Shown: positions 1-64,000 of the stretch, piece by piece
Layout of the letters: each line of letters begins with the position of its first letter
Position numbering within the stretch: the first letter of the stretch is position 1
Translations under genes and position numbers: made by a program
Assembly: GCF_010093305.1 (NCBI RefSeq)
Contig: NZ_PDWS01000025.1
Span: 1 to 64,000, forward strand
Origin: Pseudoxanthomonas sacheonensis
GTDB taxonomy: Bacteria > Pseudomonadota > Gammaproteobacteria > Xanthomonadales > Xanthomonadaceae
Direction of reading: 5' to 3'
Length of the DNA: 64,000 bases
Notes under the pieces: model-generated
Databases searched by the model: none
What the model saw: the letters and a program-made list of their open reading frames with translations, nothing else
What the model was told of the DNA's origin: nothing

Positions 1-804
1 CACCCGCACCAGATCGCCCACCCGCACCACCAGCCGCGAATTGTGCGCGTAGCGGGTCACGTAGCCGTTGCCATGGTCGATGTCGACCACGTTGCCGTAG
101 CCGCTCTTGACCCCGGCGAAGCTGACCACGCCGTCGGCCACGCTCAGTACCGGGTCGCCCACGTCGGCTTCGAAATCGATGCCCCTGTGGTACTGGCTAC
201 CGCCGCCCAGCGGATCGGCGCGGCCGCCGAAACCGGAGGTGATGTAGCTGTTGGCGATCGGCATGCGCGAGGGGGTGGCGTTCTTGTCCAACTCGCGGTT
301 GAACAGCAGCGCTTCCAGTACCGACAGCTGCTTGCCGGAAGCGGCGAACTGGCGCTCCAGCTGGGTCACCCCGGCGTTCAGCGCGCGGGGCTCCATGTCG
401 AAGCTCTGGTCGTTACCGCCCACGCCCACCGGCTTGTCGAAGTCGAATTCGCCGTCCTGCAGCTGGCCGACCCGGGTCAGGCGTTCGCCCAGCGCATTGA
501 GGCGGTTGGCCTGGGCCTGCAGCTCACCCAGGCGCGCGGCCATGGCGTTGACTTCCTGCTGGGCGCCGCGACGGACCTGGTCCAGCTCGGCCTGCTGCTT
601 GTCGGCCTTGGCCTGCAGCATCGAGACCTGGGCCATACCGGCCAGGCTGCGCCCGCCGAAACCCAGCAGAAGGCCGGAAACCAGGAGGATGCCGATGCTG
701 GCGAGCGGACGGGAATACATGAATACACGGGCCTGATGGGACTTGCTGGCCACGAAATGGGCCATGCCGGCGCGCGAATTGTTTACGATGGTTTGAAAGA
801 TCAT
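1..804 (-). CDS. M23-family murein metallopeptidase (3' end outside window)
   Basis: This is the N-terminal 268 codons of a cell-envelope peptidase; the C-terminus lies beyond base 1. The start ATG ends at 804. A single membrane segment lies near residues 30-50, followed by a coiled-coil stretch rich in Q, A and R (about 55-110). The LytM/M23 domain begins around residue 185 with the typical YHRGIDF zinc-ligand motif and continues through GYGNVVDIDHGNGY. The family hydrolyses or regulates hydrolysis of peptidoglycan cross-links in the periplasm. It is divergent from the DciA-like gene with only 8 bp between the start codons, so the promoters must overlap the opposite genes. In xanthomonads secA usually lies on the far side, which cannot be checked here. 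Confidence 0.85.
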   Translation of the reverse strand, partial: MIFQTIVNNSRAGMAHFVASKSHQARVFMYSRPLASIGILLVSGLLLGFGGRSLAGMAQVSMLQAKADKQQAELDQVRRGAQQEVNAMAARLGELQAQANRLNALGERLTRVGQLQDGEFDFDKPVGVGGNDQSFDMEPRALNAGVTQLERQFAASGKQLSVLEALLFNRELDKNATPSRMPIANSYITSGFGGRADPLGGGSQYHRGIDFEADVGDPVLSVADGVVSFAGVKSGYGNVVDIDHGNGYVTRYAHNSRLVVRVGDLVRV

Positions 805-812
805 AGATACCG

Positions 813-1298
813 ATGTCTGATTCGAAGTCCCAACCGCGTCGCGCTTCATCCCCACAGCCCGCCTTGCAGGCTGCGATGTCGGATGCCGCCACCGACCCGG
901 TGCGCAGGGCCTTATGGCTCGACGCGCTGGAACAGCAACTTCGCCCCTGTCTGCCGCCTGCCCTGTCCCCCCATTGCAGGCTGGGGAACGCGACCGGCGG
1001 AAAACTCGTTTTTATCGTCGATTCTCCGGTGTGGCACGCCAAACTGCGCCTTGCCGCACCCGAACTGATCGACTTGGCCCGATCCATCGGGTTTGCAGCC
1101 ACCGAAGTGGTTGCGAAGACTACAACAGCCCCTTTCCAGCGGCCTGAGCCGGCCGGACTTGCTGTAAAACCCATGTCGGAAGCTTCGCGCAATGCGCTCA
1201 AAGCCGCCTTGGCATCCCTGGACGACCCGGACTCCGCCGGATCCAATGAGGGCAAGGACCCCAATCCTGAACACCGGGGCGGCCGGGCCAAACGTTGA
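813..1298 (+). CDS. DUF721 / DciA-like protein
   Basis: A 161-residue basic protein with the DUF721 signature: a short amphipathic N-terminal helix region, then a hydrophobic strand and the LVFIVDSPVWHAKLR segment at about residues 70-84, which matches the family pattern of a strand followed by a conserved W. Members include DciA, which loads or regulates the replicative helicase in bacteria lacking DnaC. That role is an inference from the family. The C-terminal third is low-complexity and rich in A, P, R and G. It is convergent with lpxC and divergent from the M23 peptidase gene. Confidence 0.7.
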   Translation: MSDSKSQPRRASSPQPALQAAMSDAATDPVRRALWLDALEQQLRPCLPPALSPHCRLGNATGGKLVFIVDSPVWHAKLRLAAPELIDLARSIGFAATEVVAKTTTAPFQRPEPAGLAVKPMSEASRNALKAALASLDDPDSAGSNEGKDPNPEHRGGRAKR

Positions 1299-1417
1299 AT
1301 CCGGCGCGCACAGGCCGAAGCATGGTACCCAGCAAAGGCAATGCGTTCGTTATCGAATAGTTAAATTATTGTGAATCCAAGGCCATGAATGTCATTGGGT
1401 TCACAGTTCCGTCCAAA

Positions 1418-1434
1418 TCCGGCTCTCCGCCGGA
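1418..1434 (-). terminator. short hairpin downstream of lpxC
   Basis: A perfect 6-bp stem with a 5-base loop (TCCGGC/GCCGGA) lies 10 bp past the lpxC stop. On the minus strand it is followed by only three Ts, so it is a weak terminator candidate between convergent genes. Confidence 0.35.
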
Positions 1435-1443
1435 GACGGGGGT

Positions 1444-2358
1444 TCAGACGGCGAGTGCGGGACTGCCGTAAACCACGGGGGCGGGACCGGCCGCCGCTTC
1501 GAAGGTCACTTCTTCCCAGGCCCGGCGCTCGGCCATCAGGGCGCGCACCAGCTTGTTGTTGAGCGCGTGGCCGGACTTGAAGCCTTCGTATGCGCCCAGG
1601 ATGGGGTGCCCTGCCAGGTACAGATCGCCGATGGCGTCGAGGATCTTGTGGCGCACGAATTCGTCGGCGTAGCGCAGGCCGTCGTCGTTGAGCACGCGGA
1701 ACTCGTCCAGCACGATGGCGTTGTCCATCGAGCCGCCCAGGCCCAGGTTGCGCTCGCGCATGTATTCCAGGTCGCGCATGAAACCGAAGGTGCGCGCACG
1801 CGCGACTTCCTTGGTATAGGCGGCGGTGGAGAAATCGATCTCCGCGCGCGATTGCGAGGCGGGGATCATGGGGTGGTCGAACTGCACGGTGAAGCCGACC
1901 TTGAAACCGTCGTACGGCACGAAGCGCGCGATCTTGTCGCCGTCGCGCACTTCCACCGGATGCTTGATGCGCAGGAAGCGCTTGGGCGCGTCCTGTTCCA
2001 CCACGCCAGCGGACTGCAGCAGGAATACGAAGGGACCGGCGGAACCGTCCATGATCGGCAGCTCGGCCGAGGACAGTTCCACGAAAGCGTTGTCGACGCC
2101 CAGGCCGGCCATCGCCGACATCAGATGTTCGACGGTCATGACCTTGGCGCCTTCGCGGCTCAGGCCGGTGCACAGGGTGGTCTCGCTCACCAGCTCGGCA
2201 TTGGCCGGAATCTCCACCACCGGATCCAGGTCCACGCGGCGGAACACGATGCCGTTGTCCACCGGAGCCGGACGCAGGGTCATGTAGACCTTTTCCCCGC
2301 TATGCAGCCCCACGCCCGTGGCGCGGATCACATTCTTGAGGGTGCGCTGCTGGGTCAT
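1444..2358 (-). CDS. lpxC: UDP-3-O-acyl-N-acetylglucosamine deacetylase
   Basis: LpxC is the committed zinc-dependent deacetylase of lipid A synthesis in the cytoplasm. The 304-residue protein matches the family length. Zinc and catalytic residues are visible at the expected places: H78 in the VEHLMSA motif, H237 and D241 in HKILDAIGD, and H264 in SGHALNN. I chose the ATG at 2358 ([10 protein letters not shown]) because this is where homology begins; an in-frame ATG 16 codons upstream adds an unrelated N-terminus. It lies downstream of ftsZ, as in many gammaproteobacteria. The ftsZ terminator separates them, so lpxC probably has its own promoter in the 2359-2483 gap. Confidence 0.97.
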
Positions 2359-2483
2359 TTGGGGACGAGACTGTAACAAGTGTCGAATGGCCGGCGAGAA
2401 TAGCACGCAGGTGCCTGAATCTTAACGGAAGAATCGATCCGTCCCACGGTTGAAACAATGCCCGGCGGCGGGACCAGGAGGGC

Positions 2484-2514
2484 AAAAAGCTGCCGGGCCG
2501 GACAGCCCGGCAGC
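2484..2514 (-). terminator. intrinsic terminator of the dcw cluster
   Basis: A perfect 10-bp G+C-rich stem (GCTGCCGGGC with its complement, 6-base loop) is followed on the minus strand by TTTTT. It lies 95 bp after the ftsZ stop and is the only canonical terminator in the cluster, so it likely ends the mraZ-ftsZ transcript. Confidence 0.85.
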
Positions 2515-2576
2515 GAAGGGACAGGACACTGCTCCATCGCCGATGCCCGGAGGCGTCGGCGACCAACTACTTACTA

Positions 2577-2602
2577 CCCCCTCTCCCCATCCGGAGAGAG
2601 GG
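2577..2602. repeat. CCCTCTCC/GGAGAGGG palindromic repeat (family B)
   Basis: A short palindrome just after the ftsZ stop. The same CCCTCTCC...GGAGAG or CCTTCTCCC...GGGAGAAGG core recurs at 30550-30691, 51591-51753 and 62591-62636, the last two inside reading frames. Confidence 0.6.
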
Positions 2603-2608
2603 TCTGAA

Positions 2609-3841
2609 TCAATCTGCCTGGCGGCGCAGGAACGCCGGGATGTCCAGGTAATCGCCCGGCAGATCGGCGGTAGCCGGCGAGGCCGCCGGCGAAGAGGCCG
2701 GTTCGGCGCTGCCGCGGCGCAGGCCCAGGCCGCCGACGGCGTTGGCCACCGGATCCATGATGGCGTTGGCGTCATAGGCCATGCCGGTGGTGGCGTCGCG
2801 GACCAGCTTGATCGGCGCACGCATCGGTTCGCGCAGGCCGTGGCTGTCGCCGCGGCCCAGCGGCTGGCGGACGGCGGCGGTGCGGTTGAGGCCGGTGGCG
2901 ACCACGGTGACGCGGACTTCGTCCTGCATGTCCGGGTCCAGCACGGTGCCCAGGACCACGGTCGCATCTTCGGCGGCGAAGCCTTCGATGGTGCGGCCCA
3001 CTTCGTCGAACTCGGCCATGGTGAAATCCGGGCCGGCGGTGATGTTGACCAGGATGCCGTTGGCGCCGGACAGGTTGACGTCGTCCAGCAGCGGGTTCTG
3101 GATCGCCGCTTCGGCCGCCGCCTGCGCGCGGTCGTCGCCGCGTGCCGAGCCGGTGCCCATCATGGCCAGGCCCATCTCGCTCATCACCGTGCGCACGTCG
3201 GCGAAGTCGACGTTGATCAGGCCCGGGCGCACGATCAGGTCGGCGATGCCCTGCACGGCGCCCAGCAGCACGTCGTTGGCGGCGCGGAAGGCCTGGATCA
3301 TGGTGGCGTTGCGGCCCAGCACGGTGATCAGCTTTTCGTTGGGAATGGTGATCAGCGAATCGCAGTGGTGGCTGAGCTCCTCGATGCCCTTCAACGCCAC
3401 CTGCATACGGCGGCGGCCTTCGAACGGGAACGGCTTGGTGACCACGGCCACGGTCAGGATGCCCATTTCCTTGGCCAGCTGCGCGACCACCGGTGCGGCG
3501 CCGGTACCGGTACCGCCGCCCATGCCGGCGGTGATGAACACCATGTCGGCGCCATCGAGCGCGGCGATGATGCGCTCGCGGTCTTCCAGCGCGGCCTGGC
3601 GGCCGACTTCCGGATTGGCGCCTGCGCCCAGGCCCTTGGTGACGTTGCCGCCCAGCTGCAGCTGGGTCTTGGCGCCGCAGTTGTTGATGGCCTGCGAGTC
3701 GGTGTTGGCGGTGACGAATTCAACGCCCTCCACGCTGCTGCTGACCATGTGCGCGACCGCGTTGCCGCCGCCGCCGCCCACGCCGATGACCTTGATCACC
3801 GCGTTGGGAGCCATTCTTTCAACCAGTTCGAAATGTGCCAT
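2609..3841 (-). CDS. ftsZ: cell division GTPase FtsZ
   Basis: A tubulin-like GTPase that forms the cytokinetic ring at midcell. The 410-residue protein has the GTP-binding GGGTGTG loop at 108-114, the catalytic T7-loop residues around N210-D215, and a conserved C-terminal peptide ([11 protein letters not shown], near 397-407) that binds FtsA and other partners. I chose the ATG at 3841 ([10 protein letters not shown]) because GAGGA lies 7 bases upstream of it. The in-frame ATG two codons earlier is only 1 base from that site. It is the last gene of the dcw cluster, 124 bp after ftsA, and is followed by a strong terminator. Confidence 0.98.
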
Positions 3842-3965
3842 GTCCATGTCCTCGTAATAGTTATGTTGTGTATCGCAATCAATCGGTTTGCCGCTCAATC
3901 CCCGTCTTTCCCTCCCCGCCTCACCCACCCGCGCCGTCGCGGATGCGCTTAACTCTTTGCGCGGC

Positions 3966-5201
3966 TCAGAACTCGCCGCGATACCAGTTCTTCAATTTGT
4001 TGAGCAGGCTGCCGGTCTTGCCCAGAGGCAATGACGGACGCCGCGGATGCTCTATCTGGCTACCCATCAGCAACAGGCCCACGCCGGTGGCGTGCACCGG
4101 GTTGCCGACCACTTCGCCCAGCCCGGTGACGTGCTGGGGAATGCCGATGCGAACCGGCATCTGCAGCATTTCCTCGGCCAGTTCGACCACGCCTTCCATC
4201 TTCGAAGCGCCGCCGGTCAGCACCATGCCCGCGCGCACCAGTTCCTCGAAACCGGAGCGGCGCAGCTCGGCCTGCACCATCTCGAAGATTTCCTCGTAAC
4301 AGCCCTGCACCGCCTGCGCCAGCGAATGGCGCGGCAGACGGCGCGGCGGACGGTCGCCGACGCTGGGCACCTGGATGCTTTCTTCGGCAGTGGCCAGCTG
4401 CGCAAGCGCGCAGGCGTAGCGGACCTTGATCTGCTCGGCTTCCGGCGTGGGCGTGCGCAGCATGTGCGCGATGTCGTTGGTGACGTGGTCGCCGGCGATG
4501 GGCAGCGATGCGGTGTGGCAGATCGCGCCCTGCACGAACACGGCCAGGTCGGTGGTGCCCGCGCCCATGTCGACCAGCACCACTCCGAGTTCGCGTTCGT
4601 CCGAGGTCAGCACCGCCACGCTGGAGGCCAGCGAAGACAGGATCAGATCGTCGATCTGCAGACCGCAGCGCTGCACGCACTTGCTGATGTTGGCCGCGGC
4701 CGACTGCGCGCAGACCACCAGGTGCGCGTGCACTTCCAGGCGCACGCCGGTCATGCCGACCGGATTGCGGATGCCTTCCTGCGAATCGTCCAGCACGTAC
4801 TCGCGGGGAATCGCATGCAGGATCTTCTGGTCGGCGGGAATGGCCACGGCCTTGGCCGCTTCCAGCACGCGGTCCAGATCGCCCCAGGTCACTTCGCCGT
4901 CGCGGATCGGCACGATGCCGGGCGAGTTCTTGCATTGCACGTGCGCGCCGGAGATCGAGGCGTAGACCGAACGGATTTCGCAGCCGGCCATCAACTCGGC
5001 TTCTTCCACCGCGCGCTGGATTGACTGTACGGTGGATTCGATGTCCACCACCACGCCGCGCTTGAGCCCGCGCGATTCGTGCGAACCGATGCCGATCACT
5101 TCTATGGGGTTGCCCGGCGAGTATTCGCCGACCAATGCGGTGACCTTGGAAGTGCCGATGTCGAGACCGACGATCAGCGATTTGTCGCCCTTGCGGTTCA
5201 T
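3966..5201 (-). CDS. ftsA: cell division protein FtsA
   Basis: An actin-fold ATPase that tethers FtsZ to the membrane and signals to the septal synthase. The 411-residue protein shows the phosphate-1 motif VGLDIGTSK (11-19), a phosphate-2 motif [10 protein letters not shown] and a GGASKMEG adenosine motif. It ends with an amphipathic membrane-targeting helix ([11 protein letters not shown]). Its ATG overlaps the ftsQ stop as ATGA, which fixes the start and implies translational coupling. A longer in-frame reading upstream runs through ftsQ and is not real. Confidence 0.98.
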
Positions 5202-5971
5202 GTGCTTGCCTGCGTCTGTAACGTGCCGCCAGCGGCGGCAGGAATGGAGGACGAAGCCCCCGGAACGGCTGGCTTCGTAGTCGACCAGCTCAATGCAAAA
5301 CCATTGGTGTAACGCAGGTCCGCACGCTCCAGCGGCGACGCATTGCGCGCCAGCAGTTGCGGCAGCATCCGCGCGAAGCGGCCCAGGCGCGGGCGCGCAT
5401 CGGCGCGGCCCACCACCACCCGGGTGCCGTTGCTCAGGGCCAGCGACCAGCTGCCGCGCCGGTCCATGACCAGGCTGTCGACCTTGAAGCCGATCGGCGC
5501 GAACAGCCCGCGCGATTCGTTGTAGAGCTTCACCACTTCCTGCACCTGCGAATCGGGGCCGCCGAGCAGCGGCAACGCATCGGACTGCATGCCTTTGGGA
5601 ACGGGAAACAGGCGGCCGTGTTCGGACAGCAGACGATCGGCGCCCCAGCGCGCGAACGGCTTGTGCTCGACTATTTCTATTTCCATCACGTCCGGCCAGC
5701 GCTTGCGCACTTCGGCGCGTTCGACCCACGGCAGTTTTTCCACCGCATCCTGCGCGTTCTGCAGACGCACGGCGAAGAAGCCGGGCTTGGCGTAAGGCAG
5801 CACCACCGCCTGCAATTGGGCGGGGTCGACGCGCTTGAACTCGCCATGCACGCGCAGCTTGGTCAGCGGCCAGCGCTCGGCGCCGATCCAGCCGTTCATC
5901 ACCGCGACCACGGGCATGACGACCAGCGCCAATGCCAGCAACCAGGTGAAGATGCGCAGCGCGGCGTTCAT
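5198..5971 (-). CDS. ftsQ: cell division protein FtsQ
   Basis: A bitopic inner-membrane divisome protein of 257 residues. It has a short cytoplasmic N-terminus, one membrane helix at about residues 5-27 and a periplasmic POTRA domain (LTKLRVHGEF onward). A beta domain follows; in the family it binds FtsB/FtsL. The C-terminal tail is A/P/S-rich. The start MNAALRIF at 5971 matches family N-termini. The longer open frame upstream is translated repeat sequence. The gene overlaps ftsA by 4 bases and is separated from ddlB by 106 bp occupied by a palindromic repeat. Confidence 0.95.
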   Translation of the reverse strand: MNAALRIFTWLLALALVVMPVVAVMNGWIGAERWPLTKLRVHGEFKRVDPAQLQAVVLPYAKPGFFAVRLQNAQDAVEKLPWVERAEVRKRWPDVMEIEIVEHKPFARWGADRLLSEHGRLFPVPKGMQSDALPLLGGPDSQVQEVVKLYNESRGLFAPIGFKVDSLVMDRRGSWSLALSNGTRVVVGRADARPRLGRFARMLPQLLARNASPLERADLRYTNGFALSWSTTKPAVPGASSSIPAAAGGTLQTQAST

Positions 5972-5990
5972 GCGTTGGCTCCTTCGGAGC

Positions 5991-6075
5991 CGGGAATGGT
6001 GAATCGGGAACAGGGAATGGACGAGCACAGGGCTCGCGCTTCCTCCATTCTCCATTCCCTATTTCCGATTCCCGG
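5991..6075. repeat. GGGAATNG-type inverted repeat (family A, copy 1)
   Basis: Several tandem 7-9 bp units of the GGGAATGG/GGGAATCGG type on the left are answered by CATTCCC/GATTCCC units on the right, around a variable centre. It fills the ftsQ-ddlB gap. Confidence 0.75.
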
Positions 6076-6077
6076 TT

Positions 6078-7028
6078 TCATAGCGTGGTTTCCAAAATGC
6101 GCCAGCACAGTTCTTCGAAACCGATGCCGGCCTGCTTCGCCGCCTTGGGCACCAGCGAATGACTGGTCATGCCGGGCGCGGTGTTCACTTCCAACAGGTA
6201 GAAGTTGCCGGTGGCGCGGTCGCGCATCACGTCCACGCGGCCCCAGCCACGGCAACCCGCCGCCTGGAACGCGGCCAGCGCGATGCGGCCGATTTCGGCT
6301 TCGTCGGCGCCTTCCAGCCCGGGGCATAGGTACTGCGTGTCTTCGGCCTTGTACTTGGCGTGGTAGTCGTACCATTCGCCCTTGGGCACGATGCGGATCG
6401 AAGGCAACGCCAGCTCGCCCAGGATGGCGACGGTAAGTTCGTCGCCGACGACCATCTGCTCCATCAGCAATTCGCCGTCGTAGCGGGCCGCCAGCTCGAC
6501 GGCCGCGTCCAGGTCGCCCTTCTCGAACACCCGCGTCACGCCGACGCTGGAGCCTTCGTTGGCCGGCTTGACGATCACGGGCAGGCCGAGCCTGTTCGCA
6601 GCCGCATGCACGTCGTCGCCTGGCAGCAGGCGCACGTAACGCGGCGTGGGCAGCTCCAGCGACAACCACACTTGCTTGGTGCGTACCTTGTCCATGCTCA
6701 GCGCCGAACCGAGCACGCCCGAACCGGTGTAGGGAACACCGAAGGTTTCCAGCAATCCCTGCACGATGCCGTCTTCGCCGCCGCCCTTGTGGCCGTGCAG
6801 GATGTTGAACACGCGGTCGAATTTCTTCTGCACCAGCGCCTCGGCCAGGGCCGGTATCCCGTCCACGGCGACTGCGTCGATGCCGCGCGACTGCAGCGCT
6901 TCCAGCACGTTGCGGCCCGAGTCCAGCGACACTTCGCGTTCGCTGGAGGTGCCGCCGAGCAGCACGGCGACACGACCGAAGGCTTTCGGATCGGCGGTTC
7001 GCAGCATGGGGAATTCGTACTTGCTCAT
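6078..7028 (-). CDS. ddlB: D-alanine--D-alanine ligase
   Basis: An ATP-grasp enzyme that joins two D-alanines for the peptidoglycan stem in the cytoplasm. It has 316 residues. The N-terminal [13 protein letters not shown] motif binds the first D-Ala. An ATP-binding stretch ([15 protein letters not shown]) and the C-terminal metal and substrate motif ([17 protein letters not shown]) are intact. The start MSKYEF at 7028 overlaps the murC stop as ATGA. Position between murC and ftsQ is the classic dcw order. Confidence 0.97.
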
Positions 7029-8494
7029 TCGTGCTTGTCCATTGAATGCCCGCTTCCTCCAAAACCATGTGCGGCGATGTCCTGTGCGACATGGCCGATA
7101 TCGCCGGCGCCCATCAGCAGCAGCAGATCGCCGTCCTGCAGCACATCGGGCAGCACGCCCGCCAGTTCGGACACCTGGCTGACCACCACCGGCTCGTTGC
7201 GGCCGCGCGCGCGGATGGCGCGCGCTAGCGATTTGGCGTCGGCGCCGGCGATGGGCGCTTCGCCGGCCGGATAGACTTCGCTCAGCACCAATACGTCCAC
7301 TTCGGAAAGCACCGCGGCGAACGCATCGAACTGGTCGCGCGTGCGGCTGTAGCGGTGCGGCTGGAAGGCGACGACCAGACGCTTGTCCGGCCACCCGCCG
7401 CGCGCGGCGGCGAATACCGCGGCGAGTTCGCGGGGATGGTGGCCGTAGTCGTCGACCAGACGCACGCGCGCACCGGTCGGCGTGGCGATTTCGCCCAGGT
7501 CGTTGAAGCGGCGGCCGATGCCGGAGAACTTCTCCAGCGCATTGGCGATGTCCTGCGGCGCCACGCCCAGCTGCCAACCGATGCAGGCCGCGGCGAGCGC
7601 GTTCTGCACGTTGTGGCGGCCCGGCAAAGCGAGCTTGACCTGCACCTGCGTATCTTCGGGCAGGCGCAGCGTGAAGCGCATGCATCCGGCTTCCTGGGTC
7701 ACGTCCTCGGCGCGCACATCGGCGTTCTCGGCGAAGCCGTAACTCATCACGTGCCGCGGCGTGTCGGCTGCCAATGCGGCCACTTCCGGATCGTCGATGC
7801 ACAGCACCGCCAGCCCGTAGAACGGCAGGCGCTGCAGGAATTCGGCGAAGGCGGCCTGGACCTTGGAGAAATCGTTGTCGTAGTTCTCCAGGTGATCGGC
7901 GTCGATGTTGGTGATGACCGACATCAGCGGATTCAGGCGCAGGAAACTGCCGTCGCTTTCGTCGGCCTCGGCCACCAGCCACTGGCCGTCGCCGAGCTTG
8001 GCGTTGGCGCCGGCGGCGAGCAATTGGCCGCCGATCACGAACGTGGGATCCAGCCCGCCTTCGCTCAGCACCGCTGCGGTGAGGCTGGTGGTGGTGGTTT
8101 TGCCGTGGGTGCCGGCGACGGCGATGCCGCGGCGGAAACGCATCAGCTCGGCGAGCATCGCCGCGCGCGGTACGATCGGGATGCGCTGCGAGCGCGCTTC
8201 CATCAGTTCCGGGTTGTCGTGCTTGATGGCGCTGGAGACCACCACGCAATCGGTGCCCAGCACGTTGGACGCGTTGTGCCCGCGCATCACCCGCGCGCCC
8301 AGCGACGCCAGCCGGCGCGTGGCGGCGTTGTCGGCGTTGTCCGAGCCGGACACTTCATAGCCCAGCGTGCACAGCACTTCGGCTATGCCGCTCATGCCGG
8401 AACCGCCGATGCCCACGAAATGCACGCGGCGGAATTCCTGGGCCAGATTGCCCGTGTGTTGCAAGCGGCGTTCGCGTGCGGCGGCCATCATCAT
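7025..8494 (-). CDS. murC: UDP-N-acetylmuramate--L-alanine ligase
   Basis: A Mur ligase adding the first amino acid to UDP-MurNAc in the cytoplasm. The 489-residue protein has the N-terminal UDP-binding [11 protein letters not shown] (28-38), the ATP P-loop [10 protein letters not shown] (127-136), and the central-domain HNVQNALAA motif. The C-terminal domain carries DDYGHHP and the HRYSRTRD motif characteristic of MurC. Three consecutive ATG codons open the frame. The first, ending at 8494, overlaps the murG stop as ATGA and is taken as the start. Confidence 0.97.
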
Positions 8495-9585
8495 GCGGCG
8501 CGTTCCAATGCTGATTCTTCGAGAATGATGTCGGCGATGCGTTCGGCCGCATCGGGCTTGGCCAGCGAGCGCGCGGCGTCGGCCATCGCCAGACGGCGGG
8601 CGGGATCGGCGGCGAGTTCGCCGAGGGCTTGTTGCAGATTCGCCGCCAGCTGCTGGTCCTGCTTCAACAGGACAGCGGCGCCGCGTTCGACCAGATACAT
8701 CGCGTTCTTGGTCTGGTGGTCGTCGACGGCAGCGGGGAAAGGAACCAGCACGCTGCCGATGCCGACGGCGCAAAGCTCGGCCAGCGTGGACGCGCCCGCG
8801 CGGCAGACCACAAGGTCGGCCCAGCCATAGGCTTCGGCCATGTCGGCGATGAAGCTTTCCACGCTGGCAGCCACATTGGCTTCGGCATAAGCGCGCACCG
8901 CTTCCTCGCGCATCTTCTCGCCGCACTGGTGGCGCACTTCGATCCGGAATTCCGAGAGCGCCGACAGCGCCTGCGGCAGCGCCAGGTTCAAGGCGCGGGC
9001 GCCCTGGCTGCCGCCCAGCACCAGCAGCCGCAGCGGCGCTGCGCGCCCTGCGAAACGTTGTGCGGGTACCGGCAGACTGGCGATTTCGCCGCGCACCGGA
9101 TTGCCCACCGCTTCTTCGCGAGCGGGGAAGCTGCCGGGAAAGCCGGTGAGGATGCGTCGGGCGAATTTCGCCAGCACACGGTTGGTGAAACCGGGCGCGC
9201 GGTTCTGTTCGTGCACCAGCAGCGGGCGGCCCTGCAAGCGCGCCGCCATGCCGCCAGGACCCGCCGCGAAGCCGCCGAAACTGACCACCACGCGCGGCGA
9301 ACGCTGGCGCAACACCGCACCCGCGCCACGGATCGCCTTGAGGATGCGCAGCGGCGCGCCCAGCAAGGCGAGCTTGCCCTTGCCGCGCACGCCGGAGATG
9401 GCGAGGGTGTCCAACGGAATATCGTGCTGAGGGACCAACCGCGTTTCCATCGCACCGTCGGCGCCCAGCCAGGTCACCGGTACGCCACGCGCGCGCAGCA
9501 CCTTGGCCACCGCCAACGCAGGGAAGATATGGCCGCCAGTGCCGCCTGCAAGGATCATCACCGGCGCGTCGCTGCGTGCGCTCAT
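8491..9585 (-). CDS. murG: UDP-GlcNAc:undecaprenyl-PP-MurNAc-pentapeptide GlcNAc transferase
   Basis: A GT28 transferase that converts lipid I to lipid II on the inner face of the membrane. It has 364 residues, close to the family norm. The N-terminal [14 protein letters not shown] loop (14-27) and the C-terminal UDP-GlcNAc-binding region ([20 protein letters not shown] followed by DDHQTKNA) are intact. The start [10 protein letters not shown] at 9585 overlaps the ftsW stop as ATGA. Confidence 0.97.
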
Positions 9586-10874
9586 GCGATCCTCTCGAAG
9601 GTCGGTTCGACGCGGGGGTTGAGCCGGCTGGTGCCGCGCGCCGGCGCTTGCGTCGCGGCGGCGGGCGCGGCCGGCGCTGGCGCTTCCGCGACCGGCGCCG
9701 CTTCGCCGCGCAGCAAAGCGACCTGGCGTTCGGCGCGATTGAGTTCGTAGGAAACCCGCAGCAGCAATCCCATCGCCACGCAAGTCATCAGCACGCTGGA
9801 GCCGCCCGACGAAATCAGCGGCAGGGTCAGACCCTTGGTCGGCAGCAGGCCCAGGTTGACGCCGATGGAGACGAAGCTCTGCATGCTGATCCACAGCGCG
9901 ATGCCGAACGCGCAGTAACCGGCGAAGTGCCTGCGCATTTCCACGCAGCGCAAACCGATATGGAAAGCGCGGCCGGCCAGCAGCGCGTACAGCGCTATCA
10001 CGCCGCAAACGCCGACGAAACCCAGCTCCTCGCCGATCACGGAGAAGATGAAGTCGGTGTGCGCTTCCGGCAGGTAGTTCAGCTTCTGCACCGAACCGCC
10101 CAGGCCGACGCCCCACCACTCGCCACGGCCGACGGCCATCAGCGCGTTGCTGAGCTGGTAGCCGGAACCGAGCTGGTCTTCCCACGGATTCATGAAAGAA
10201 GTGATGCGCCGCATGCGGTACGGTTCGAGGATCGCGATGAAGGCGAAGATCGGCAGGCCGATCACGATCGGCGCCGACATGCGCGGCAGATTCACGCCGC
10301 CCAGCACCAGCATGCCGGCGGTGATCGCCAGCAACAGCGTGGAAGAGCCGAAGTCCGGCTGCAGCAACAGCAGTCCGACCAGCGCCACCGCCACGCCCAG
10401 CGGTTTGAGCATCGCCGGCCAGGTGGCGTTCACTTCGTCGCGGAAGCGCACCAGGTAGCTGGACAGCCACACGATGTAGAGCACCTTCACCGCTTCCACG
10501 ACCTGGAACTTGGAGACGCCCAGATTGATCCAGCGCCGCGCGCCGTTGACGCTGCTGCCCAGGCCCGGCACGTACACCAGCAGCAGCAGTACGAAACAGG
10601 CCAGCAGCAGCCACTGGTTGTAGTGTTCGACGGTCTTGAGTTCGGTGCGCATGGCCACATAGGCCAGGCCGATGCCCAGGCCCAGAAACACCAGGTGACG
10701 GGTCAGGTAGTAGAAGGGATTGCTGTCCATGGCGATCGAACTGGACGCGACCATCACCACGCCAAGCGCGGTGAGCGCCAGCGTCACCCCGAGCAGCCAC
10801 GGATCGTAGCGGCCGCCGATGGCCTCCAGTCGCGTGGCCTGGCGTGGCGGATTGTTGATGGGCGCGCCGTTCAT
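9582..10874 (-). CDS. ftsW: septal peptidoglycan polymerase FtsW
   Basis: A SEDS-family membrane glycosyltransferase working with FtsI at the septum. It has 430 residues with about ten hydrophobic segments. The family hallmarks [29 protein letters not shown] and [12 protein letters not shown] are present. The C-terminal 60 residues are an A/P-rich cytoplasmic tail. The start is the ATG whose first A is the last base of the mraY stop (TGATG). murD, which normally lies between mraY and ftsW, is absent and there is no room for it. Confidence 0.96.
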
Positions 10875-11965
10875 CAACGCACCTTCAACGTCGCAAGGCC
10901 GACGAGGACCAGCACCACCGAGATGATCCAGAAACGCACGATCACGCGCGGCTCGGGCCAGCCCTTCAATTCGAAATGGTGATGGATGGGCGCCATGCGG
11001 AACACGCGCTTGCCGGTGAGCTTGAACGAGGCCACCTGGATCATCACCGACAGCGTTTCGATGACGAAGATGCCGCCCATGATCACCAGCACCAGTTCCT
11101 GGCGCACGATCACCGCCACCGTTCCCAATACCGCGCCCAGCGCCAGCGCGCCGATATCGCCCATGAACACCATGGCCGGATAAGTGTTGAACCAGAGGAA
11201 GCCCAGACCCGCGCCGGCGATGGCCGCGCAGATGATCACCAGTTCGCCGGCGCCCGGCACCTGTGGGATCTGCAGATAGGCGGAGAACACCGCGTTGCCC
11301 GAGGCGTAGGCGAACACGCCCAACGCGCAGGCCACCAGCACCGTGGGCATGATCGCCAGGCCATCCAGGCCGTCGGTCAGATTGACCGCGTTGGAAAAAC
11401 CGACGATCCAGAAATACGCGATGGCGATGAAGCCGATGCCGGCCAGCGGCAAGGCCACGCTCTTGATCATCGGGATATAGAACGTGGTCGAGGCCGGCAC
11501 CGAAGGATCGGCGGTCATGAACAGGAAGATGCCGGCGCCCAACCCGAAAATGGATTGCAGCAGGTACTTCCAGCGCGACTTCAAGCCATTGGGATCGCGC
11601 TTGACGATCTTGATCCAGTCGTCGTACCAGCCGATGGCGCCGAAGGCCAGCATCACCAGCAACACCACCCAGACATAACGGTTGCGCAGGTCTCCCCACA
11701 GCAGCACCGACAACAGCACCGTCATCAGGATCAGCGCGCCGCCCATGGTCGGCGTGCCGGCCTTGGTGAAATGGGTCTGCGGGCCGTCCTGGCGGATCGG
11801 CTGGCCGCCCTTGAACTGGGCCAGCCGGCGGATCACCGCAGGACCCATCCACAGCGACAGGAACAGCGAGGTCAGCGCCGCCAGGATGCCGCGGAAAGTC
11901 AGGTAGCCGAACAAGCCGAACAGGCTTTCCAGCTGCTGCAGCCAACGTGTCAATTCAAGCAGCAT
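10874..11965 (-). CDS. mraY: phospho-MurNAc-pentapeptide transferase
   Basis: A polytopic inner-membrane enzyme that transfers phospho-MurNAc-pentapeptide to undecaprenyl phosphate, giving lipid I. The 363-residue protein has about ten membrane helices. The catalytic motifs are present: GWYDDWIK in an early loop, [10 protein letters not shown] in the middle, and [15 protein letters not shown] near the C-terminus. The ATG at 11965 overlaps the end of murF by 11 bases. Confidence 0.97.
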
Positions 11966-13337
11966 GCGATGCGCCCTCCCCTTTGGACAGCAGTGCGGTG
12001 ACGATGCGGTCCATCGCGCTTCCCCTCGATCCTTTCACCAGGCAGCGCAGACCCTGCGGTTGCGCTGCCTGCATCAGGTCGGCGCGCAAGGCATCGACCA
12101 GTTCTTTATGCGTTTCGAAACCGCGCGCGCCTTCGCCGAAGGCCTGCGCGGCGGCCGCGCTCAGTGGCCCCAGCGTGTACAGGCGGCGCAGGCCCGCGGC
12201 CTTGGCCTTGCGCCCTGCATCGGCATGCAGCGCTTGGCCTTCGTCGCCGAGCTCGCGCATGTCGCCCAGCACCAACCAGGCTTCGCCACCGGCCGCGGCC
12301 AGCGTGTCGATGGCGGCTGCCAGCGAACCGGGATTGGCGTTGTAGCTGTCGTCGATCAACACGGCGCCGTTGGCCAGCACATGCGCGACCTGACGGCCGG
12401 GCACCGGCTTGCTTGCGGCCAGCCCTTCGACGATCGTGGCCAAGGCCACGCCGCTCGCCAATGCGAGAGACGCGGCGGCCAATGCGTTGAGCAGGTTGTG
12501 GCGCCCGGGCAGCGGCAATTCGACGGCCGCTTCGCCTTGCGGCGCGACCAGCAGGAATCGCGAGCCGTCGACGCCGGCCACGATATTCCGCGCGGTGACA
12601 TCGGCAGTCGAGTCCAGACCGAAGCGCAGTATCTTCCGGCCGGCGGCAAGACCCGCGAAGTACTCGGCGAACGCGTCGTCGGCATTGATCACGGCCACGC
12701 CGTCCACGGCCAGCGCCGAGTAGATCGCACCCTTGGTCTGGGCCACGCCCATCAGGCTGCCCATGCGCTCCAGGTGCGCGGCGGCGACATTGTTCACCAG
12801 CGACACGTCGGGCACGACGATGTCGGTCAGGTAGGCGATATCGCCCGGCTTGCCGGCGCCCATTTCGTAAATGGAGAAATCCGCGTCGTCCGGCGCATCG
12901 ATCACCGCCAGCGGCAGCCCGATCTCGTTGTTGCGGTTGCCGGGATTGAAATAGGTGTTGCCGGCGCGCTGCAGGATCGCCACGGTCAAGGCCTTGACGC
13001 TGGTCTTGCCGTTGCTGCCGGTGATGGCGATGGCTTTGCCGCCGCGGTCCAGCTGCAGGCTGGTCGCGATGCGCGCCAGCGCCAGCTGGGTATCGGCAAC
13101 GACGATCTGCGGCAGTTCCACTTCCACCGGGTGATCGACCATCAAGGCGGCGGCGTTGCGCATGGCCGCGTCGTAGGCGAAATCGTGGCCATCGAAACGC
13201 TCGCCGCGCAGCGCGACATAAAGGCTGCCAGGCATCAGGCTGCGCGTGTCGTTGGTCAGCGTGTCGACCAGCAGATCCTCGCCACGCAGTTCGCCGCCGG
13301 CCCAGTGCGCAAGCAGCGACAGGGGAAGCCGCTTCAT
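11955..13337 (-). CDS. murF: UDP-MurNAc-tripeptide--D-alanyl-D-alanine ligase
   Basis: A Mur ligase adding the D-Ala-D-Ala made by DdlB. It has 460 residues, with an N-terminal substrate-binding domain, the ATP P-loop TGSNGKTS (106-113), a central [10 protein letters not shown] motif and the C-terminal [13 protein letters not shown] motif typical of MurF. The start MKRLPLSL at 13337 overlaps the murE stop as ATGA; the frame is open for six further codons upstream inside murE. Confidence 0.97.
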
Positions 13338-14803
13338 GCCCGCACCTCCAGGCACTGGCGGGCGACCGCCGTATCGTCGAACTCGTGGCGCACGCCGGCG
13401 ATTTCCTGATAAGGCTCATGGCCCTTGCCGGCGATGAGCACGATGTCGTTCGCCCCGGCTTCTCCAATCGCGCGTGCGATCGCCTGCGCACGGTCGCGCT
13501 GCACGGTTACCGATCCGGGTCTGGCGAAGCCGGCCAGGATGTCGGCGACGATCGCATCGCCGTCTTCGCCGCGCGGATTGTCGTCGGTCACGATCACCCG
13601 GTCGGCCAGCCGTTCGGCGCAGGCGGCCATCAGCGGGCGCTTGCCCACGTCGCGCTCGCCGCCGCAACCGAACACGCAGATCAGCCGCGCAGGCGCGTGG
13701 TCGCGCAGGCTGGCCAGCGCCTGTTCCAGCGCATCGGGCGTGTGCGCGTAGTCGATCACCACCAGCGGCTGCTGGCCGTCGCCGCCCAGGCGGTTCATGC
13801 GGCCATGGATGGGCTGCAGCTTCGACAGCGTGCGCGCGATGTCGGCGGGCGCATCGCCCAGCGCATGCAACGCGCCGGCCACCGCCAGCAGGTTGTCGAC
13901 GTTGAAACGGCCCAGCAGCTTGGACTGGACGCCGTAGCAATCGTTTTCGACCGTCAGGTCGAAGGCGATGCCGTTCGCGTCCAGACGCAGATTGCTTGCG
14001 CGCACGCTGGCTTCGGTTTCGTCGCGCGAGCTCAGACCGATGGCGCGCAGGTCTTCCGGCAGCTGCGCCATCAGTTCGCGACCGAACGCATCGTCGAGAT
14101 TGATCACCGCCGCCTGCAATTCGGGCCAGGCGAACAGCCGCGCCTTGGCCGCGCCGTAGCCGGCCATGTCGCCGTGATAATCGAGATGGTCGCGGGTGAG
14201 ATTGGTGAACACGGCGACATCGAAATGCACCGCATCGACGCGGCCCTGATCCAACGCGTGCGAGCTCACTTCCATCGCCACCGCCTTGGCCCCGGCATCG
14301 CGCAACTGCGCCAGCAGCGCATGCATCTGCAGCACCAGCGGCGTGGTGAAACCCGTAGGAACGACTTCTCCGTAAAGCCCTGCGCCCAGCGTGCCGATGC
14401 TGGCCGCACGCAGGCCGCGCAGATGCCAGGCTTGCGCCAGCAGTTGCACGGTGGAAGTCTTGCCGTTGGTGCCGGTGACGCCGACCATCGACATGTCGCG
14501 CGACGGGCGCGCATGGAAGCGGTCGGCCATTTCGCCCATGCGCGCGCGCAGGCCGGGCACGGCGATCGCATCGGCGGGCACATCGAATTCGGCCGGTGCC
14601 GGCGGCTCGAACAGAATCGCGCTGGCGCCTGCGGCCTGTGCTTGTTCGACGAAACCCAGACCGTGCGCGCCGAATCCGGCGATGGCGACGAACGCATCGC
14701 CCGGTTCGATGTGGCGGCTGTCCAGCACCAGTCCACGGATCACGATGTCGCGCGGAATCTCCATCTCCGGCAACAGATCGGCCAGGGCCATGGCGCGCCT
14801 CAT
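13334..14803 (-). CDS. murE: UDP-MurNAc-L-Ala-D-Glu--meso-diaminopimelate ligase
   Basis: The Mur ligase that adds the third stem residue. The 489-residue protein has the P-loop GTNGKTST at 111-118 and the C-terminal DDNPR motif. That motif marks specificity for meso-diaminopimelate rather than lysine, as expected for a Gram-negative organism. The ATG at 14803 overlaps the ftsI stop as ATGA, which favours it over the in-frame ATG four codons later. Confidence 0.97.
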
Positions 14804-16620
14804 TGCACGTCACCCGGCAGCGGCACGGGCAGCGCGGCATGTACTTCGGCGGGTATGGCGGCTGCCGGCACGGCGGCAAGTCCGCGCTTGCCATCGGCCT
14901 TTTCCTGCGCCGCGATCCAGGTTTCGATGTCGTCCGGCGGCACGTCCATCAAGCGCAACGCGCCTTCCATCACGTTGTGGAAGACAGGACCGGCGACCAG
15001 ACCGCCGTAGTAGGAACCCTGGCTCGGCTCGTTCACCACCACCGCCATCGCGAAGCGCGGGTTGTCCACCGGCACTACGCCAGCGAAGAACGACAGGTAC
15101 TTGCGCGAATACCCGCCGCCGGAGGCCTTGCGCGAGGTACCGGTCTTGCCGGCCACGTGGTAGCCGAGGATCGCAGCCTGGGTCGCGGTGCCGCCGGGTT
15201 CGGTCACCGTCTGCATCATCTTCAGCACCTCGGCGGCGATCACCGGGTCGAGGATCTGCTTGGGTTCGTTGCGCTCGCCCTTGACGAAGGTCGGCTGGAT
15301 CGCACGTCCGCCGTTGGCCAGCGTCGCGTAGGCGTGCGCGACCTGGAGCGGCGTGACCGCAATGCCGTAGCCGTAGGACATGGTCTGTTTGCTGGTGCCG
15401 CTCCACCGATTGGGCGCCGGGAACAACCCGGACGCTTCGCCCGGGAAGCCGCTGCGGGTGCTCTGGCCGTAACCCATCTTGCGGAAGAAGTCGTAGAACT
15501 GGCGGTTTTCCAGCCGCTGGGCGATCTTTGCGGCGCCCACGTTGGAGCTCTTGCGAATCACGCCCGTGGTGTCGAGCACGCCGTAATTGTGAGTGTCCGT
15601 GGTGCGGTACTTGCCGTTGGGCATCCAGCCCGGATTGGTATTGAATATCGTCGCGGGCGTAATCACGCCCGCTTCCAACCCGGCGGCGACGGTAAGCGGT
15701 TTGGCGGTCGAGCCGGGTTCGAACAGATCGGTCACCGCGCGGTTGCGGTGCGCGTCCGGCTTGCCCAACGAGGTCGAGTTGGGATTGAACGTGGGCAAGT
15801 TGACCATGGCCAGCACTTCGCCAGTAGCCACGTCCAGAACCACCGCAGAACCCGCGGTGGCCTCGTGGGAGATCAGCGCGTTGCGAAGCTCCCGATAGGC
15901 CAGGTATTGGATGCGGCGATCGATGCTGAGAGTCAGATCCTTGCCCGGCTGCGCCTGGCGGACCAGGTCCACGTTCTCCACGATGCGGCCGCGGTTGTCG
16001 CGGATGACCTTCTTCGCGCCCGGAGTGCCGCGCAACCATTCGTCGAACGCCAGCTCCACGCCTTCCTGGCCGCGGTCGTCGATATTGGTGAAGCCCAGCA
16101 CATGCGCCATCGCTTCGCCTTGCGGATAGAAGCGGCGGTACTCGCGCTTGGAGTACACGCCGGGTACGCCGTGGGCCAGGATCTTCTTCGCCTCGTCCGG
16201 GTTGATCCGGCGCTTGAGGTAATAGAACTCTTTTTCCGCGCGCTGGCTGACCCGGCTGGTCAGCGTGTCCAGCGGCTCGCCCAGGGCGCGCGCCAGCTCC
16301 GGCAAACGGTCCGGGGCTTTCAACAACTCCTGCGGGTCGCACCAGATCGATTCGACCGGGGAAGACACCGCCACCGGCTCGCCGTTACGGTCGGTGATCA
16401 TGCCGCGCGAGGTCGGGATCTCGATGTTGCGCACGAAGCGCTCGTTGCCTTCGCGCTGGTAGAAATCGCGATTGACCAGCTGCACGTAGGCGGCGCGGCC
16501 GATCAGGCTGACCGAGCACAGTCCCAGCGCGCACACCACCAGCAGCACCCGGCCGCGCAGGTTGAAGCGTGCGCGGTTGCGGCCGCGCGGAGCCTGGTTG
16601 TTCTTGTCGCGGCTCTTCAT
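14800..16620 (-). CDS. ftsI: septal transpeptidase FtsI (PBP3)
   Basis: A class B penicillin-binding protein cross-linking septal peptidoglycan in the periplasm. It has 606 residues: a basic cytoplasmic N-terminus, one membrane anchor at about 24-42, a non-catalytic pedestal domain and the transpeptidase domain. The active-site triads are complete: the serine motif STAK at 304-307, SSN at 358-360 and KTG at 492-494. The start overlaps the ftsL stop as ATGA. It works with FtsW, encoded four genes downstream in the same operon. Confidence 0.97.
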
Positions 16621-16880
16621 GGGCGCACCACCACGACATCGGCGGCTTCCGGAAACTTCATGCCCAAGCGCATGCGCGCGATCTGGTCGATGCGGTTGCT
16701 TTCCGCCACGGTCGCCTGCTCCAGCTGCAGGCGGCCGAATTCGATATTCAGTTCGTCGCGCACCTTCTCCAGCCGCGACAGTTCCACGAACAACAGGCGG
16801 TGGCGATGACGCGCATAGACCACGCCGATCGCCGAGGCGATGCTGCCCAGGATCAACACCACCAGCAGGAAGCGGCTCAC
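16617..16880 (-). CDS. ftsL: cell division protein FtsL
   Basis: A small bitopic protein of 87 residues. One N-terminal membrane helix (about 3-21) is followed by a charged coiled coil ([20 protein letters not shown]) that in the family pairs with FtsB and activates FtsW/FtsI. It starts with GTG, which overlaps the rsmH stop as GTGA. Sequence similarity within the family is low, so the assignment relies mostly on size, topology and position between rsmH and ftsI. Confidence 0.9.
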
Positions 16881-17944
16881 CGGGCCGCTCCCGCGGCCGA
16901 GAATCGGGAATCGGGAATCGGGAATCGGGAAAAGCCCTTGTCCTGGCCCTTGCCCTTATCTATTCCCGATTCTCCACTTCCTATTCCCAGCTTCTCCGCC
17001 ACTCGCAACACCGCGCTGCGCGCGCGCGGATTGGCGGAGGTCTCAGCGGCATCGGCGCGCTGCGCATCGCCGATGGCCTTGAGTGTGGGCACGAATACGT
17101 CCAGGTCCGGCAAGCGGCGATTGGCCGGAGGCGCCTTCGCGTGCTTGGCGATGAATCGCTTGACGATCCGGTCTTCCAGCGAATGGAAGCTGATCACGGC
17201 CAGGCGGCCGCCGGCCTTCAGGCGGTCGAGCGCAGCGTCCAGGCCGGTTTCCAGATCGGCCAACTCGCGATTGATGTGGATGCGGATGGCCTGGAAGCTG
17301 CGCGTGGCCGGATTGATGTCGTGCTTGCCGCGCCCCACCACCGCACCCAGCAGATCGGCCAGATCGGCGGTACGGGTGAACGGCTTTTCGGCGCGGCGCG
17401 CGACGATGGCTTTCGCGATACGGCGGCTGAGCCGCTCCTCCCCATAGGTCCACAGCACGTCGGCGATCTCCGCCTCGTCGGCGCGCGCGAGCCATTCGGC
17501 CGCGCTCTCGCCAGCGTCGGGGTCCATGCGCATGTCCAGCGGACCGTCCTTGCCGAAGCTGAAACCGCGTTCGGCCACGTCCAATTGCGGCGAAGAGACG
17601 CCGAGGTCGAGCAGGATTCCGTCGAGTCCGGCGGCAGTCGCTTCCCATTCGGCGAGCGTGGCGAAACTGCCGCGACGGATCTTCACCCGCGCATCGCTCG
17701 CGAACTCTTGTTCGGCATGTGCGATCGCTTCGGGATCCTTGTCCATCAGCAGCAGCCGGCCTCCCGGGCCGAGTTTTTGCAGCACGCCGCGCGCATGTCC
17801 GCCGCGCCCGAAGGTGCCATCCAGGTAGGTTCCGTTCTCTCGCACCTGCAGCCCTTCCATGACCTGCTCAAACATCACCGGCAGATGCCGCGCGGGAAGG
17901 TGGCCGGCTTGCGCTTGACCGCGCACCCGGGCACCGTCCGTCAC
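16877..17944 (-). CDS. rsmH: 16S rRNA (cytosine-1402-N4)-methyltransferase
   Basis: An AdoMet-dependent methyltransferase of the ribosomal P site. It has about 355 residues, with the SAM-binding [10 protein letters not shown] loop, [14 protein letters not shown] and the C-terminal [15 protein letters not shown] motif. The start is uncertain: a GTG at 17944 overlaps the mraZ stop as GTGA and is used here, and a second GTG at 17926 is possible. After the usual family end ([11 protein letters not shown]) the last 31 residues are translated palindromic repeat, read as [10 protein letters not shown]...FPIPDSRFS. The repeat therefore supplies the 3' end and leads into ftsL. Confidence 0.95.
16899..16990. 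repeat. family A inverted repeat (copy 2) inside rsmH
   Basis: Four consecutive GGGAATC-type units on the plus strand are answered by ATTCCCGATTC and ATTCCC units about 55 bases later. The whole element lies in the rsmH reading frame and encodes its C-terminus. Confidence 0.75.
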
Positions 17945-18387
17945 AGCTTCAGGTCGAGCATGTGCTCGCTCAGATCGTCGTCGGACAAGGTCTGACGGAT
18001 CTGCGCGTGATGCGCCTGCTCGCTCCACAATTCGAATTTGTCGCCCATGCCCAGCAGCACGGCTTTTTTCTCGATGCCCACCGCGCTGCGATGGCTGGCC
18101 GGAATGCTGATACGGCCGTTGCCGTCCAGCTCCACCGGCGTCGCCGCGCCCACCAGCTTCAACTGCAGGTTGCGGTGCGCACGCTGGGTGCTGGGCAACG
18201 CATTGACCGAATCGCGGACACGCTGCCATTCCTTCTCGGGGTACAGGTACAGGCAGCCCAGCTCGAAAGGGTTGTAGGCGATCACCAGCCGGTTGCCGCA
18301 TTCGCGCGCGACAAGCTCGCGATAGGCGGTGGGCACCGCCAACCGGCCCTTGTCGTCAACTGTGATGGCGGTCTCACCTTGGAACAC
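17941..18387 (-). CDS. mraZ: transcriptional regulator MraZ
   Basis: A SpoVT/AbrB-like DNA-binding protein, first gene of the dcw operon and its autoregulator in studied bacteria. The 148-residue protein contains two related halves, each with the family signature: [13 protein letters not shown] near the N-terminus and [13 protein letters not shown] in the middle. I chose the GTG at 18387, giving [15 protein letters not shown], because family members begin at that point; another GTG at 18402 would add five residues. Five 10-bp-phased boxes lie immediately upstream. Confidence 0.93.
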
Positions 18388-18427
18388 GACCCCTGCACCC
18401 ACGAAATCCGCTGGAAGGCGGCAATTG

Positions 18428-18472
18428 AACCACGAAAAACCACTAATAACCCGGTTTTCCCTCTGATGCCCA
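18428..18472 (-). promoter_or_regulatory. putative MraZ operator (five 10-bp-phased boxes)
   Basis: Read on the minus strand, the boxes TGGGC, AGGGA, GGGTT, TGGTT and TGGTT start exactly 10 bases apart. MraZ of E. coli is known to bind TGGGN repeats separated by 5 bases. The first box abuts the -10 element, consistent with repression by the product of the first gene. Confidence 0.6.
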
Positions 18473-18499
18473 CCTTAGCACCGGCCGGAAGGTTGTCAA
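18472..18499 (-). promoter_or_regulatory. promoter of the dcw cluster
   Basis: A perfect -35 box TTGACA (18494-18499) and a -10 box TAAGGT (18472-18477) are separated by 16 bp on the minus strand, about 85 bp upstream of mraZ. No other promoter as good is visible before the ftsZ terminator. Confidence 0.75.
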
Positions 18500-18569
18500 C
18501 AGGGAAGACAGGAATAAATCATCTTGTACTTCAATGGCTTGCGGCATACTTCACAAACTTGTTCAAAGG

Positions 18570-18578
18570 TTATCCACA
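18570..18578 (+). promoter_or_regulatory. consensus DnaA box
   Basis: The 9-mer TTATCCACA, a perfect high-affinity DnaA box, lies about 70 bp upstream of the dcw -35 element in the region shared with the NRDE gene. Only one box was found, so this is not an origin. Confidence 0.5.
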
Positions 18579-18591
18579 AGATGCTGTTTAG

Positions 18592-18606
18592 TCTCAAATT
18601 TTGAGA
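18592..18606. promoter_or_regulatory. AT-rich operator-like palindrome
   Basis: A perfect 7-bp inverted repeat (TCTCAAA/TTTGAGA) around one central base, in the intergenic region upstream of the NRDE gene. It stands out in a G+C-rich genome, but no regulator can be named. Confidence 0.3.
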
Positions 18607-18713
18607 TTGAGCCAGGATTCATGCCTGTGGACGCGATGTGAACGGCCGGAATCTCATGGACTCCTGAGATCTCCCCACTGGCAGCCGATTGCGCGAGGAT
18701 CGAGAATCGCGGC

Positions 18714-19481
18714 ATGTGCCTGGTTGCGGTCGCCTGGAAAGTCCACCCCCGCTGGCGGTTGCTGATGGCCGGCAATCGCGACGAATTCCATGCCCGCCCC
18801 ACGGCCCCACTGGCCCTGTGGCCGGAGCCGGCCGGCATCCGGGCCGGCCGCGATCTGCAGTCCGGAGGCACCTGGGTAGGAATCGAGAGGCGCGGACGTG
18901 TCGCCGTGGTCACCAACGTGCGCGATCCGCTGGCGCAGACGATTTCGGGACCCTCGCGCGGGGCATTGCCGGTGGGTTTCCTGCAAGGCACCGCCGCCGA
19001 CGCCGCCCGCCATGCCCGCGACCTTATGGCGGGCGCGCGGGATTACTCGCCGTTCAATCTGCTGATCGCCGATGCGGATTCGTGCGAATACATCGGCAAC
19101 CATCCGGCGCTGGAGCATCGCACTATCGCGCCGGGCATCCATGGCATGTCCAATGGCGGTTTCGATATTGCGTGGCCGAAGACGCAACGCCTTTGCGAAG
19201 CGATGCGGAAGTGGTCTGAAACCGATGCGGTGGACCCGCAACCGTTGTGGCATGCCCTGGCCGACGAACGCGTCGCCGCCGATGCGGAATTGCCCGATAC
19301 CGGCGTAGGCCTGGAACTGGAGCGGAAACTCTCCTCCGCTTTCATCCGCGGCCCCGTCTACGGCACCCGCGCCAGCACGATCATCGCCATCGACTACGAA
19401 GGACGCGGCTACATAAGCGAACGCAGATTCGGCCCCGACGGCGTTTTCGAAGGCGAAACCACGCTATCCAACGACGCGTGA
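18714..19481 (+). CDS. NRDE (TANGO2-like) family protein
   Basis: A 255-residue protein of the NRDE/TANGO2 family, named for the N21-R22-D23-E24 tetrad visible in MAGNRDEFHARP. It also shows the GGTWVGIERRGRVAVVTNVR and FNLLIAD segments and a late YGTRASTII motif, in the order expected for Ntn-hydrolase-like members. Cys2 is available as an N-terminal nucleophile after Met removal, which is an inference. The bacterial function is unknown. It stands alone on the plus strand between the dcw promoter and rnpB. Confidence 0.85.
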   Translation: MCLVAVAWKVHPRWRLLMAGNRDEFHARPTAPLALWPEPAGIRAGRDLQSGGTWVGIERRGRVAVVTNVRDPLAQTISGPSRGALPVGFLQGTAADAARHARDLMAGARDYSPFNLLIADADSCEYIGNHPALEHRTIAPGIHGMSNGGFDIAWPKTQRLCEAMRKWSETDAVDPQPLWHALADERVAADAELPDTGVGLELERKLSSAFIRGPVYGTRASTIIAIDYEGRGYISERRFGPDGVFEGETTLSNDA

Positions 19482-19494
19482 TGCGGAGCCCGCG

Positions 19495-19520
19495 CGTCGG
19501 GGACGTAGCCCCGACCTACG
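19495..19520. repeat. GTAG-type hairpin (family D)
   Basis: GTCGGGG...CCCCGAC palindrome ending in CCTAC, just after the NRDE stop. Related copies with GTAGGTCGGGGCT arms lie at 49249-49340 and 56159-56232. Confidence 0.6.
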
Positions 19521-19544
19521 ACCAGTCGCGCGAGCGGAGTAACA

Positions 19545-19565
19545 GCCCCCTTTAGTAAAGGGGGC
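19545..19565. repeat. GCCCCCTTTA/TAAAGGGGGC palindrome (family E)
   Basis: A perfect 10-bp inverted repeat around one base. The CCCCCTTTG-type relatives occur at 26268-26392. Confidence 0.6.
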
Positions 19566-19609
19566 GCCGCGACAGCGGCGGGGAATTGGGCGCACAAGCC
19601 GGGGCCCGA

Positions 19610-19628
19610 AACTTGCGAAGCAAGTTTT
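19610..19628 (+). terminator. hairpin between the NRDE gene and rnpB
   Basis: AACTTGC and GCAAGTT form a 7-bp stem with a GAA loop followed by TT on the plus strand. It is well placed to stop NRDE transcription and, in the other direction, to end rnpB. Confidence 0.4.
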
Positions 19629-19662
19629 GGGGCTTTCATCGAAGCAAAGCGAAGATGAAAGC

Positions 19663-20015
19663 GGCGGAGCCGGCCGATAAGCCGGGTTCTGTCTTGGACA
19701 GTCATTCCTCTAGGCGCAACGTCGCCGTTACGCTCGAGCAACCTACCCGGACCCGACGCGGGCCGCGTCATGAGGTCCCTATTTGGTCTTGCTCCCGGTG
19801 GGGTTTGCCGTGCCGGTCTGTTGCCAGACTCGCGGTGCGCTCTTACCGCACCATTTCACCCTTGCCACGCGTTCCGAAGAACCGTTCGGCGGTATCTTTC
19901 TGTTGCACTTTCCGTCGGCTCGCGCCGCCCAGGCATTACCTGGCACCGTGCCCTGTGGAGCCCGGACTTTCCTCGTCGCCCTTGCGAACGACGCGACTGT
20001 CTGGCCGACCCCGCC
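19663..20015 (-). ncRNA. rnpB: RNase P RNA (class A)
   Basis: The catalytic RNA that matures tRNA 5' ends. On the minus strand it shows the universally conserved blocks in order: GAGGAAAGTCCGGGCTCC near the 5' end, GGGTGAAA...GGTAAGAGCGCACCG, GGCAAACCCC, AAATAGGG, and ACAGAACCCGGCTTA near the 3' end. The 5' GGCGGGGTCGGCC and 3' GGCCGGCTCCGCC segments pair as helix P1 and set the boundaries, giving about 353 nt. It is close to rsmI and lpoA/yraN, as in other gammaproteobacteria, but chrA lies between. Confidence 0.96.
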
Positions 20016-20042
20016 ATGCATATTGTCGCATGCATGCGCTGA

Positions 20043-21263
20043 CTACCCCGCAAACCAGACCGATACCGCACCGCCGATGCCCAATACCAGCACCACCAGC
20101 CACGGGGGCAGCTTCGCCCACATCAACGCGGCCAAGCCCGCGACCACCCATGCGGCATCGCGCCAGTCGCGCACCGCCGTGGTCCACAGCGGATCGTAGA
20201 GCGCGGCCAACAGCAAACCCACCACGGCCGCGTTGACTCCCGCCAATGCCGCCTGCACGCCGCGCTGCCCGCGCAGCCGCGACCAGAACGGCAATACGCC
20301 CAGCATCAGCAGGAAGGAAGGCAGGAAGATCGCGAGCAAGCCCAGCAAGCCGCCGATCCATCCGCCCGGCCCTGCGGACATCGCTGCGCCCAGAAACGCG
20401 GCGAAAGTGAACAAGGGACCGGGCAGCGCCTGAGCGGCACCGTAGCCTGAAAGGAATCGATCGGCGTCCATCCAGCCGGGCGATACCACTTCGGCCTGCA
20501 GCAGCGGCAGCACCACATGGCCGCCACCGAAGACCAGGGCACCGCTGCGATAGAACGCATCGAACACCCGCAAGTTGGATGAAGAGGAATACTGCGCGGC
20601 CAGCGGCAACAGCAATAACAGCGCAAGAAAGCACGCCAGCATGGACAGGCCCGTACGTGTGGACAACGAAATCGCCAGACCGCTGCCTTCTATCGGCGCG
20701 GCTACTCGCCGTAGCGCCAGACCCACTACCGCGCCCAACACGATGACGCCCACCTGTACCCACGCCTGCGGCCAGTACAGCACCATCGCTGCAGCGGCCA
20801 CCGTCAGTAGCACACGCGTCGAATCGATGCAGAACAGGCGCGCCATGCCCCACACCGCCTGCGCCACCACGGCCACGGCCACCAACTTCAATCCGTGCAA
20901 CGCATCTGCCGGCAGCGCGGCTCCCCAGCGCGTCAGACCGAGCGCGAAAAGGATCATGAGAACCGCCGATGGCAGCGTGAATCCGCACCACGCCGCCAAT
21001 GCACCGCGAATTCCCGCACGCGATAAGCCGATGGCCATGCCGACCTGACTGCTGGCCGGCCCGGGCAGGAACTGGCACAGCGCGATCAGTTCGGCGTATT
21101 CCCTTTCGCTCAACCAGCCGCGGCGCGCGACGAATTCATCGCGGAAATAGCCTAGATGCGCAATGGGGCCGCCGAATGAAGTCAGCCCCAAGCGCAGGAA
21201 TACGCGGAAAACGGCCCAGGCCCCCGCCTCCGCCCGACCGCCAGGAGACGCCGGCCCCCGCAT
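20043..21263 (-). CDS. chrA: chromate efflux transporter (CHR family)
   Basis: A 406-residue polytopic inner-membrane protein made of two homologous CHR domains. The N-terminal half has LTSFGGPIAHLGYFRDEFV and CQFLPGPASSQVGMAIG. The C-terminal half repeats the pattern with GGGHVVLPLL and GYGAAQALPGPLFTFAAFLG. Family members export chromate or act as anion transporters; the substrate here is inferred. The ATG at 21263 lies 5 bp after the rsmI stop, so it is probably co-transcribed with rsmI. It separates rsmI from rnpB, which are usually adjacent, suggesting insertion into an older gene order. Confidence 0.9.
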   Translation of the reverse strand: MRGPASPGGRAEAGAWAVFRVFLRLGLTSFGGPIAHLGYFRDEFVARRGWLSEREYAELIALCQFLPGPASSQVGMAIGLSRAGIRGALAAWCGFTLPSAVLMILFALGLTRWGAALPADALHGLKLVAVAVVAQAVWGMARLFCIDSTRVLLTVAAAAMVLYWPQAWVQVGVIVLGAVVGLALRRVAAPIEGSGLAISLSTRTGLSMLACFLALLLLLPLAAQYSSSSNLRVFDAFYRSGALVFGGGHVVLPLLQAEVVSPGWMDADRFLSGYGAAQALPGPLFTFAAFLGAAMSAGPGGWIGGLLGLLAIFLPSFLLMLGVLPFWSRLRGQRGVQAALAGVNAAVVGLLLAALYDPLWTTAVRDWRDAAWVVAGLAALMWAKLPPWLVVLVLGIGGAVSVWFAG

Positions 21264-21268
21264 GCCGA

Positions 21269-22099
21269 TCAGTCCGCTCCGCCCTGCCCGTACAGCACCT
21301 TGCGCGGCGCGCCGCTGATTTCGGCCGCCAGCTTGGCCGCTGTCGAAGGCGGCAGGTGCTCGCTCAGCTTGGCGTACAGGCGCCTGCCTTCGATCAGCTG
21401 CGCCTCCTCGTCGTCGCCCGCACCCTGCACCATCACCACGAACTCGCCCTTGCGCTGGTTGTCGTCGGCCTCCACTCGCGCATGCAGCTCGGCCAGCGTG
21501 CCGTCGAGCACCGTCTCGAACATCTTGGTCAGTTCGCGCGCGATCACCGCCGTGCGGTCGTCGCCGAACACCGCGCGCATGTCGGCCAGCGATTCGGCGA
21601 TGCGGTGCGAGGATTCGTAGAACACCAGCGTGCGGGTTTCGCTGGCCAGGCGGCCCATGCGTTCGCGGCGCGCCGAGGACTTGGCCGGCAGGAACCCTTC
21701 GAAGGCGAAACGGTCGCTGGGCAGTCCGGCCACGCTGAGTGCGGCGATGGCCGCGCAGGCGCCGGGAATGGGACTGACCCGCAAGCCCGCGGCGCGCGCG
21801 GCGCGGACCACGCGATAGCCGGGATCGCTGACCAGCGGCGTACCCGCATCGCTGACCAGCGCCAGCGAATCTCCGCTGGAGATGCGCTCGACGATGCGCT
21901 CGGACATCGCCTCTTCGTTGTGCTCGTGCAGGGCCAGCAACGGCCGGTCGATGCCGAAATGGGACAGCAGCTGGCGGGTGTGGCGCGTGTCCTCGGCGCA
22001 GATGCCGGCGACCGTCTTCAACGTCTCCAGTGCCCTCGGCGAAAGGTCGGCCAGGTTGCCGATCGGGGTGGCGACGATGAACAGCGTTCCAGCGGGCAT
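21269..22099 (-). CDS. rsmI: 16S rRNA (cytidine-1402-2'-O)-methyltransferase
   Basis: A tetrapyrrole-methylase-fold RNA methyltransferase of 276 residues, with the N-terminal LFIVATPIGNLADLSPRA, SDAGTPLVSDPGYR and FEGFLPAK motifs of the family. It modifies the same nucleotide as RsmH, encoded 4 kb away. It is divergent from lpoA, the conserved arrangement in gammaproteobacteria (yraL/yraM of E. coli). Confidence 0.96.
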   Translation of the reverse strand: MPAGTLFIVATPIGNLADLSPRALETLKTVAGICAEDTRHTRQLLSHFGIDRPLLALHEHNEEAMSERIVERISSGDSLALVSDAGTPLVSDPGYRVVRAARAAGLRVSPIPGACAAIAALSVAGLPSDRFAFEGFLPAKSSARRERMGRLASETRTLVFYESSHRIAESLADMRAVFGDDRTAVIARELTKMFETVLDGTLAELHARVEADDNQRKGEFVVMVQGAGDDEEAQLIEGRRLYAKLSEHLPPSTAAKLAAEISGAPRKVLYGQGGAD

Positions 22100-22152
22100 G
22101 TGCGTTGGCTTCCTGAAGCAATGGGCTGAACGCAGTCCCGCGCCGCCGAAGG

Positions 22153-22158
22153 TACAAT
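22153..22158 (+). promoter_or_regulatory. -10 element of lpoA
   Basis: TACAAT lies 37 bp upstream of the lpoA ATG in the divergent region with rsmI. No good -35 box is visible. Confidence 0.35.
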
Positions 22159-22195
22159 CCTAGCCGGTTCCCACGTACGGCCGCTGAGCAAGCCC

Positions 22196-23590
22196 ATGGA
22201 TAAGCGATTCGGAAGGATGCGTCCCCTCAATACTGCCGCCCTGTTGATGCTGGCCGCGCTGTTCGCCGGCTGCGCCACCACCAACGTGAGCGGCCCCACC
22301 GCTTCCCGCGAGGCCACCGGCGCTTTGAAGGAAGCCGCGGCGCTGGCCCGCAACGATGCCGCACTGACCGGCCAGGCCAAGATCGACAACGCACGCCAGA
22401 TCGAGCGCCTGCTGGCCGGCATCGACAACGCGACCCTGGCGCGGGACGCCGCCGCACTGCCGGTGGGCGATCCGCTGTACGCCTTCGCCGGCCGCGCGCT
22501 GCTGAATCGCGGCCTGCCGTTGCCCCGTCCTTTCGACCGCGGCGCGCAATGGCGCTTCGACCTGAACAATCGTCCGGCCGCCGAACGCGACGGCTACCGG
22601 CCGCCGGTCAAGCTGGCGGTGCTGCTGCCGCTTTCGGGACAACTGGCCACAGCCTCTGCGCCGGTTCGCGATGGCCTGCTGGCGGGTTACTACGGCGAAT
22701 CCCGCCGCCGCCCGGAAATCAATTTCTACGACACCGCCGGTACGCCCGCCGGCGCGGTGGAGGCCTACGGCAAAGCCGCTGTGGCCGGCGCGGATTTCGT
22801 GGTCGGGCCGCTGGGCCGCGATGAAGTGACCGCGGTCTTCCGCGATACGAACCTGTCGGTGCCGGTGCTGGCGCTGAACCGCGGTGCGGCGGCCCCGCCG
22901 TCCGGCAATGCCGGCTTCTCGCTGGCGCCGGAAGACGACGGCATCATCGCCGCCGAGTACCTGCTCAGCCGCGAGCGCAAGACTGCGCTGGTGATCAACG
23001 GCAACGACGACAACGGCAAGCGCGCGGCCAACGCATTCCGCGAACGCTTCACCGAACGCGGCGGCACCGTTGTCGAAGCGATCGGCGTGAGCGACGCACC
23101 GGGCAGCATTTCCGCGAATCTGGCCAACGCCTCGCAGCGCGGCGTCGATGCCGTGTTCCTGGCATTGAAAGGCAGCGTTGCGCGCGCGATCGCACCGCAG
23201 TTGGCCATGGCCGGCTTGGGCGGAAAAAGCCGCGTGGCCACCTCGCAGCTGATTTCCGGTACCGGCAAGCCCGAACAGGACAGCGCGCTGGATGGCATCG
23301 TCTACCCGACCGAAGTATGGACGGCGCGAGGCATCGGCGGCCTGCCTGCCGCCAGCAGCATCGGCGCCAGTCTGCCGACCGCGCGCGGACCGGCGGCCCG
23401 CCTTTTCGCCTTCGGCTACGACGCGTGGCTGCTCACCGCCTATCTGGAAAAACTGGCGACCGGCAACAATGCAGAAGTGAAAGGCGCCACGGGCGTGCTC
23501 AAGCTCGACGGTTTCGGCAATGTGATCCGCACGCCGGCCTGGTCCACGTTCAACGGCGGACGCGCGGCACCGATCGCCGGCGGCGACTGA
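22196..23590 (+). CDS. lpoA: penicillin-binding protein activator LpoA
   Basis: An outer-membrane lipoprotein that in E. coli activates PBP1A from the outside. The 464-residue protein has a lipoprotein signal peptide with lipobox LFAGC (Cys26), a short helical N-terminal region and a periplasmic-binding-protein-like C-terminal domain ([13 protein letters not shown] through [10 protein letters not shown]). It is shorter than the 678-residue E. coli protein, mainly in the N-terminal TPR part. Position between rsmI and yraN supports the name. Confidence 0.92.
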
Positions 23591-23600
23591 GCGCGCTGCG

Positions 23601-23984
23601 CTGGACCGCAAGGCGCGCGGCAATCTGGCCGAAGCGACCGCACGCGACGCGCTGGTGCGCGCCGGCCTGCGCGAGGTGGCCGCCAATGCGAACTATCGCG
23701 GCGGCGAACTGGATCTGGTGATGCTGGACGGCAGCGGACGCGATGGTCCGACGCTGGTCTTCGTCGAAGTCCGCTACCGGCAGTCGGGCGCCTTCGGCGG
23801 CGGTGCGGCTTCAGTGGATGTCGGCAAGCGCCGCAAGCTGGTGTACGCCGCCCAGAGCTTCCTCGGCCAGCATCGGCAATACAGCAACTTCCCATGCCGG
23901 TTCGACGTGGTCGAAGCCGATGGCGATCCGCAGGCGCCGCGGATCAACTGGCTGCGCGATGCGTTTCGCGCGGACGACATCTAG
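23601..23984 (+). CDS. YraN/UPF0102 nuclease-fold protein, start uncertain
   Basis: A small restriction-endonuclease-fold protein of the UPF0102 family, with the GGELDLVML and LVFVEVRYR motifs (catalytic-type E, D and E-x-R) and the C-terminal FDVVEADG...INWLRDAF. The first standard start is GTG at 23655. However, the conserved N-terminal helix ([13 protein letters not shown]) is encoded upstream in the same open frame, and no ATG, GTG or TTG exists between the preceding in-frame stop and 23655. The CTG at 23601, 11 bases after the lpoA stop, would restore the full 127 residues and is used here as an inference. Confidence 0.75.
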
Positions 23985-24045
23985 CGAAACGTACTCGAAG
24001 AAGCGTAGCCCAAGTCCGGTTCGTGGCGAGCCTGTCGAAAATCCC

Positions 24046-24119
24046 GTGGGAGCGCCGTCCCGGCGCGAGCTTTTCGCTTAGATAGAACAGAAAAGCTCGC
24101 GCCGGGACGGCGCTCCCAC
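24046..24119. repeat. GTGGGAGCG hairpin with perfect 30-bp arms (family C)
   Basis: A perfect inverted repeat of 30 bp each side around a 14-base centre, beginning GTGGGAGCGCCGTCCCGG. It fills the gap between yraN and thiL, which converge. Relatives lie at 25141-25242 and 63511-63588, and GTAGGAGCG variants at 28518-28589 and 55565-55630. Confidence 0.85.
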
Positions 24120-24139
24120 GATATTCGGTTGGTCAGATA

Positions 24140-25090
24140 TCACGCGAAATGTTCGTAGCCCCGGCGAGGCGGCTGCCATTCCTTCCCCTCTGCACCGAAG
24201 GCGCGAACGCCCTGCCCTGCGACGATGCGGCCGATGCGCGTTGCGGAAACGTCGGTGAAATCCAGCGCCTGCACGATAAGATCGCGATCGCGCGGGGAGG
24301 CCGTGAAGCACAACTCGTAGTCGTCTCCGCCGCAAGCTTGCCAGTGCCAGCGTTCTGCTGACGACGCTGCTGCCAGTTCCGCCGATGCGGGCAGGTCCGC
24401 CAGGTTTATTTCCGCGCCGACGCCGCTGCGTTCGCAGATGTGCGCCAGATCCGCGAGCAAGCCGTCCGAGATATCTATGCAGGCATGCGCCAGCGTGGAC
24501 AACCGCAGACCCGCAGCGACGCGCGGCATTGGCCGGTCCAGGCGCTGACGCAATAACCCGGGGACTTCGCGCCCTTCCAGCGACGCCTCAAGAGCCGCCG
24601 CCGCATCGCCCAGCGTTCCCGTTACCCACACATCGTCGCCCACCTGCGCGCGGTCGCGGCGCAATGCGCTTCCCGGTTCGACCAGGCCCATCGCGGTGAC
24701 CGAAATCGACAACGGCCCGCGTGTGGTGTCGCCGCCGGCCAACGCAACCCCGTGCTGATCGGCGAGCGCAAGGAAGCCATCGAGGAATGCATCGATCCAG
24801 CGCTCGTCCGCTTGCGGCAGCGACAACGACAACGTGCACCAGGCAGGCGCCGCACCCATCGCAGCCAGATCGGACAGATTGACTGCAAGCGATTTCCAGC
24901 CGATGTCCGCAGGCGCGGTGGCTTCCGGAAAATGCACGCCGGCATTGAGCGTGTCGGCCGTCACCACCAGCTCGCGACCCGGCGGCACCTGCAGCAACGC
25001 GGCGTCGTCGCCGATGCCAAGCGCCACGTCGCCGCGCTGGCGAACGCGGGCACGGATGCGCGAGATCAGGTCGAACTCAGTGATATCCAT
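24140..25090 (-). CDS. thiL: thiamine-monophosphate kinase
   Basis: An ATP-dependent kinase making thiamine diphosphate, the last step of cofactor synthesis. The 316-residue protein shows GIGDDAALL near the N-terminus, SLAVNLSDLAAMGA, GGDTTRGPLSISVTAMG and IDISDGLLADLAH, in the order expected for the PurM-like ThiL fold. I prefer the ATG at 25090 (MDITEFDLIS) over one four codons upstream. It follows nusB, as in many proteobacteria, but a family C hairpin lies between. Confidence 0.95.
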   Translation of the reverse strand: MDITEFDLISRIRARVRQRGDVALGIGDDAALLQVPPGRELVVTADTLNAGVHFPEATAPADIGWKSLAVNLSDLAAMGAAPAWCTLSLSLPQADERWIDAFLDGFLALADQHGVALAGGDTTRGPLSISVTAMGLVEPGSALRRDRAQVGDDVWVTGTLGDAAAALEASLEGREVPGLLRQRLDRPMPRVAAGLRLSTLAHACIDISDGLLADLAHICERSGVGAEINLADLPASAELAAASSAERWHWQACGGDDYELCFTASPRDRDLIVQALDFTDVSATRIGRIVAGQGVRAFGAEGKEWQPPRRGYEHFA

Positions 25091-25140
25091 GGCCTTCAGC
25101 ATAAAGCCTATGAAGATGATCCTTGACTACCAGGTCAGCC

Positions 25141-25242
25141 GTGGGAGCGGCGTCCCGCCGCGAGCTCTTGGCCTTGTTCTGTTTCTCGCCAAGCGCTTTA
25201 GTAAAAGTGCGTTGAGAGCTCGCGGCGGGACGCTGCTCCCAC
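25141..25242. repeat. GTGGGAGCG hairpin (family C)
   Basis: Arms of about 28 bp with one mismatch flank a 46-base centre. It lies between nusB and thiL. Confidence 0.8.
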
Positions 25243-25273
25243 GTCGCCTCTTACAAGCTCTTGCAGGGCTGCG

Positions 25274-25744
25274 TTATCTGGCAGCGCTGAACTCGGGAGT
25301 GCGCCAGTCCGCGGCGGCCTTGTCCAGCACGCCGTTGACGTAGGTGTGCCCGTGTTCGGAGCCGAAACGCTTGGCGATTTCGATGGCCTCGTTCAGCACC
25401 ACGCGATACGGCACGTCGAGGCGGTGGATCAGCTCGTAGGCCGACAGGCGCAGCACGGCGCGCTCGATCGGGTCGACTTCCTCGACCGGCCGGTCGAGAT
25501 AACCGACCAGGGCTTCGTCCAGGCTTGCGCGATGCTTGACCACGCCGCGCACCAGATCGTCGAAATATTCCAGATCTGCGATCTCATGCGCCTGCTCGTG
25601 CGCGAACTGCGCGATCACCTGCTCCACCAGGCCGCCCGACATCTGCCAGGCGTAGACCGCTTGCAACGCCCGACGGCGCGCGCGCGCGCGGGTGACCGGA
25701 TCTACGCCGTCGCGACGGCCGTCCTTGCGCGGGTGACGGTTCAT
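25274..25744 (-). CDS. nusB: transcription antitermination factor NusB
   Basis: A helical RNA-binding protein of 156 residues that joins the rRNA antitermination complex with S10/NusE. It shows the family pattern [13 protein letters not shown] at the start of the domain, [15 protein letters not shown], and the C-terminal ALNEAIE-like [16 protein letters not shown] followed by VNGVLDK. The start at 25744 overlaps the ribH stop as ATGA, giving the common ribH-nusB coupling. Confidence 0.96.
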
Positions 25745-26208
25745 GCCAGTTGCTCCAGCAGCTGCGCCATTTCGATGGCGGCCAAGGCGGCTTCTTCGCC
25801 CTTGTTGCCGTGGCTGCCGCCGGCGCGCACTTCGGCGTCCTCGATCCGCTCGACCGCCAACACTCCGTTCATCACCGGGATGCCGAAATCCAGCGACACC
25901 CGCATCAGCCCTTCGGCGCAACGGTCGGCGACGTGTTCGTAGTGGCGCGTGTCGCCGCGGATCACGCAACCCAACGCGATGATGGCCGCATGCTGGCTGC
26001 CTGCGGCGATACGTGCGGCGGCCACCGGGATTTCCCAGGCGCCGGGCACGCGGACCACGTCCACTGCGGCATCGGCCACTCCGTTGCTGGCCAGGCTCTG
26101 GCGCGCGCCGGTGACCAGCGCATCGGTGATGCGCGGATTCCAGCGGCTGGCGATGATCGCGAAACGTGCGGCTTCGGGAGCGCGCAGCTCGCCTTCGTAA
26201 TGGGGCAT
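25741..26208 (-). CDS. ribH: 6,7-dimethyl-8-ribityllumazine synthase
   Basis: It condenses the ribB product with the pyrimidine from the RibA/RibD branch to give lumazine. The 155-residue protein contains the [14 protein letters not shown] segment, [11 protein letters not shown] and the active-site region [16 protein letters not shown] with its catalytic His. The C-terminal [15 protein letters not shown] helix is typical. It lies in the riboflavin operon downstream of ribB, separated by a 198-bp gap carrying repeats. Confidence 0.97.
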
Positions 26209-26267
26209 GGGCGGGTACCTGATGGGGCAGCAAGTTTAGCAGCCGGGGAAAAGCGACGCCTCAGACC

Positions 26268-26392
26268 TCCCCCCTTTGAAGACGCTTCAGGCCTCCCCCT
26301 TTGAAAAAGGGGGATTGAGGGGGGTTTGCTCTTGGCGCCAAAGCAAGATCAAGAGCAAATCCCCCGTAGCCCCCTTTGTCAAAGGGGGCAAA
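26268..26392. repeat. composite CCCCCTTTG palindrome (family E)
   Basis: Three CCCCCTTTGAAAAAGGGGG-like hairpins surround a larger inverted repeat whose arms, GGGGTTTGCTCTTG and its near complement, flank a short centre. The element occupies most of the gap between ribB and ribH. Confidence 0.75.
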
Positions 26393-26406
26393 GCCCAGCA
26401 TGACCG

Positions 26407-27516
26407 TTAGTACGGGACGTACTCCACGACATCCAACCCATACCCGGCCAAACCCACCTGCCGGCGCGGCGTGCCCAGCACCCGCAGCTTGCCCAGGCCC
26501 AGATCGGCCAGGATCTGGGCGCCGGCGCCGTTGCGCCGCCATTCGGCCACTGCGCCGCCGCCACGCACCGCTTCGGCTTCGTGTTGCCCGGCCTCCGCCC
26601 GGATCCGCTCCAGCATCGATTCGGCCGTGCTGGATTCGCCCAACAGAACCAGTGCACCGCGGTCTTCGCGGGCGATGGCGGCCAGCACTTCACCGACGGC
26701 GGGACCGAAGTCCGCGCGGCGCCAGTGCAGTGCATCGGCCAGCGGATTCTGCATGTGCACGCGGACCAGGGTGGGAACGGCGGCATCGGCCTGGCCGCGC
26801 AGCAGCGCGAAGTGCAGGCCGTGGCTCAGGCGGTCGCGGTAGGTGTGCAGCTTGAAGGGACCATGCTCGGTTTCGATGTCGCGCACGTCCACCCGTTCGA
26901 CGGTGTGCTCGGTGCTCAGGCGGTAGCGGATGAGCTCTTCGATGGAACCGATCTTCAAGCCGTGTTCGCGCGCGAATTGCTCCAGCTGCGGGCGCCGCGC
27001 CATGCTGCCGTCGGCATTGAGGATTTCCACCAGCACGCCGGCCGGTTCCAGCCCCGCCAGCAGGGCAAGATCGGTGGCCGCTTCGGTGTGGCCGGAACGG
27101 TTGAGCACCCCGCCCGGCTGCGCGGTCAGCGGGAAGATATGGCCGGGCTGCGACAGGTCCTGCGGCTTCACGTCCGGACGTACCGCGGTGCGGATGGTGT
27201 GGGCGCGATCGTAGGCGGAGATGCCGGTGGTTACGCCTTCGGCCGCTTCGATACTGACGGTGAAGTTGGTGTGGTGCTGCGACGTGTTGTCCTGGACCAT
27301 CGGCGGCAGGCCCAACTGGCGGCAGCGTTCGCGGGTCAACGACAGGCAGACCAGACCGCGCGCGTGGGTGACCATGAAATTGATGTCCGACGGCTTGACC
27401 ATTTCCGCGGCCATGATCAGATCGCCTTCGTTCTCGCGGTCCTCGTCGTCCACGATGACGACCATGCGGCCATTGCGGATTTCTTCCAGCAATTCGGGAA
27501 TGGGGGCGAAACTCAT
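26407..27516 (-). CDS. ribB: 3,4-dihydroxy-2-butanone-4-phosphate synthase with degenerate GTP cyclohydrolase II domain
   Basis: A 369-residue protein. The N-terminal 200 residues are an intact RibB domain with the acidic metal site [10 protein letters not shown] (23-32) and the THARG...[11 protein letters not shown] region; it converts ribulose 5-phosphate to the four-carbon unit of riboflavin. The C-terminal half is RibA-like but lacks the three zinc cysteines. Where the family has a VH-S-E-C...C-x-C pattern, this protein reads [22 protein letters not shown] cyclohydrolase II activity is therefore unlikely, and a separate ribA is expected elsewhere. The start overlaps the ribE stop as ATGA. 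Confidence 0.93.
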
Positions 27517-28124
27517 GCGCCCGCTCCTGCGGAACCGGTGCCGAGCAAACGTTCGACGTATCGCGCGACCAGATCGATCTCCAGGTTGACCGTGTCGCCG
27601 ACCGAAGTCTGCGCGAAGGCTGTATTCGAAACGGTGTGAGGAATCAGTGCGACTTCGAAACCTGCTGCGTCTACTTCATTGACGGTGAGGCTGACGCCAT
27701 CCACGCAGATCGAACCTTTTTTGGCGATATAGCGCAGCAAAGCCGGCGGCGCGGCGAAACGCCAGCGCTGCGCGCGCGCGTCCTGGCGGATGTCGAGGAC
27801 CTTGCCGACGCCGTCGACATGGCCGCTGACCAGGTGGCCGCCAAGACGGTCGGTGGGACGCATGGCGCGTTCCAGGTTCAGCAGGGCGCCGGCAGCCAGG
27901 CTTCCGAGCGTGGTCAGCGCCAGCGTTTCGTTGGAAGCATCGGCTTCGAAAGAATTCGCGTCGAACGCCACCACGGTCAGGCACACGCCATTGACGGAGA
28001 CGCTTTCGCCCAGTCGCGCATCGGCGAAGGGAAGGCCGCCGACTTCGATGGTCAGGCGAGCGTCGCCGCCCCGGTTTTCGGCCCGGGCCAGGCGGCCTAC
28101 GCCTTCGATGATTCCGGTGAACAT
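27513..28124 (-). CDS. ribE: riboflavin synthase alpha subunit
   Basis: It dismutates two lumazines to riboflavin. The 203-residue protein is built of two lumazine-binding repeats. The first starts [10 protein letters not shown] and carries [14 protein letters not shown]; the second has [12 protein letters not shown] and [12 protein letters not shown]. It is the first gene after the FMN riboswitch and is translationally coupled to ribB. Confidence 0.97.
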
Positions 28125-28257
28125 CAGCGACCGCTCCTGGTCTGGAGAGCGGTGCGCGAATATTTGATTGCAATGGGCATGAAACGTTTCCCGCGAAGTG
28201 AATGCGAAAAACGCCCACAGGGCACGAAGCGACGCGACCGCAAGGCCGCGCGCGACC

Positions 28258-28426
28258 GTCTTCTTTCATCCGGACTATGACCGTCGGCTCCGGCATCGGA
28301 CCGGATCTGCTGACCCTCCGGCGCTCGCTGTGGAAGCGGTTTGCCGGAGGCGCTCGCGGGCTCATCCGCGGCGCTTGCGCGCTTGGGACCTACCGCCGGT
28401 GGGGAATCTCACCCCGCCCTGAAGAC
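28258..28426 (-). ncRNA. FMN riboswitch (RFN element)
   Basis: The closing P1 helix pairs GTCTTC (28421-28426) with GAAGAC (28258-28263). Inside are the conserved RFN blocks AGGGCGGGGTGA, CCCCACCGGCGGT, GAGCCCGCGAGCG, GGTCAGCAGATCCGGT and GGAGCCGACGGTCATAGTCC. It ends 133 bp before ribE and should control ribE-ribB-ribH by FMN binding. Confidence 0.96.
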
Positions 28427-28517
28427 GTTACGTTGTGTTTGCCGGCGGACCGGCGCGCGAATTCTACCATTCGGGCCCGGCGCCGGTGGCCGGACGAAGC
28501 GTTCCACCCGCTGTTCT

Positions 28518-28589
28518 GTAGGAGCGGACCCTGCCCGCGACGCTTTCGACCGGGTCCTGAAAGGCGTCGTGGGCAGGGCCCGCTCCTAC
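28518..28589. repeat. GTAGGAGCG hairpin (family C)
   Basis: Imperfect inverted repeat beginning GTAGGAGCGG and ending CCGCTCCTAC, with about three mismatches across 28-bp arms. It lies between the methyltransferase stop and the riboswitch. Confidence 0.7.
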
Positions 28590-29347
28590 AGGGGCTGTTG
28601 GCGTAGATGCAGGATCAATGGCCAGCGCATGGTGCGTTCGCGCTGGGGATCGCCCCAGGCCGAAGCCAGAGCATCCGCGTGGTCTTCGACCGGATCGCGG
28701 CCAGTGGCGGTACGGCAGCGGGCGGTGGCGGAGAGGCTGCCCAGATAACCCAGCAGCTGCGGCAGGTTCCATTCGGCGGTCAGCCATAGCGCCGGCGCGG
28801 GCAACGCCGGAAATGGCCAGGCGTAGTCCGCATAGCCGGCATCCACCTGGGCGCGTTCGGACGGCCAGTAGGATTCGATCTGATTGCGGAATGCTTCGGC
28901 TGCGGGCGCGAGGTCGTCGGAAAACACCATGTCCTGGTAGGTCCACGCCGCCAGCACGCCCCCCGGCCGCAACACGCGCCCGCATTCGGCGAAGAAACGC
29001 GCGCGGTCGAACCAGTGCAGTGCTTGGGCGACGGCCACCAGTTCGACGCTATGGTCGGCCAGCGAGGTCGCTTCGCCCGGCTCCACCGCTACGCGCACGT
29101 TGGCGGCTTCCGCCTCCTTCGCCCAATGCTGCTCGATCTGTGCGGCGCTGGGATCGGTGGCGAACACGCGGGCGAAGCGCGTAGCCAGTCCACGCGTGGC
29201 CTGGCCGCTGCCGCAACCGGGTTCCCATACCTCGGCGCTGCCAGGGACGACTGCGGTGATGGCATCGAACAAGGTATCGGGGTAAGTGGGGCGCCAGTTC
29301 GCATACGCGCCGGCGACCTGGGAGAAGTGATCTTTGAAGGTTGTTAT
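28586..29347 (-). CDS. class I SAM-dependent methyltransferase, non-ATG start
   Basis: A Methyltransf_11-type protein of unknown substrate. The SAM-binding EPGCGSGQATRGLA motif, VEPGEATSLADHSVELVAVAQALHWFD and LRPGGVLAAW are all visible. The first standard start is TTG at 29272. The typical N-terminal helix TFKDHFSQVAGAYANWRPTYPDTLF is encoded upstream in the same frame. At its head stands ATA-ACA-ACC, five bases after a good GGAGG ribosome-binding site, where relatives would have ATG. I extend the gene to this ATA (29347, 253 codons). An in-frame stop lies 30 bp further upstream. It may be expressed weakly from ATA or TTG. Confidence 0.75.
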   Translation of the reverse strand: MTTFKDHFSQVAGAYANWRPTYPDTLFDAITAVVPGSAEVWEPGCGSGQATRGLATRFARVFATDPSAAQIEQHWAKEAEAANVRVAVEPGEATSLADHSVELVAVAQALHWFDRARFFAECGRVLRPGGVLAAWTYQDMVFSDDLAPAAEAFRNQIESYWPSERAQVDAGYADYAWPFPALPAPALWLTAEWNLPQLLGYLGSLSATARCRTATGRDPVEDHADALASAWGDPQRERTMRWPLILHLRQQPL

Positions 29348-29389
29348 CGGGGCCTCCAGCGCTTCACAGCGACATCACCAATTATCGAA

Positions 29390-29415
29390 GTCATCCCAGC
29401 AAAAGCTGGGATGAC
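29390..29415. repeat. CATCCCAGC hairpin (family F)
   Basis: A perfect 11-bp stem (GTCATCCCAGC) with an AAAA loop, between the methyltransferase and ribD. It has the same stem architecture as the repeats around the GIY-YIG gene at 47048-47435. Confidence 0.7.
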
Positions 29416-29434
29416 GTCACGAGAATGTCGGGGA

Positions 29435-30538
29435 CTACGTACTCTCGGTCTTGACTGGAACTAACAACAACCGTTGATCCTCGCCGATGGCGCGCGCATC
29501 CACCACCTTGAGCTGCGCACGCTGCGCCATCGCATCGATGCCCAACCCCGCGAACAACGGCCGCGCACGTTCGCCCAGCAGCACCGGAGCGACATACAAC
29601 AGCAACTCATCGGCCAATCCGGCGGCGATGAAGGCGCCCGCCAGAGTCGCACCCGCTTCCACCTGGACTTCGTTGATCCCGCGCGCGGCCAGCAACTTCA
29701 GCACCGCCTCCAGATCGAAGCGGCCGTGTTGCACCGGCGCGACGGCCCGTTCGACATGAAGATCGCGCGGAGGTTTGACGTCGGACCCGTGCAGATACAA
29801 GGTCGGCGCAGAATCGTCGCGCACATTGCCGCGCGCGATGGTGGCCAGTCCTGGATCCAGCACCACCCGCAGCGGCGCCACGAAGGGCGTGTCGTCGCCC
29901 AGGCGCACGGTCAGCGAAGGGTCGTCGATCAGCACGGTGTTGGCACCAGTGATCAACGCGCCCGCGCGCGCGCGCCACTTCTGCACGTCCAGGCGCGAGG
30001 CCTCGCCGGTGATCCATTTGGACTCGCCGCTGGCCATCGCGGTCCGCCCGTCCAGGCCGGTGCCCAGTTTGATCCGTACCCAAGGCCGCCCGCGCTCTAC
30101 ACGCGACAGGAAGCCGCGATTGAGCTGCCGCGCCTGGGCTTCCATCAACCCCGACTCGACTGCGACGCCAGCTGCGCGCAACTTGTCGAAACCGGCGCCA
30201 TCCACCTGCGGAAACGGATCGCGCATGGCCGCTACCACGCGCGCGACCCCGGCGGCGATCAATGCGTCCGCGCAGGGGCCGGTACGGCCGCTATGGGCGC
30301 AAGGCTCCAGGGTGACGTAAGCCGTCGCGCCCTTGGCGCGTGCGTCCGCGGCCTGCAATGCGATCACTTCGGCATGCGCTTCGCCAGCGCGCTGGTGGAA
30401 GCCTTCGCCAACGATCTCGTCGCCAAGGGCGATCACGCAGCCGACCATCGGATTGGGCTTGGTGGTGTAGGCGCCGCGTTCGGCCAGGCGCAGGGCGCGG
30501 GCCATGAACAGATGGTCGGTGGCGGTGAATGCAGTCAT
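29435..30538 (-). CDS. ribD: bifunctional riboflavin deaminase/reductase RibD
   Basis: It carries out deamination and side-chain reduction of the pyrimidine intermediate in riboflavin synthesis. The 367-residue protein has an N-terminal deaminase with zinc ligands in H55-A-E57, P79-C80 and C89. Its C-terminal NADPH-dependent reductase domain starts near VRIKLGTGLDGRTA and includes GANTVLIDDPSLTVR. It lies upstream of, and apart from, the riboswitch-controlled rib genes, downstream of nrdR. Confidence 0.97.
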   Translation of the reverse strand: MTAFTATDHLFMARALRLAERGAYTTKPNPMVGCVIALGDEIVGEGFHQRAGEAHAEVIALQAADARAKGATAYVTLEPCAHSGRTGPCADALIAAGVARVVAAMRDPFPQVDGAGFDKLRAAGVAVESGLMEAQARQLNRGFLSRVERGRPWVRIKLGTGLDGRTAMASGESKWITGEASRLDVQKWRARAGALITGANTVLIDDPSLTVRLGDDTPFVAPLRVVLDPGLATIARGNVRDDSAPTLYLHGSDVKPPRDLHVERAVAPVQHGRFDLEAVLKLLAARGINEVQVEAGATLAGAFIAAGLADELLLYVAPVLLGERARPLFAGLGIDAMAQRAQLKVVDARAIGEDQRLLLVPVKTEST

Positions 30539-30549
30539 GTCGCTTTCGA

Positions 30550-30691
30550 TTTTCCTTCTCCCACCGGGAGAAGGTGCCCGCAGGGCGGATGAGGGAATGG
30601 ATCATCAGCTTGCATGCAGCTGGCCGGCGAGTCATTCCCACTCCCTCATCCGGCGCTTCGCGCCACCTTCTCCCGGTGGGAGAAGGGAAAA
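30550..30691. repeat. paired CCTTCTCCC palindromes (family B)
   Basis: A left unit (CCTTCTCCCACCGGGAGAAGG followed by a tail related to GGTGCCCG-AGGGCGGATG) is mirrored by a right unit in inverted orientation about 45 bases later. The pair fills the nrdR-ribD gap and begins immediately after the nrdR stop. Confidence 0.8.
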
Positions 30692-30692
30692 C

Positions 30693-31217
30693 CTAGCGCT
30701 TCTTGTTCTTGTCGATCGGCACCACATCCGCACCCAGCAGCGGCAACTGCCCGCTGGCCGTAGGCAGATCGCGCTCCAGCTTCTCGATCTCTTCGCGGAA
30801 GTCGGCCACGTCCTCGAAGCTGCGGTACACCGAAGCGAAACGCACGTAGCCGACATGATCGAGCTTGCGCATTTCCGCCATCACGAAATCGCCGATCTTG
30901 CGCGAGGGCAATTCGCGCTCGCCGCTCATGCGTACCTGATGCACCACCGCGCGTACCGAGGCCTCGACCTGCTCTTCCGATACCGGGCGCTTGTGCAACG
31001 CGCGGTCCATGCTCAGCCGCAACTTGCGCGTATCGAAGGATTCGCGCCGGCCATCGCCCTTGATGATCACCGGCAGCTTCAGTTCCACCGTTTCCAGCGT
31101 GCTGAAACGCTCGCCGCAGGCTTCGCACTCGCGGCGGCGGCGGATCGTCGCGCCGTCTTCGGAAACGCGCGAGTCGATGACGCGGGTGTCTGTGTGCTGG
31201 CAGAAAGGACAATGCAT
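30693..31217 (-). CDS. nrdR: transcriptional repressor NrdR
   Basis: A zinc-ribbon/ATP-cone repressor of ribonucleotide reductase genes, 174 residues. Zinc ligands are C3, C6, C31 and C34. The basic RRRREC stretch and the ATP-cone domain (about 49-139, from [13 protein letters not shown]) are intact. The C-terminus is charged (DKNKKR). It starts 12 bp after glyA, and the glyA-nrdR-ribD order is common in proteobacteria. Confidence 0.97.
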
Positions 31218-31229
31218 TCGGGAAAGGGA

Positions 31230-32498
<1,269 letters not shown>

Positions 32499-32553
32499 CG
32501 GAGCTCCGGAGGGGAATGGGTCGCCGATTGTAGCCCCCTGCCCCCACGGCCAC

Positions 32554-32580
32554 AAAAAAGCGCGCCTTTCGGCGCGCTTT
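32554..32580 (-). terminator. intrinsic terminator of the RcnB-like gene
   Basis: A 7-bp G+C stem (GCGCGCC/GGCGCGC) with a tetraloop is followed by six Ts on the minus strand, 51 bp after the RcnB-like stop and before glyA. Confidence 0.85.
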
Positions 32581-32630
32581 CAGGATCATTCCGGCCCTGG
32601 GGGGCTCCGGTCACGGAGCCGGAACCGCCA

Positions 32631-33137
32631 TCAATGCCCCAAAATCAGGTCGGCGATGATCCCGGTCGCCACGGCGACCAGCAGGAAATCGCCGGCATCG
32701 CTACGGCGCCAGTAATAGCCGCGTGGCGGTGGGCGCAGACCGTAGTCGTAGTAGTCGCGCACTACATAGGTGGGGCCGTAGCCGCGGTCGTAGTAGCGCA
32801 CGCCCCTGGCCCAACGCGGAGGGCCGTAGCCGGGGTGGTAGGCGGGCCGGTAGACCGGGCGATAGACCACGCGCGGCGCCGGACGGTAATAGCGGTCGCC
32901 GCGGTAATAACGGTCGTCGCGGCTGTAACCGTAATCGCGGTCGTGGCCGCGCCTGCGGTCGTCGTAACGCCCGTAGTCGCGATGATCGTGGTCGCGGTCG
33001 CGATCATGGTAACCATAGCGGTCGCGATCATAGTCGCGGTCATGGCCGCGGCCGTGATCCCGCGCCATGGCCGGGGCGGCGGCCAATGCCGTCACGACCA
33101 ACAAAAGCGACAGGCCTGACTTGATAGCGTGGCGCAT
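32631..33137 (-). CDS. RcnB-family secreted protein
   Basis: A 168-residue periplasmic protein. A Sec signal peptide covers about residues 1-25, ending APAMA. A long low-complexity middle follows, rich in D, R, Y and H (repeats of HDRD and DYGR type). The C-terminal RcnB domain begins at RPPPRGYYWRR and ends in VAVATGIIADLILGH. RcnB of E. coli helps nickel and cobalt homeostasis; here a metal-binding or envelope role is an inference. The ATG at 33137 has GGAGGT 7 bases upstream. It is monocistronic, with its own terminator. Confidence 0.85.
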   Translation of the reverse strand: MRHAIKSGLSLLLVVTALAAAPAMARDHGRGHDRDYDRDRYGYHDRDRDHDHRDYGRYDDRRRGHDRDYGYSRDDRYYRGDRYYRPAPRVVYRPVYRPAYHPGYGPPRWARGVRYYDRGYGPTYVVRDYYDYGLRPPPRGYYWRRSDAGDFLLVAVATGIIADLILGH

Positions 33138-33256
33138 GGTGCATACCTCCGGGGTGGGAACTTGAGGCCAATATCGGACCGCAGCGCTGAATGGCATCTT
33201 GCCGTCGCGGGCCCTGTAGAAATCCGTTAAGACAGCAGCCAGCCGGCTGCAACCGG

Positions 33257-33262
33257 TATAAT
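33257..33262 (+). promoter_or_regulatory. -10 element of ettA
   Basis: TATAAT, a perfect -10 hexamer, lies 70 bp upstream of the ettA ATG. The -35 region is poor. Confidence 0.4.
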
Positions 33263-33332
33263 TCCACCATTCCCAGCCTTTACCTCCGTGCGGCCCTTGC
33301 GCGGGCACGGCAGCGCCATTTCCGGAGACACC

Positions 33333-34995
<1,663 letters not shown>

Positions 34996-34997
<2 letters not shown>

Positions 34998-35040
34998 AGA
35001 TTTGGCCCGTGCGCTTCGCGCACGGCTTTGCCAAATCTTC
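34996..35040 (+). terminator. long hairpin after ettA
   Basis: An 11-bp outer stem (GAAGATTTGGC/GCCAAATCTTC) encloses an 8-bp inner stem (CCGTGCGC/GCGCACGG) with a TTC loop. It begins at the ettA stop codon and runs directly into a family F hairpin. There is no T tract. Confidence 0.45.
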
Positions 35041-35060
35041 ATCCCCGCGAAGGCGGGGAT
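35041..35060. repeat. ATCCCCGC hairpin (family F)
   Basis: An 8-bp stem with a GAAG loop, followed by CCAAGGACGT, the same right flank as in the GIY-YIG cassette repeats (CCATGGACGT). Confidence 0.65.
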
Positions 35061-35104
35061 CCAAGGACGTGGGCGCTGATTCGATCATCTGAAACCAACC
35101 CGAA

Positions 35105-35289
35105 CAAATGAATCGTCATCCCAGCGAAAGCTGGGATCCATCTTGATCTTCGCGGGAAGCTTGGACATTGCAGTACCCGGGGTTTCCATGAGCCAAAAGG
35201 TGGCTGATCGAACAGCCATCCCTTGCCGCTGGAGAATTGCGCCGAGATCAAAATGGATCCCAGCTTTCGCTGGGATGACGATTCATTTT
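35105..35289. mobile_element. MITE-like element with 45-bp terminal inverted repeats
   Basis: Terminal repeats at 35105-35149 and 35245-35289 match with one mismatch. Each contains an internal hairpin of 8-bp stem ATCCCAGC and loop GAAA. The 95-bp centre holds no reading frame, only a small TGGCTG/CAGCCA hairpin. It accounts for most of the 393-bp gene-free stretch between ettA and the DUF3667 gene; the remainder is the two hairpins above and about 100 bp with nothing recognisable. Confidence 0.7.
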
Positions 35290-35390
35290 TTTCTCGCCCA
35301 TTAGGATCCGGCCCAGCTTCATCGAAGATCTAACGGACCCTCAAACCACCACATCGATGAACGAGCGGCATCCCGGCATGGCAACACGCT

Positions 35391-36197
35391 TCACACCTGC
35401 TGCAACCTGGCGTACACGACGAAAGCCACGACCATGGTCAGGACGAAGCTGGCCAGCATGACGACCCCGAAACCCAGCAGGGCGCGCAGCGTGGATTTCC
35501 AGCGCGGATAGGGATGGAAAAACTGCGCCAGCGAAAAAACGCTGTAGGCGAGCGCCAACCACACCACCCATAGCAGCGCTTGCGGAAACCATCGCTGCAG
35601 CGGCACCGCAAGCGTCCACAGGACGAAGGTCTGCACGGTCAAGAAGGCGGTGATGACCAGCCATTCCGGATAATTCGGATTGCCCTGGCGATGGAACGAC
35701 AGCTTGAGCGCCAGTGCCTCCAGCGGCAACAACAGCAGGGTGAAGGCAGCGAAGTGATGGTTCGTCCAGTCCGTCGCTGCCGCGATCGCCTTCGCCATCA
35801 GCGCCGGATCGACCTGCGCGCCTGCGTTGGCCTTGGCCGTACCGGCGCCGCCTGCGGACATCATCGAACCAACGACATCGCCTTGCAGAAAGAACTTGCT
35901 GGCCAAGACCACCACCGCCGCCATGATCATCAACAGCATCAACGGCTTGACCTGTCCGCCGCGCCGACCTTCGATGTAGTCCCGTATCAGGTGGCCCGGT
36001 CGCAGCATCAGCCCCTTGAGCGAATAAAGAATGCCGCGATCCATGTGCAGCACGCTGTGCTCGAGCTCATGGCCGAGGAAATGCCAATCGATGCGATGAG
36101 CCGGAGTGGGCTGGCCGCAGGCCGGACAGAACTTCTGCGCCGGCCCCAGCACGGCCTGGTCGCAGTTGGCGCAGAGGCCCGATTCAAGAATGGTCAA
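35391..36197 (-). CDS. DUF3667 zinc-ribbon membrane protein
   Basis: A 268-residue protein of unknown function. A zinc ribbon occupies the N-terminus (C9, C12, C24, C27). It is followed by the DUF3667 hallmark HELEHSVLHMDRGILYSLKGL and RPGHLIRDYIEGRR, then about five hydrophobic segments ending at the C-terminus. The start is taken as TTG at 36197, which overlaps the upstream glycosyltransferase stop as TTGA and begins just before the zinc ribbon. The longer open frame upstream lies inside that glycosyltransferase. Confidence 0.8.
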   Translation of the reverse strand: MTILESGLCANCDQAVLGPAQKFCPACGQPTPAHRIDWHFLGHELEHSVLHMDRGILYSLKGLMLRPGHLIRDYIEGRRGGQVKPLMLLMIMAAVVVLASKFFLQGDVVGSMMSAGGAGTAKANAGAQVDPALMAKAIAAATDWTNHHFAAFTLLLLPLEALALKLSFHRQGNPNYPEWLVITAFLTVQTFVLWTLAVPLQRWFPQALLWVVWLALAYSVFSLAQFFHPYPRWKSTLRALLGFGVVMLASFVLTMVVAFVVYARLQQV

Positions 36198-37063
36198 CGC
36201 GTTTCCCCGTTCATGCGCGAACCGAATGTTCGCATGAACCTGGCCAGGAACCGCAACCAGATCATCGCGAACACGCCGGCGCGCGCGGGAAGACCGCGGC
36301 GCGCCGATTCGAACTTGCGGAAATACCGCCACAAGCCCCGGTGCTTGTGCCATTCGACGAATACCGGACGGGCGCGACTGGAGACTCCGCGGACATGAAG
36401 CACACGGATATCGTTGGCCACAGCCACCAACGCGCCGGCTTCACGGGCGCGACGGCACAGGTCCAGGTCTTCGGCATGCAGGCGGTAGTCTTCGTCGAAA
36501 CCGCCCAGGCGATCGAACAAGGCGCGCGGCATCAGCATCAGCGCGCCGGAGATGGCTTGGACCGGCTGCAAGGCCTGGTCGTCGCGGATCGGCACGGCCA
36601 GCTTGGATGCGCGGCCCGGGGCGCGCAGCATCGCGCCGAAATCGGGATCGCGTCGTCGCGCGGCGGCGTCGCGCACCCCGGCCTCGTCCACCAGGTCCAC
36701 GCCCAGCAAGGCGTCGCTGCCGACGGAGAGCGCATGGGCGCGCAGGCGTGCCAGCGTGTCGGCTTCCACCATCAGGTCGGGATTGACGAATGCGAGCCAC
36801 GGCGCGGTCGATTCCCTGGCGCCCTGGTTGCAACCGACAGCGAAGCCGGGATTGTCGGGATTGCCGATGAAGCGGACCCGCGGATCCTGCGCCGCATGGC
36901 GCTGGATGATGTCGAGCGTGCCGTCCAGCGAAGCGTTGTCGATCACGCGGATTTCAACGACCTCGCGGGCGGCGCGCAGCCGCTGAAGGCATCGTTCCAG
37001 CGTGCTCGCGCTTTCATGGCTCACCACGATCGCGGCGATTGCCGCCTCTGGCGCGTCAGTCAT
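36194..37063 (-). CDS. family 2 glycosyltransferase (rhamnosyltransferase-like)
   Basis: A GT-A-fold transferase of 289 residues resembling WbbL-type enzymes. It has IAAIVVSHESASTLERCL at the N-terminus, VIDNASLDGT, the FVNPDLMVEADTL segment with the nucleotide-sugar aspartates, and GGFDEDYRLHAEDLDLCRRAREAG with the catalytic-base region. The sugar and acceptor are unknown. The start overlaps the end of the preceding glycosyltransferase gene by 8 bases. Both glycosyltransferases follow gspD and may belong to the same transcript. Confidence 0.85.
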   Translation of the reverse strand: MTDAPEAAIAAIVVSHESASTLERCLQRLRAAREVVEIRVIDNASLDGTLDIIQRHAAQDPRVRFIGNPDNPGFAVGCNQGARESTAPWLAFVNPDLMVEADTLARLRAHALSVGSDALLGVDLVDEAGVRDAAARRRDPDFGAMLRAPGRASKLAVPIRDDQALQPVQAISGALMLMPRALFDRLGGFDEDYRLHAEDLDLCRRAREAGALVAVANDIRVLHVRGVSSRARPVFVEWHKHRGLWRYFRKFESARRGLPARAGVFAMIWLRFLARFMRTFGSRMNGETR

Positions 37064-37970
37064 GCCCGCGCTCCTGCGAAGAGCGTGGTTCGACAGGCTC
37101 ATCACGAACGGGATCGAAGTCATCGGTGAACAGTTCGCGTTGCGGCGCGGGCGATCCGGTTTCGGCATACAAGGTAGCCAGGCGTTCGCGCGCCTCGCGC
37201 AATGGATCCTGCATGAGGAAGTTCGCCAGCCGCGCGTGCCAGGCCGGCCAGCGCGCGTTGAGCGCGTCCATGTCGCCATCGGCGGGCGTGCCTTCGCCGC
37301 CGCGTGCGACGAAGGCGGTTTCGCACAGGGCGTTGCGCCAGCCCAGTCCGGACATGCGCAGGGACAGGTCTATCAGCGCTGCGTACCACGAGGCGTAGCT
37401 GCTCATGTCCAGTCCACCGGCGCGTTGCCGTGCGGTTCCGCGCAGCGCGACTGCGTGATTGACGGCCGAGGGCAATTCCGGATGCAGCGGCGGCATGGCG
37501 GCACAGGCGGCGGCGGTGCGTTCGAAATCGTGCGGCGGCAGTGCGATCTCGCCTAGTCGTGGCCATGACGCGGCCTCGCCCGCATTGCACCAGGGCGTGG
37601 CGCTGGCGATGGAGGCATCGCGGGAAAAACAGGCCGACAGTTGCTGCAGCCAGCCCGGCAACGGTTGCGCATCGGGCGCCAGCACCACGATGTCGGCGCC
37701 TGCGCAGGCATTGAGCATTTCGTCCAAGTGCGCGACTTCGCCGATCATGCTCTGGCGGCGCGTGTAATCGGCTTGCAGCCGGGTGCGCTTCAACCAGCGC
37801 TCGATGATGGCGGTGCCGCGCGGCCCGGCCTGCGCATCATCGGCCAGCCAGATGCGCGTACCTGCGGGCGTACCGGCATCCAGCGATCCAAGGCAGGCGT
37901 CGAGCGCATCGTCGTCGACGCCGACCGGCAACAGGATGACGGGCAGCGTGGCGGCGGGCGATGGGCTCAC
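37056..37970 (-). CDS. glycosyltransferase-like protein
   Basis: A 304-residue protein with a GT2-like N-terminal layout: a strand (LPVILLPVGV), an acidic nucleotide-binding segment (IWLADDAQ), and ADIVVLAPDAQPLPGWLQQL, which resembles the D-x-D-bearing strand of GT2 enzymes. The second half is divergent, so activity is less certain than for its neighbour. Its ATG overlaps the gspD stop (ATGA), which ties it to the secretion operon. Confidence 0.65.
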   Translation of the reverse strand: MSPSPAATLPVILLPVGVDDDALDACLGSLDAGTPAGTRIWLADDAQAGPRGTAIIERWLKRTRLQADYTRRQSMIGEVAHLDEMLNACAGADIVVLAPDAQPLPGWLQQLSACFSRDASIASATPWCNAGEAASWPRLGEIALPPHDFERTAAACAAMPPLHPELPSAVNHAVALRGTARQRAGGLDMSSYASWYAALIDLSLRMSGLGWRNALCETAFVARGGEGTPADGDMDALNARWPAWHARLANFLMQDPLREARERLATLYAETGSPAPQRELFTDDFDPVRDEPVEPRSSQERGHD

Positions 37971-40159
37971 TTTTTCTTGGGCTGGTGCAGAGGTTCCAGG
38001 GCGCGGAACTTCTGTCCGTACTCGTCGGTGAGGTCGCGTGCTTCCTGCGGATTACGGATGATCGTCGGCGTGATTAGCACGATGGTTTCGGTGCGCTCGG
38101 TATTCTGGCTCTTGGTGCCGAACAGCGAGCCCAGGACGGGAATTTTGCTCAGGAAAGGAACTCCTGAAGAACCGTTGTCCACGCTGTCCTTGATCAGACC
38201 GGCCAGCATCACTGTGTCGCCGCTCTGGATCGCCGCCTCGGTCTTCAACCTGCGAGTGTCTATGCGTACGTTGCCCTGCGCATCGGCAGCGACTGTTCCG
38301 GGGGAACTGACTTCCTGCACGATGTCCAGGAAGACCATTCCATCCTTGGTGATGCGCGGCCGCACCTTGAGAATGACGCCCGTATCCAGATACTGCACTT
38401 GGCTGTACGTGCCGTCGGTCCCTGTACCCGGATTGAAACTGACCGACTGAATGGGAATGCGGCTACCGACGTTGAAGGTCGCTTCACTGTTGTTGCGCAC
38501 GAACACCGAAGGCGTCTGCAGCAGGTGCAGATTGGTTACTTTGTCCAGCGCCTTGACCACGGCGGCGGCGTTCCTGCCCAGGAAAGTCCAGCCCAACCCG
38601 GCACTGCCAGTGATGCTGCCGGAGATGTCGCCCCAGATATTGCGTCCGAGCGCACTCGGCAAACCGGCACCGCCGTCGTCCGTGTCTGCATTGACCGCAT
38701 TCTCGAAATACCAGTTGACCCCGTATTCCAGGTCGCCGGTGAGTTGCACTTCGGCGATCTGCGCCTCGATATGCACCTGCATGGGCATGACATCGAGCTT
38801 CTCGATGACGTCCTTGATCGACTTCCAGGCGGTGGCGCTGGAGCGCACTAGCAAGGTGTTGGTCTCTTCGACCGCGGACACGCCCACACGATCACCTTCC
38901 ACTTCAAGAGTGACGCTGCCGTTGCCGCCCGAACGTTGGTTGAGCGACAACGAACCACCTCCCGTACCACCGTCGGTCGACGAGGTATCACCACCGGAAT
39001 TGTTGCCGCCAAAATCGACGCTGCCGCCATTGGCACCGTCCTTGATTTCCACGGGGTCGGTACCCGGCATCAGCGACGCCGGGTAGTTGCCGCCAGTTTC
39101 CTGGCTACTGCCGCTGCGGCCGGCGCCGAATACTTCGGCCAAACGATCGGCCAAGTCCTTGGCCTTGATGTACTTCAGCTCATACGAGAACAGGCGCGAA
39201 CCTTCCCCCGCCCCGTCGATGCGTTCCAGCCAGTCCTGGATCTGGTCCAGGTAGGCGGCCTGCGGAGTGATGACCAGCACCGCGTTGGCGCCTTCCAGCG
39301 GCATGAAGCGGAACATGCCCGCGCTGGGGGTCTTGCTGCTTTCGCCGAAGACCTTCTCCAGATCGGCCACCACCTTGGTGGCGCGTCCCGATTCCAGCGG
39401 GAACACGCCCACCGACATGCCCGACAGCCAGTCGACATCGAAGATCTCGACCGTGCGCAGGTAGTTCTCCAGTTCGCTGCGCGTGCCCGACAGGGTGATG
39501 ACGTTGCGGGTGGAGTCGATGCCGACGATGGCGTTGGGCCGCGCGTAGGGCTCCAGCACCTTCTTCATTTCGCCGGCGGAGATGAAGCGCAGCGGCACCA
39601 CGCGCACTTCGAAACCGCGGGCGTTGGAAGCGGGACCGGTACGCGGCGCCAGCGTGCCGGACAACGCCTGGTCGGCCGGCATGATGTTGTAGCGGCCGTC
39701 GCTGTAGACCATGCGCGCGTTGTTCTGCGCCAGCACCTGCTCCAGCAGGGTCATGGCCTGTGCGGGGGAAACCGGTTTCGGCGTACCCAGGGTGACGGTA
39801 CCTTGTACGCCGGGCGCGATCACGTAGTTCTGGCCCAGCATGTCGCCAAGGATGGCCTTGACCACCGCGTGCACGGATTCGCCTTCGAAATTGAAGCTGG
39901 CCCCGCCCCCGCTCATTCCCGCCAGCGACGGCGGCGGCGCAGAGGCGGCACCGCGGTTGATCATCTGGCCGTTGCCGCGGCGGATCACCGCCTGGGGGCC
40001 GGTCTCGGGTTCTTCCACCGAATTCAGCGGCGAAGTCTGCGCCGCGCCCGCGCCGCCATTGCGGATATCCGCATCGCGGCGCACCTCGGGCGTGGGCACG
40101 CTGGCGCATGCCGCCAACAGGCCGGTCAGAACGGATACCAGGATCAAACGTGACTTCAT
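37967..40159 (-). CDS. gspD: type II secretion secretin GspD (XpsD)
   Basis: The outer-membrane channel of the type II secretion system. It has 730 residues, with a lipoprotein signal (LLAAC, Cys18), an N0 domain starting near FNFEGESVHAVV, N1-N3 repeats, a glycine/serine-rich loop (about residues 375-405) and the C-terminal secretin domain with VPFLSKIPVLGSLFGTK. The lipidated secretin is known for Xanthomonas XpsD. It is the last secretion gene of the operon, 9 bp after gspN. Confidence 0.96.
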   Translation of the reverse strand: MKSRLILVSVLTGLLAACASVPTPEVRRDADIRNGGAGAAQTSPLNSVEEPETGPQAVIRRGNGQMINRGAASAPPPSLAGMSGGGASFNFEGESVHAVVKAILGDMLGQNYVIAPGVQGTVTLGTPKPVSPAQAMTLLEQVLAQNNARMVYSDGRYNIMPADQALSGTLAPRTGPASNARGFEVRVVPLRFISAGEMKKVLEPYARPNAIVGIDSTRNVITLSGTRSELENYLRTVEIFDVDWLSGMSVGVFPLESGRATKVVADLEKVFGESSKTPSAGMFRFMPLEGANAVLVITPQAAYLDQIQDWLERIDGAGEGSRLFSYELKYIKAKDLADRLAEVFGAGRSGSSQETGGNYPASLMPGTDPVEIKDGANGGSVDFGGNNSGGDTSSTDGGTGGGSLSLNQRSGGNGSVTLEVEGDRVGVSAVEETNTLLVRSSATAWKSIKDVIEKLDVMPMQVHIEAQIAEVQLTGDLEYGVNWYFENAVNADTDDGGAGLPSALGRNIWGDISGSITGSAGLGWTFLGRNAAAVVKALDKVTNLHLLQTPSVFVRNNSEATFNVGSRIPIQSVSFNPGTGTDGTYSQVQYLDTGVILKVRPRITKDGMVFLDIVQEVSSPGTVAADAQGNVRIDTRRLKTEAAIQSGDTVMLAGLIKDSVDNGSSGVPFLSKIPVLGSLFGTKSQNTERTETIVLITPTIIRNPQEARDLTDEYGQKFRALEPLHQPKKK

Positions 40160-40168
40160 GCCGGCACT

Positions 40169-40969
40169 CTACTTGGTCTTGTTCGGGGGAGGCGGGGCTT
40201 GGCCCTGCTGGCGGAGCTGCGCGCGCCGCGCTTCGATGCGCTGGCGGATCGCTTCCATCTGCTGTTCGGTGGTCATCGGTGATTCGGCTTGTGGCTGGCT
40301 GCCCGGCGCGGGCACCGGACCGGCAGTGTTGGCCGGCGACACCGGCATGGGCCGGGAGGGCGTGGTCATAACCGGCGAGGCAGGCGGCGGTGCTGTCCCC
40401 GGTGTCGGAGGCTGCACGGGCGGGGCCGATCCTGGCGAAACGGGCGAGGCGCTGGGGGGCTGGCCGCTAAGCCCGTCGAACACCCGCAGCTCCAATGTAC
40501 GCGGCCCGTCCGGACCTTGGATCACCACGCTGCGCGGGTGTATTTCGGCCACGCGCCAGCCTTGCGCGCTTTCGGGCGAGTCCCCGATCTTCAGTCGCAC
40601 CCCTTCCCCGCCCTGGGTCGGTTGCAGGATGGCCATCTGCAGCTGCGGCGTGATCAGCACGCTGGTCAGGACGAAATCGAAAGTCTGCGGCTGTTCGCCG
40701 CCTTCCTGGCCCTGGATGAAAAAAGGTTGCGGCTTGCGGCTCTGGGAAAGCAAAGGGCGCGCGGCGATTTCGGAATACTGGGCCAGCGGCCCGAGGCGTT
40801 CCGGCGTCTGCTGCGGAAGTTTGGGCAACGCGTTCGCCAGGCTGGGGTCGTCGGCCAGCGGACGAATCTGCCCGCCCATGCCGAACAAGGCCAGTACCCA
40901 TGCCAGCAATGCCCAGCCCGCCAGCGCGGCCAGCAGCCAGGTGCGCGGACCGAAGGAGTCAATCCGCAT
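40169..40969 (-). CDS. gspN: type II secretion protein GspN (XpsN)
   Basis: An inner-membrane-anchored protein of 266 residues with one N-terminal membrane segment (about 11-31), a periplasmic domain (LTSVLITPQLQMAILQ through VFDGLSGQ) and a long proline-rich tail. In Xanthomonas XpsN bridges XpsL/XpsM and the secretin and takes the place of GspC, which is absent here. The start overlaps the end of gspM by 11 bases. Assignment rests on operon position and the general layout. Confidence 0.85.
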   Translation of the reverse strand: MRIDSFGPRTWLLAALAGWALLAWVLALFGMGGQIRPLADDPSLANALPKLPQQTPERLGPLAQYSEIAARPLLSQSRKPQPFFIQGQEGGEQPQTFDFVLTSVLITPQLQMAILQPTQGGEGVRLKIGDSPESAQGWRVAEIHPRSVVIQGPDGPRTLELRVFDGLSGQPPSASPVSPGSAPPVQPPTPGTAPPPASPVMTTPSRPMPVSPANTAGPVPAPGSQPQAESPMTTEQQMEAIRQRIEARRAQLRQQGQAPPPPNKTK

Positions 40970-41630
40970 CGACCGCTCCTGGCGTAACCGGCGTGGGCGC
41001 AATCGCCGGCGCAGCGGAAATGCGCGCAGCGGTTGGCGGCCGCAGGTAACCGTACAGGTCGAAACTGACATCCAGCCCCGCGCTGGACTGCCCCGGCATG
41101 AACGAATAACCCATGGTCAGGACATTGAGGTTTTCCACGAACAGACGCGGCGTGCCGCTTTCCAGCGCGTACAGGACCGAGGCCAACTCCGGCGTGCCGC
41201 AGCTCAAACGCACCTGCACGACCACGGGCGCGAAGCGTTCGCTGCCGGGCTGGGCCAACGGCGAGCGATTGGTGATGGCGCAGCTGCGGTTGCCCGGACT
41301 GGCTTCCAGCACCACCGTTTCCAGGCGTTTCACCAATCCGGCGGTGGCCAGTTCGGGAGTGGCTTCCGGCAGGAAACCCGGACGCTGCGACTGCTGGGCC
41401 AGGGCCGCGGCCAGCCCTTTCTTTATTTCCGGGGCCTGCTGCAGCTGGGTGCGCACGCGCAGTTCGCGCTCGCGTGCGCTGTCGATGCGGTCCTGGACTT
41501 CCTGCATCGGCGCGGTCCACAGCGGGTGGACGATCAGCAGGTAGGCGAGCCCAAGCGCCGCGGCCAGCAATCCCAGCGCCAGCCAGCGGTCGCGATCGGG
41601 GCGGGTACGGTCAGGGCCGGCGGGCGCCAT
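40959..41630 (-). CDS. gspM: type II secretion protein GspM (XpsM)
   Basis: A 223-residue bitopic protein. A basic N-terminus and one membrane helix (around 15-33) are followed by a coiled-coil stretch (VQDRIDSARERELRVRTQLQ) and a ferredoxin-like periplasmic domain. It pairs with GspL in the inner-membrane platform. The ATG at 41630 (MAPAGPDRT) lies 20 bases inside gspL. An upstream in-frame ATG would add 14 proline-rich residues. Confidence 0.88.
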   Translation of the reverse strand: MAPAGPDRTRPDRDRWLALGLLAAALGLAYLLIVHPLWTAPMQEVQDRIDSARERELRVRTQLQQAPEIKKGLAAALAQQSQRPGFLPEATPELATAGLVKRLETVVLEASPGNRSCAITNRSPLAQPGSERFAPVVVQVRLSCGTPELASVLYALESGTPRLFVENLNVLTMGYSFMPGQSSAGLDVSFDLYGYLRPPTAARISAAPAIAPTPVTPGAVDAD

Positions 41631-42753
41631 TGGCGGCTCCGGTGTTGGTAGCCGGAGCCGGGGCGGTGGCAAGCTCGGCCGTCATGCTGAAACGGTCGAG
41701 CCGGGTCCGCGGATCCGGCTGCAAAGCACCGCTGAGGGCGGGCGCGCGCCATAGCCGGGAGCCTTCCATGCGCCCGACCAGGGCCGAAGCCTCCGGGCTC
41801 AAGCCGATCACCAGCAACCGGTCGCCCTCTATTCCGACTTTTTCCAGATAGGTGTTGTCCGGCAACCGGCGGCTGAGCTCGTCCAGTAACTCTATGGTGG
41901 TGGGACGCGCCGAACGGGCGCGGTCCAGAAAGGCGGCGCCTTCCACGATATCGACCAGTTGCTGGCGCTGGGCGGCCACGCTGCGGGCTTGCAGGGCGCG
42001 TGCTTCGACCTGCCGGGTGAAGGCGTCCGCCGACTCCCGCCGGTTGTCCAGCACCTGCCAGAACGCTGCGGCCACGCCGACCAGCGCAACCGCTCCCAGC
42101 ACCCAGTTCCAGGTGCGCATCGCGTCGCGGCGGTCGCGGCGCGTTTCCGCCGGCAACAGGTTGACGCCCAGAGGCCGTCCGCTCGCGTCGCTGGCGTCCA
42201 CGCCCGCCAGCGATCCGGCCAAGCCGCCCAACCCTGCCAGTGCCGCGTCGAAGCGCGCGCGCGGAACCGCTACCAGCTCGGTCTCCAGCTGGCCGTCCGC
42301 ACGGCGCGCCAGCACGCGCGCATCGAAACGCACGCTGTCGGCGGTGAAAGGAGTCTGACGGTCGACCTCGAAGCCGACCACGTCGCGCAGGCGCTCGGCC
42401 GCCGCGGCCGGCAGCAGCAGCCGGCGCTGCAAGGCGGCGGAAGCCGGCAGCAGCAGCCAGCGCGGCAATTTGCCGGTGCGGTTGTCGAGTACGGCGTCCA
42501 GTTGTTCCGTTTCCAACGGCAACGGCAGCCAGGCGATTTCATGCAGGCCTTCGGCATCCTGGATATGCAGACGCAGCTGGTCGCCGACCTGGGAAAACAG
42601 CAGCCGGTTGCTGGCCAGCCCGAACAGCACGCGCCAGCGCAAAGGCAGCCACGACAGCAGCGCCTGCTTCCACCAGCGGAAAAAGCCGCCCGCTCCGGCG
42701 CCGTAACGACGGATGCCCTGTATCAGCGACGGATTTTCCTGCGTGGTAGTCAT
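41611..42753 (-). CDS. gspL: type II secretion protein GspL (XpsL)
   Basis: A 380-residue platform protein linking the GspE ATPase to the periplasmic part. It combines a cytoplasmic actin-like/PilM-type half ([26 protein letters not shown]) with one membrane helix ([16 protein letters not shown], about 215-232) and a PilN-type periplasmic half. Its ATG overlaps the gspK stop as ATGA. Confidence 0.9.
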
Positions 42754-43604
42754 TGAGGTGCCGTTCCTTCCTGCCAGCGCAACGCGGTATACGCCGAACC
42801 CGGTACCGAGCCGCCACCCGCACGCACCACTGTCCGCAATACCGCAACACGGCCATCGTCCAGCCGTGCGCGGCTGTCGATACTATACGTGCCGCTGCCT
42901 CCGCCCACGAGCTGCGCTGCGCCAGCGCCGGGTGCGGGGCTTCTGCGGCGCGCCAGATAAGCCGCCGCATCCAGCCCCATCGCAGTCAGCACCGCCGCCT
43001 GCGCGTAAGTGGGGTCGGGTTCGCCACGGCCGCTGTAAAGAGTCAGATAAGGCTCCAGCCGGGCATACAGTTCGGGGGTCATGCCCAGCACCTGCTCCAC
43101 TTCGGCCACGGTTTCGAACGGCGCATCCTTCGCTCCATAAGGCCGTCCCGCCGCCGCATAGTCCGGATCTTCCGCGCCGCCGCCTACCTGGGTGAGCGGA
43201 TCGGCATCGCGCCAGTCGACGATGGCCGAGGCGATGCGCCCGGCCTGTTCCCGGTCGACGCCCTGCGTCTGCATCAACGCGGCGAGCAGAGGCTGGCCGG
43301 CCTGATTGAGATCCACCTTGCCGGTTTCGTCGACGATCTGGAGTTCGACTTCGCTGCCCGCATAGCTCCACCGGTAGCTGCGCCCGTCGGGCAGCCAGCG
43401 GGTAGCGGGCTCGGGGTCGGCCAGCCGTACCAGCGAATACTCCACCCCGGCCCGGGCCAATTCCTGGGTCCTGGCTCCGCCGCTCAATATCCTTCCCTGC
43501 AGGGCTTCCACCCGCGCGGTCAGGGCGAAGGCGCCGATCAATGCCGTGAGCAAGGCGATCAGCCACAGCACCAGCAACAAGGCGGCCCCGCGTTCGCGCT
43601 TCAT
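42750..43604 (-). CDS. gspK: type II secretion minor pseudopilin GspK (XpsK)
   Basis: A 284-residue pseudopilin. The prepilin motif [19 protein letters not shown] starts at residue 5. It lacks the glutamate at mature position 5, as is usual for GspK. The large globular part includes the [11 protein letters not shown] and IVDWRDADP motifs of the family. It caps the pseudopilus with GspI and GspJ. The start overlaps the gspJ stop as ATGA. Confidence 0.94.
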
Positions 43605-44251
43605 GGCGGCGGCTCCAGACCCTGGCCGAGTCCGTTGTCCTGGCCGCTGCCCTGCGCAAGCGATACCACCAGGCCAGGCCAGGACCGGCCGTCGACGGAC
43701 TCGATATCTATCGACACCTGCAGCGGCAGGGACTCGGCCGCGGTCCAGCGTTCCTGCCACTGGCCCAGCTTGCCCTCCTGGTCCAGTCCGCGATAACGGA
43801 AGCGCACGGCGCCCAGGTTGTCGGCCAGGATTTCCGGCGGACGCGGCTGCGCCTCGCGCACCGCCCGTCCGGCCTGGACCATGGCGAAGGAAGCCAACAG
43901 CTGGCTGCCCCCGTCGGCCACGACCAGATCGTGCAGGTAGGGTCCGCCGCGGCCCAGGTAATCCGGCAGATCGGCCACGAAACGCATGCGTCGCTCTTCG
44001 CCGACGAAACGGTATTGCCTCTGCGTGCCGGGATCGACGGCGAAGGCGATGTTCTGTGCCGAGGAGATGCGCCGGCGCAGGAAGCCCTCGACCGCGCGGA
44101 TGCGTTCGTTGCGTTGGGCGATGCTTTCGCCACGCTGCACCATGGTCGTGGCCGAACGCAAGGTGGCGAAGGCCAGCGCCAAGCCTGCGGCGAGCAATAC
44201 CGTGGCCAGCAATACTTCGATCAGGGTGAAACCGCGGACGTTGCGGTTCAT
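43601..44251 (-). CDS. gspJ: type II secretion minor pseudopilin GspJ (XpsJ)
   Basis: A 216-residue pseudopilin with the prepilin peptidase site after G7 ([16 protein letters not shown]), the required glutamate at mature position 5 (E12), and a beta-rich globular domain. The start overlaps the gspI stop as ATGA. A longer open frame upstream lies within gspI. Confidence 0.93.
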
Positions 44252-44721
44252 GGCACGAGCGCCGGGGCATTGACGTCGGCGGGCGCCAGCCGCAGGGTCC
44301 GCCAGCGCAGCCGCTGGCCCGCAGCGTCGCCCCACTCCACGTCCAGTTGCAACTGCAGCAGACGCGGTGCGCCAGCGCCAGCGCCGGCCTGTGGCGAACG
44401 CTGCTTCAGCGGATCGACATACGGCTCCACTTCCAGCGCCCAGCGATAGCGCCCTTCTTCGAACGTACCCTGCTTCCGCCCCGGCTGCAGGACTTCGCCG
44501 ACGCCCACCTGGGCCAGCAGGGATTGCGCATGCAGGGTCGCGCGGCCGTTGTCGTCGGCCGTGCGTATCTGCCGCGCCGCGCCCGACAGCGAGCCGAGCA
44601 ACAAGGTCAGCGCCAGCGCCAGCAAGGCGAAAGCGATGATCACTTCGATCAGAGTGAAGCCGCGCTGGCCGCGCCGGATCGCGCCGACGCGGACGTAACG
44701 ATGGCTACGCATGGATTTCAT
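44248..44721 (-). CDS. gspI: type II secretion minor pseudopilin GspI (XpsI)
   Basis: A 157-residue pseudopilin with the cleavage site after G21 ([19 protein letters not shown]) and E26 at mature position 5. The leader of about 21 residues is long; starting at the next ATG (44712) would shorten it by three. It initiates the pseudopilus tip together with GspJ and GspK. Confidence 0.93.
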
Positions 44722-44731
44722 CGCGGCGATT

Positions 44732-45247
44732 TCACGGAGGCGAGCCGCCGCCAGGCGCGCGCGCCAGCCTGACTTCGCCGGTCAGCCAGGCCACGTCGAT
44801 GCGCCACGCCGCCTTCTTCGCGCTCAGCTGCACCCGGCCGCCGGTGGAGGCGCCATCGGGAAAGAACAGGATGCCGCCTTCGCCCGCGCGCGCCTGCGCT
44901 TCGCGTGCGCCGGTGAATTCCACGTGCAGCGACGGCGGGATATTTCCCTGCCTCTGGTTCGGGCCTTGCCAATGATGCCTGGCCGGATCGATCGCGAAAC
45001 GCTGCGGCTGGCCGGTGGCGATGGCCTGCGCCCGCGCGTAGCGAAGTTGCGCGGCGATCTCCTTGGAGCTCGAACGCAGGCGCATGCCGTCCAGACCGCC
45101 GGTCAGCACCATGGCCGCCAGCATGCCGGCGATGGCGATCAACGCCACCACCAGCAACATCTCCAGCAAGGAAACGCCCCGCGCTCTGCGCGGGGCGCCG
45201 ACCGCGACTTGGCGCAGGCGGATGCGCTGGATGCGGGCCCGCTCCAT
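44732..45247 (-). CDS. gspH: type II secretion minor pseudopilin GspH (XpsH)
   Basis: A 171-residue pseudopilin with the cleavage site after G24 (RG-VSLLEMLLVVALIAIAG) and E29 at mature position 5. The GspH-type globular domain contains ILFFPDGASTGGRVQL, a typical motif of this subunit. It starts 9 bp after gspG. Confidence 0.93.
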   Translation of the reverse strand: MERARIQRIRLRQVAVGAPRRARGVSLLEMLLVVALIAIAGMLAAMVLTGGLDGMRLRSSSKEIAAQLRYARAQAIATGQPQRFAIDPARHHWQGPNQRQGNIPPSLHVEFTGAREAQARAGEGGILFFPDGASTGGRVQLSAKKAAWRIDVAWLTGEVRLARAPGGGSPP

Positions 45248-45256
45248 ACAGGGGTT

Positions 45257-45694
45257 TTATTCGAACTTGATGTCGGCGTTGTAGCTGTCGCCGCCTACCT
45301 GACCGTCCTTGCCCAGGCTGATCAAGTCGAACGGCTGCGCCTCGCCGGGGGCGCGGTACTCGATGGGGTGACCCCACGGATCTTTCAGCTCGGCCGCCTT
45401 GGCGTACGGGCCCAGCCAGCCATTGGCATTACCCGGCTGGGTGACCAGATCCTCCAGCCGCGAAGGCAGGCTGCCGGTATCCAACTGATAATTTTCCACC
45501 TTGCCGGCCAGGGTCTGGATCTGCGACTTGGCCAGATTGGCTTTGCCGCGATCGGCGCCGCCCAGCACGCGGCTGCCGACCAGGGTCAGCACCGCGCCGA
45601 TCAGCACGATGACGATGATGATTTCCAGCAGGCTCATGCCGCTCTGCGCGGCCGGCGAGGGGGAGCGGGTGATCGAGCGCGAAACTCGCAGCAT
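45257..45694 (-). CDS. gspG: type II secretion major pseudopilin GspG (XpsG)
   Basis: A 145-residue major pseudopilin. The prepilin site follows G19, with mature residues MSLLEIIIVIVLIGAV and the conserved E24. The mature first residue is Met, where Phe is usual. The C-terminal half has LPSRLEDLV, the GPY...LKDPWGHPIEYRAPG motif and DLISLGKDGQVGG, including the calcium-site region. It forms the pseudopilus shaft. Confidence 0.96.
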   Translation of the reverse strand: MLRVSRSITRSPSPAAQSGMSLLEIIIVIVLIGAVLTLVGSRVLGGADRGKANLAKSQIQTLAGKVENYQLDTGSLPSRLEDLVTQPGNANGWLGPYAKAAELKDPWGHPIEYRAPGEAQPFDLISLGKDGQVGGDSYNADIKFE

Positions 45695-45775
45695 TACGAA
45701 ATCCTTGGAATCATGAGGCGGTTAGTGTGGGCAGGGGTCTCTGAACGGGTCGTTTTCCGAGTCGCCAGCGGCCCC

Positions 45776-46990
45776 TCAGCCGATCGAATTGGTCAGATCG
45801 TACAGCGGCACCAGCACGGCGATGATGACTATGCCGACCACCGCCGCCAAGACCAAGGTGATCACCGGCACCAGCGCAGCCAGCATGCGGTCCATGGCCT
45901 GGGCGGTCTCCAGTTCGAAGGTGTCGGCGGTCTTCAACAGCATGCCGTCCAGCGCGCCGGATTCCTCGCCGACCTGGATCATCTGCAGCGCCAGTCGCGG
46001 GAAGCGCTTGCCCTTGGCCAGCGAGGCCGACAGGCCGTGGCCGTTCTTCACGTCCTCGGCGGCCTGTTCCACGTCGGCGGACAGGGCGCGGTTGCCCAGC
46101 ACATTGCGGGAGATGCCCAGCGCGGCCAGCAGCGGCACCCCGTTCTTCAGCAAGGTGCCCAGAGTGCGCGCCAGGCGCGCGGTTTCCATCTTCGCCAGCA
46201 GCGGACCGACCAGCTTCTTTTGCAGCAGCCAGGCATCGAAACGGTCGCGGAACACCGGGTCGCGGCGCTTGCGGTCGAGCCACCACAGCAGGGCCGCCGG
46301 CGTACCGATCAGCACGAACCACCAGTCGCGCACGAACAGACCCAGCGCGAGCACGCCGCGCGTGAACCACGGCAGAGTCACGTCCAGGCTTTCGTACATC
46401 AAGGCGAACTGCGGCACCACGTAACCCATCAGGAACAGCAGCGCGAAACCCACCACCACCATCAGGATCGCCGGATACACCATGGCGTTGACCACGCGGC
46501 CGCGCATGGCGCGGCTGCGCTCCAGATAGTCGGCCAGACGCTGCAGTGTTTCGTGCATGCTGCCGCCGGCTTCGCCCGCGCGCACCATGTTGATGTACAG
46601 CCGCGAGAACGTACCGTGCTGCCGTTCCAGCGCCGTGGACAACGGCGCGCCGCCGCGCACCGCGTCGCGGATATCGGCGATGGTGCGCCGCGCTTTGTCG
46701 TCTTCGGGCAGTTCCAGCAGGATGGTCAGCGAACGGTCCAGCGGCTGCCCGGCCCCCAGCAGCGTCGCCAATTGCTGGGTGAACTGCACCAGCCGGTCGC
46801 CGGCGAAGGGCTTGGCCTGGAACAGCGAGCGCAGCGAAGTTCCGCCGCCTTCGGAAGCCAGCCTGGCCTCGACCGGCAAATGCCCCTGCTCCTGCAGACG
46901 CGCCACCACCTCGCCGTCGTTGGCGGCTTCCATCTGGCCGTCGAGGACTTCGCCGCGGGCGTTGAGGGCTTTGTAGCGGTAGAGGGGCAT
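45776..46990 (-). CDS. gspF: type II secretion inner-membrane protein GspF (XpsF)
   Basis: A 404-residue polytopic protein with two GspF/PilC repeats (about 70-190 and 275-395), each ending before a membrane helix. Motifs include FTQQLATLLGAGQPLDRSL and its repeat RTLGTLLKNGVPLLAAL. It is the platform core contacting GspE. The start MPLYRYKAL at 46990 matches the family; the upstream open frame is repeat sequence. It is separated from gspE by 473 bp holding the GIY-YIG cassette. Confidence 0.95.
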   Translation of the reverse strand: MPLYRYKALNARGEVLDGQMEAANDGEVVARLQEQGHLPVEARLASEGGGTSLRSLFQAKPFAGDRLVQFTQQLATLLGAGQPLDRSLTILLELPEDDKARRTIADIRDAVRGGAPLSTALERQHGTFSRLYINMVRAGEAGGSMHETLQRLADYLERSRAMRGRVVNAMVYPAILMVVVGFALLFLMGYVVPQFALMYESLDVTLPWFTRGVLALGLFVRDWWFVLIGTPAALLWWLDRKRRDPVFRDRFDAWLLQKKLVGPLLAKMETARLARTLGTLLKNGVPLLAALGISRNVLGNRALSADVEQAAEDVKNGHGLSASLAKGKRFPRLALQMIQVGEESGALDGMLLKTADTFELETAQAMDRMLAALVPVITLVLAAVVGIVIIAVLVPLYDLTNSIG

Positions 46991-47047
46991 GAGTATTGTT
47001 GGTTGGTGGCTAGGGTTGGTACGTGTTCGCTCGAATTTTTTTTCAGC

Positions 47048-47081
47048 CGTCATTCCCGCGAAGGCGGGAACCCATGGACGT
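47048..47081. repeat. terminal inverted repeat, left, of the GIY-YIG cassette
   Basis: 34 bp with an ATTCCCGC stem and GAAG loop, identical to the inverted copy at 47402-47435 except for one base. It includes the last nine codons and the stop of the nuclease gene. Confidence 0.85.
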
Positions 47082-47388
47082 TGGCTTTCGGCACCTGCCC
47101 AGTGATATCCGGCCACAAATCCCGCCATGAAGGATTGCTTTCATCTATCAGGCGAACTTTCCAGGCCCAGTTCCATTTCTTAATGCGCTTCTCTCGCTGG
47201 ATCGCGGACTCCATTGTGGGATGCAATTCATACCAAACCAAACAGGTCACTTCGTAGCGCTTGCTGAAACCTTCAACTACATGCTCCCGATGCTGCCAGG
47301 TCCGGCCGATCAGGTTGCTGGTGACGCCCGCATAAAGCGTTCCATTGCGGCTGCTGGCCAGCAGATAGACGCATGGCTGCTTTTCCAT
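47050..47388 (-). CDS. stand-alone GIY-YIG nuclease
   Basis: A 112-residue single-domain GIY-YIG protein. The signature reads VYLLA...GTLYAGV, with Y8 and Y19. The catalytic arginine R29 lies in SNLIGRTWQHR, followed by H33 and by the metal-binding glutamate E66 in ESAIQREKRIKKW, so the active site looks complete. The ATG at 47388 has a perfect AAGGAGG four bases upstream. The last nine residues (VHGFPPSRE) and the stop are encoded by the left terminal repeat, so gene and repeat form one unit. It interrupts gspE and gspF, which are adjacent in Xanthomonas. The function is unknown; a role in mobility of the flanking repeats is a hypothesis. Confidence 0.85.
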   Translation of the reverse strand: MEKQPCVYLLASSRNGTLYAGVTSNLIGRTWQHREHVVEGFSKRYEVTCLVWYELHPTMESAIQREKRIKKWNWAWKVRLIDESNPSWRDLWPDITGQVPKANVHGFPPSRE

Positions 47389-47401
47389 GACACCTCCTTG
47401 T

Positions 47402-47435
47402 ACGTCCATGGATTCCCGCCTTCGCGGGAATGACG
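47402..47435. repeat. terminal inverted repeat, right, of the GIY-YIG cassette
   Basis: 34-bp copy inverted relative to 47048-47081 (33/34 identical). It lies 13 bp upstream of the nuclease start codon. No target-site duplication is obvious at the outer edges. Confidence 0.85.
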
Positions 47436-47463
47436 ATCTGATGGTAATCGGGCATGACCCTGA

Positions 47464-49200
47464 TTACGCATCTTCCGTAACCCGCAACACCTCCTCGATG
47501 GTCGTCTCCCCGCTCAACGCCTTGACGATGCCGTCCTCGTACATCGTGCGCATGCCCGCATCGCGCGCCAGCTGCTCCAGCTCGCCCATGCCGGCGTGGC
47601 GCATCACCGCGCGGCGCAGCTCGTCGTTCATGACCAGGAATTCCATGATGGTGGTGCGTCCCAGATAGCCCGTGGGCGCGATGGCCGAAGCGCGCGGGCG
47701 GTACAGGAATATCTCGCCCTGCGGCTGATAGCGGCGCAGGGCGAATTTCTCTATTTCCTCCGGCGAGGCCGGGTACTTCTCCGCGTGCGCCGGTTCCAGC
47801 CGGCGCACCAGGCGCTGGGCCAGGATGCCGTTGATGGTGGAAGTCAGCAGGTAATCCTCCACGCCCATGTCCAGCATGCGGGTGATGCCGCCGGCGGCGT
47901 TGTTGGTGTGCAGCGTGGACAGCACCAGGTGACCGGTAAGCGCGGACTGTATGGCGATGCGCGCGGTTTCCAGGTCGCGCATTTCGCCGATCATGATGAT
48001 GTCCGGGTCCTGGCGCACGATGCTGCGCAGGGCGTGCGCGAAGTCCAGGCCGATCTGCGGCTTGGCCTGGATCTGGTTGATGCCTTCGATCTGGTATTCG
48101 ACCGGGTCCTCGACGGTGATGATCTTCACGTCGGCGGTATTGAGTTTGCTCAGCGCGGTGTACAGCGTGGTGGTCTTGCCCGAACCGGTGGGACCGGTGA
48201 CCAGCAGGATGCCGTGCGGTTGCTCCAGCACTTTCTGGAACTGCGGCAGGAAGTGATTGGTGAAGCCGAGCTTGTGGAAGTCGAACACCACCGTTTCGCG
48301 GTCCAGCAGGCGCATCACCACCGACTCGCCGTGCGCGGTGGGCACGGTGCTCACGCGCAGATCAAGCTCCTTGCCCTGCACGCGCAGCATGATGCGGCCG
48401 TCCTGCGGCAGGCGGCGCTCGGCGATGTTGAGCTTGGCCATGATCTTGACGCGGCTGATCACCGCGGCGGTCAGGTTGGCCGGCGGGCTTTCGCCCTCCT
48501 CCAGCACGCCGTCGACGCGGTAGCGCACCTTCAGGCGGTTTTCGAAAGGCTCGATGTGGATGTCGGAGGCGCGCAGTTCCACCGCGCGCTGGATGACCAG
48601 ATTGACCAGGCGGATCACCGGTGCTTCGGAAGCCAGATCGCGCAGGTGCTCGACGTCATCCAGATTGCCGGTGCTCTCGCCGTCGGCGTCCTCCACTATC
48701 GTCCCCATCGCGCTGCGGCCCTGGCCGTGCCAGCGTTCGATCAGATCGTCGATTTCCGAACGCAGGCCCACCCAGGGACGCACCGGATAGCCGGTCGCCA
48801 ACTGCACCGCTTCCACGGCATAGGAGTCGTACGGGTCGGCCATCCACAGATCCAGCCGACCCTGATCCTCGCCCAGCGGGCAGACGTGGAACTGGCGCAG
48901 GAAGCGCGGCGAAAGCGGCTGCGTCTCCGGCGGGAATTCCGGCGGCAGTTCGGGTACCTGCTTCAGGTTGAGCAGCGGCAGCTCCAGCACCTCGGCGCAG
49001 GTCTCGGCATGGTCGCGCTCGGACACCAGGCCCAGCCGGGTCAGCAGCGACAGCAGGTCGCCGCCGGTTTCTTCCTGCAGACGCCGCGCGCGCGCCAGAT
49101 CCGCGTCCTTCAGCCTGCCTTTCTCAAGCAAGGCAGCGACGATCCGCTCGTCCGCGCCTGGATTGGCCTGTTGCGTATCGGGGGCAAGCGCTGCGTTCAC
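47464..49200 (-). CDS. gspE: type II secretion ATPase GspE (XpsE)
   Basis: The hexameric cytoplasmic ATPase that powers pseudopilus assembly. The 578-residue protein has N-terminal MshEN-type domains (about 20-160), the Walker A GPTGSGKTTT (336-345), an aspartate box (VEDPVEYQIEGINQIQ) and a histidine box (STLHTNNAAG). The four cysteines of the usual C-terminal zinc module are missing; that stretch reads RLEPAHAEKYP and YRPRASAIAPTGYLGR. I chose the GTG at 49200 because GGAG lies 7 bases upstream; another GTG at 49227 would add nine residues. It is the first gene of the operon. Confidence 0.95.
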   Translation of the reverse strand: MNAALAPDTQQANPGADERIVAALLEKGRLKDADLARARRLQEETGGDLLSLLTRLGLVSERDHAETCAEVLELPLLNLKQVPELPPEFPPETQPLSPRFLRQFHVCPLGEDQGRLDLWMADPYDSYAVEAVQLATGYPVRPWVGLRSEIDDLIERWHGQGRSAMGTIVEDADGESTGNLDDVEHLRDLASEAPVIRLVNLVIQRAVELRASDIHIEPFENRLKVRYRVDGVLEEGESPPANLTAAVISRVKIMAKLNIAERRLPQDGRIMLRVQGKELDLRVSTVPTAHGESVVMRLLDRETVVFDFHKLGFTNHFLPQFQKVLEQPHGILLVTGPTGSGKTTTLYTALSKLNTADVKIITVEDPVEYQIEGINQIQAKPQIGLDFAHALRSIVRQDPDIIMIGEMRDLETARIAIQSALTGHLVLSTLHTNNAAGGITRMLDMGVEDYLLTSTINGILAQRLVRRLEPAHAEKYPASPEEIEKFALRRYQPQGEIFLYRPRASAIAPTGYLGRTTIMEFLVMNDELRRAVMRHAGMGELEQLARDAGMRTMYEDGIVKALSGETTIEEVLRVTEDA

Positions 49201-49248
49201 GCAGTACTCCGTAAGGAACCGGGGCACACTCTAGCAGCACCTGCCCGG

Positions 49249-49340
49249 GTAGGTCGGGGCTACGCCCCCGACGCACGGACTCGTGCCAAGTCGCTTATAC
49301 GCGCTGGGTTCCGCCGGTCGGGGGCGTAGCCCCGGCCTAC
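49249..49340. repeat. GTAGGTCGGGGCT hairpin pair (family D)
   Basis: Arms of about 24 bp with one mismatch, GTAG at one end and CCTAC at the other, between gspE and purL. Confidence 0.75.
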
Positions 49341-49354
49341 GGACATGGCAGGGG

Positions 49355-51571
49355 CTATGCGACCCATGACCTCGCGTTGCGGAACATCCGCAGCCAGGGC
49401 GAATCGTCTTTCCACTCCCGTGGACGCCAGCTGAGATTGACGCTGCGCAAGGTGCGCTCCGGGTGCGGCATCAGGATGGTGGAACGGCCGTCGTCGCTGG
49501 TCAGGCCGGTGATGCCATCGGGCGAACCGTTGGGATTGAGCGGGTATTGCAGCGCCGTGCGTCCGTCTCCGCCGATGAAGCGCAATGCCACCCGGGCCGC
49601 GGCCTGATCGGCCGTGCTGTCGAACTCCGCCCGGCCCTCTCCGTGCGCGACCGACACGGGGATGCGCGAACCGGCCATGCCCTGCAGGAACAGCGAAGGC
49701 GATTCCACCACTTCCAGCAGGGACAGGCGCGCTTCGAATTGCTCGCTGCGGTTGCGCAGGAAGCGCGGCCAGTGCGTGGCGCCGGGAATGATGTCCTTCA
49801 ACTGGCTCAGCATCTGGCAGCCGTTGCAGACACCCAGCGAGAACGTGTCGCTGCGCTGGAAGAACGCCGCGAACGCATCGCGCAATGCGTTGCGCTCCAG
49901 GATCGAGGTGGCCCACCCACGGCCCGCGCCCAGCACATCGCCGTAGCTGAAGCCGCCGCAGGCGGCGAAACCCTTGAATCCGTCCAGCTTCACGCGCCCG
50001 CCGATCAGGTCGCTCATGTGCACGTCGAACGCTTCGAAGCCGGCGCGGTCGAACGCGGCGGCCATTTCGATCTGGCCATTGACGCCCTGCTCGCGCAGGA
50101 TCGCGACCTTCGGCCGGACGCCCTTGGCGATGTAGGGAGCGGCGATGTCTTCGGCCGGATCGAAGCTCAGCTTCGGGCGTAAACCGGGCGCCGAGAAATC
50201 GCGTGCGGATTCGCGCTCCTCATCGGCCGTTTCCGGATTGTCGCGCAGCTTCTGCATGGCGTGGGTGACCGACCACCAGGCGTCGAACAGCTCGTCCCAG
50301 CGCCATTGCGCCAGCGTCTGCCCTTCCTGTTCGACGCGGATCACCGGCGCAGTGGTGGGCTTGGCGATGCGCTGCGCGCATTCGGTCAACGCGTGGCGTT
50401 CGACCAGATCCGCGAAGGCGGCGCGGTCTTCGGCCGATACCTGCACCACCGCGCCCAGCTCTTCGGCGAACAGAGTGCGGAACGGATCGTCGCCCCACCC
50501 GTCCAGTTGGATGTCCAGCCCGCAATGCGCCGCGAACGCCATTTCGCACAGCGCCGCGAACGCGCCGCCGTCGCTGCGGTCGTGGTAGGCCAGCAGCACG
50601 CCGGCTTCGCGCGCATCGCGGATGAGTTCGAAGAAATCGCGCAGCCGTTGCGGATCGTCCAGGTCGGGCACGCTGTCGTCCGCATCGCTGCCGCCAAAGG
50701 CCGGCAACGCGCCCGCGCCCGCTTCGGGATGGCACTGCGCCAGTACCGAACCGCCGAGGCGCTGCTTGCCTGCGCCCAGGCCGATCAACCACAGATCGCT
50801 GTCCTCTTCGCGTGCCAGCAGCGGCGTGAGTTGCTCGCGCGCGTCGGTGACCGGGGCGAAGGCGGTGATGATCAGCGAGACCGGCGAAACGGATTTCTGC
50901 GTTGTGCCGGGAATGGGGAATAGGGAATGGGGAATGGAAAAATCGGATGCGGTTACGGCAGCGGCGCTGTTGCTCTTGCTATTCCCGATTCCCGATTCCC
51001 CATTCCCGGCTACAACCCATTGCGCCTGCATCGACAGCGAATCCTTGCCGACCGGGATGCTCAGATCGATCTCGGGACAAAGCTGCATGCCCACCGCTTT
51101 CACCGCGTCGAAAAGCAAAGCGTCTTCGCCGTCGTGGTTGGCCGCGGCCATCCAGTTGGCGGAGAGCTTGATGCGGTCCAGCGATTCCACCGGCGCCGCG
51201 CACAGATTGGTGATCGCTTCGCCGACCGCCATGCGCGCCGAAGCGGCGGCATCGAGCAACGCCAACGGCGTGCGTTCGCCGATGGCCATGGCTTCGCCGA
51301 CGTAGCCGTCGAAACCCGACAGGGTGATGGCGCAGTCGGCCAGCGGCAGCTGCCAGGGGCCGATCATCTGGTCGCGCGCGGTCAGTCCGCCGACGCTGCG
51401 GTCGCCGATGGTGACCAGGAATTGCTTGGAAGCCACCGACGGATGCGCGAGCACGCGCAGGCCGGCGTCGTGCAGGTTCAGGCCCGCCGTTTCCACCGCC
51501 GGCCAACGCGGCGCGGGCGGATGCGCGGTGTCGCGGTGCATTTTCGGCGGCTTGCCGAACAGCACGTCCAT
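49355..51571 (-). CDS. purL: FGAM synthetase, C-terminal part (purL interrupted)
   Basis: The second 738 codons of purL, in the same frame as the N-terminal part but after an in-frame TAA. They encode the second AIRS-like catalytic half (from MDVLFGKPPKMHRD) and the glutaminase domain with its nucleophile in GVCNGCQ and the HPER motif. If translated separately it would have to start near the ATG at 51571, which lacks a good ribosome-binding site. Within it, residues encoded by 50908-51009 are an inserted family A palindrome (GESGIGNSKS...FPIPG) in a loop between SMQAQW and SPVSL. Catalytic motifs are otherwise intact. Confidence 0.85.
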   Translation of the reverse strand: MDVLFGKPPKMHRDTAHPPAPRWPAVETAGLNLHDAGLRVLAHPSVASKQFLVTIGDRSVGGLTARDQMIGPWQLPLADCAITLSGFDGYVGEAMAIGERTPLALLDAAASARMAVGEAITNLCAAPVESLDRIKLSANWMAAANHDGEDALLFDAVKAVGMQLCPEIDLSIPVGKDSLSMQAQWVVAGNGESGIGNSKSNSAAAVTASDFSIPHSLFPIPGTTQKSVSPVSLIITAFAPVTDAREQLTPLLAREEDSDLWLIGLGAGKQRLGGSVLAQCHPEAGAGALPAFGGSDADDSVPDLDDPQRLRDFFELIRDAREAGVLLAYHDRSDGGAFAALCEMAFAAHCGLDIQLDGWGDDPFRTLFAEELGAVVQVSAEDRAAFADLVERHALTECAQRIAKPTTAPVIRVEQEGQTLAQWRWDELFDAWWSVTHAMQKLRDNPETADEERESARDFSAPGLRPKLSFDPAEDIAAPYIAKGVRPKVAILREQGVNGQIEMAAAFDRAGFEAFDVHMSDLIGGRVKLDGFKGFAACGGFSYGDVLGAGRGWATSILERNALRDAFAAFFQRSDTFSLGVCNGCQMLSQLKDIIPGATHWPRFLRNRSEQFEARLSLLEVVESPSLFLQGMAGSRIPVSVAHGEGRAEFDSTADQAAARVALRFIGGDGRTALQYPLNPNGSPDGITGLTSDDGRSTILMPHPERTLRSVNLSWRPREWKDDSPWLRMFRNARSWVA
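50908..51009. repeat. family A inverted repeat (copy 3) inside purL
   Basis: GGGAAT-type units on the left and ATTCCCGATTCCC units on the right flank a centre of about 45 bases. It is read through in frame by purL, adding about 34 residues. Confidence 0.8.
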
Positions 51572-51590
51572 GGGCAGATCGATCGCATAA

Positions 51591-51753
51591 GCCCCTCTCC
51601 CGTCGGGAGAGGGGTTGGGGTGAGGTTACGGCGAAGTGGAAGTGCTGCCGTACTCCGTACCCTCACACCCCAAGAGTGCTTCCTTCGGGGCGTCCGCCCT
51701 TCGGGCACCCCGTATCAAGTACGGGGCAGGCTCTTCTCCCGACGGGAGAAGGG
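51591..51753. repeat. composite family B palindromes interrupting purL
   Basis: GCCCCTCTCCCGTCGGGAGA at one end and CTTCTCCCGACGGGAGAAG at the other enclose further hairpins such as CCCCGTA/TACGGGG and the GGTGCCCGAAGGGCGGA tail. That tail is shared with valS and the nrdR-ribD gap. Read in the purL frame it contributes roughly 55 codons and one TAA at 51626-51628. Confidence 0.8.
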
Positions 51754-53494
51754 AATCCACAGTGGCGCCATAACCCACAACTAGGCGTTCGTTCGCAGTC
51801 GCCACACCCACCGCCGCAAACGGACACCGCTCCCGCTCGCACAGCGCGGCGAATTCCGCCAGCCGCTCCTGCGCCACGCCCAGCACATAACGTTCCTGCG
51901 ATTCGTTGCACCACAGCTGCATCGGCGACAGCGAAGGATCGTCGCTGGGCACACGGTCCAGGTCGATCACCCCGCCCATGCCGGAATCGTGCAGCAATTC
52001 GGGAATCGCATTGGACAGGCCGCCCGCGCCGACGTCGTGGAACCAGCGGATCGGATTGTCCGCGCCCATCGCCACGCAGCGGTCGATCACTTCCTGGCAG
52101 CGGCGCTCCATTTCCGGGTTGTCGCGCTGCACGCTGGCGAAATCCAGGTCTTCGGCGGTGTCGCCCGAGGCCACCGAACTGGCGGCGCCGCCGCCCAGAC
52201 CGATCAGCATCGCCGGGCCGCCGAGCACGATCACCGCGTCGCCGGGCTGCAGACGGGTTTTTTCGACCTGGATGCGGTCGATGGCGCCCAGGCCGCCTGC
52301 GAGCATGATCGGCTTGTCGTAAGCGCGGGTCAGCGTCGCGGACTCGGGGAGTTCGAAACTGCGGAAGTAACCGGTCAGGTTCGGGCGTCCGAATTCGTTG
52401 TTGAACGCGGCCGCGCCCAACGGACCGTCCAACATGATTTCCAGTGCCGGCGCCATGCGCGGATTCAGCGCGCGCGGCGCTTCCCAGGCTTGCGGCAACG
52501 TAGGAATACGCAGGTGCGAGACACTGAAACCGCTCAGCCCCGCCTTGGGCTTGCCGCCGCGGCCGGTGGCGCCTTCATCGCGGATTTCGCCGCCGGCACC
52601 GGTACTGGCGCCCGGGAATGGCGCGATGGCGGTGGGATGGTTGTGCGTTTCCACCTTGATGCAGAACGCCGAATCGATCTTCGGCTCGCTGCGGTAGGCG
52701 CCATCGGCGCCGGGACGGAAACGCGAGGACGCATAGCCTTCCACCACCGCGGCATTGTCGCTGTACGCCGACAGGGTGTGCTGCGGGGTCTGCGCATGGG
52801 TGTGCTTGATCATGCGGAACAGCGATTGCGGCTGGTCCTTGCCTTCCAGGGTCCAGGTCGCGTTGAATATCTTGTGGCGGCAGTGCTCGGAATTGGCCTG
52901 CGCGAACATCATCAGTTCGACATCGGAAGGATCGCGGCCCAGTTCGCCGTAGCGCAGGCGCAGATAGTCGATCTCATCGTCGGCCAAGGCCAGGCCCAGC
53001 CGCTTGTTGGCCGCCTCCAGCGCGCCCAGCGCGATGCGCTCCAGCGTGCCGCGCGGCGGTGCGGTGAACAGCGCCGCGGCTTGCTCGCGCGCCGAGAGCA
53101 GGGATTGGGTCATCGGGTCGTGCAGCAGCTTGGCCAGCGCGGCGGAGTCTTCCCAGCCTTGCAGGTCGATGCGGGTCCCGCGCTCCACGCGCTTGACCGG
53201 CAGGCCGGCGCCGCGCAGCAGTTCGGTGGCCTTGCTGGCCCAGGGCGACAAGGTGCCAAGACGCGGCACGATGAAACGCGACTGGGTGTCCTCTGCCGCC
53301 GCCACCGGATCGGACGAGGCCTGCAGGATGCGGCCAAGGGTGCCGATGTCGACCTCGGCGCCCGCTTCGGGTTCGACGAAATAGACGTACCAGGCCCCGC
53401 GCACCAGCACGGAAGGCGAGACGGACTGCAATCGGGATTCAAGCCGCGCGCGGCGGAACTGCGACAGGGCCGGCTGGCCCTCGAGGACGATCAT
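51626..53494 (-). CDS. purL: FGAM synthetase, N-terminal part (purL interrupted)
   Basis: Phosphoribosylformylglycinamidine synthase, step 4 of purine synthesis, normally about 1300 residues in one chain. This reading frame gives the first 622: the PurS-like N-terminal domain, the linker and the first catalytic half, with NSEHCRHK at 201-208 and the [19 protein letters not shown] region. Native sequence ends at [11 protein letters not shown]. The next 44 codons come from an inserted palindromic repeat and end at TAA (51626-51628). Reading continues in the same frame without shift into the C-terminal part. It may be a split but working enzyme, a pseudogene, or a sequence error at the stop. Confidence 0.88.
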
Positions 53495-53523
53495 GTCCGG
53501 AACCGGAAGAAACGGGGCTCACT

Positions 53524-53529
53524 ATTGTA
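53524..53529 (-). promoter_or_regulatory. -10 element of purL
   Basis: TACAAT on the minus strand ends 29 bp upstream of the purL ATG, directly after the dsbC-side hairpin. Confidence 0.3.
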
Positions 53530-53530
53530 G

Positions 53531-53555
53531 CGAAGCCGGCGCGGGGCCGGCTTCG
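53531..53555 (-). terminator. hairpin between dsbC and purL
   Basis: A 9-bp stem (CGAAGCCGG/CCGGCTTCG) with a 7-base loop lies 29 bp after the dsbC stop. It lacks a T tract. Confidence 0.4.
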
Positions 53556-53583
53556 TCGTGTCGCATTTTGCCCGGAAGGCGGC

Positions 53584-54408
53584 TTACTGCATGCCGGCCG
53601 GCTTGACCGCCTGGGCCTCGCCCGCCAGCTTGTCCAGGGCTTCGCGCATCTTGTCCGGCGGCAGGTATCCGCCCAGCTGGGTTCCGTCCGGGGCGAAAAT
53701 GGCCGGCGTGCCGGAAATGCCCAGGCGCTGGCCCACGTGGTATTCCATGTCCACCGGCGTGCTCTTGCACGCCCGCGCGGGGACCGGCTTGCCGCCCTTG
53801 GCGTCGGTCAGGGCCTGCTTGCGGTCGGTGGCGCACCAGACCGAGATCATGTCGCGGTGGTCCTGGCTGCCCAGGCCCATGCGCGGGAAAGCCATGTATT
53901 CGATGGCGATGCCCCGCTTGTTGTATTCGGCGATTTCGCTGTGCAGCTTGCGGCAGTAGCCGCATTCGATGTCGGTGAACACGCTGATGGTGTATTTCGG
54001 ATTGGGCGGCGCGAACACGATGCGCTCGCTGGTCTTGACGCTCTTGAGCAGGTCCTGGCGGTATTTGGACAACGCCGGGCTGGATTGGGTCAGCTCCTTC
54101 TGCGAGCCGATATCCACCACGCTGCCCTGCACCAGGTATTTGCCGTCGTCGCTGATCAGCACCACCTGCCCGCCGATGATGGCTTCACGGAAGCCAGGCA
54201 GGGCGGCGGCGCCGATGTAGTCGATCTGCATCTTCGGGTTCAAGGTCAGCAGCGCCTGGCGCGCGCGTTCGTCGGGCGTATTGCCCTTGACCGCCGCAGG
54301 CGCCGCTGCCGGGGCCTGCGCCGCCGCTCCGGGTTGCGGGGCCTGTGCGCAAGCGGAAAGACTGGCCAGACCCGGCAGCATGGCGAGGCAGAACAGCAGA
54401 TGCTTCAT
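53584..54408 (-). CDS. dsbC: DsbC-like thiol:disulfide interchange lipoprotein
   Basis: A 274-residue envelope disulfide isomerase or reductase. The N-terminus is a signal peptide ending in a lipobox (LSAC, Cys20), so the protein is probably membrane-anchored rather than soluble. An A/P-rich linker is followed by the dimerisation domain and a thioredoxin fold with the active site CGYC (149-152), preceded by VFTDIECGYCRKLH. The cis-proline region SGTPAIF is intact. AAGGA lies upstream of the ATG at 54408. It is expected to be kept reduced by DsbD. Confidence 0.9.
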   Translation of the reverse strand: MKHLLFCLAMLPGLASLSACAQAPQPGAAAQAPAAAPAAVKGNTPDERARQALLTLNPKMQIDYIGAAALPGFREAIIGGQVVLISDDGKYLVQGSVVDIGSQKELTQSSPALSKYRQDLLKSVKTSERIVFAPPNPKYTISVFTDIECGYCRKLHSEIAEYNKRGIAIEYMAFPRMGLGSQDHRDMISVWCATDRKQALTDAKGGKPVPARACKSTPVDMEYHVGQRLGISGTPAIFAPDGTQLGGYLPPDKMREALDKLAGEAQAVKPAGMQ

Positions 54409-54587
54409 GAAGCGGTCCTTTGAGACGTGAGGAATGGGCAGCCAGGGGTTGCGACCGCGCATGGGGCTTTCGAGTTCAATTTTCGCATATCTCGCCGGGT
54501 GGCGGTTTTCGCCCTTGCGCCGTCATCGTCGATCGCAACGATGCTTGCCTTGGCGCAATGGTCCGCGCTTGGGCGGATACGCCTGCC

Positions 54588-55541
54588 TTATCCGCGCGGA
54601 TGGTGCTTGGCGTGCAGGTGCTGCAGGTGCTCGCGCGCCACCAGCGTGTAGATCTGTGTAGTGGAAAGCGAGCTGTGGCCCAGCAGCATCTGCAGCGCGC
54701 GCAGATCCGCGCCATGGTTGAGCAGGTGCGTGGCGAAGCTGTGACGCAGCCCATGCGGGCTGATTTTGCCCGGATCGATGCCGGCGACGGCGGCATAGCG
54801 CTTCACCAGCCCCCAGAATTGCTGGCGGCTGGGCGGTTCGCCATCGCTGCCGATGAACAGCCCCGTCCGGTTGTGCTTGCCCGCCAGTTCCGGCCTGGCT
54901 TCGGCCAGATATTTCTCCAGCCAGTGCTGCGACTCCTCGCCCAGCGGAACCAGCCGCTCCTTGCTGCCTTTGCCGGTCACCCTGACCACTCCTTGGCGCA
55001 GGTTCACTGCATTGGCGGGCAGGTTCACCAGCTCGCTCACGCGCAGGCCGGCGGCGTACATCAGTTCGAACATGGCGCGGTCGCGCAGTCCCAGCGGCGT
55101 ATCGGTCTGCGGCGCGGCCAGCAGGGCGTCGATCTGGCTTTCGGCCAGGGCCTTGGGCAGCGAGCGCGGCAGTTTGGGCGGGTCGAGCAACGCGGTGGGA
55201 TCGTCGCTGCGCAGGCCGCGCCGCAGCAGCCACGCGTAGAAGGCGCGCAGCGACGACAACAGGCGCGCATTGCTGCGCGGCGAATAACTCAGCGCAGTGC
55301 GCGCGGCGAAATAATCGAAAAGCCCCGCGCGATCGGCCTGCGCCAGCCCGCCCTGCCGCCCATTACGCCAGCGCGCCAGGCCTTCCAGGTCGCGGCGATA
55401 ACTGGCCAGGGTCGGCTTGGACAAGCCGTTTTCGGCCCAGATCGCATCCAGGAAAGCGGCGATGTCCGCGGCATCGGCATCGGGTACCGGCGGTAAAGCC
55501 ATGGCCTGGGTGCGGCGATCGGCGGGAGAAGTCGAATTCAT
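54588..55541 (-). CDS. xerD: site-specific tyrosine recombinase XerD
   Basis: It resolves chromosome dimers at dif together with XerC and FtsK. The 317-residue protein has a SAM-like N-terminal DNA-binding domain (about 25-115) and the catalytic domain with all six residues: R167, K191, H263, R266, H289 and the nucleophile Y298 (in STTQIYTLV). XerD rather than XerC is inferred from the N-terminal sequence and the dsbC neighbour, which is conserved in many proteobacteria. The 179 bp between it and dsbC show no gene. Confidence 0.93.
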
Positions 55542-55564
55542 CGGCCAAGCATACGAGTGCGCGC

Positions 55565-55630
55565 GTAGGAGCGACGTAAGTCGCGAACATATTGCCTTGA
55601 ACGAACCTTCGCGACTTACGTCGCTCCTAC
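55565..55630. repeat. GTAGGAGCGACGTAAGTCGC hairpin (family C)
   Basis: Perfect arms of 23 bp with a 20-base centre, between the divergent xerD and RDD genes. Confidence 0.8.
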
Positions 55631-55681
55631 GCGTCCCTGCGCGTCCTACGCTGGGTCGGCGCGTCCCGCTATCCTGTGCGC

Positions 55682-56149
55682 ATGAACGACCCACTCGCCG
55701 CCACGCCGAAACCCCGCGCCCACATAGGGTGGCGCCTGCTCGCCCTGCTCTACGATTTCTGGCCGGCGCTGGCGCTGTGGATGCTGCTGAGCGCTGCTTT
55801 CACCCTCGGTTATTACCTGACTGGCCACGCAGCGCGGCAGAACATCGCACCTTTCAGCGTTTTGCAGATCGCGCTCTGGTTGGCCTGCTGGTTGGTGACG
55901 GGCGCTTACGCGGTGATCAGCTGGCGACGCGGCGGGCAGACCCTGGGCATGCGCCCGTGGCGCCTGAAAGTGGTTGCGGCCGATGGCGGTGCGCCAAGCT
56001 GGCGGGCGCTCTGCGTACGTTATGCGGTGGCTACTTTTTCGTCGTTGCTGGCCGGTCTGGGATTCTGGTGGGCGTGGGTGGATCGCAAAAAGCTCACTTT
56101 GCATGATCGGGCCAGCGGCACACGCATGATCCGGCTGCCGAAAAAATGA
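55682..56149 (+). CDS. RDD-family membrane protein
   Basis: A 155-residue inner-membrane protein with three hydrophobic segments. The family signature is visible: an R-x3-LLALLYDFW segment near residue 19 (the conserved R and D), [15 protein letters not shown] in the middle and a late [11 protein letters not shown]. Function is unknown; some relatives act in transport. A GTG two codons upstream is an alternative start. It is convergent with lptG. Confidence 0.85.
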
Positions 56150-56158
56150 CGTGGCGCC

Positions 56159-56232
56159 GTAGGTCGGCCCTACGCGGCCGACGCACGCACGGTTCCAGTT
56201 CCCGTACGTCGGGGGGCGCAGCCCCGACCTAC
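56159..56232. repeat. GTAGGTCGG hairpin pair (family D)
   Basis: Two palindromic units in inverted orientation with GTAG and CCTAC at the outer ends fill the gap between the convergent RDD gene and lptG. Confidence 0.75.
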
Positions 56233-56242
56233 CTCGGCGCAA

Positions 56243-57343
56243 CTAACTGCTGCGCCGCCTGAACAACCACGCCGACACCGTCAGCATCACCAGCGGCGGC
56301 AACAGATAGGCGATCCAGTAGTCGAACTTGAACGCACCCGCCAGCCGGCTGAACAAGGTCTGCAGCAGCCAGAAGCCCAAGGCGAACAGGATTCCCAGGA
56401 ACAGCTGTTTGCCCAGCCCGCCGCTGCGCAGGCTGCCGAAGGCGAAGGGAATGGCGGCCAGGCACAGCGCCAGCACATTCAACGGGTAGAACCAGCGGCC
56501 CCAGTAGACCTCCTGGTACTCGCGCGCGTCCAGCCCATTGCGCTTGCGGTAATCGATGCTGCGCGCCAGGTCGGTAGAGGCCATGTAGCGCGGCTTGGCG
56601 ATGGTGTCGGCCAGCGCGGCCGGGTCCAGGTCCGAATCCCAACGCATGCCCAGCAACTGCTGCTGGGTCACCGACCGCGCGTTGAAAGTGGTGCGCAACA
56701 CGTTCTTCAGCACCCACTTGTCGTCGAAGTTTTCGGCGGTGGTGGCGTGGGAGATCGCGGCCAGCCTGCCGTCGTCGGCCAGCTCGTACAGACGCACGTC
56801 GCGCAGCTGCAGCCACTCGCGGCCGTCCTGCACCTTCTTTTCGCCGCCCTGCGCATTGAGGAAAACATTGCCCTCGCGCGCCCACAGCCCCGAGTACGTC
56901 GCCGCAGCCGCGTTGTTGGTGATCGCCGAGGTCCTGACCCGATCGGCCTGGGTCTGGCCCCAGCTGCCCACGGTTTCCATGCCGAGCACCATCAGCCCGG
57001 TCAGCAGGGCCAGGGCGATGGCGACGGACAGGCTAAGGCGCCGGCGCGACAGCCCTACGGCACGCAGTGCGATCAGCTCGGAACTGGCGGCCAACTGGCC
57101 CAGCCCCATCAGCGCGCCGATCACCGCCGCGGTTGGGAACATGGTGTAGGCGCGGCGCGGGATGGTGTAGGCCACGAAAGCCACCGCGTGGCCGAAGCTG
57201 TAGCTGCCCTTGCCCAGGTCGTTGAGCTCGCTGGAAATGGCGTTGACCACATCCAGCCCCACCAGCACCGACCACACCAGCAGGACGGTGACCAGGACCA
57301 CCCGGCCCACGTACAGATCGTGAAGATTGGGACTCAGCCTCAT
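56243..57343 (-). CDS. lptG: LPS export permease LptG
   Basis: An inner-membrane subunit of the LptB2FG transporter that extracts lipopolysaccharide for export. It has 366 residues with three N-terminal and three C-terminal membrane helices around a periplasmic jellyroll domain, typical of the YjgP/YjgQ family. The N-terminal LYVGRVVLVTVLLVWSVLV and the SSELIALRAVGLSRRRL coupling helix support LptG. The start overlaps the lptF stop as ATGA. Confidence 0.95.
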   Translation of the reverse strand: MRLSPNLHDLYVGRVVLVTVLLVWSVLVGLDVVNAISSELNDLGKGSYSFGHAVAFVAYTIPRRAYTMFPTAAVIGALMGLGQLAASSELIALRAVGLSRRRLSLSVAIALALLTGLMVLGMETVGSWGQTQADRVRTSAITNNAAAATYSGLWAREGNVFLNAQGGEKKVQDGREWLQLRDVRLYELADDGRLAAISHATTAENFDDKWVLKNVLRTTFNARSVTQQQLLGMRWDSDLDPAALADTIAKPRYMASTDLARSIDYRKRNGLDAREYQEVYWGRWFYPLNVLALCLAAIPFAFGSLRSGGLGKQLFLGILFALGFWLLQTLFSRLAGAFKFDYWIAYLLPPLVMLTVSAWLFRRRSS

Positions 57344-58422
57344 GACGCCTTCACCCGCGAACGCGCCATGCGCCCGTCGCGCAGATAAGCCCAGAAACCG
57401 AACGCCAGCAGCGGCAGGGTCAGCCACCAGAGCCCCAGCGCGCCGGGCACCTTGCCGTCGGACAGCGCCTGGGTGCCGATGTACATCAGATTGGTGCCGA
57501 CCAGATAGGCCAGGAAGCCGAGCATGATGCGCCCATAGCGCGCCTGCCGCGGCGAGCTGCGCGCCAGCGGCAGCGCGATCAGCGCGAACGCCAGCGCCAG
57601 CAGCGGCGGGGTAAGCCGGTAATGCAGCTGCGCATTGGCGTCGGTGCGCTTGTCGCCGAACAAAGCCAGGGTGGGCAGCAGCTCGGGGTCGGTCTCGGCG
57701 CGCACATCGGCCCGGTCCGGCAGCGCGAACTCGTTGCTGGCGAAGCGCATCAGATTGAAGTCGCGACCTGCACCCAACGGGCCTTCCACCCGGAATCCCT
57801 CGTTGAGCCGCATGTAGCGGTCGCGCTGGCCTTCGAAAAACATCTCGCCCGTGCGCGCGGTCACCACGTCCAGCCGGTCGCCTTCCTGGCGTTGCACGAA
57901 CACGCGCTGCAATTTCGTTCCATCGGCCGAAATTCCGCCGATATAGATGACGCTGCCGTTGGGCAGCATGGTGAACCTGCCCGCGTCCAGGCCGGCCACG
58001 ACCAGGCTGCGGTTGGCGTGCTCGATCATGCGCTCGCTGGTCCGGTCGGCCCACGGCCCCAGCCACAACGACAGGGCGCCGATCACGGCCACCACCGGCA
58101 CCACCAGCATCAGGAAGGGCTTGAGCATGCGCCCCGGGCCGACCCCGATCCCGGTCAGCACGGGCATTTCCGAATCGCGGTACAGGCGTGCGAAAGCCAG
58201 CAGAAGGCCGAGCATCAGCGCCAGCGGCAGGATCACCGGCAGATAGTTCAGCAACTGCAGGCCCATCTGCGAGATCAGAAGGTTCGCCGGAATCCGCCCT
58301 TCGGCGATGTTGCCCAGCAAATCGGCCATTACCCCGCCCAGGCTCACCACCAGCAGCACGATCAGCGTGGCCAGGAAGCTCTGGGTGAATTCGCGGAAGA
58401 GGTAGCGGTCCAGCTTCGCCAT
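57340..58422 (-). CDS. lptF: LPS export permease LptF
   Basis: Partner of LptG, 360 residues with the same layout of six membrane helices and a central periplasmic domain. LDRYLFREFTQSFLATLIVLLVV opens the protein and RDSEMPVLTGIGVGPGRML is the coupling-helix region. The start at 58422 matches LptF N-termini; the longer open frame upstream runs through the promoter region. It is divergent from pepA. Confidence 0.95.
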   Translation of the reverse strand: MAKLDRYLFREFTQSFLATLIVLLVVSLGGVMADLLGNIAEGRIPANLLISQMGLQLLNYLPVILPLALMLGLLLAFARLYRDSEMPVLTGIGVGPGRMLKPFLMLVVPVVAVIGALSLWLGPWADRTSERMIEHANRSLVVAGLDAGRFTMLPNGSVIYIGGISADGTKLQRVFVQRQEGDRLDVVTARTGEMFFEGQRDRYMRLNEGFRVEGPLGAGRDFNLMRFASNEFALPDRADVRAETDPELLPTLALFGDKRTDANAQLHYRLTPPLLALAFALIALPLARSSPRQARYGRIMLGFLAYLVGTNLMYIGTQALSDGKVPGALGLWWLTLPLLAFGFWAYLRDGRMARSRVKAS

Positions 58423-58556
58423 GGGGGTTGGTTTACAATCTCGGGTTCGTTCGCTGGGATTGGCCGCGGTTTTCTGCGGTCCGGCGCGGTCATGCCGCAG
58501 CCTGAGGACCCGCGATTGTACGGAACTCGCCACCTAATGATCTGGGAATCTGCTCA
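58423..58556. promoter_or_regulatory. divergent promoter region lptF/pepA
   Basis: A TACAAT hexamer points toward pepA (58434-58439) and another, on the minus strand, toward lptF (58515-58520). The -35 boxes are poor, so the exact promoters are uncertain. Confidence 0.35.
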
Positions 58557-60041
58557 ATGGCACTGGAATTCACCCTGAACCACGACGCGCCTGCTTCGGC
58601 GGCCTTCGACTGCGTCGTGGTAGGCGCCTACGGCGACAAGACCCTGACACCGGCCGGGCGGGCGCTGGACGCGGCCAGCGGCGGCAAGCTCAACACGCTG
58701 GTCCAACGCGGCGATGTGAGCGGCAAGACCGGCAAAACCACCCTGCTGCACGACCTTCCGGGCATTGCCGCACCGCGCGTGCTGGTGGTCGGCCTGGGCG
58801 AGGCGGCCAAGTTCGGCGTTCCGCAATACCTCAAGGCCGTGGGCGACGCGACGCGCGCGCTGAAGGTCGGTCCTTCGGCCAACGTGCTGTTCACCTTGTC
58901 CGAACTGGAAGTGAAGGGACGCGACAACGCCTGGAACATCCGCCAGGCCGTGATCGCTTCCGATCACGCCAGCTACCGCTACACCGCCACGCTGGGCAAG
59001 AAGAAGACCGACGACACCGGCCTGTCCACGCTGTCGGTCAGCGGCAAGGACGCGCAGGCCCTGGCGCACGGCGAAGCGATCGCCGCCGGCGTCGCCTTCG
59101 CGCGCGAGCTCGGCAACCTGCCGCCCAACATCTGCACCCCGGCCTATCTGGCCGAACAAGCGCAGAAGTTCGCATCCGAACACGAAGGCGCCGAATCCGA
59201 GATCCTGGACGAAGCGCAGATGGAAACCCTGGGCATGGGTTCGCTGCTGGCGGTCGCGCGCGGTTCGGCCAATCGCCCGCGCCTGATCGTGCTCAGGTGG
59301 AACGGCGGCAGCGGCGACGCCAAGCCGTTCGTGCTGGTCGGCAAAGGCATCACCTTCGACACCGGCGGCGTCAACCTGAAGACCCAGGGCGGCATCGAGG
59401 AAATGAAGTACGACATGTGCGGCGCCGCCAACGTCATCGGCACGTTCGTGTCGGCGGTGAAGATGAAGCTGCCGTTGAACGTGGTGGTGGTGGTGCCGGC
59501 GGTGGAGAACGCGATCGACGGCAACGCCTACCGCCCTTCCGACGTCATCACCAGCATGTCCGGCAAGACCATCGAAGTCGGCAACACCGACGCCGAAGGC
59601 CGCCTGATCCTGTGCGACGCGCTGACCTACGCGCAGCGTTTCGAACCCGAAGCGCTGCTGGACGTGGCCACCCTGACCGGCGCCTGCATCGTGGCCCTGG
59701 GCCGCTTCGCCACCGGCCTGATGAGCAAGCACGACGACCTGTCCAACGAACTGCTGGCCGCCGGCGAAACCGTATTCGACCGCGCCTGGCGCCTGCCGCT
59801 GTGGGACGAATACCAGACCCAGCTCGACTCCACCTTCGCCGATGTCTACAACATCGGCGGCCGCTGGGCCGGCGCCATCACCGCCGGCTGCTTCCTGGCG
59901 CGCTTCACCGAGAACCAGCGCTGGGCGCACCTGGACATCGCCGGCGTAGCCAATGACGAAGGCAAGCGCGGCATGGCCACCGGCCGGCCGGTGGGTCTGC
60001 TGACGCAGTGGTTGCTGGACCGCGCAGCGGTCGGGAATTGA
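58557..60041 (+). CDS. pepA: leucyl aminopeptidase
   Basis: A hexameric M17 dizinc aminopeptidase, which in E. coli also binds DNA at cer/xer sites. The 494-residue protein has metal and catalytic residues K263, D268, K275, D286, D345, E347 and R349, seen in [21 protein letters not shown] and NTDAEGRL. A threonine replaces the common serine in the first motif. The last codons (GTC-GGG-AAT-TGA) coincide with the start of a family A repeat. Divergence from lptFG and proximity to holC-valS is a conserved gammaproteobacterial order. Confidence 0.97.
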
Positions 60042-60152
60042 GAGTAGGGAATAGGGAATCGTGAAGAGCAAAGCGTTTCCGCCATCAGCTTCGACTTGGG
60101 GAACAGCGGCTCTTCGCTGTTTCCATTCCCGGTTCCCCATTCCCCATTCCCT
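60032..60152. repeat. family A inverted repeat (copy 4)
   Basis: GGGAAT-type units at the pepA stop are mirrored by CATTCCC and GGTTCCCC units just before holC. The element fills the pepA-holC gap and overlaps the pepA stop codon. Confidence 0.75.
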
Positions 60153-60158
60153 GCCCTG

Positions 60159-60581
60159 ATGCCGCGCGCCGATTTCTACCTGATCGCGAAGCCCCGCTTC
60201 CTGGAAGAGCCGCTCAAGCTGGTCTGCGAACTCGCGCGCAAGTCCTACGACGCCAACCTGTGGACGCTGGTGCTGGCGCGCGACGCCGAGCAGGCCGAAC
60301 AGATCGACGCGCTGCTGTGGGAGCTGGACGACGACGCCTACATCCCGCACCAGATCGCCGGTGACGAGGAAGACGAACTGACCCCGGTGCTGATCGCCAC
60401 GCCCGACGTCGATACGCCCGCACGCGCACTGGTGATCAACCTGCGCGACGCGGCCTTCGACGGCCCTTGCGAACGCATCCTGGAAGTCGTACCCGCCGAC
60501 GAATCCGCGCGCGAACCGCTGCGCGAACGCTGGAAGCAGTACAAGGCGCGCGGGTACGACGTCAGCAAGCACGATATGTAA
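60159..60581 (+). CDS. holC: DNA polymerase III chi subunit
   Basis: The clamp-loader accessory protein that links SSB to the psi subunit. The 140-residue protein has the typical N-terminal [28 protein letters not shown]-like start and [16 protein letters not shown] pattern, and ends with LREERWKQYK-like [14 protein letters not shown]. The start MPRADFYLI at 60159 is chosen because the upstream in-frame 21 codons are repeat sequence. pepA-holC-valS order matches E. coli. Confidence 0.94.
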
Positions 60582-60583
60582 AG

Positions 60584-60678
60584 CCGGGAACAGGGAATGG
60601 AGAATTGGGAATCGTCCCTGTCCCATAGCCTGCCTTTCCTATTCCCTGTTCCCTGTTCCCTATTCTCGATTCCCAAGC
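60584..60678. repeat. family A inverted repeat (copy 5)
   Basis: GGGAACAGGGAATGG-type units after the holC stop are mirrored by ATTCCCTGTTCCCTG-type units ending four bases before the valS ATG, so the element must be transcribed as the valS leader. Confidence 0.75.
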
Positions 60679-60681
60679 TTT

Positions 60682-63495
60682 ATGACCGACCTCGCCCCCA
60701 GCTACGACCCCAAATCCTTCGAAGCCCGCCTCTACGCCGAGTGGGAAGCCGCCGGCTATTTCAAGCCCAGCGGCAAAGGCGAGCCGTACACCATCCTGCT
60801 GCCGCCGCCCAATGTCACCGGCACGCTGCACATGGGCCATGCCTTCCAGCAGACGCTGATGGACGCGCTGGTGCGCTACCACCGCATGCGCGGCTACGAC
60901 ACGCTGTGGCAGGTGGGCACCGACCATGCCGGCATCGCCACCGAGATGGTGGTCTCGCGCAACCTGGCGCTGGAAGGCAAGGGCGAAACCCGCGACTCGC
61001 TGGGCCGCGAAGGCTTCATCGAAAAAGTATGGGAATGGAAAGCGCAGTCCGGCGACACCATCGAACGCCAGATGCGCCGTCTTGGCACCTCGAGCGACTG
61101 GTCGCGCAGCGCGTTCACGATGGATCCGATGGCGTCCAAGGCGGTGATCGAAGCCTTCGTCAGACTGCACGAAGAAGGCCTGATCTACCGGGGCCAGCGT
61201 CTGGTCAACTGGGATCCGGTACTGAAGACCGCGATCTCCGACCTGGAAGTGGAGAATGTGGAGCAGGACGGTTTCCTGTGGTCCATCGCCTACCCGCTCA
61301 GCGACGGCAGCGGCACGTTGACCGTGGCCACCACGCGTCCGGAAACCATGCTGGGCGATTCGGCGCTGGCGGTGCATCCGGAAGACGAGCGCTACGCGCA
61401 CCTGGTCGGCAAGACCGTGAAATTGCCGTTGACCGAACGCGAGATTCCGATCATCGCCGACACCTACGTCGAACGCGAGTTCGGCACCGGCGTGGTCAAG
61501 ATCACGCCAGCGCACGATTTCAACGACTACCAGGTCGGCATGCGCCACAACCTGCCGCTGATCAACATCCTCACTCCGACGGCCGCCATCAACGATGCGG
61601 CACCGGAGAAGTACCGCGGCCTGGACCGCTACGAAGCGCGCAAGCGGATCCTCGCCGATCTGGAAGACGCGGGCCTGCTGGTGGAAACCAAGCCGCACAA
61701 GCTGCAGGTACCCAAAGGCGACCGCACCGGCCAGGTGATCGAACCGTATCTGACCGACCAGTGGTTCGTGAAGATGGACGGACTGGCTGCGCGCGGATTA
61801 GAGCTGGTCGAGAACGGTGCTGTGAAGTTCGTGCCCGCCAACTGGATCAACACCTACCGCCACTGGATGGAGAACATCCAGGACTGGTGCATCAGCCGCC
61901 AGCTGTGGTGGGGCCATCGTATTCCGGCGTGGTTCGATGAGAGCGGCAATATCTATGTCGGCCGCGACGAAGCGGAAGTGCGCGCGAAGAATTCGCTCGG
62001 CAGCGAAGTGGCGCTTTCGCAGGACAACGACGTGCTGGAAACCTGGTTCAGCTCGCAGCTGTGGCCGTTCAGCACCCTGGGCTGGCCCGATCAGGCGGCG
62101 ATGGCCGAACGCGGTTTCGACCGCTATCTGCCCAGTTCGGTGCTGGTCACCGGCTTCGACATCATCTTCTTCTGGGTCGCGCGCATGATCATGGCGACCG
62201 ACCATTTCACCGGTGAAGTTCCCTTCAAGGACGTCTACATCACCGGCCTGATCCGCGACAAGGACGGGCAGAAGATGTCCAAGTCCAAGGGCAACGTGCT
62301 GGACCCGCTGGACATCATCGACGGCATCGCCCTGGAAGATCTGGTCGCCAAGCGCACCACCGGCCTGATGAAGCCCACCGATGCGCCCAAGATCGAGAAG
62401 GCCACGCGCAAGGAATTCCCCGACGGCATCATGGCCCACGGCGCCGACGCGCTGCGCTTCACCATCGCCGCACTGGCCAACCACGGCCGCGACATCAAGT
62501 TCGACATGGGCCGCGCGGAGGGTTACAAGAATTTCTGCAACAAACTGTGGAATGCGACGCGCTTCGTGTTGATGAATACCGAAGGCTTCACCCTTCCCCT
62601 GCTCGCGGGGGAAGGTGCCCGAAGGGCGGATGGGAGCGCTCTTGATTTTTCTCCAATAACCGACGCCGAGAAGTGGATACTGGCGCGCCTGGCCAAAGTT
62701 TCGGCCGAGGCTGAAACCCACTACGCCAGCTACCGCTTCGACCTGCTTGCTCAAACGCTGTACGAATTCGCCTGGAACGAATTCTGCGACTGGTTCCTGG
62801 AGTTGACCAAACCGGCCTTGAACGGCGACGACTCGGCCGCTGCCGACAGCACCCGCCACACGCTGCTGTACGTGCTTGAATCGCTGTTGCGCCTGCTGCA
62901 TCCGCTGACGCCTTTCGTCACCGAAGAGCTGTGGCAGCAGGTCGCCCCGCGTCTGGGCATCGAAGGCGGCACCATTTCGCTGCAGCCCTATCCGGAAGCC
63001 GCCGACTACACCGGCAACGATTACGCACAAGCTGAAATCGACGTGGAATGGTTGAAGGACATGGTCTCGGCATTGCGCCGGGTGCGCAGCGAGCTGGGCG
63101 TGTCGCCCGGCAAGCAGGTGAGCCTGCTGCTGCAGGGCGGCAACGACAACGACCGCAAACTCGCCGATCGCTACGCCTCGCAACTTTCTTTCCTGCTCAA
63201 GCTGGAAAGCATCCAATGGCTGCAGACCGATGCGCAAGCGCCTGCGGCGGCGGTAGCCATCGTCGGCGAGCTGAAGCTGCTGGTGCCGCTGGAAGGGTTG
63301 GTCGACCTGGATGCCGAACGCGCGCGCCTGGACAAGGAGATCGCCAGGGTCGCGGGCGAGAAAGAGAAAAGCGAAACCAAGCTGTCCAAATTCAGCGACA
63401 AGGTGCCGCCCGCGGTGATCGAACAGGAACGCCAGCGGCTGGTCGATTGGAGCAACCAGCTGGCCGGCTTGCTCGAACAACGCGCCAAGCTTTGA
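60682..63495 (+). CDS. valS: valyl-tRNA synthetase
   Basis: A class I aminoacyl-tRNA synthetase of 937 residues. The HIGH-type signature is HMGH at 50-53 in [14 protein letters not shown], and KMSKS is at 531-535. An editing domain ([17 protein letters not shown]) lies between, and a C-terminal coiled-coil arm ([22 protein letters not shown]) ends the protein. Residues of about 637-652 ([14 protein letters not shown]) are encoded by an inserted family B palindrome between the catalytic and anticodon-binding parts, in frame. Confidence 0.97.
62591..62636. repeat. family B palindrome inside valS
   Basis: CCTTCCCC...GGGGAAGG followed by GTGCCCGAAGGGCGGATG, closely matching the left unit at 30550-30596. 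It is read in frame by valS. Confidence 0.75.
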
Positions 63496-63510
63496 ATCCC
63501 AACACAGCCC

Positions 63511-63588
63511 GTGGGAGCGGCGTCCCGCCGCGAGCTTTATGATCTCTGCATCTCTAGATAAAAGCTCGCGGCGGGACGCCGCTCCCAC
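63511..63588. repeat. GTGGGAGCG hairpin with 27-bp arms (family C)
   Basis: Perfect arms beginning GTGGGAGCGGCGTCCCGC around a 24-base centre, between the convergent valS and rimI. It may act as a bidirectional transcription block. Confidence 0.85.
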
Positions 63589-63595
63589 ATAGTTC

Positions 63596-64000
63596 CTACA
63601 GCGCAGGCATCCGGTCGATATCTTCGCCCACCAGCTCCATCGCCATCACCAGCGCATCCTCGCGTCCGTCGCGCGCGGGGTAGTAGCGCGGACGCCTTCC
63701 GATCTCGTTGAAGCCTTCGTCGTGGTACAGCGCGATGGCGTTGGGATTGGAAGGGCGCACTTCCAGAAAGATGCGCGCGGCGCCCAGGTCGATGGCCAGC
63801 TTGACCAGCGACCGCAACAACTGACGGCCGTGACCGCGGCCCTGGCGCTCCGGCGCGACGCAGATGTTCAGGATATGCGCCTCGTCCGCCGCCACGCTGA
63901 TGACTGCGTAACCGATGGGCAGGCCGTGCTCCTGCAGAACCCAGGCGGGATAACCGGCGGCCAGGCAATCGCGGAAGATGCCGCGCGTCCACGGGAACGG
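63596..64000 (-). CDS. rimI: ribosomal-protein-alanine N-acetyltransferase RimI (5' end outside window)
   Basis: A GNAT acetyltransferase acting on ribosomal protein S18. The last 135 codons are present, and the start lies past base 64000. Visible are the PFPWTRGIFRDCLAAGYPAWV segment near the N-terminus, the central strand HILNICVAPERQGRGHGRQLL with the acetyl-CoA pyrophosphate loop (Q-x-R-G-x-G), and FLEVRPSNPNAIALYHDEGF. Beyond it in xanthomonads one would expect tsaB or related genes, which cannot be checked. Confidence 0.92.
   Translation of the reverse strand, partial: PFPWTRGIFRDCLAAGYPAWVLQEHGLPIGYAVISVAADEAHILNICVAPERQGRGHGRQLLRSLVKLAIDLGAARIFLEVRPSNPNAIALYHDEGFNEIGRRPRYYPARDGREDALVMAMELVGEDIDRMPAL

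Follow-up and report, generated by a model that had tools for sequence, protein, structure and literature searches.

The cassette between gspE and gspF in Pseudoxanthomonas sacheonensis appears to be a second kind of REPtron, in which a stand-alone Ssn-type GIY-YIG endonuclease is bracketed by CGTC-tagged REPs and would be specific for them; we put the probability of this reading at about 0.8. The nuclease is probably the long-sought partner of the CGTC REP family. The association of nuclease and REP is close to proven. From the comparison of sequences, we strongly infer that the protein is most likely an Ssn-like nuclease having its own flanking REP as substrate.

The cassette was found in the window, which is the whole analyzed stretch of 64,000 nucleotides (NZ_PDWS01000025.1, positions 1 to 64,000). 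The GIY-YIG nuclease gene encodes 112 amino acids on the minus strand (47053..47388, with ATG at 47388 and the stop codon at 47050-47052). Upstream of it, the ribosome-binding site AAGGAGGT was read off the sequence on the same strand (47392..47399). The gene is located between two CGTC REPs in inverted orientation: the upstream one at 47402..47435 (minus strand) and the downstream one at 47048..47081 (plus strand). These arms are 34 nt each, are complementary at 33 of 34 positions (97%), and are spaced by 320 nt. The downstream REP gives the gene its final nine full codons and the stop codon, and an alternative in-frame ATG at 47409, within the upstream repeat, would result in a product of 119 amino acids. 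The neighboring operon genes are gspE (xpsE, 47464..49227, TIGR02533 in NCBIfam) upstream and gspF (xpsF, 45776..46990, protein start MPLYRYKAL, NF047826, XpsF/GspF in NCBIfam) downstream; all three genes have the same direction, on the minus strand. This anatomy, including the near-identical repeats, the gene end inside the repeat, the position between gspE and gspF, and the ribosome-binding site, had been proposed in a sequence-only reading of the window and was confirmed. When folded as single-stranded DNA, one strand of the upstream REP yields -11.5 kcal/mol (z -4.2), and both strands of the downstream REP fold more weakly (z -1.8 and -2.3). A defense-system reading was dropped, since the PADLOC search revealed no defense family at E 0.01. 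A phage origin was also dropped, with no PHROG match and no tblastn match among 50,697 phage records.

Each arm, when read toward the gene, consists of CGTC, an 8-bp stem starting with AT (ATTCCCGC), a 4-nt loop, GCGGGAAT, CCA, and the tail TGGACGT; in one of the arms, the stem contains one mismatch (AAC in place of AAT). The upstream REP reads CGTC + ATTCCCGC-GAAG-GCGGGAAT + CCATGGACGT. In the part of the original description available to us, CGTC-1 REPs are defined by the CGTC tag, an 8-bp stem starting with AT, a 4-nt loop, and a CCA tail, and the dRS3 repeat of Neisseria is named as a member (Di Nocera et al., 2013, PMC3733652). Judged from their sequences and by this definition, the cassette arms classify as CGTC-1 REPs, with which they share tag, stem, loop, and CCA tail as well as the occurrence in inverted doublets. 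The available part of the same paper, which catalogued CGTC REPs in 2013, reports no dedicated enzyme for them (PMC3733652), whereas here an enzyme gene was found bracketed by such REPs.

The repeat also occurs outside the cassette, being a genome-wide REP. CGTC-1 REPs were found in 49 places of the 4.04-Mb window genome (G000) with at most one mismatch, and a reversed control pattern was found in none. Many of these REPs form inverted doublets, mostly 60-85 bp apart and with CGTC outward, and are thus arranged like the cassette, the ends of which resemble doublet ends. An outward-facing partner within 160 bp was found for 15 of the 30 REP places read with the relaxed finder, some of these places being halves of one doublet. 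Two REP doublets fold as single strands into long hairpins (z -14.7 and -9.3). Within this abundant stem-loop class, the TGGAC tail of the cassette was found in only 4 places, two of them being the cassette itself, and this pattern had one hit in the control. The commonest tail, AGYGACTT, was found in 27 places, and the nuclease type cognate to it is absent from the two nuclease matches of the window genome. Thus, the abundant REPs match a nuclease type that was not found here, which counts against the simple view of the present enzyme as the maker of the present REPs. The second nuclease copy of this genome (L003, G000:C22:264983) has an early frameshift, as judged by eye, and its flanking REPs belong to the AGCTGG class, unlike those of the window copy. 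Further CGTC hairpins of the AGCTGG class are located in the window at 35115-35279 and 29390-29415, one of these places being an inverted pair.

The GIY-YIG domain was recognized in the window ORF by Pfam (PF01541, E 1.3e-13). The active site, which had been described as apparently intact, is supported by conservation in deduplicated relatives: Y8 was found in 147 of 149, Y19 in 151 of 154, R29 in 151 of 154, and E66 in all 154. Position 74 is occupied by Arg in 150 of 153 relatives and by Trp in the window copy; with R74 being near-invariant, this copy may be impaired. The dN/dS value is 0.039 against the nearest orthologue (in G037) and 0.06-0.14 for the other computable pairs (12 of 15 pairs in total), which shows purifying selection on the nuclease. 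In the AlphaFold2 model, 73 of 112 residues have pLDDT of at least 90 and most of residues 1-98 are confident; residues 99-112, including the REP-encoded tail, have pLDDT below 50. Foldseek returned weak matches to UPF0213, Slx1, and UvrC N-domains, the best of them being UPF0213 protein BH0048 (1zg2, E 6.9e-3), and a sequence search of PDB gave no match.

In total, 305 relatives of the nuclease were confirmed in genome contigs, and the pairing counts were made for the best 80 of these 305, a non-random selection. These 80 belong to Xanthomonadaceae, Sphingomonads, Methylococcaceae, other Gammaproteobacteria, a filamentous cyanobacterium, and metagenome-assembled genomes of several phyla. The association of nuclease and repeat suggested in the sequence-only reading is supported by these loci. 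With the strict finder, outward CGTC REPs on both sides were found for 39 of the best 80 nuclease genes and for none of the 724 control ORFs, which are the other mechanical ORFs of at least 80 amino acids in these loci. At least one REP was found for 67 of the 80 genes and for 31 of the 724 ORFs. With the relaxed finder, the corresponding numbers for the best 80 of 305 were 51/80 vs. 1/712 for both sides and 78/80 vs. 46/712 for any REP. Thus, the repeats are not equally common around unrelated genes. Relatives without any repeat beside the gene by the relaxed finder were found at two loci, L128 and L136, the latter lying at a contig end. Near the nuclease gene, 2.16 REPs were found per kb, compared to 0.040 per kb elsewhere. 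In related loci totaling 1.23 Mb, the strict finder detected 192 CGTC REPs, compared to 4 after these loci were shuffled once, so the arms are not a product of chance.

In the family set, REPs on both sides were found at 43 of 95 loci and any REP at 62 of 95 loci by the strict finder; the relaxed finder detected both REPs at 55 of the 95. The domain is uninterrupted in 141 of 156 distinct genes, and both REPs were found for 82 of the 141. The gene runs into or through its REP in 28 of the 141 intact genes, with the stop codon placed as in the window in 21 of the 28. Therefore, the ending of the gene inside its repeat, from which gene and repeat had been taken to be one unit, is not borne out as a general trait. 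In the plasmid AZO_p3 of Azospirillum lipoferum 4B (L236), a relative occupies the space between sufB and sufC and is flanked on either side by a REP doublet.

The class of the REPs follows the lineage of the nuclease. One of six REP stem classes was assigned to 73 of the 95 family loci. The stem class requires 10 changes on the nuclease tree, whereas 500 shuffles required 26.5 on average and never fewer than 21. For host genus (24 genera), 41 changes are required on the same tree, against a shuffle mean of 52.4 and a minimum of 46; the REP stem class thus tracks the nuclease tree better than host genus does, the host signal being weaker. The left and right REPs are identical in class at 54 of 55 loci. 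Additionally, over 91 loci, 18.8 of 20 stem-loop positions agree between the left and right REP of a locus, compared to 15.1 between loci, and none of 2000 permutations was as high. The nearest nuclease from another genus has the same class in 55 of 72 cases, with 0.41 expected, and nucleases from the same genome differ in class in 17 of 27 pairs. REPs with the TGGAC tail were found in 12 of 38 genus genomes, including all 8 genomes assigned a TGGACGT-type nuclease (G000, G005, G014, G025, G031, G033, G035, and G037, the type in G014 and G031 being assigned from identity and nearby REPs and not from the full locus). Among the other 30 genus genomes, such tails were found in 4, with 19 in G034 and 1 in each of the other three. 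The genome of G029 has a AGCGACTT-type nuclease at the same site as the window cassette and 61 places with the AGYGACTT tail. A nuclease of 42% identity at L227 (G148:C159) has REPs with the quite different stem TTGCGGG, which fits a matched enzyme and repeat.

Co-occurrence was analyzed in 198 genomes of Xanthomonadaceae, in 63 of which the nuclease was detected. The median REP count is 30 in the genomes with the nuclease (n = 63) and 0 in those without it (n = 135). At least 10 REPs were found in 45 of 63 genomes with the nuclease vs. 10 of 135 without it (p 2.6e-20, kinship ignored). Counter-cases exist in both directions: the 10 genomes of the 135 have at least 10 REPs with no nuclease detected, and 15 of the 63 nuclease genomes have fewer than 5 REPs of the tested class, some of them carrying another class. 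In one genome (G092:C16:10-399), five REPs are arranged in tandem with 91-bp spacing.

The history of the cassette sites includes stay, probable loss, swap, and inversion. Among 30 loci of the genus with gspE, 8 contain a cassette of one of two types, in 2 a single REP remnant was recognized by eye, in 1 the spacer measures 13 bp, and in 19 no gspF was found beside gspE. The empty 13-bp spacer, in G010, shows no traceable target. In G034, a relative of G035, the whole cassette is missing except for a degenerate downstream REP; both flanks of these two genomes match closely, with 330 of 350 columns on the gspE side, and loss appears likelier here than gain. Between the window genome and G029, the flanks are 95% and 93% identical and the gene 68%, with the REP tail changed to match, which amounts to a swap of the cassette in place. 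Among the family loci, 84 of 95 fall into eight flank clusters (28, 24, 17, 4, 4, 4, 2, and 1) and 11 are singletons. With these 84 loci at mostly orthologous sites across genera, recent hopping is not seen. Inverted cassettes were found in two clusters (L189, L205, and L215 in one and L184 in the other). The first three are located at the LOG/yhdH-like site, all belong to one genus, and have another REP stem class; the flanking genes at this site and at the kynU and prmB sites were named by eye from translations.

For gene pairs with at least 85% DNA identity, homologous flanks are shared by 13 of 18, a set that excludes 19 same-locus pairs from two collections and in which some pairs still repeat a locus. 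The five pairs with non-homologous flanks (L157-L160, L133-L157, L147-L148, L133-L160, and L141-L160) may have arisen by movement or transfer in other groups. Among the family loci compared, none revealed a clean empty target together with a site duplication. The shared flanks and mostly orthologous sites weaken the candidate of an actively hopping transposon. The claim that gene and repeats travel together as one 388-bp unit is likewise not supported as stated, since the same few orthologous sites hold the cassettes in different genera. The unit resembles a REPtron rather than a hopping transposon, as most copies are at conserved sites where absence, inversion, and swaps in place occur. For the REP doublet at L020, five relatives (L253-L257) have no REP at the matching locus according to the relaxed finder, with only one flank continuous in four of the five. 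At the one site aligned with it, in G037, the intergenic flanks are too diverged and no junction is visible.

A homologue was found in Neisseria. A tblastn search of PLSDB revealed a gene of N. gonorrhoeae 71.7% identical over query residues 4-95, in a record of 2.17 Mb. This record (L235, NZ_CP119140.1) is listed as a plasmid and has the size of a chromosome. The homologue lies amid 16 CGTC-type REPs in 5.3 kb, corresponding to a dRS3-type array, and is probably a member of the Ssn nuclease family. The nearest REP begins 2 bp after its stop codon (8 bp past the end of the match). Unlike in the cassette, the REPs closest to the gene are oriented inward on either side, and outward-facing REPs are located 190 bp upstream and about 160 bp downstream. 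Ssn enzymes of Neisseria reportedly belong to the GIY-YIG superfamily and act exclusively on single-stranded DNA, which they cut at the repeated sequence NTS; the Ssn/NTS pair is said to modulate natural transformation. Both there and here, a small stand-alone GIY-YIG protein is encoded beside a genome-wide repeat. In contrast to Ssn/NTS, the window gene lies between two inverted REPs, the downstream one of which supplies its stop codon, and the REPs are sparse, often in doublets, and do not form large arrays. With regard to sequence, the window protein is probably Ssn-like and not part of a RAYT system.

The other small GIY-YIG family of the window genome, from C13, is YhbQ-like. The YhbQ/UPF0213-like proteins have the same domain, a similar size, and the best, albeit weak, fold match to the window protein (1zg2). 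Unlike the nuclease genes, the YhbQ-like genes have CGTC REPs at 0 of 16 loci. Beside one of them, a perfect 23-bp inverted repeat starting GTAGGAGCGACG (L001:1397-1468) looks like a doublet of the GTAG type.

The arrangement also resembles REPtrons, which in the available parts of two papers are described as tnpA_REP/RAYT genes flanked by GTAG REPs (PMC6006769; PMC3733652) and as apparently not transposing in one piece (PMC6006769). As far as these parts go, each enzyme there has its own REP type, several types exist per genome, the gene lies between its REPs and is mostly fixed in place, and the REPs outlast the gene, all of which is also the case here. The differences are in the enzyme, which in the window is a GIY-YIG protein and not an HUH-Y1 transposase, and in the tag, CGTC and not GTAG. 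The analogy to RAYT transposases and their REPs, drawn from the window alone, is supported by the gene being flanked by its own REP type and by the co-variation of REP type with enzyme. In the open-licence literature, judged by title and the opening of the abstract, no link between a GIY-YIG nuclease and CGTC REPs was found among the matches listed; this is no proof of novelty.

In the proposed mechanism, the protein would recognize the REP hairpin in single-stranded DNA, either of the lagging strand or derived from transformation, and would nick this DNA near the foot of the hairpin. Repair of the nick from other copies of the REP or cassette could spread REPs and REP doublets and could exchange cassettes in place. 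The flanking REPs would hold the gene and its target together. The working mode would be similar to that of RAYT/REP, with a nuclease replacing the HUH transposase. Both the cleavage of the REP and its mobilization by the nuclease are what we infer from the sequence comparisons. In its broadest form, this proposal would make CGTC REPs the second great REP superfamily, in which GIY-YIG single-strand nucleases mobilize REPs and doublets by hairpin cuts and host repair, without transposase chemistry; the cassette would be autonomous, and the scattered doublets would be non-autonomous elements derived from it. We hold this broad form tentatively, at somewhat less than even odds.

Alternatively, the nuclease could act as a gatekeeper: by cutting single-stranded DNA at REPs, whether this DNA is incoming or replicating, it would tune uptake and recombination, the REPs being address labels kept by the host and not mobilized by the enzyme. 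This is possible, at odds well short of even. It agrees with the role reported for Ssn/NTS in natural transformation of Neisseria, with the stable sites of the cassettes, and with the purifying selection on the gene. However, by itself it leaves unexplained that the gene has its own REPs on either side, that one species has a doublet where none was found at the matching locus of relatives, and that whole cassettes are swapped.

The REPs could also be only expression elements, a hairpin at the start codon and a terminator past the stop codon, with an unrelated role for the nuclease. The positions of the hairpins are compatible with this: where found, the upstream hairpin and the start codon are separated by a median of 29 bp, and the stop codon and the downstream hairpin by a median of 9 bp. 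Nevertheless, expression elements would predict neither the genome-wide abundance of REPs in nuclease genomes nor REP classes that track the nuclease lineage, and this explanation is very improbable.

Mobilization of the REPs by RAYT transposases, with nuclease cassettes merely landing in or near REPs (homing into REP doublets), was rejected as very improbable. In its favor, the window genome has 8 Y1_Tnp matches, the cassette ends are similar to doublet ends, and in the same genome the Y1_Tnp match at C33:194261 has a CGTC doublet (C33:193501-193563) at a distance of about 700 bp. However, Y1_Tnp, found in 134 of the 198 genomes, is no predictor of at least 10 REPs (38/134 vs. 17/64, p 0.87, kinship ignored). 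The nuclease is a predictor both among the genomes with Y1_Tnp (34/51 vs. 4/83) and among those without it (11/12 vs. 6/52), again with kinship ignored. In REP-rich genomes, a CGTC REP within 700 bp was found for 0 of 20 Y1_Tnp (RAYT-type) genes, with domain matches taken as gene bounds and with a finder that requires the GTC tag, for which reason a doublet about 700 bp from the Y1_Tnp gene at L270 went uncounted; the C33 doublet lies just beyond the 700-bp limit. GTAGRAGC motifs were found in 8 of the 20 Y1_Tnp stretches. Thus, in the same genomes GTAG motifs tend to accompany the Y1 enzymes and CGTC REPs the GIY-YIG nuclease, the lineage of which the REP class also tracks. Finally, chance proximity of a common gene and a repeat that is indeed common in such genomes is refuted by the control counts (0/724 ORFs with REPs on both sides, 0/16 YhbQ-like genes, and 0/20 Y1_Tnp genes within 700 bp).

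Through the link between the nuclease and CGTC REPs, a question that has stood for a decade can be tested directly in soil bacteria that are tractable. Each nuclease gains a predicted substrate, namely its own flanking REP, and the relatives would provide a large natural set of enzyme-target pairs for the cutting of single strands. Should the enzyme spread the REPs as well, repeats would be amplified by nicking alone.

Other repeats were also observed in the window. A repeat of about 170 bp with terminal inverted repeats (51590-51755) splits purL, encoded on the minus strand, into ORFs at 51626-53494 and 49355-51571. At this place the repeat is missing in G037, G004, and G005, and G029 aligns through it at 84%; dozens of partial matches were found elsewhere in the four genomes searched. 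A GGGAATGGG-type repeat is located in frame within the second purL ORF (50880-51019), and similar pieces were found in the window at 5989-6075 and 60120-60154.
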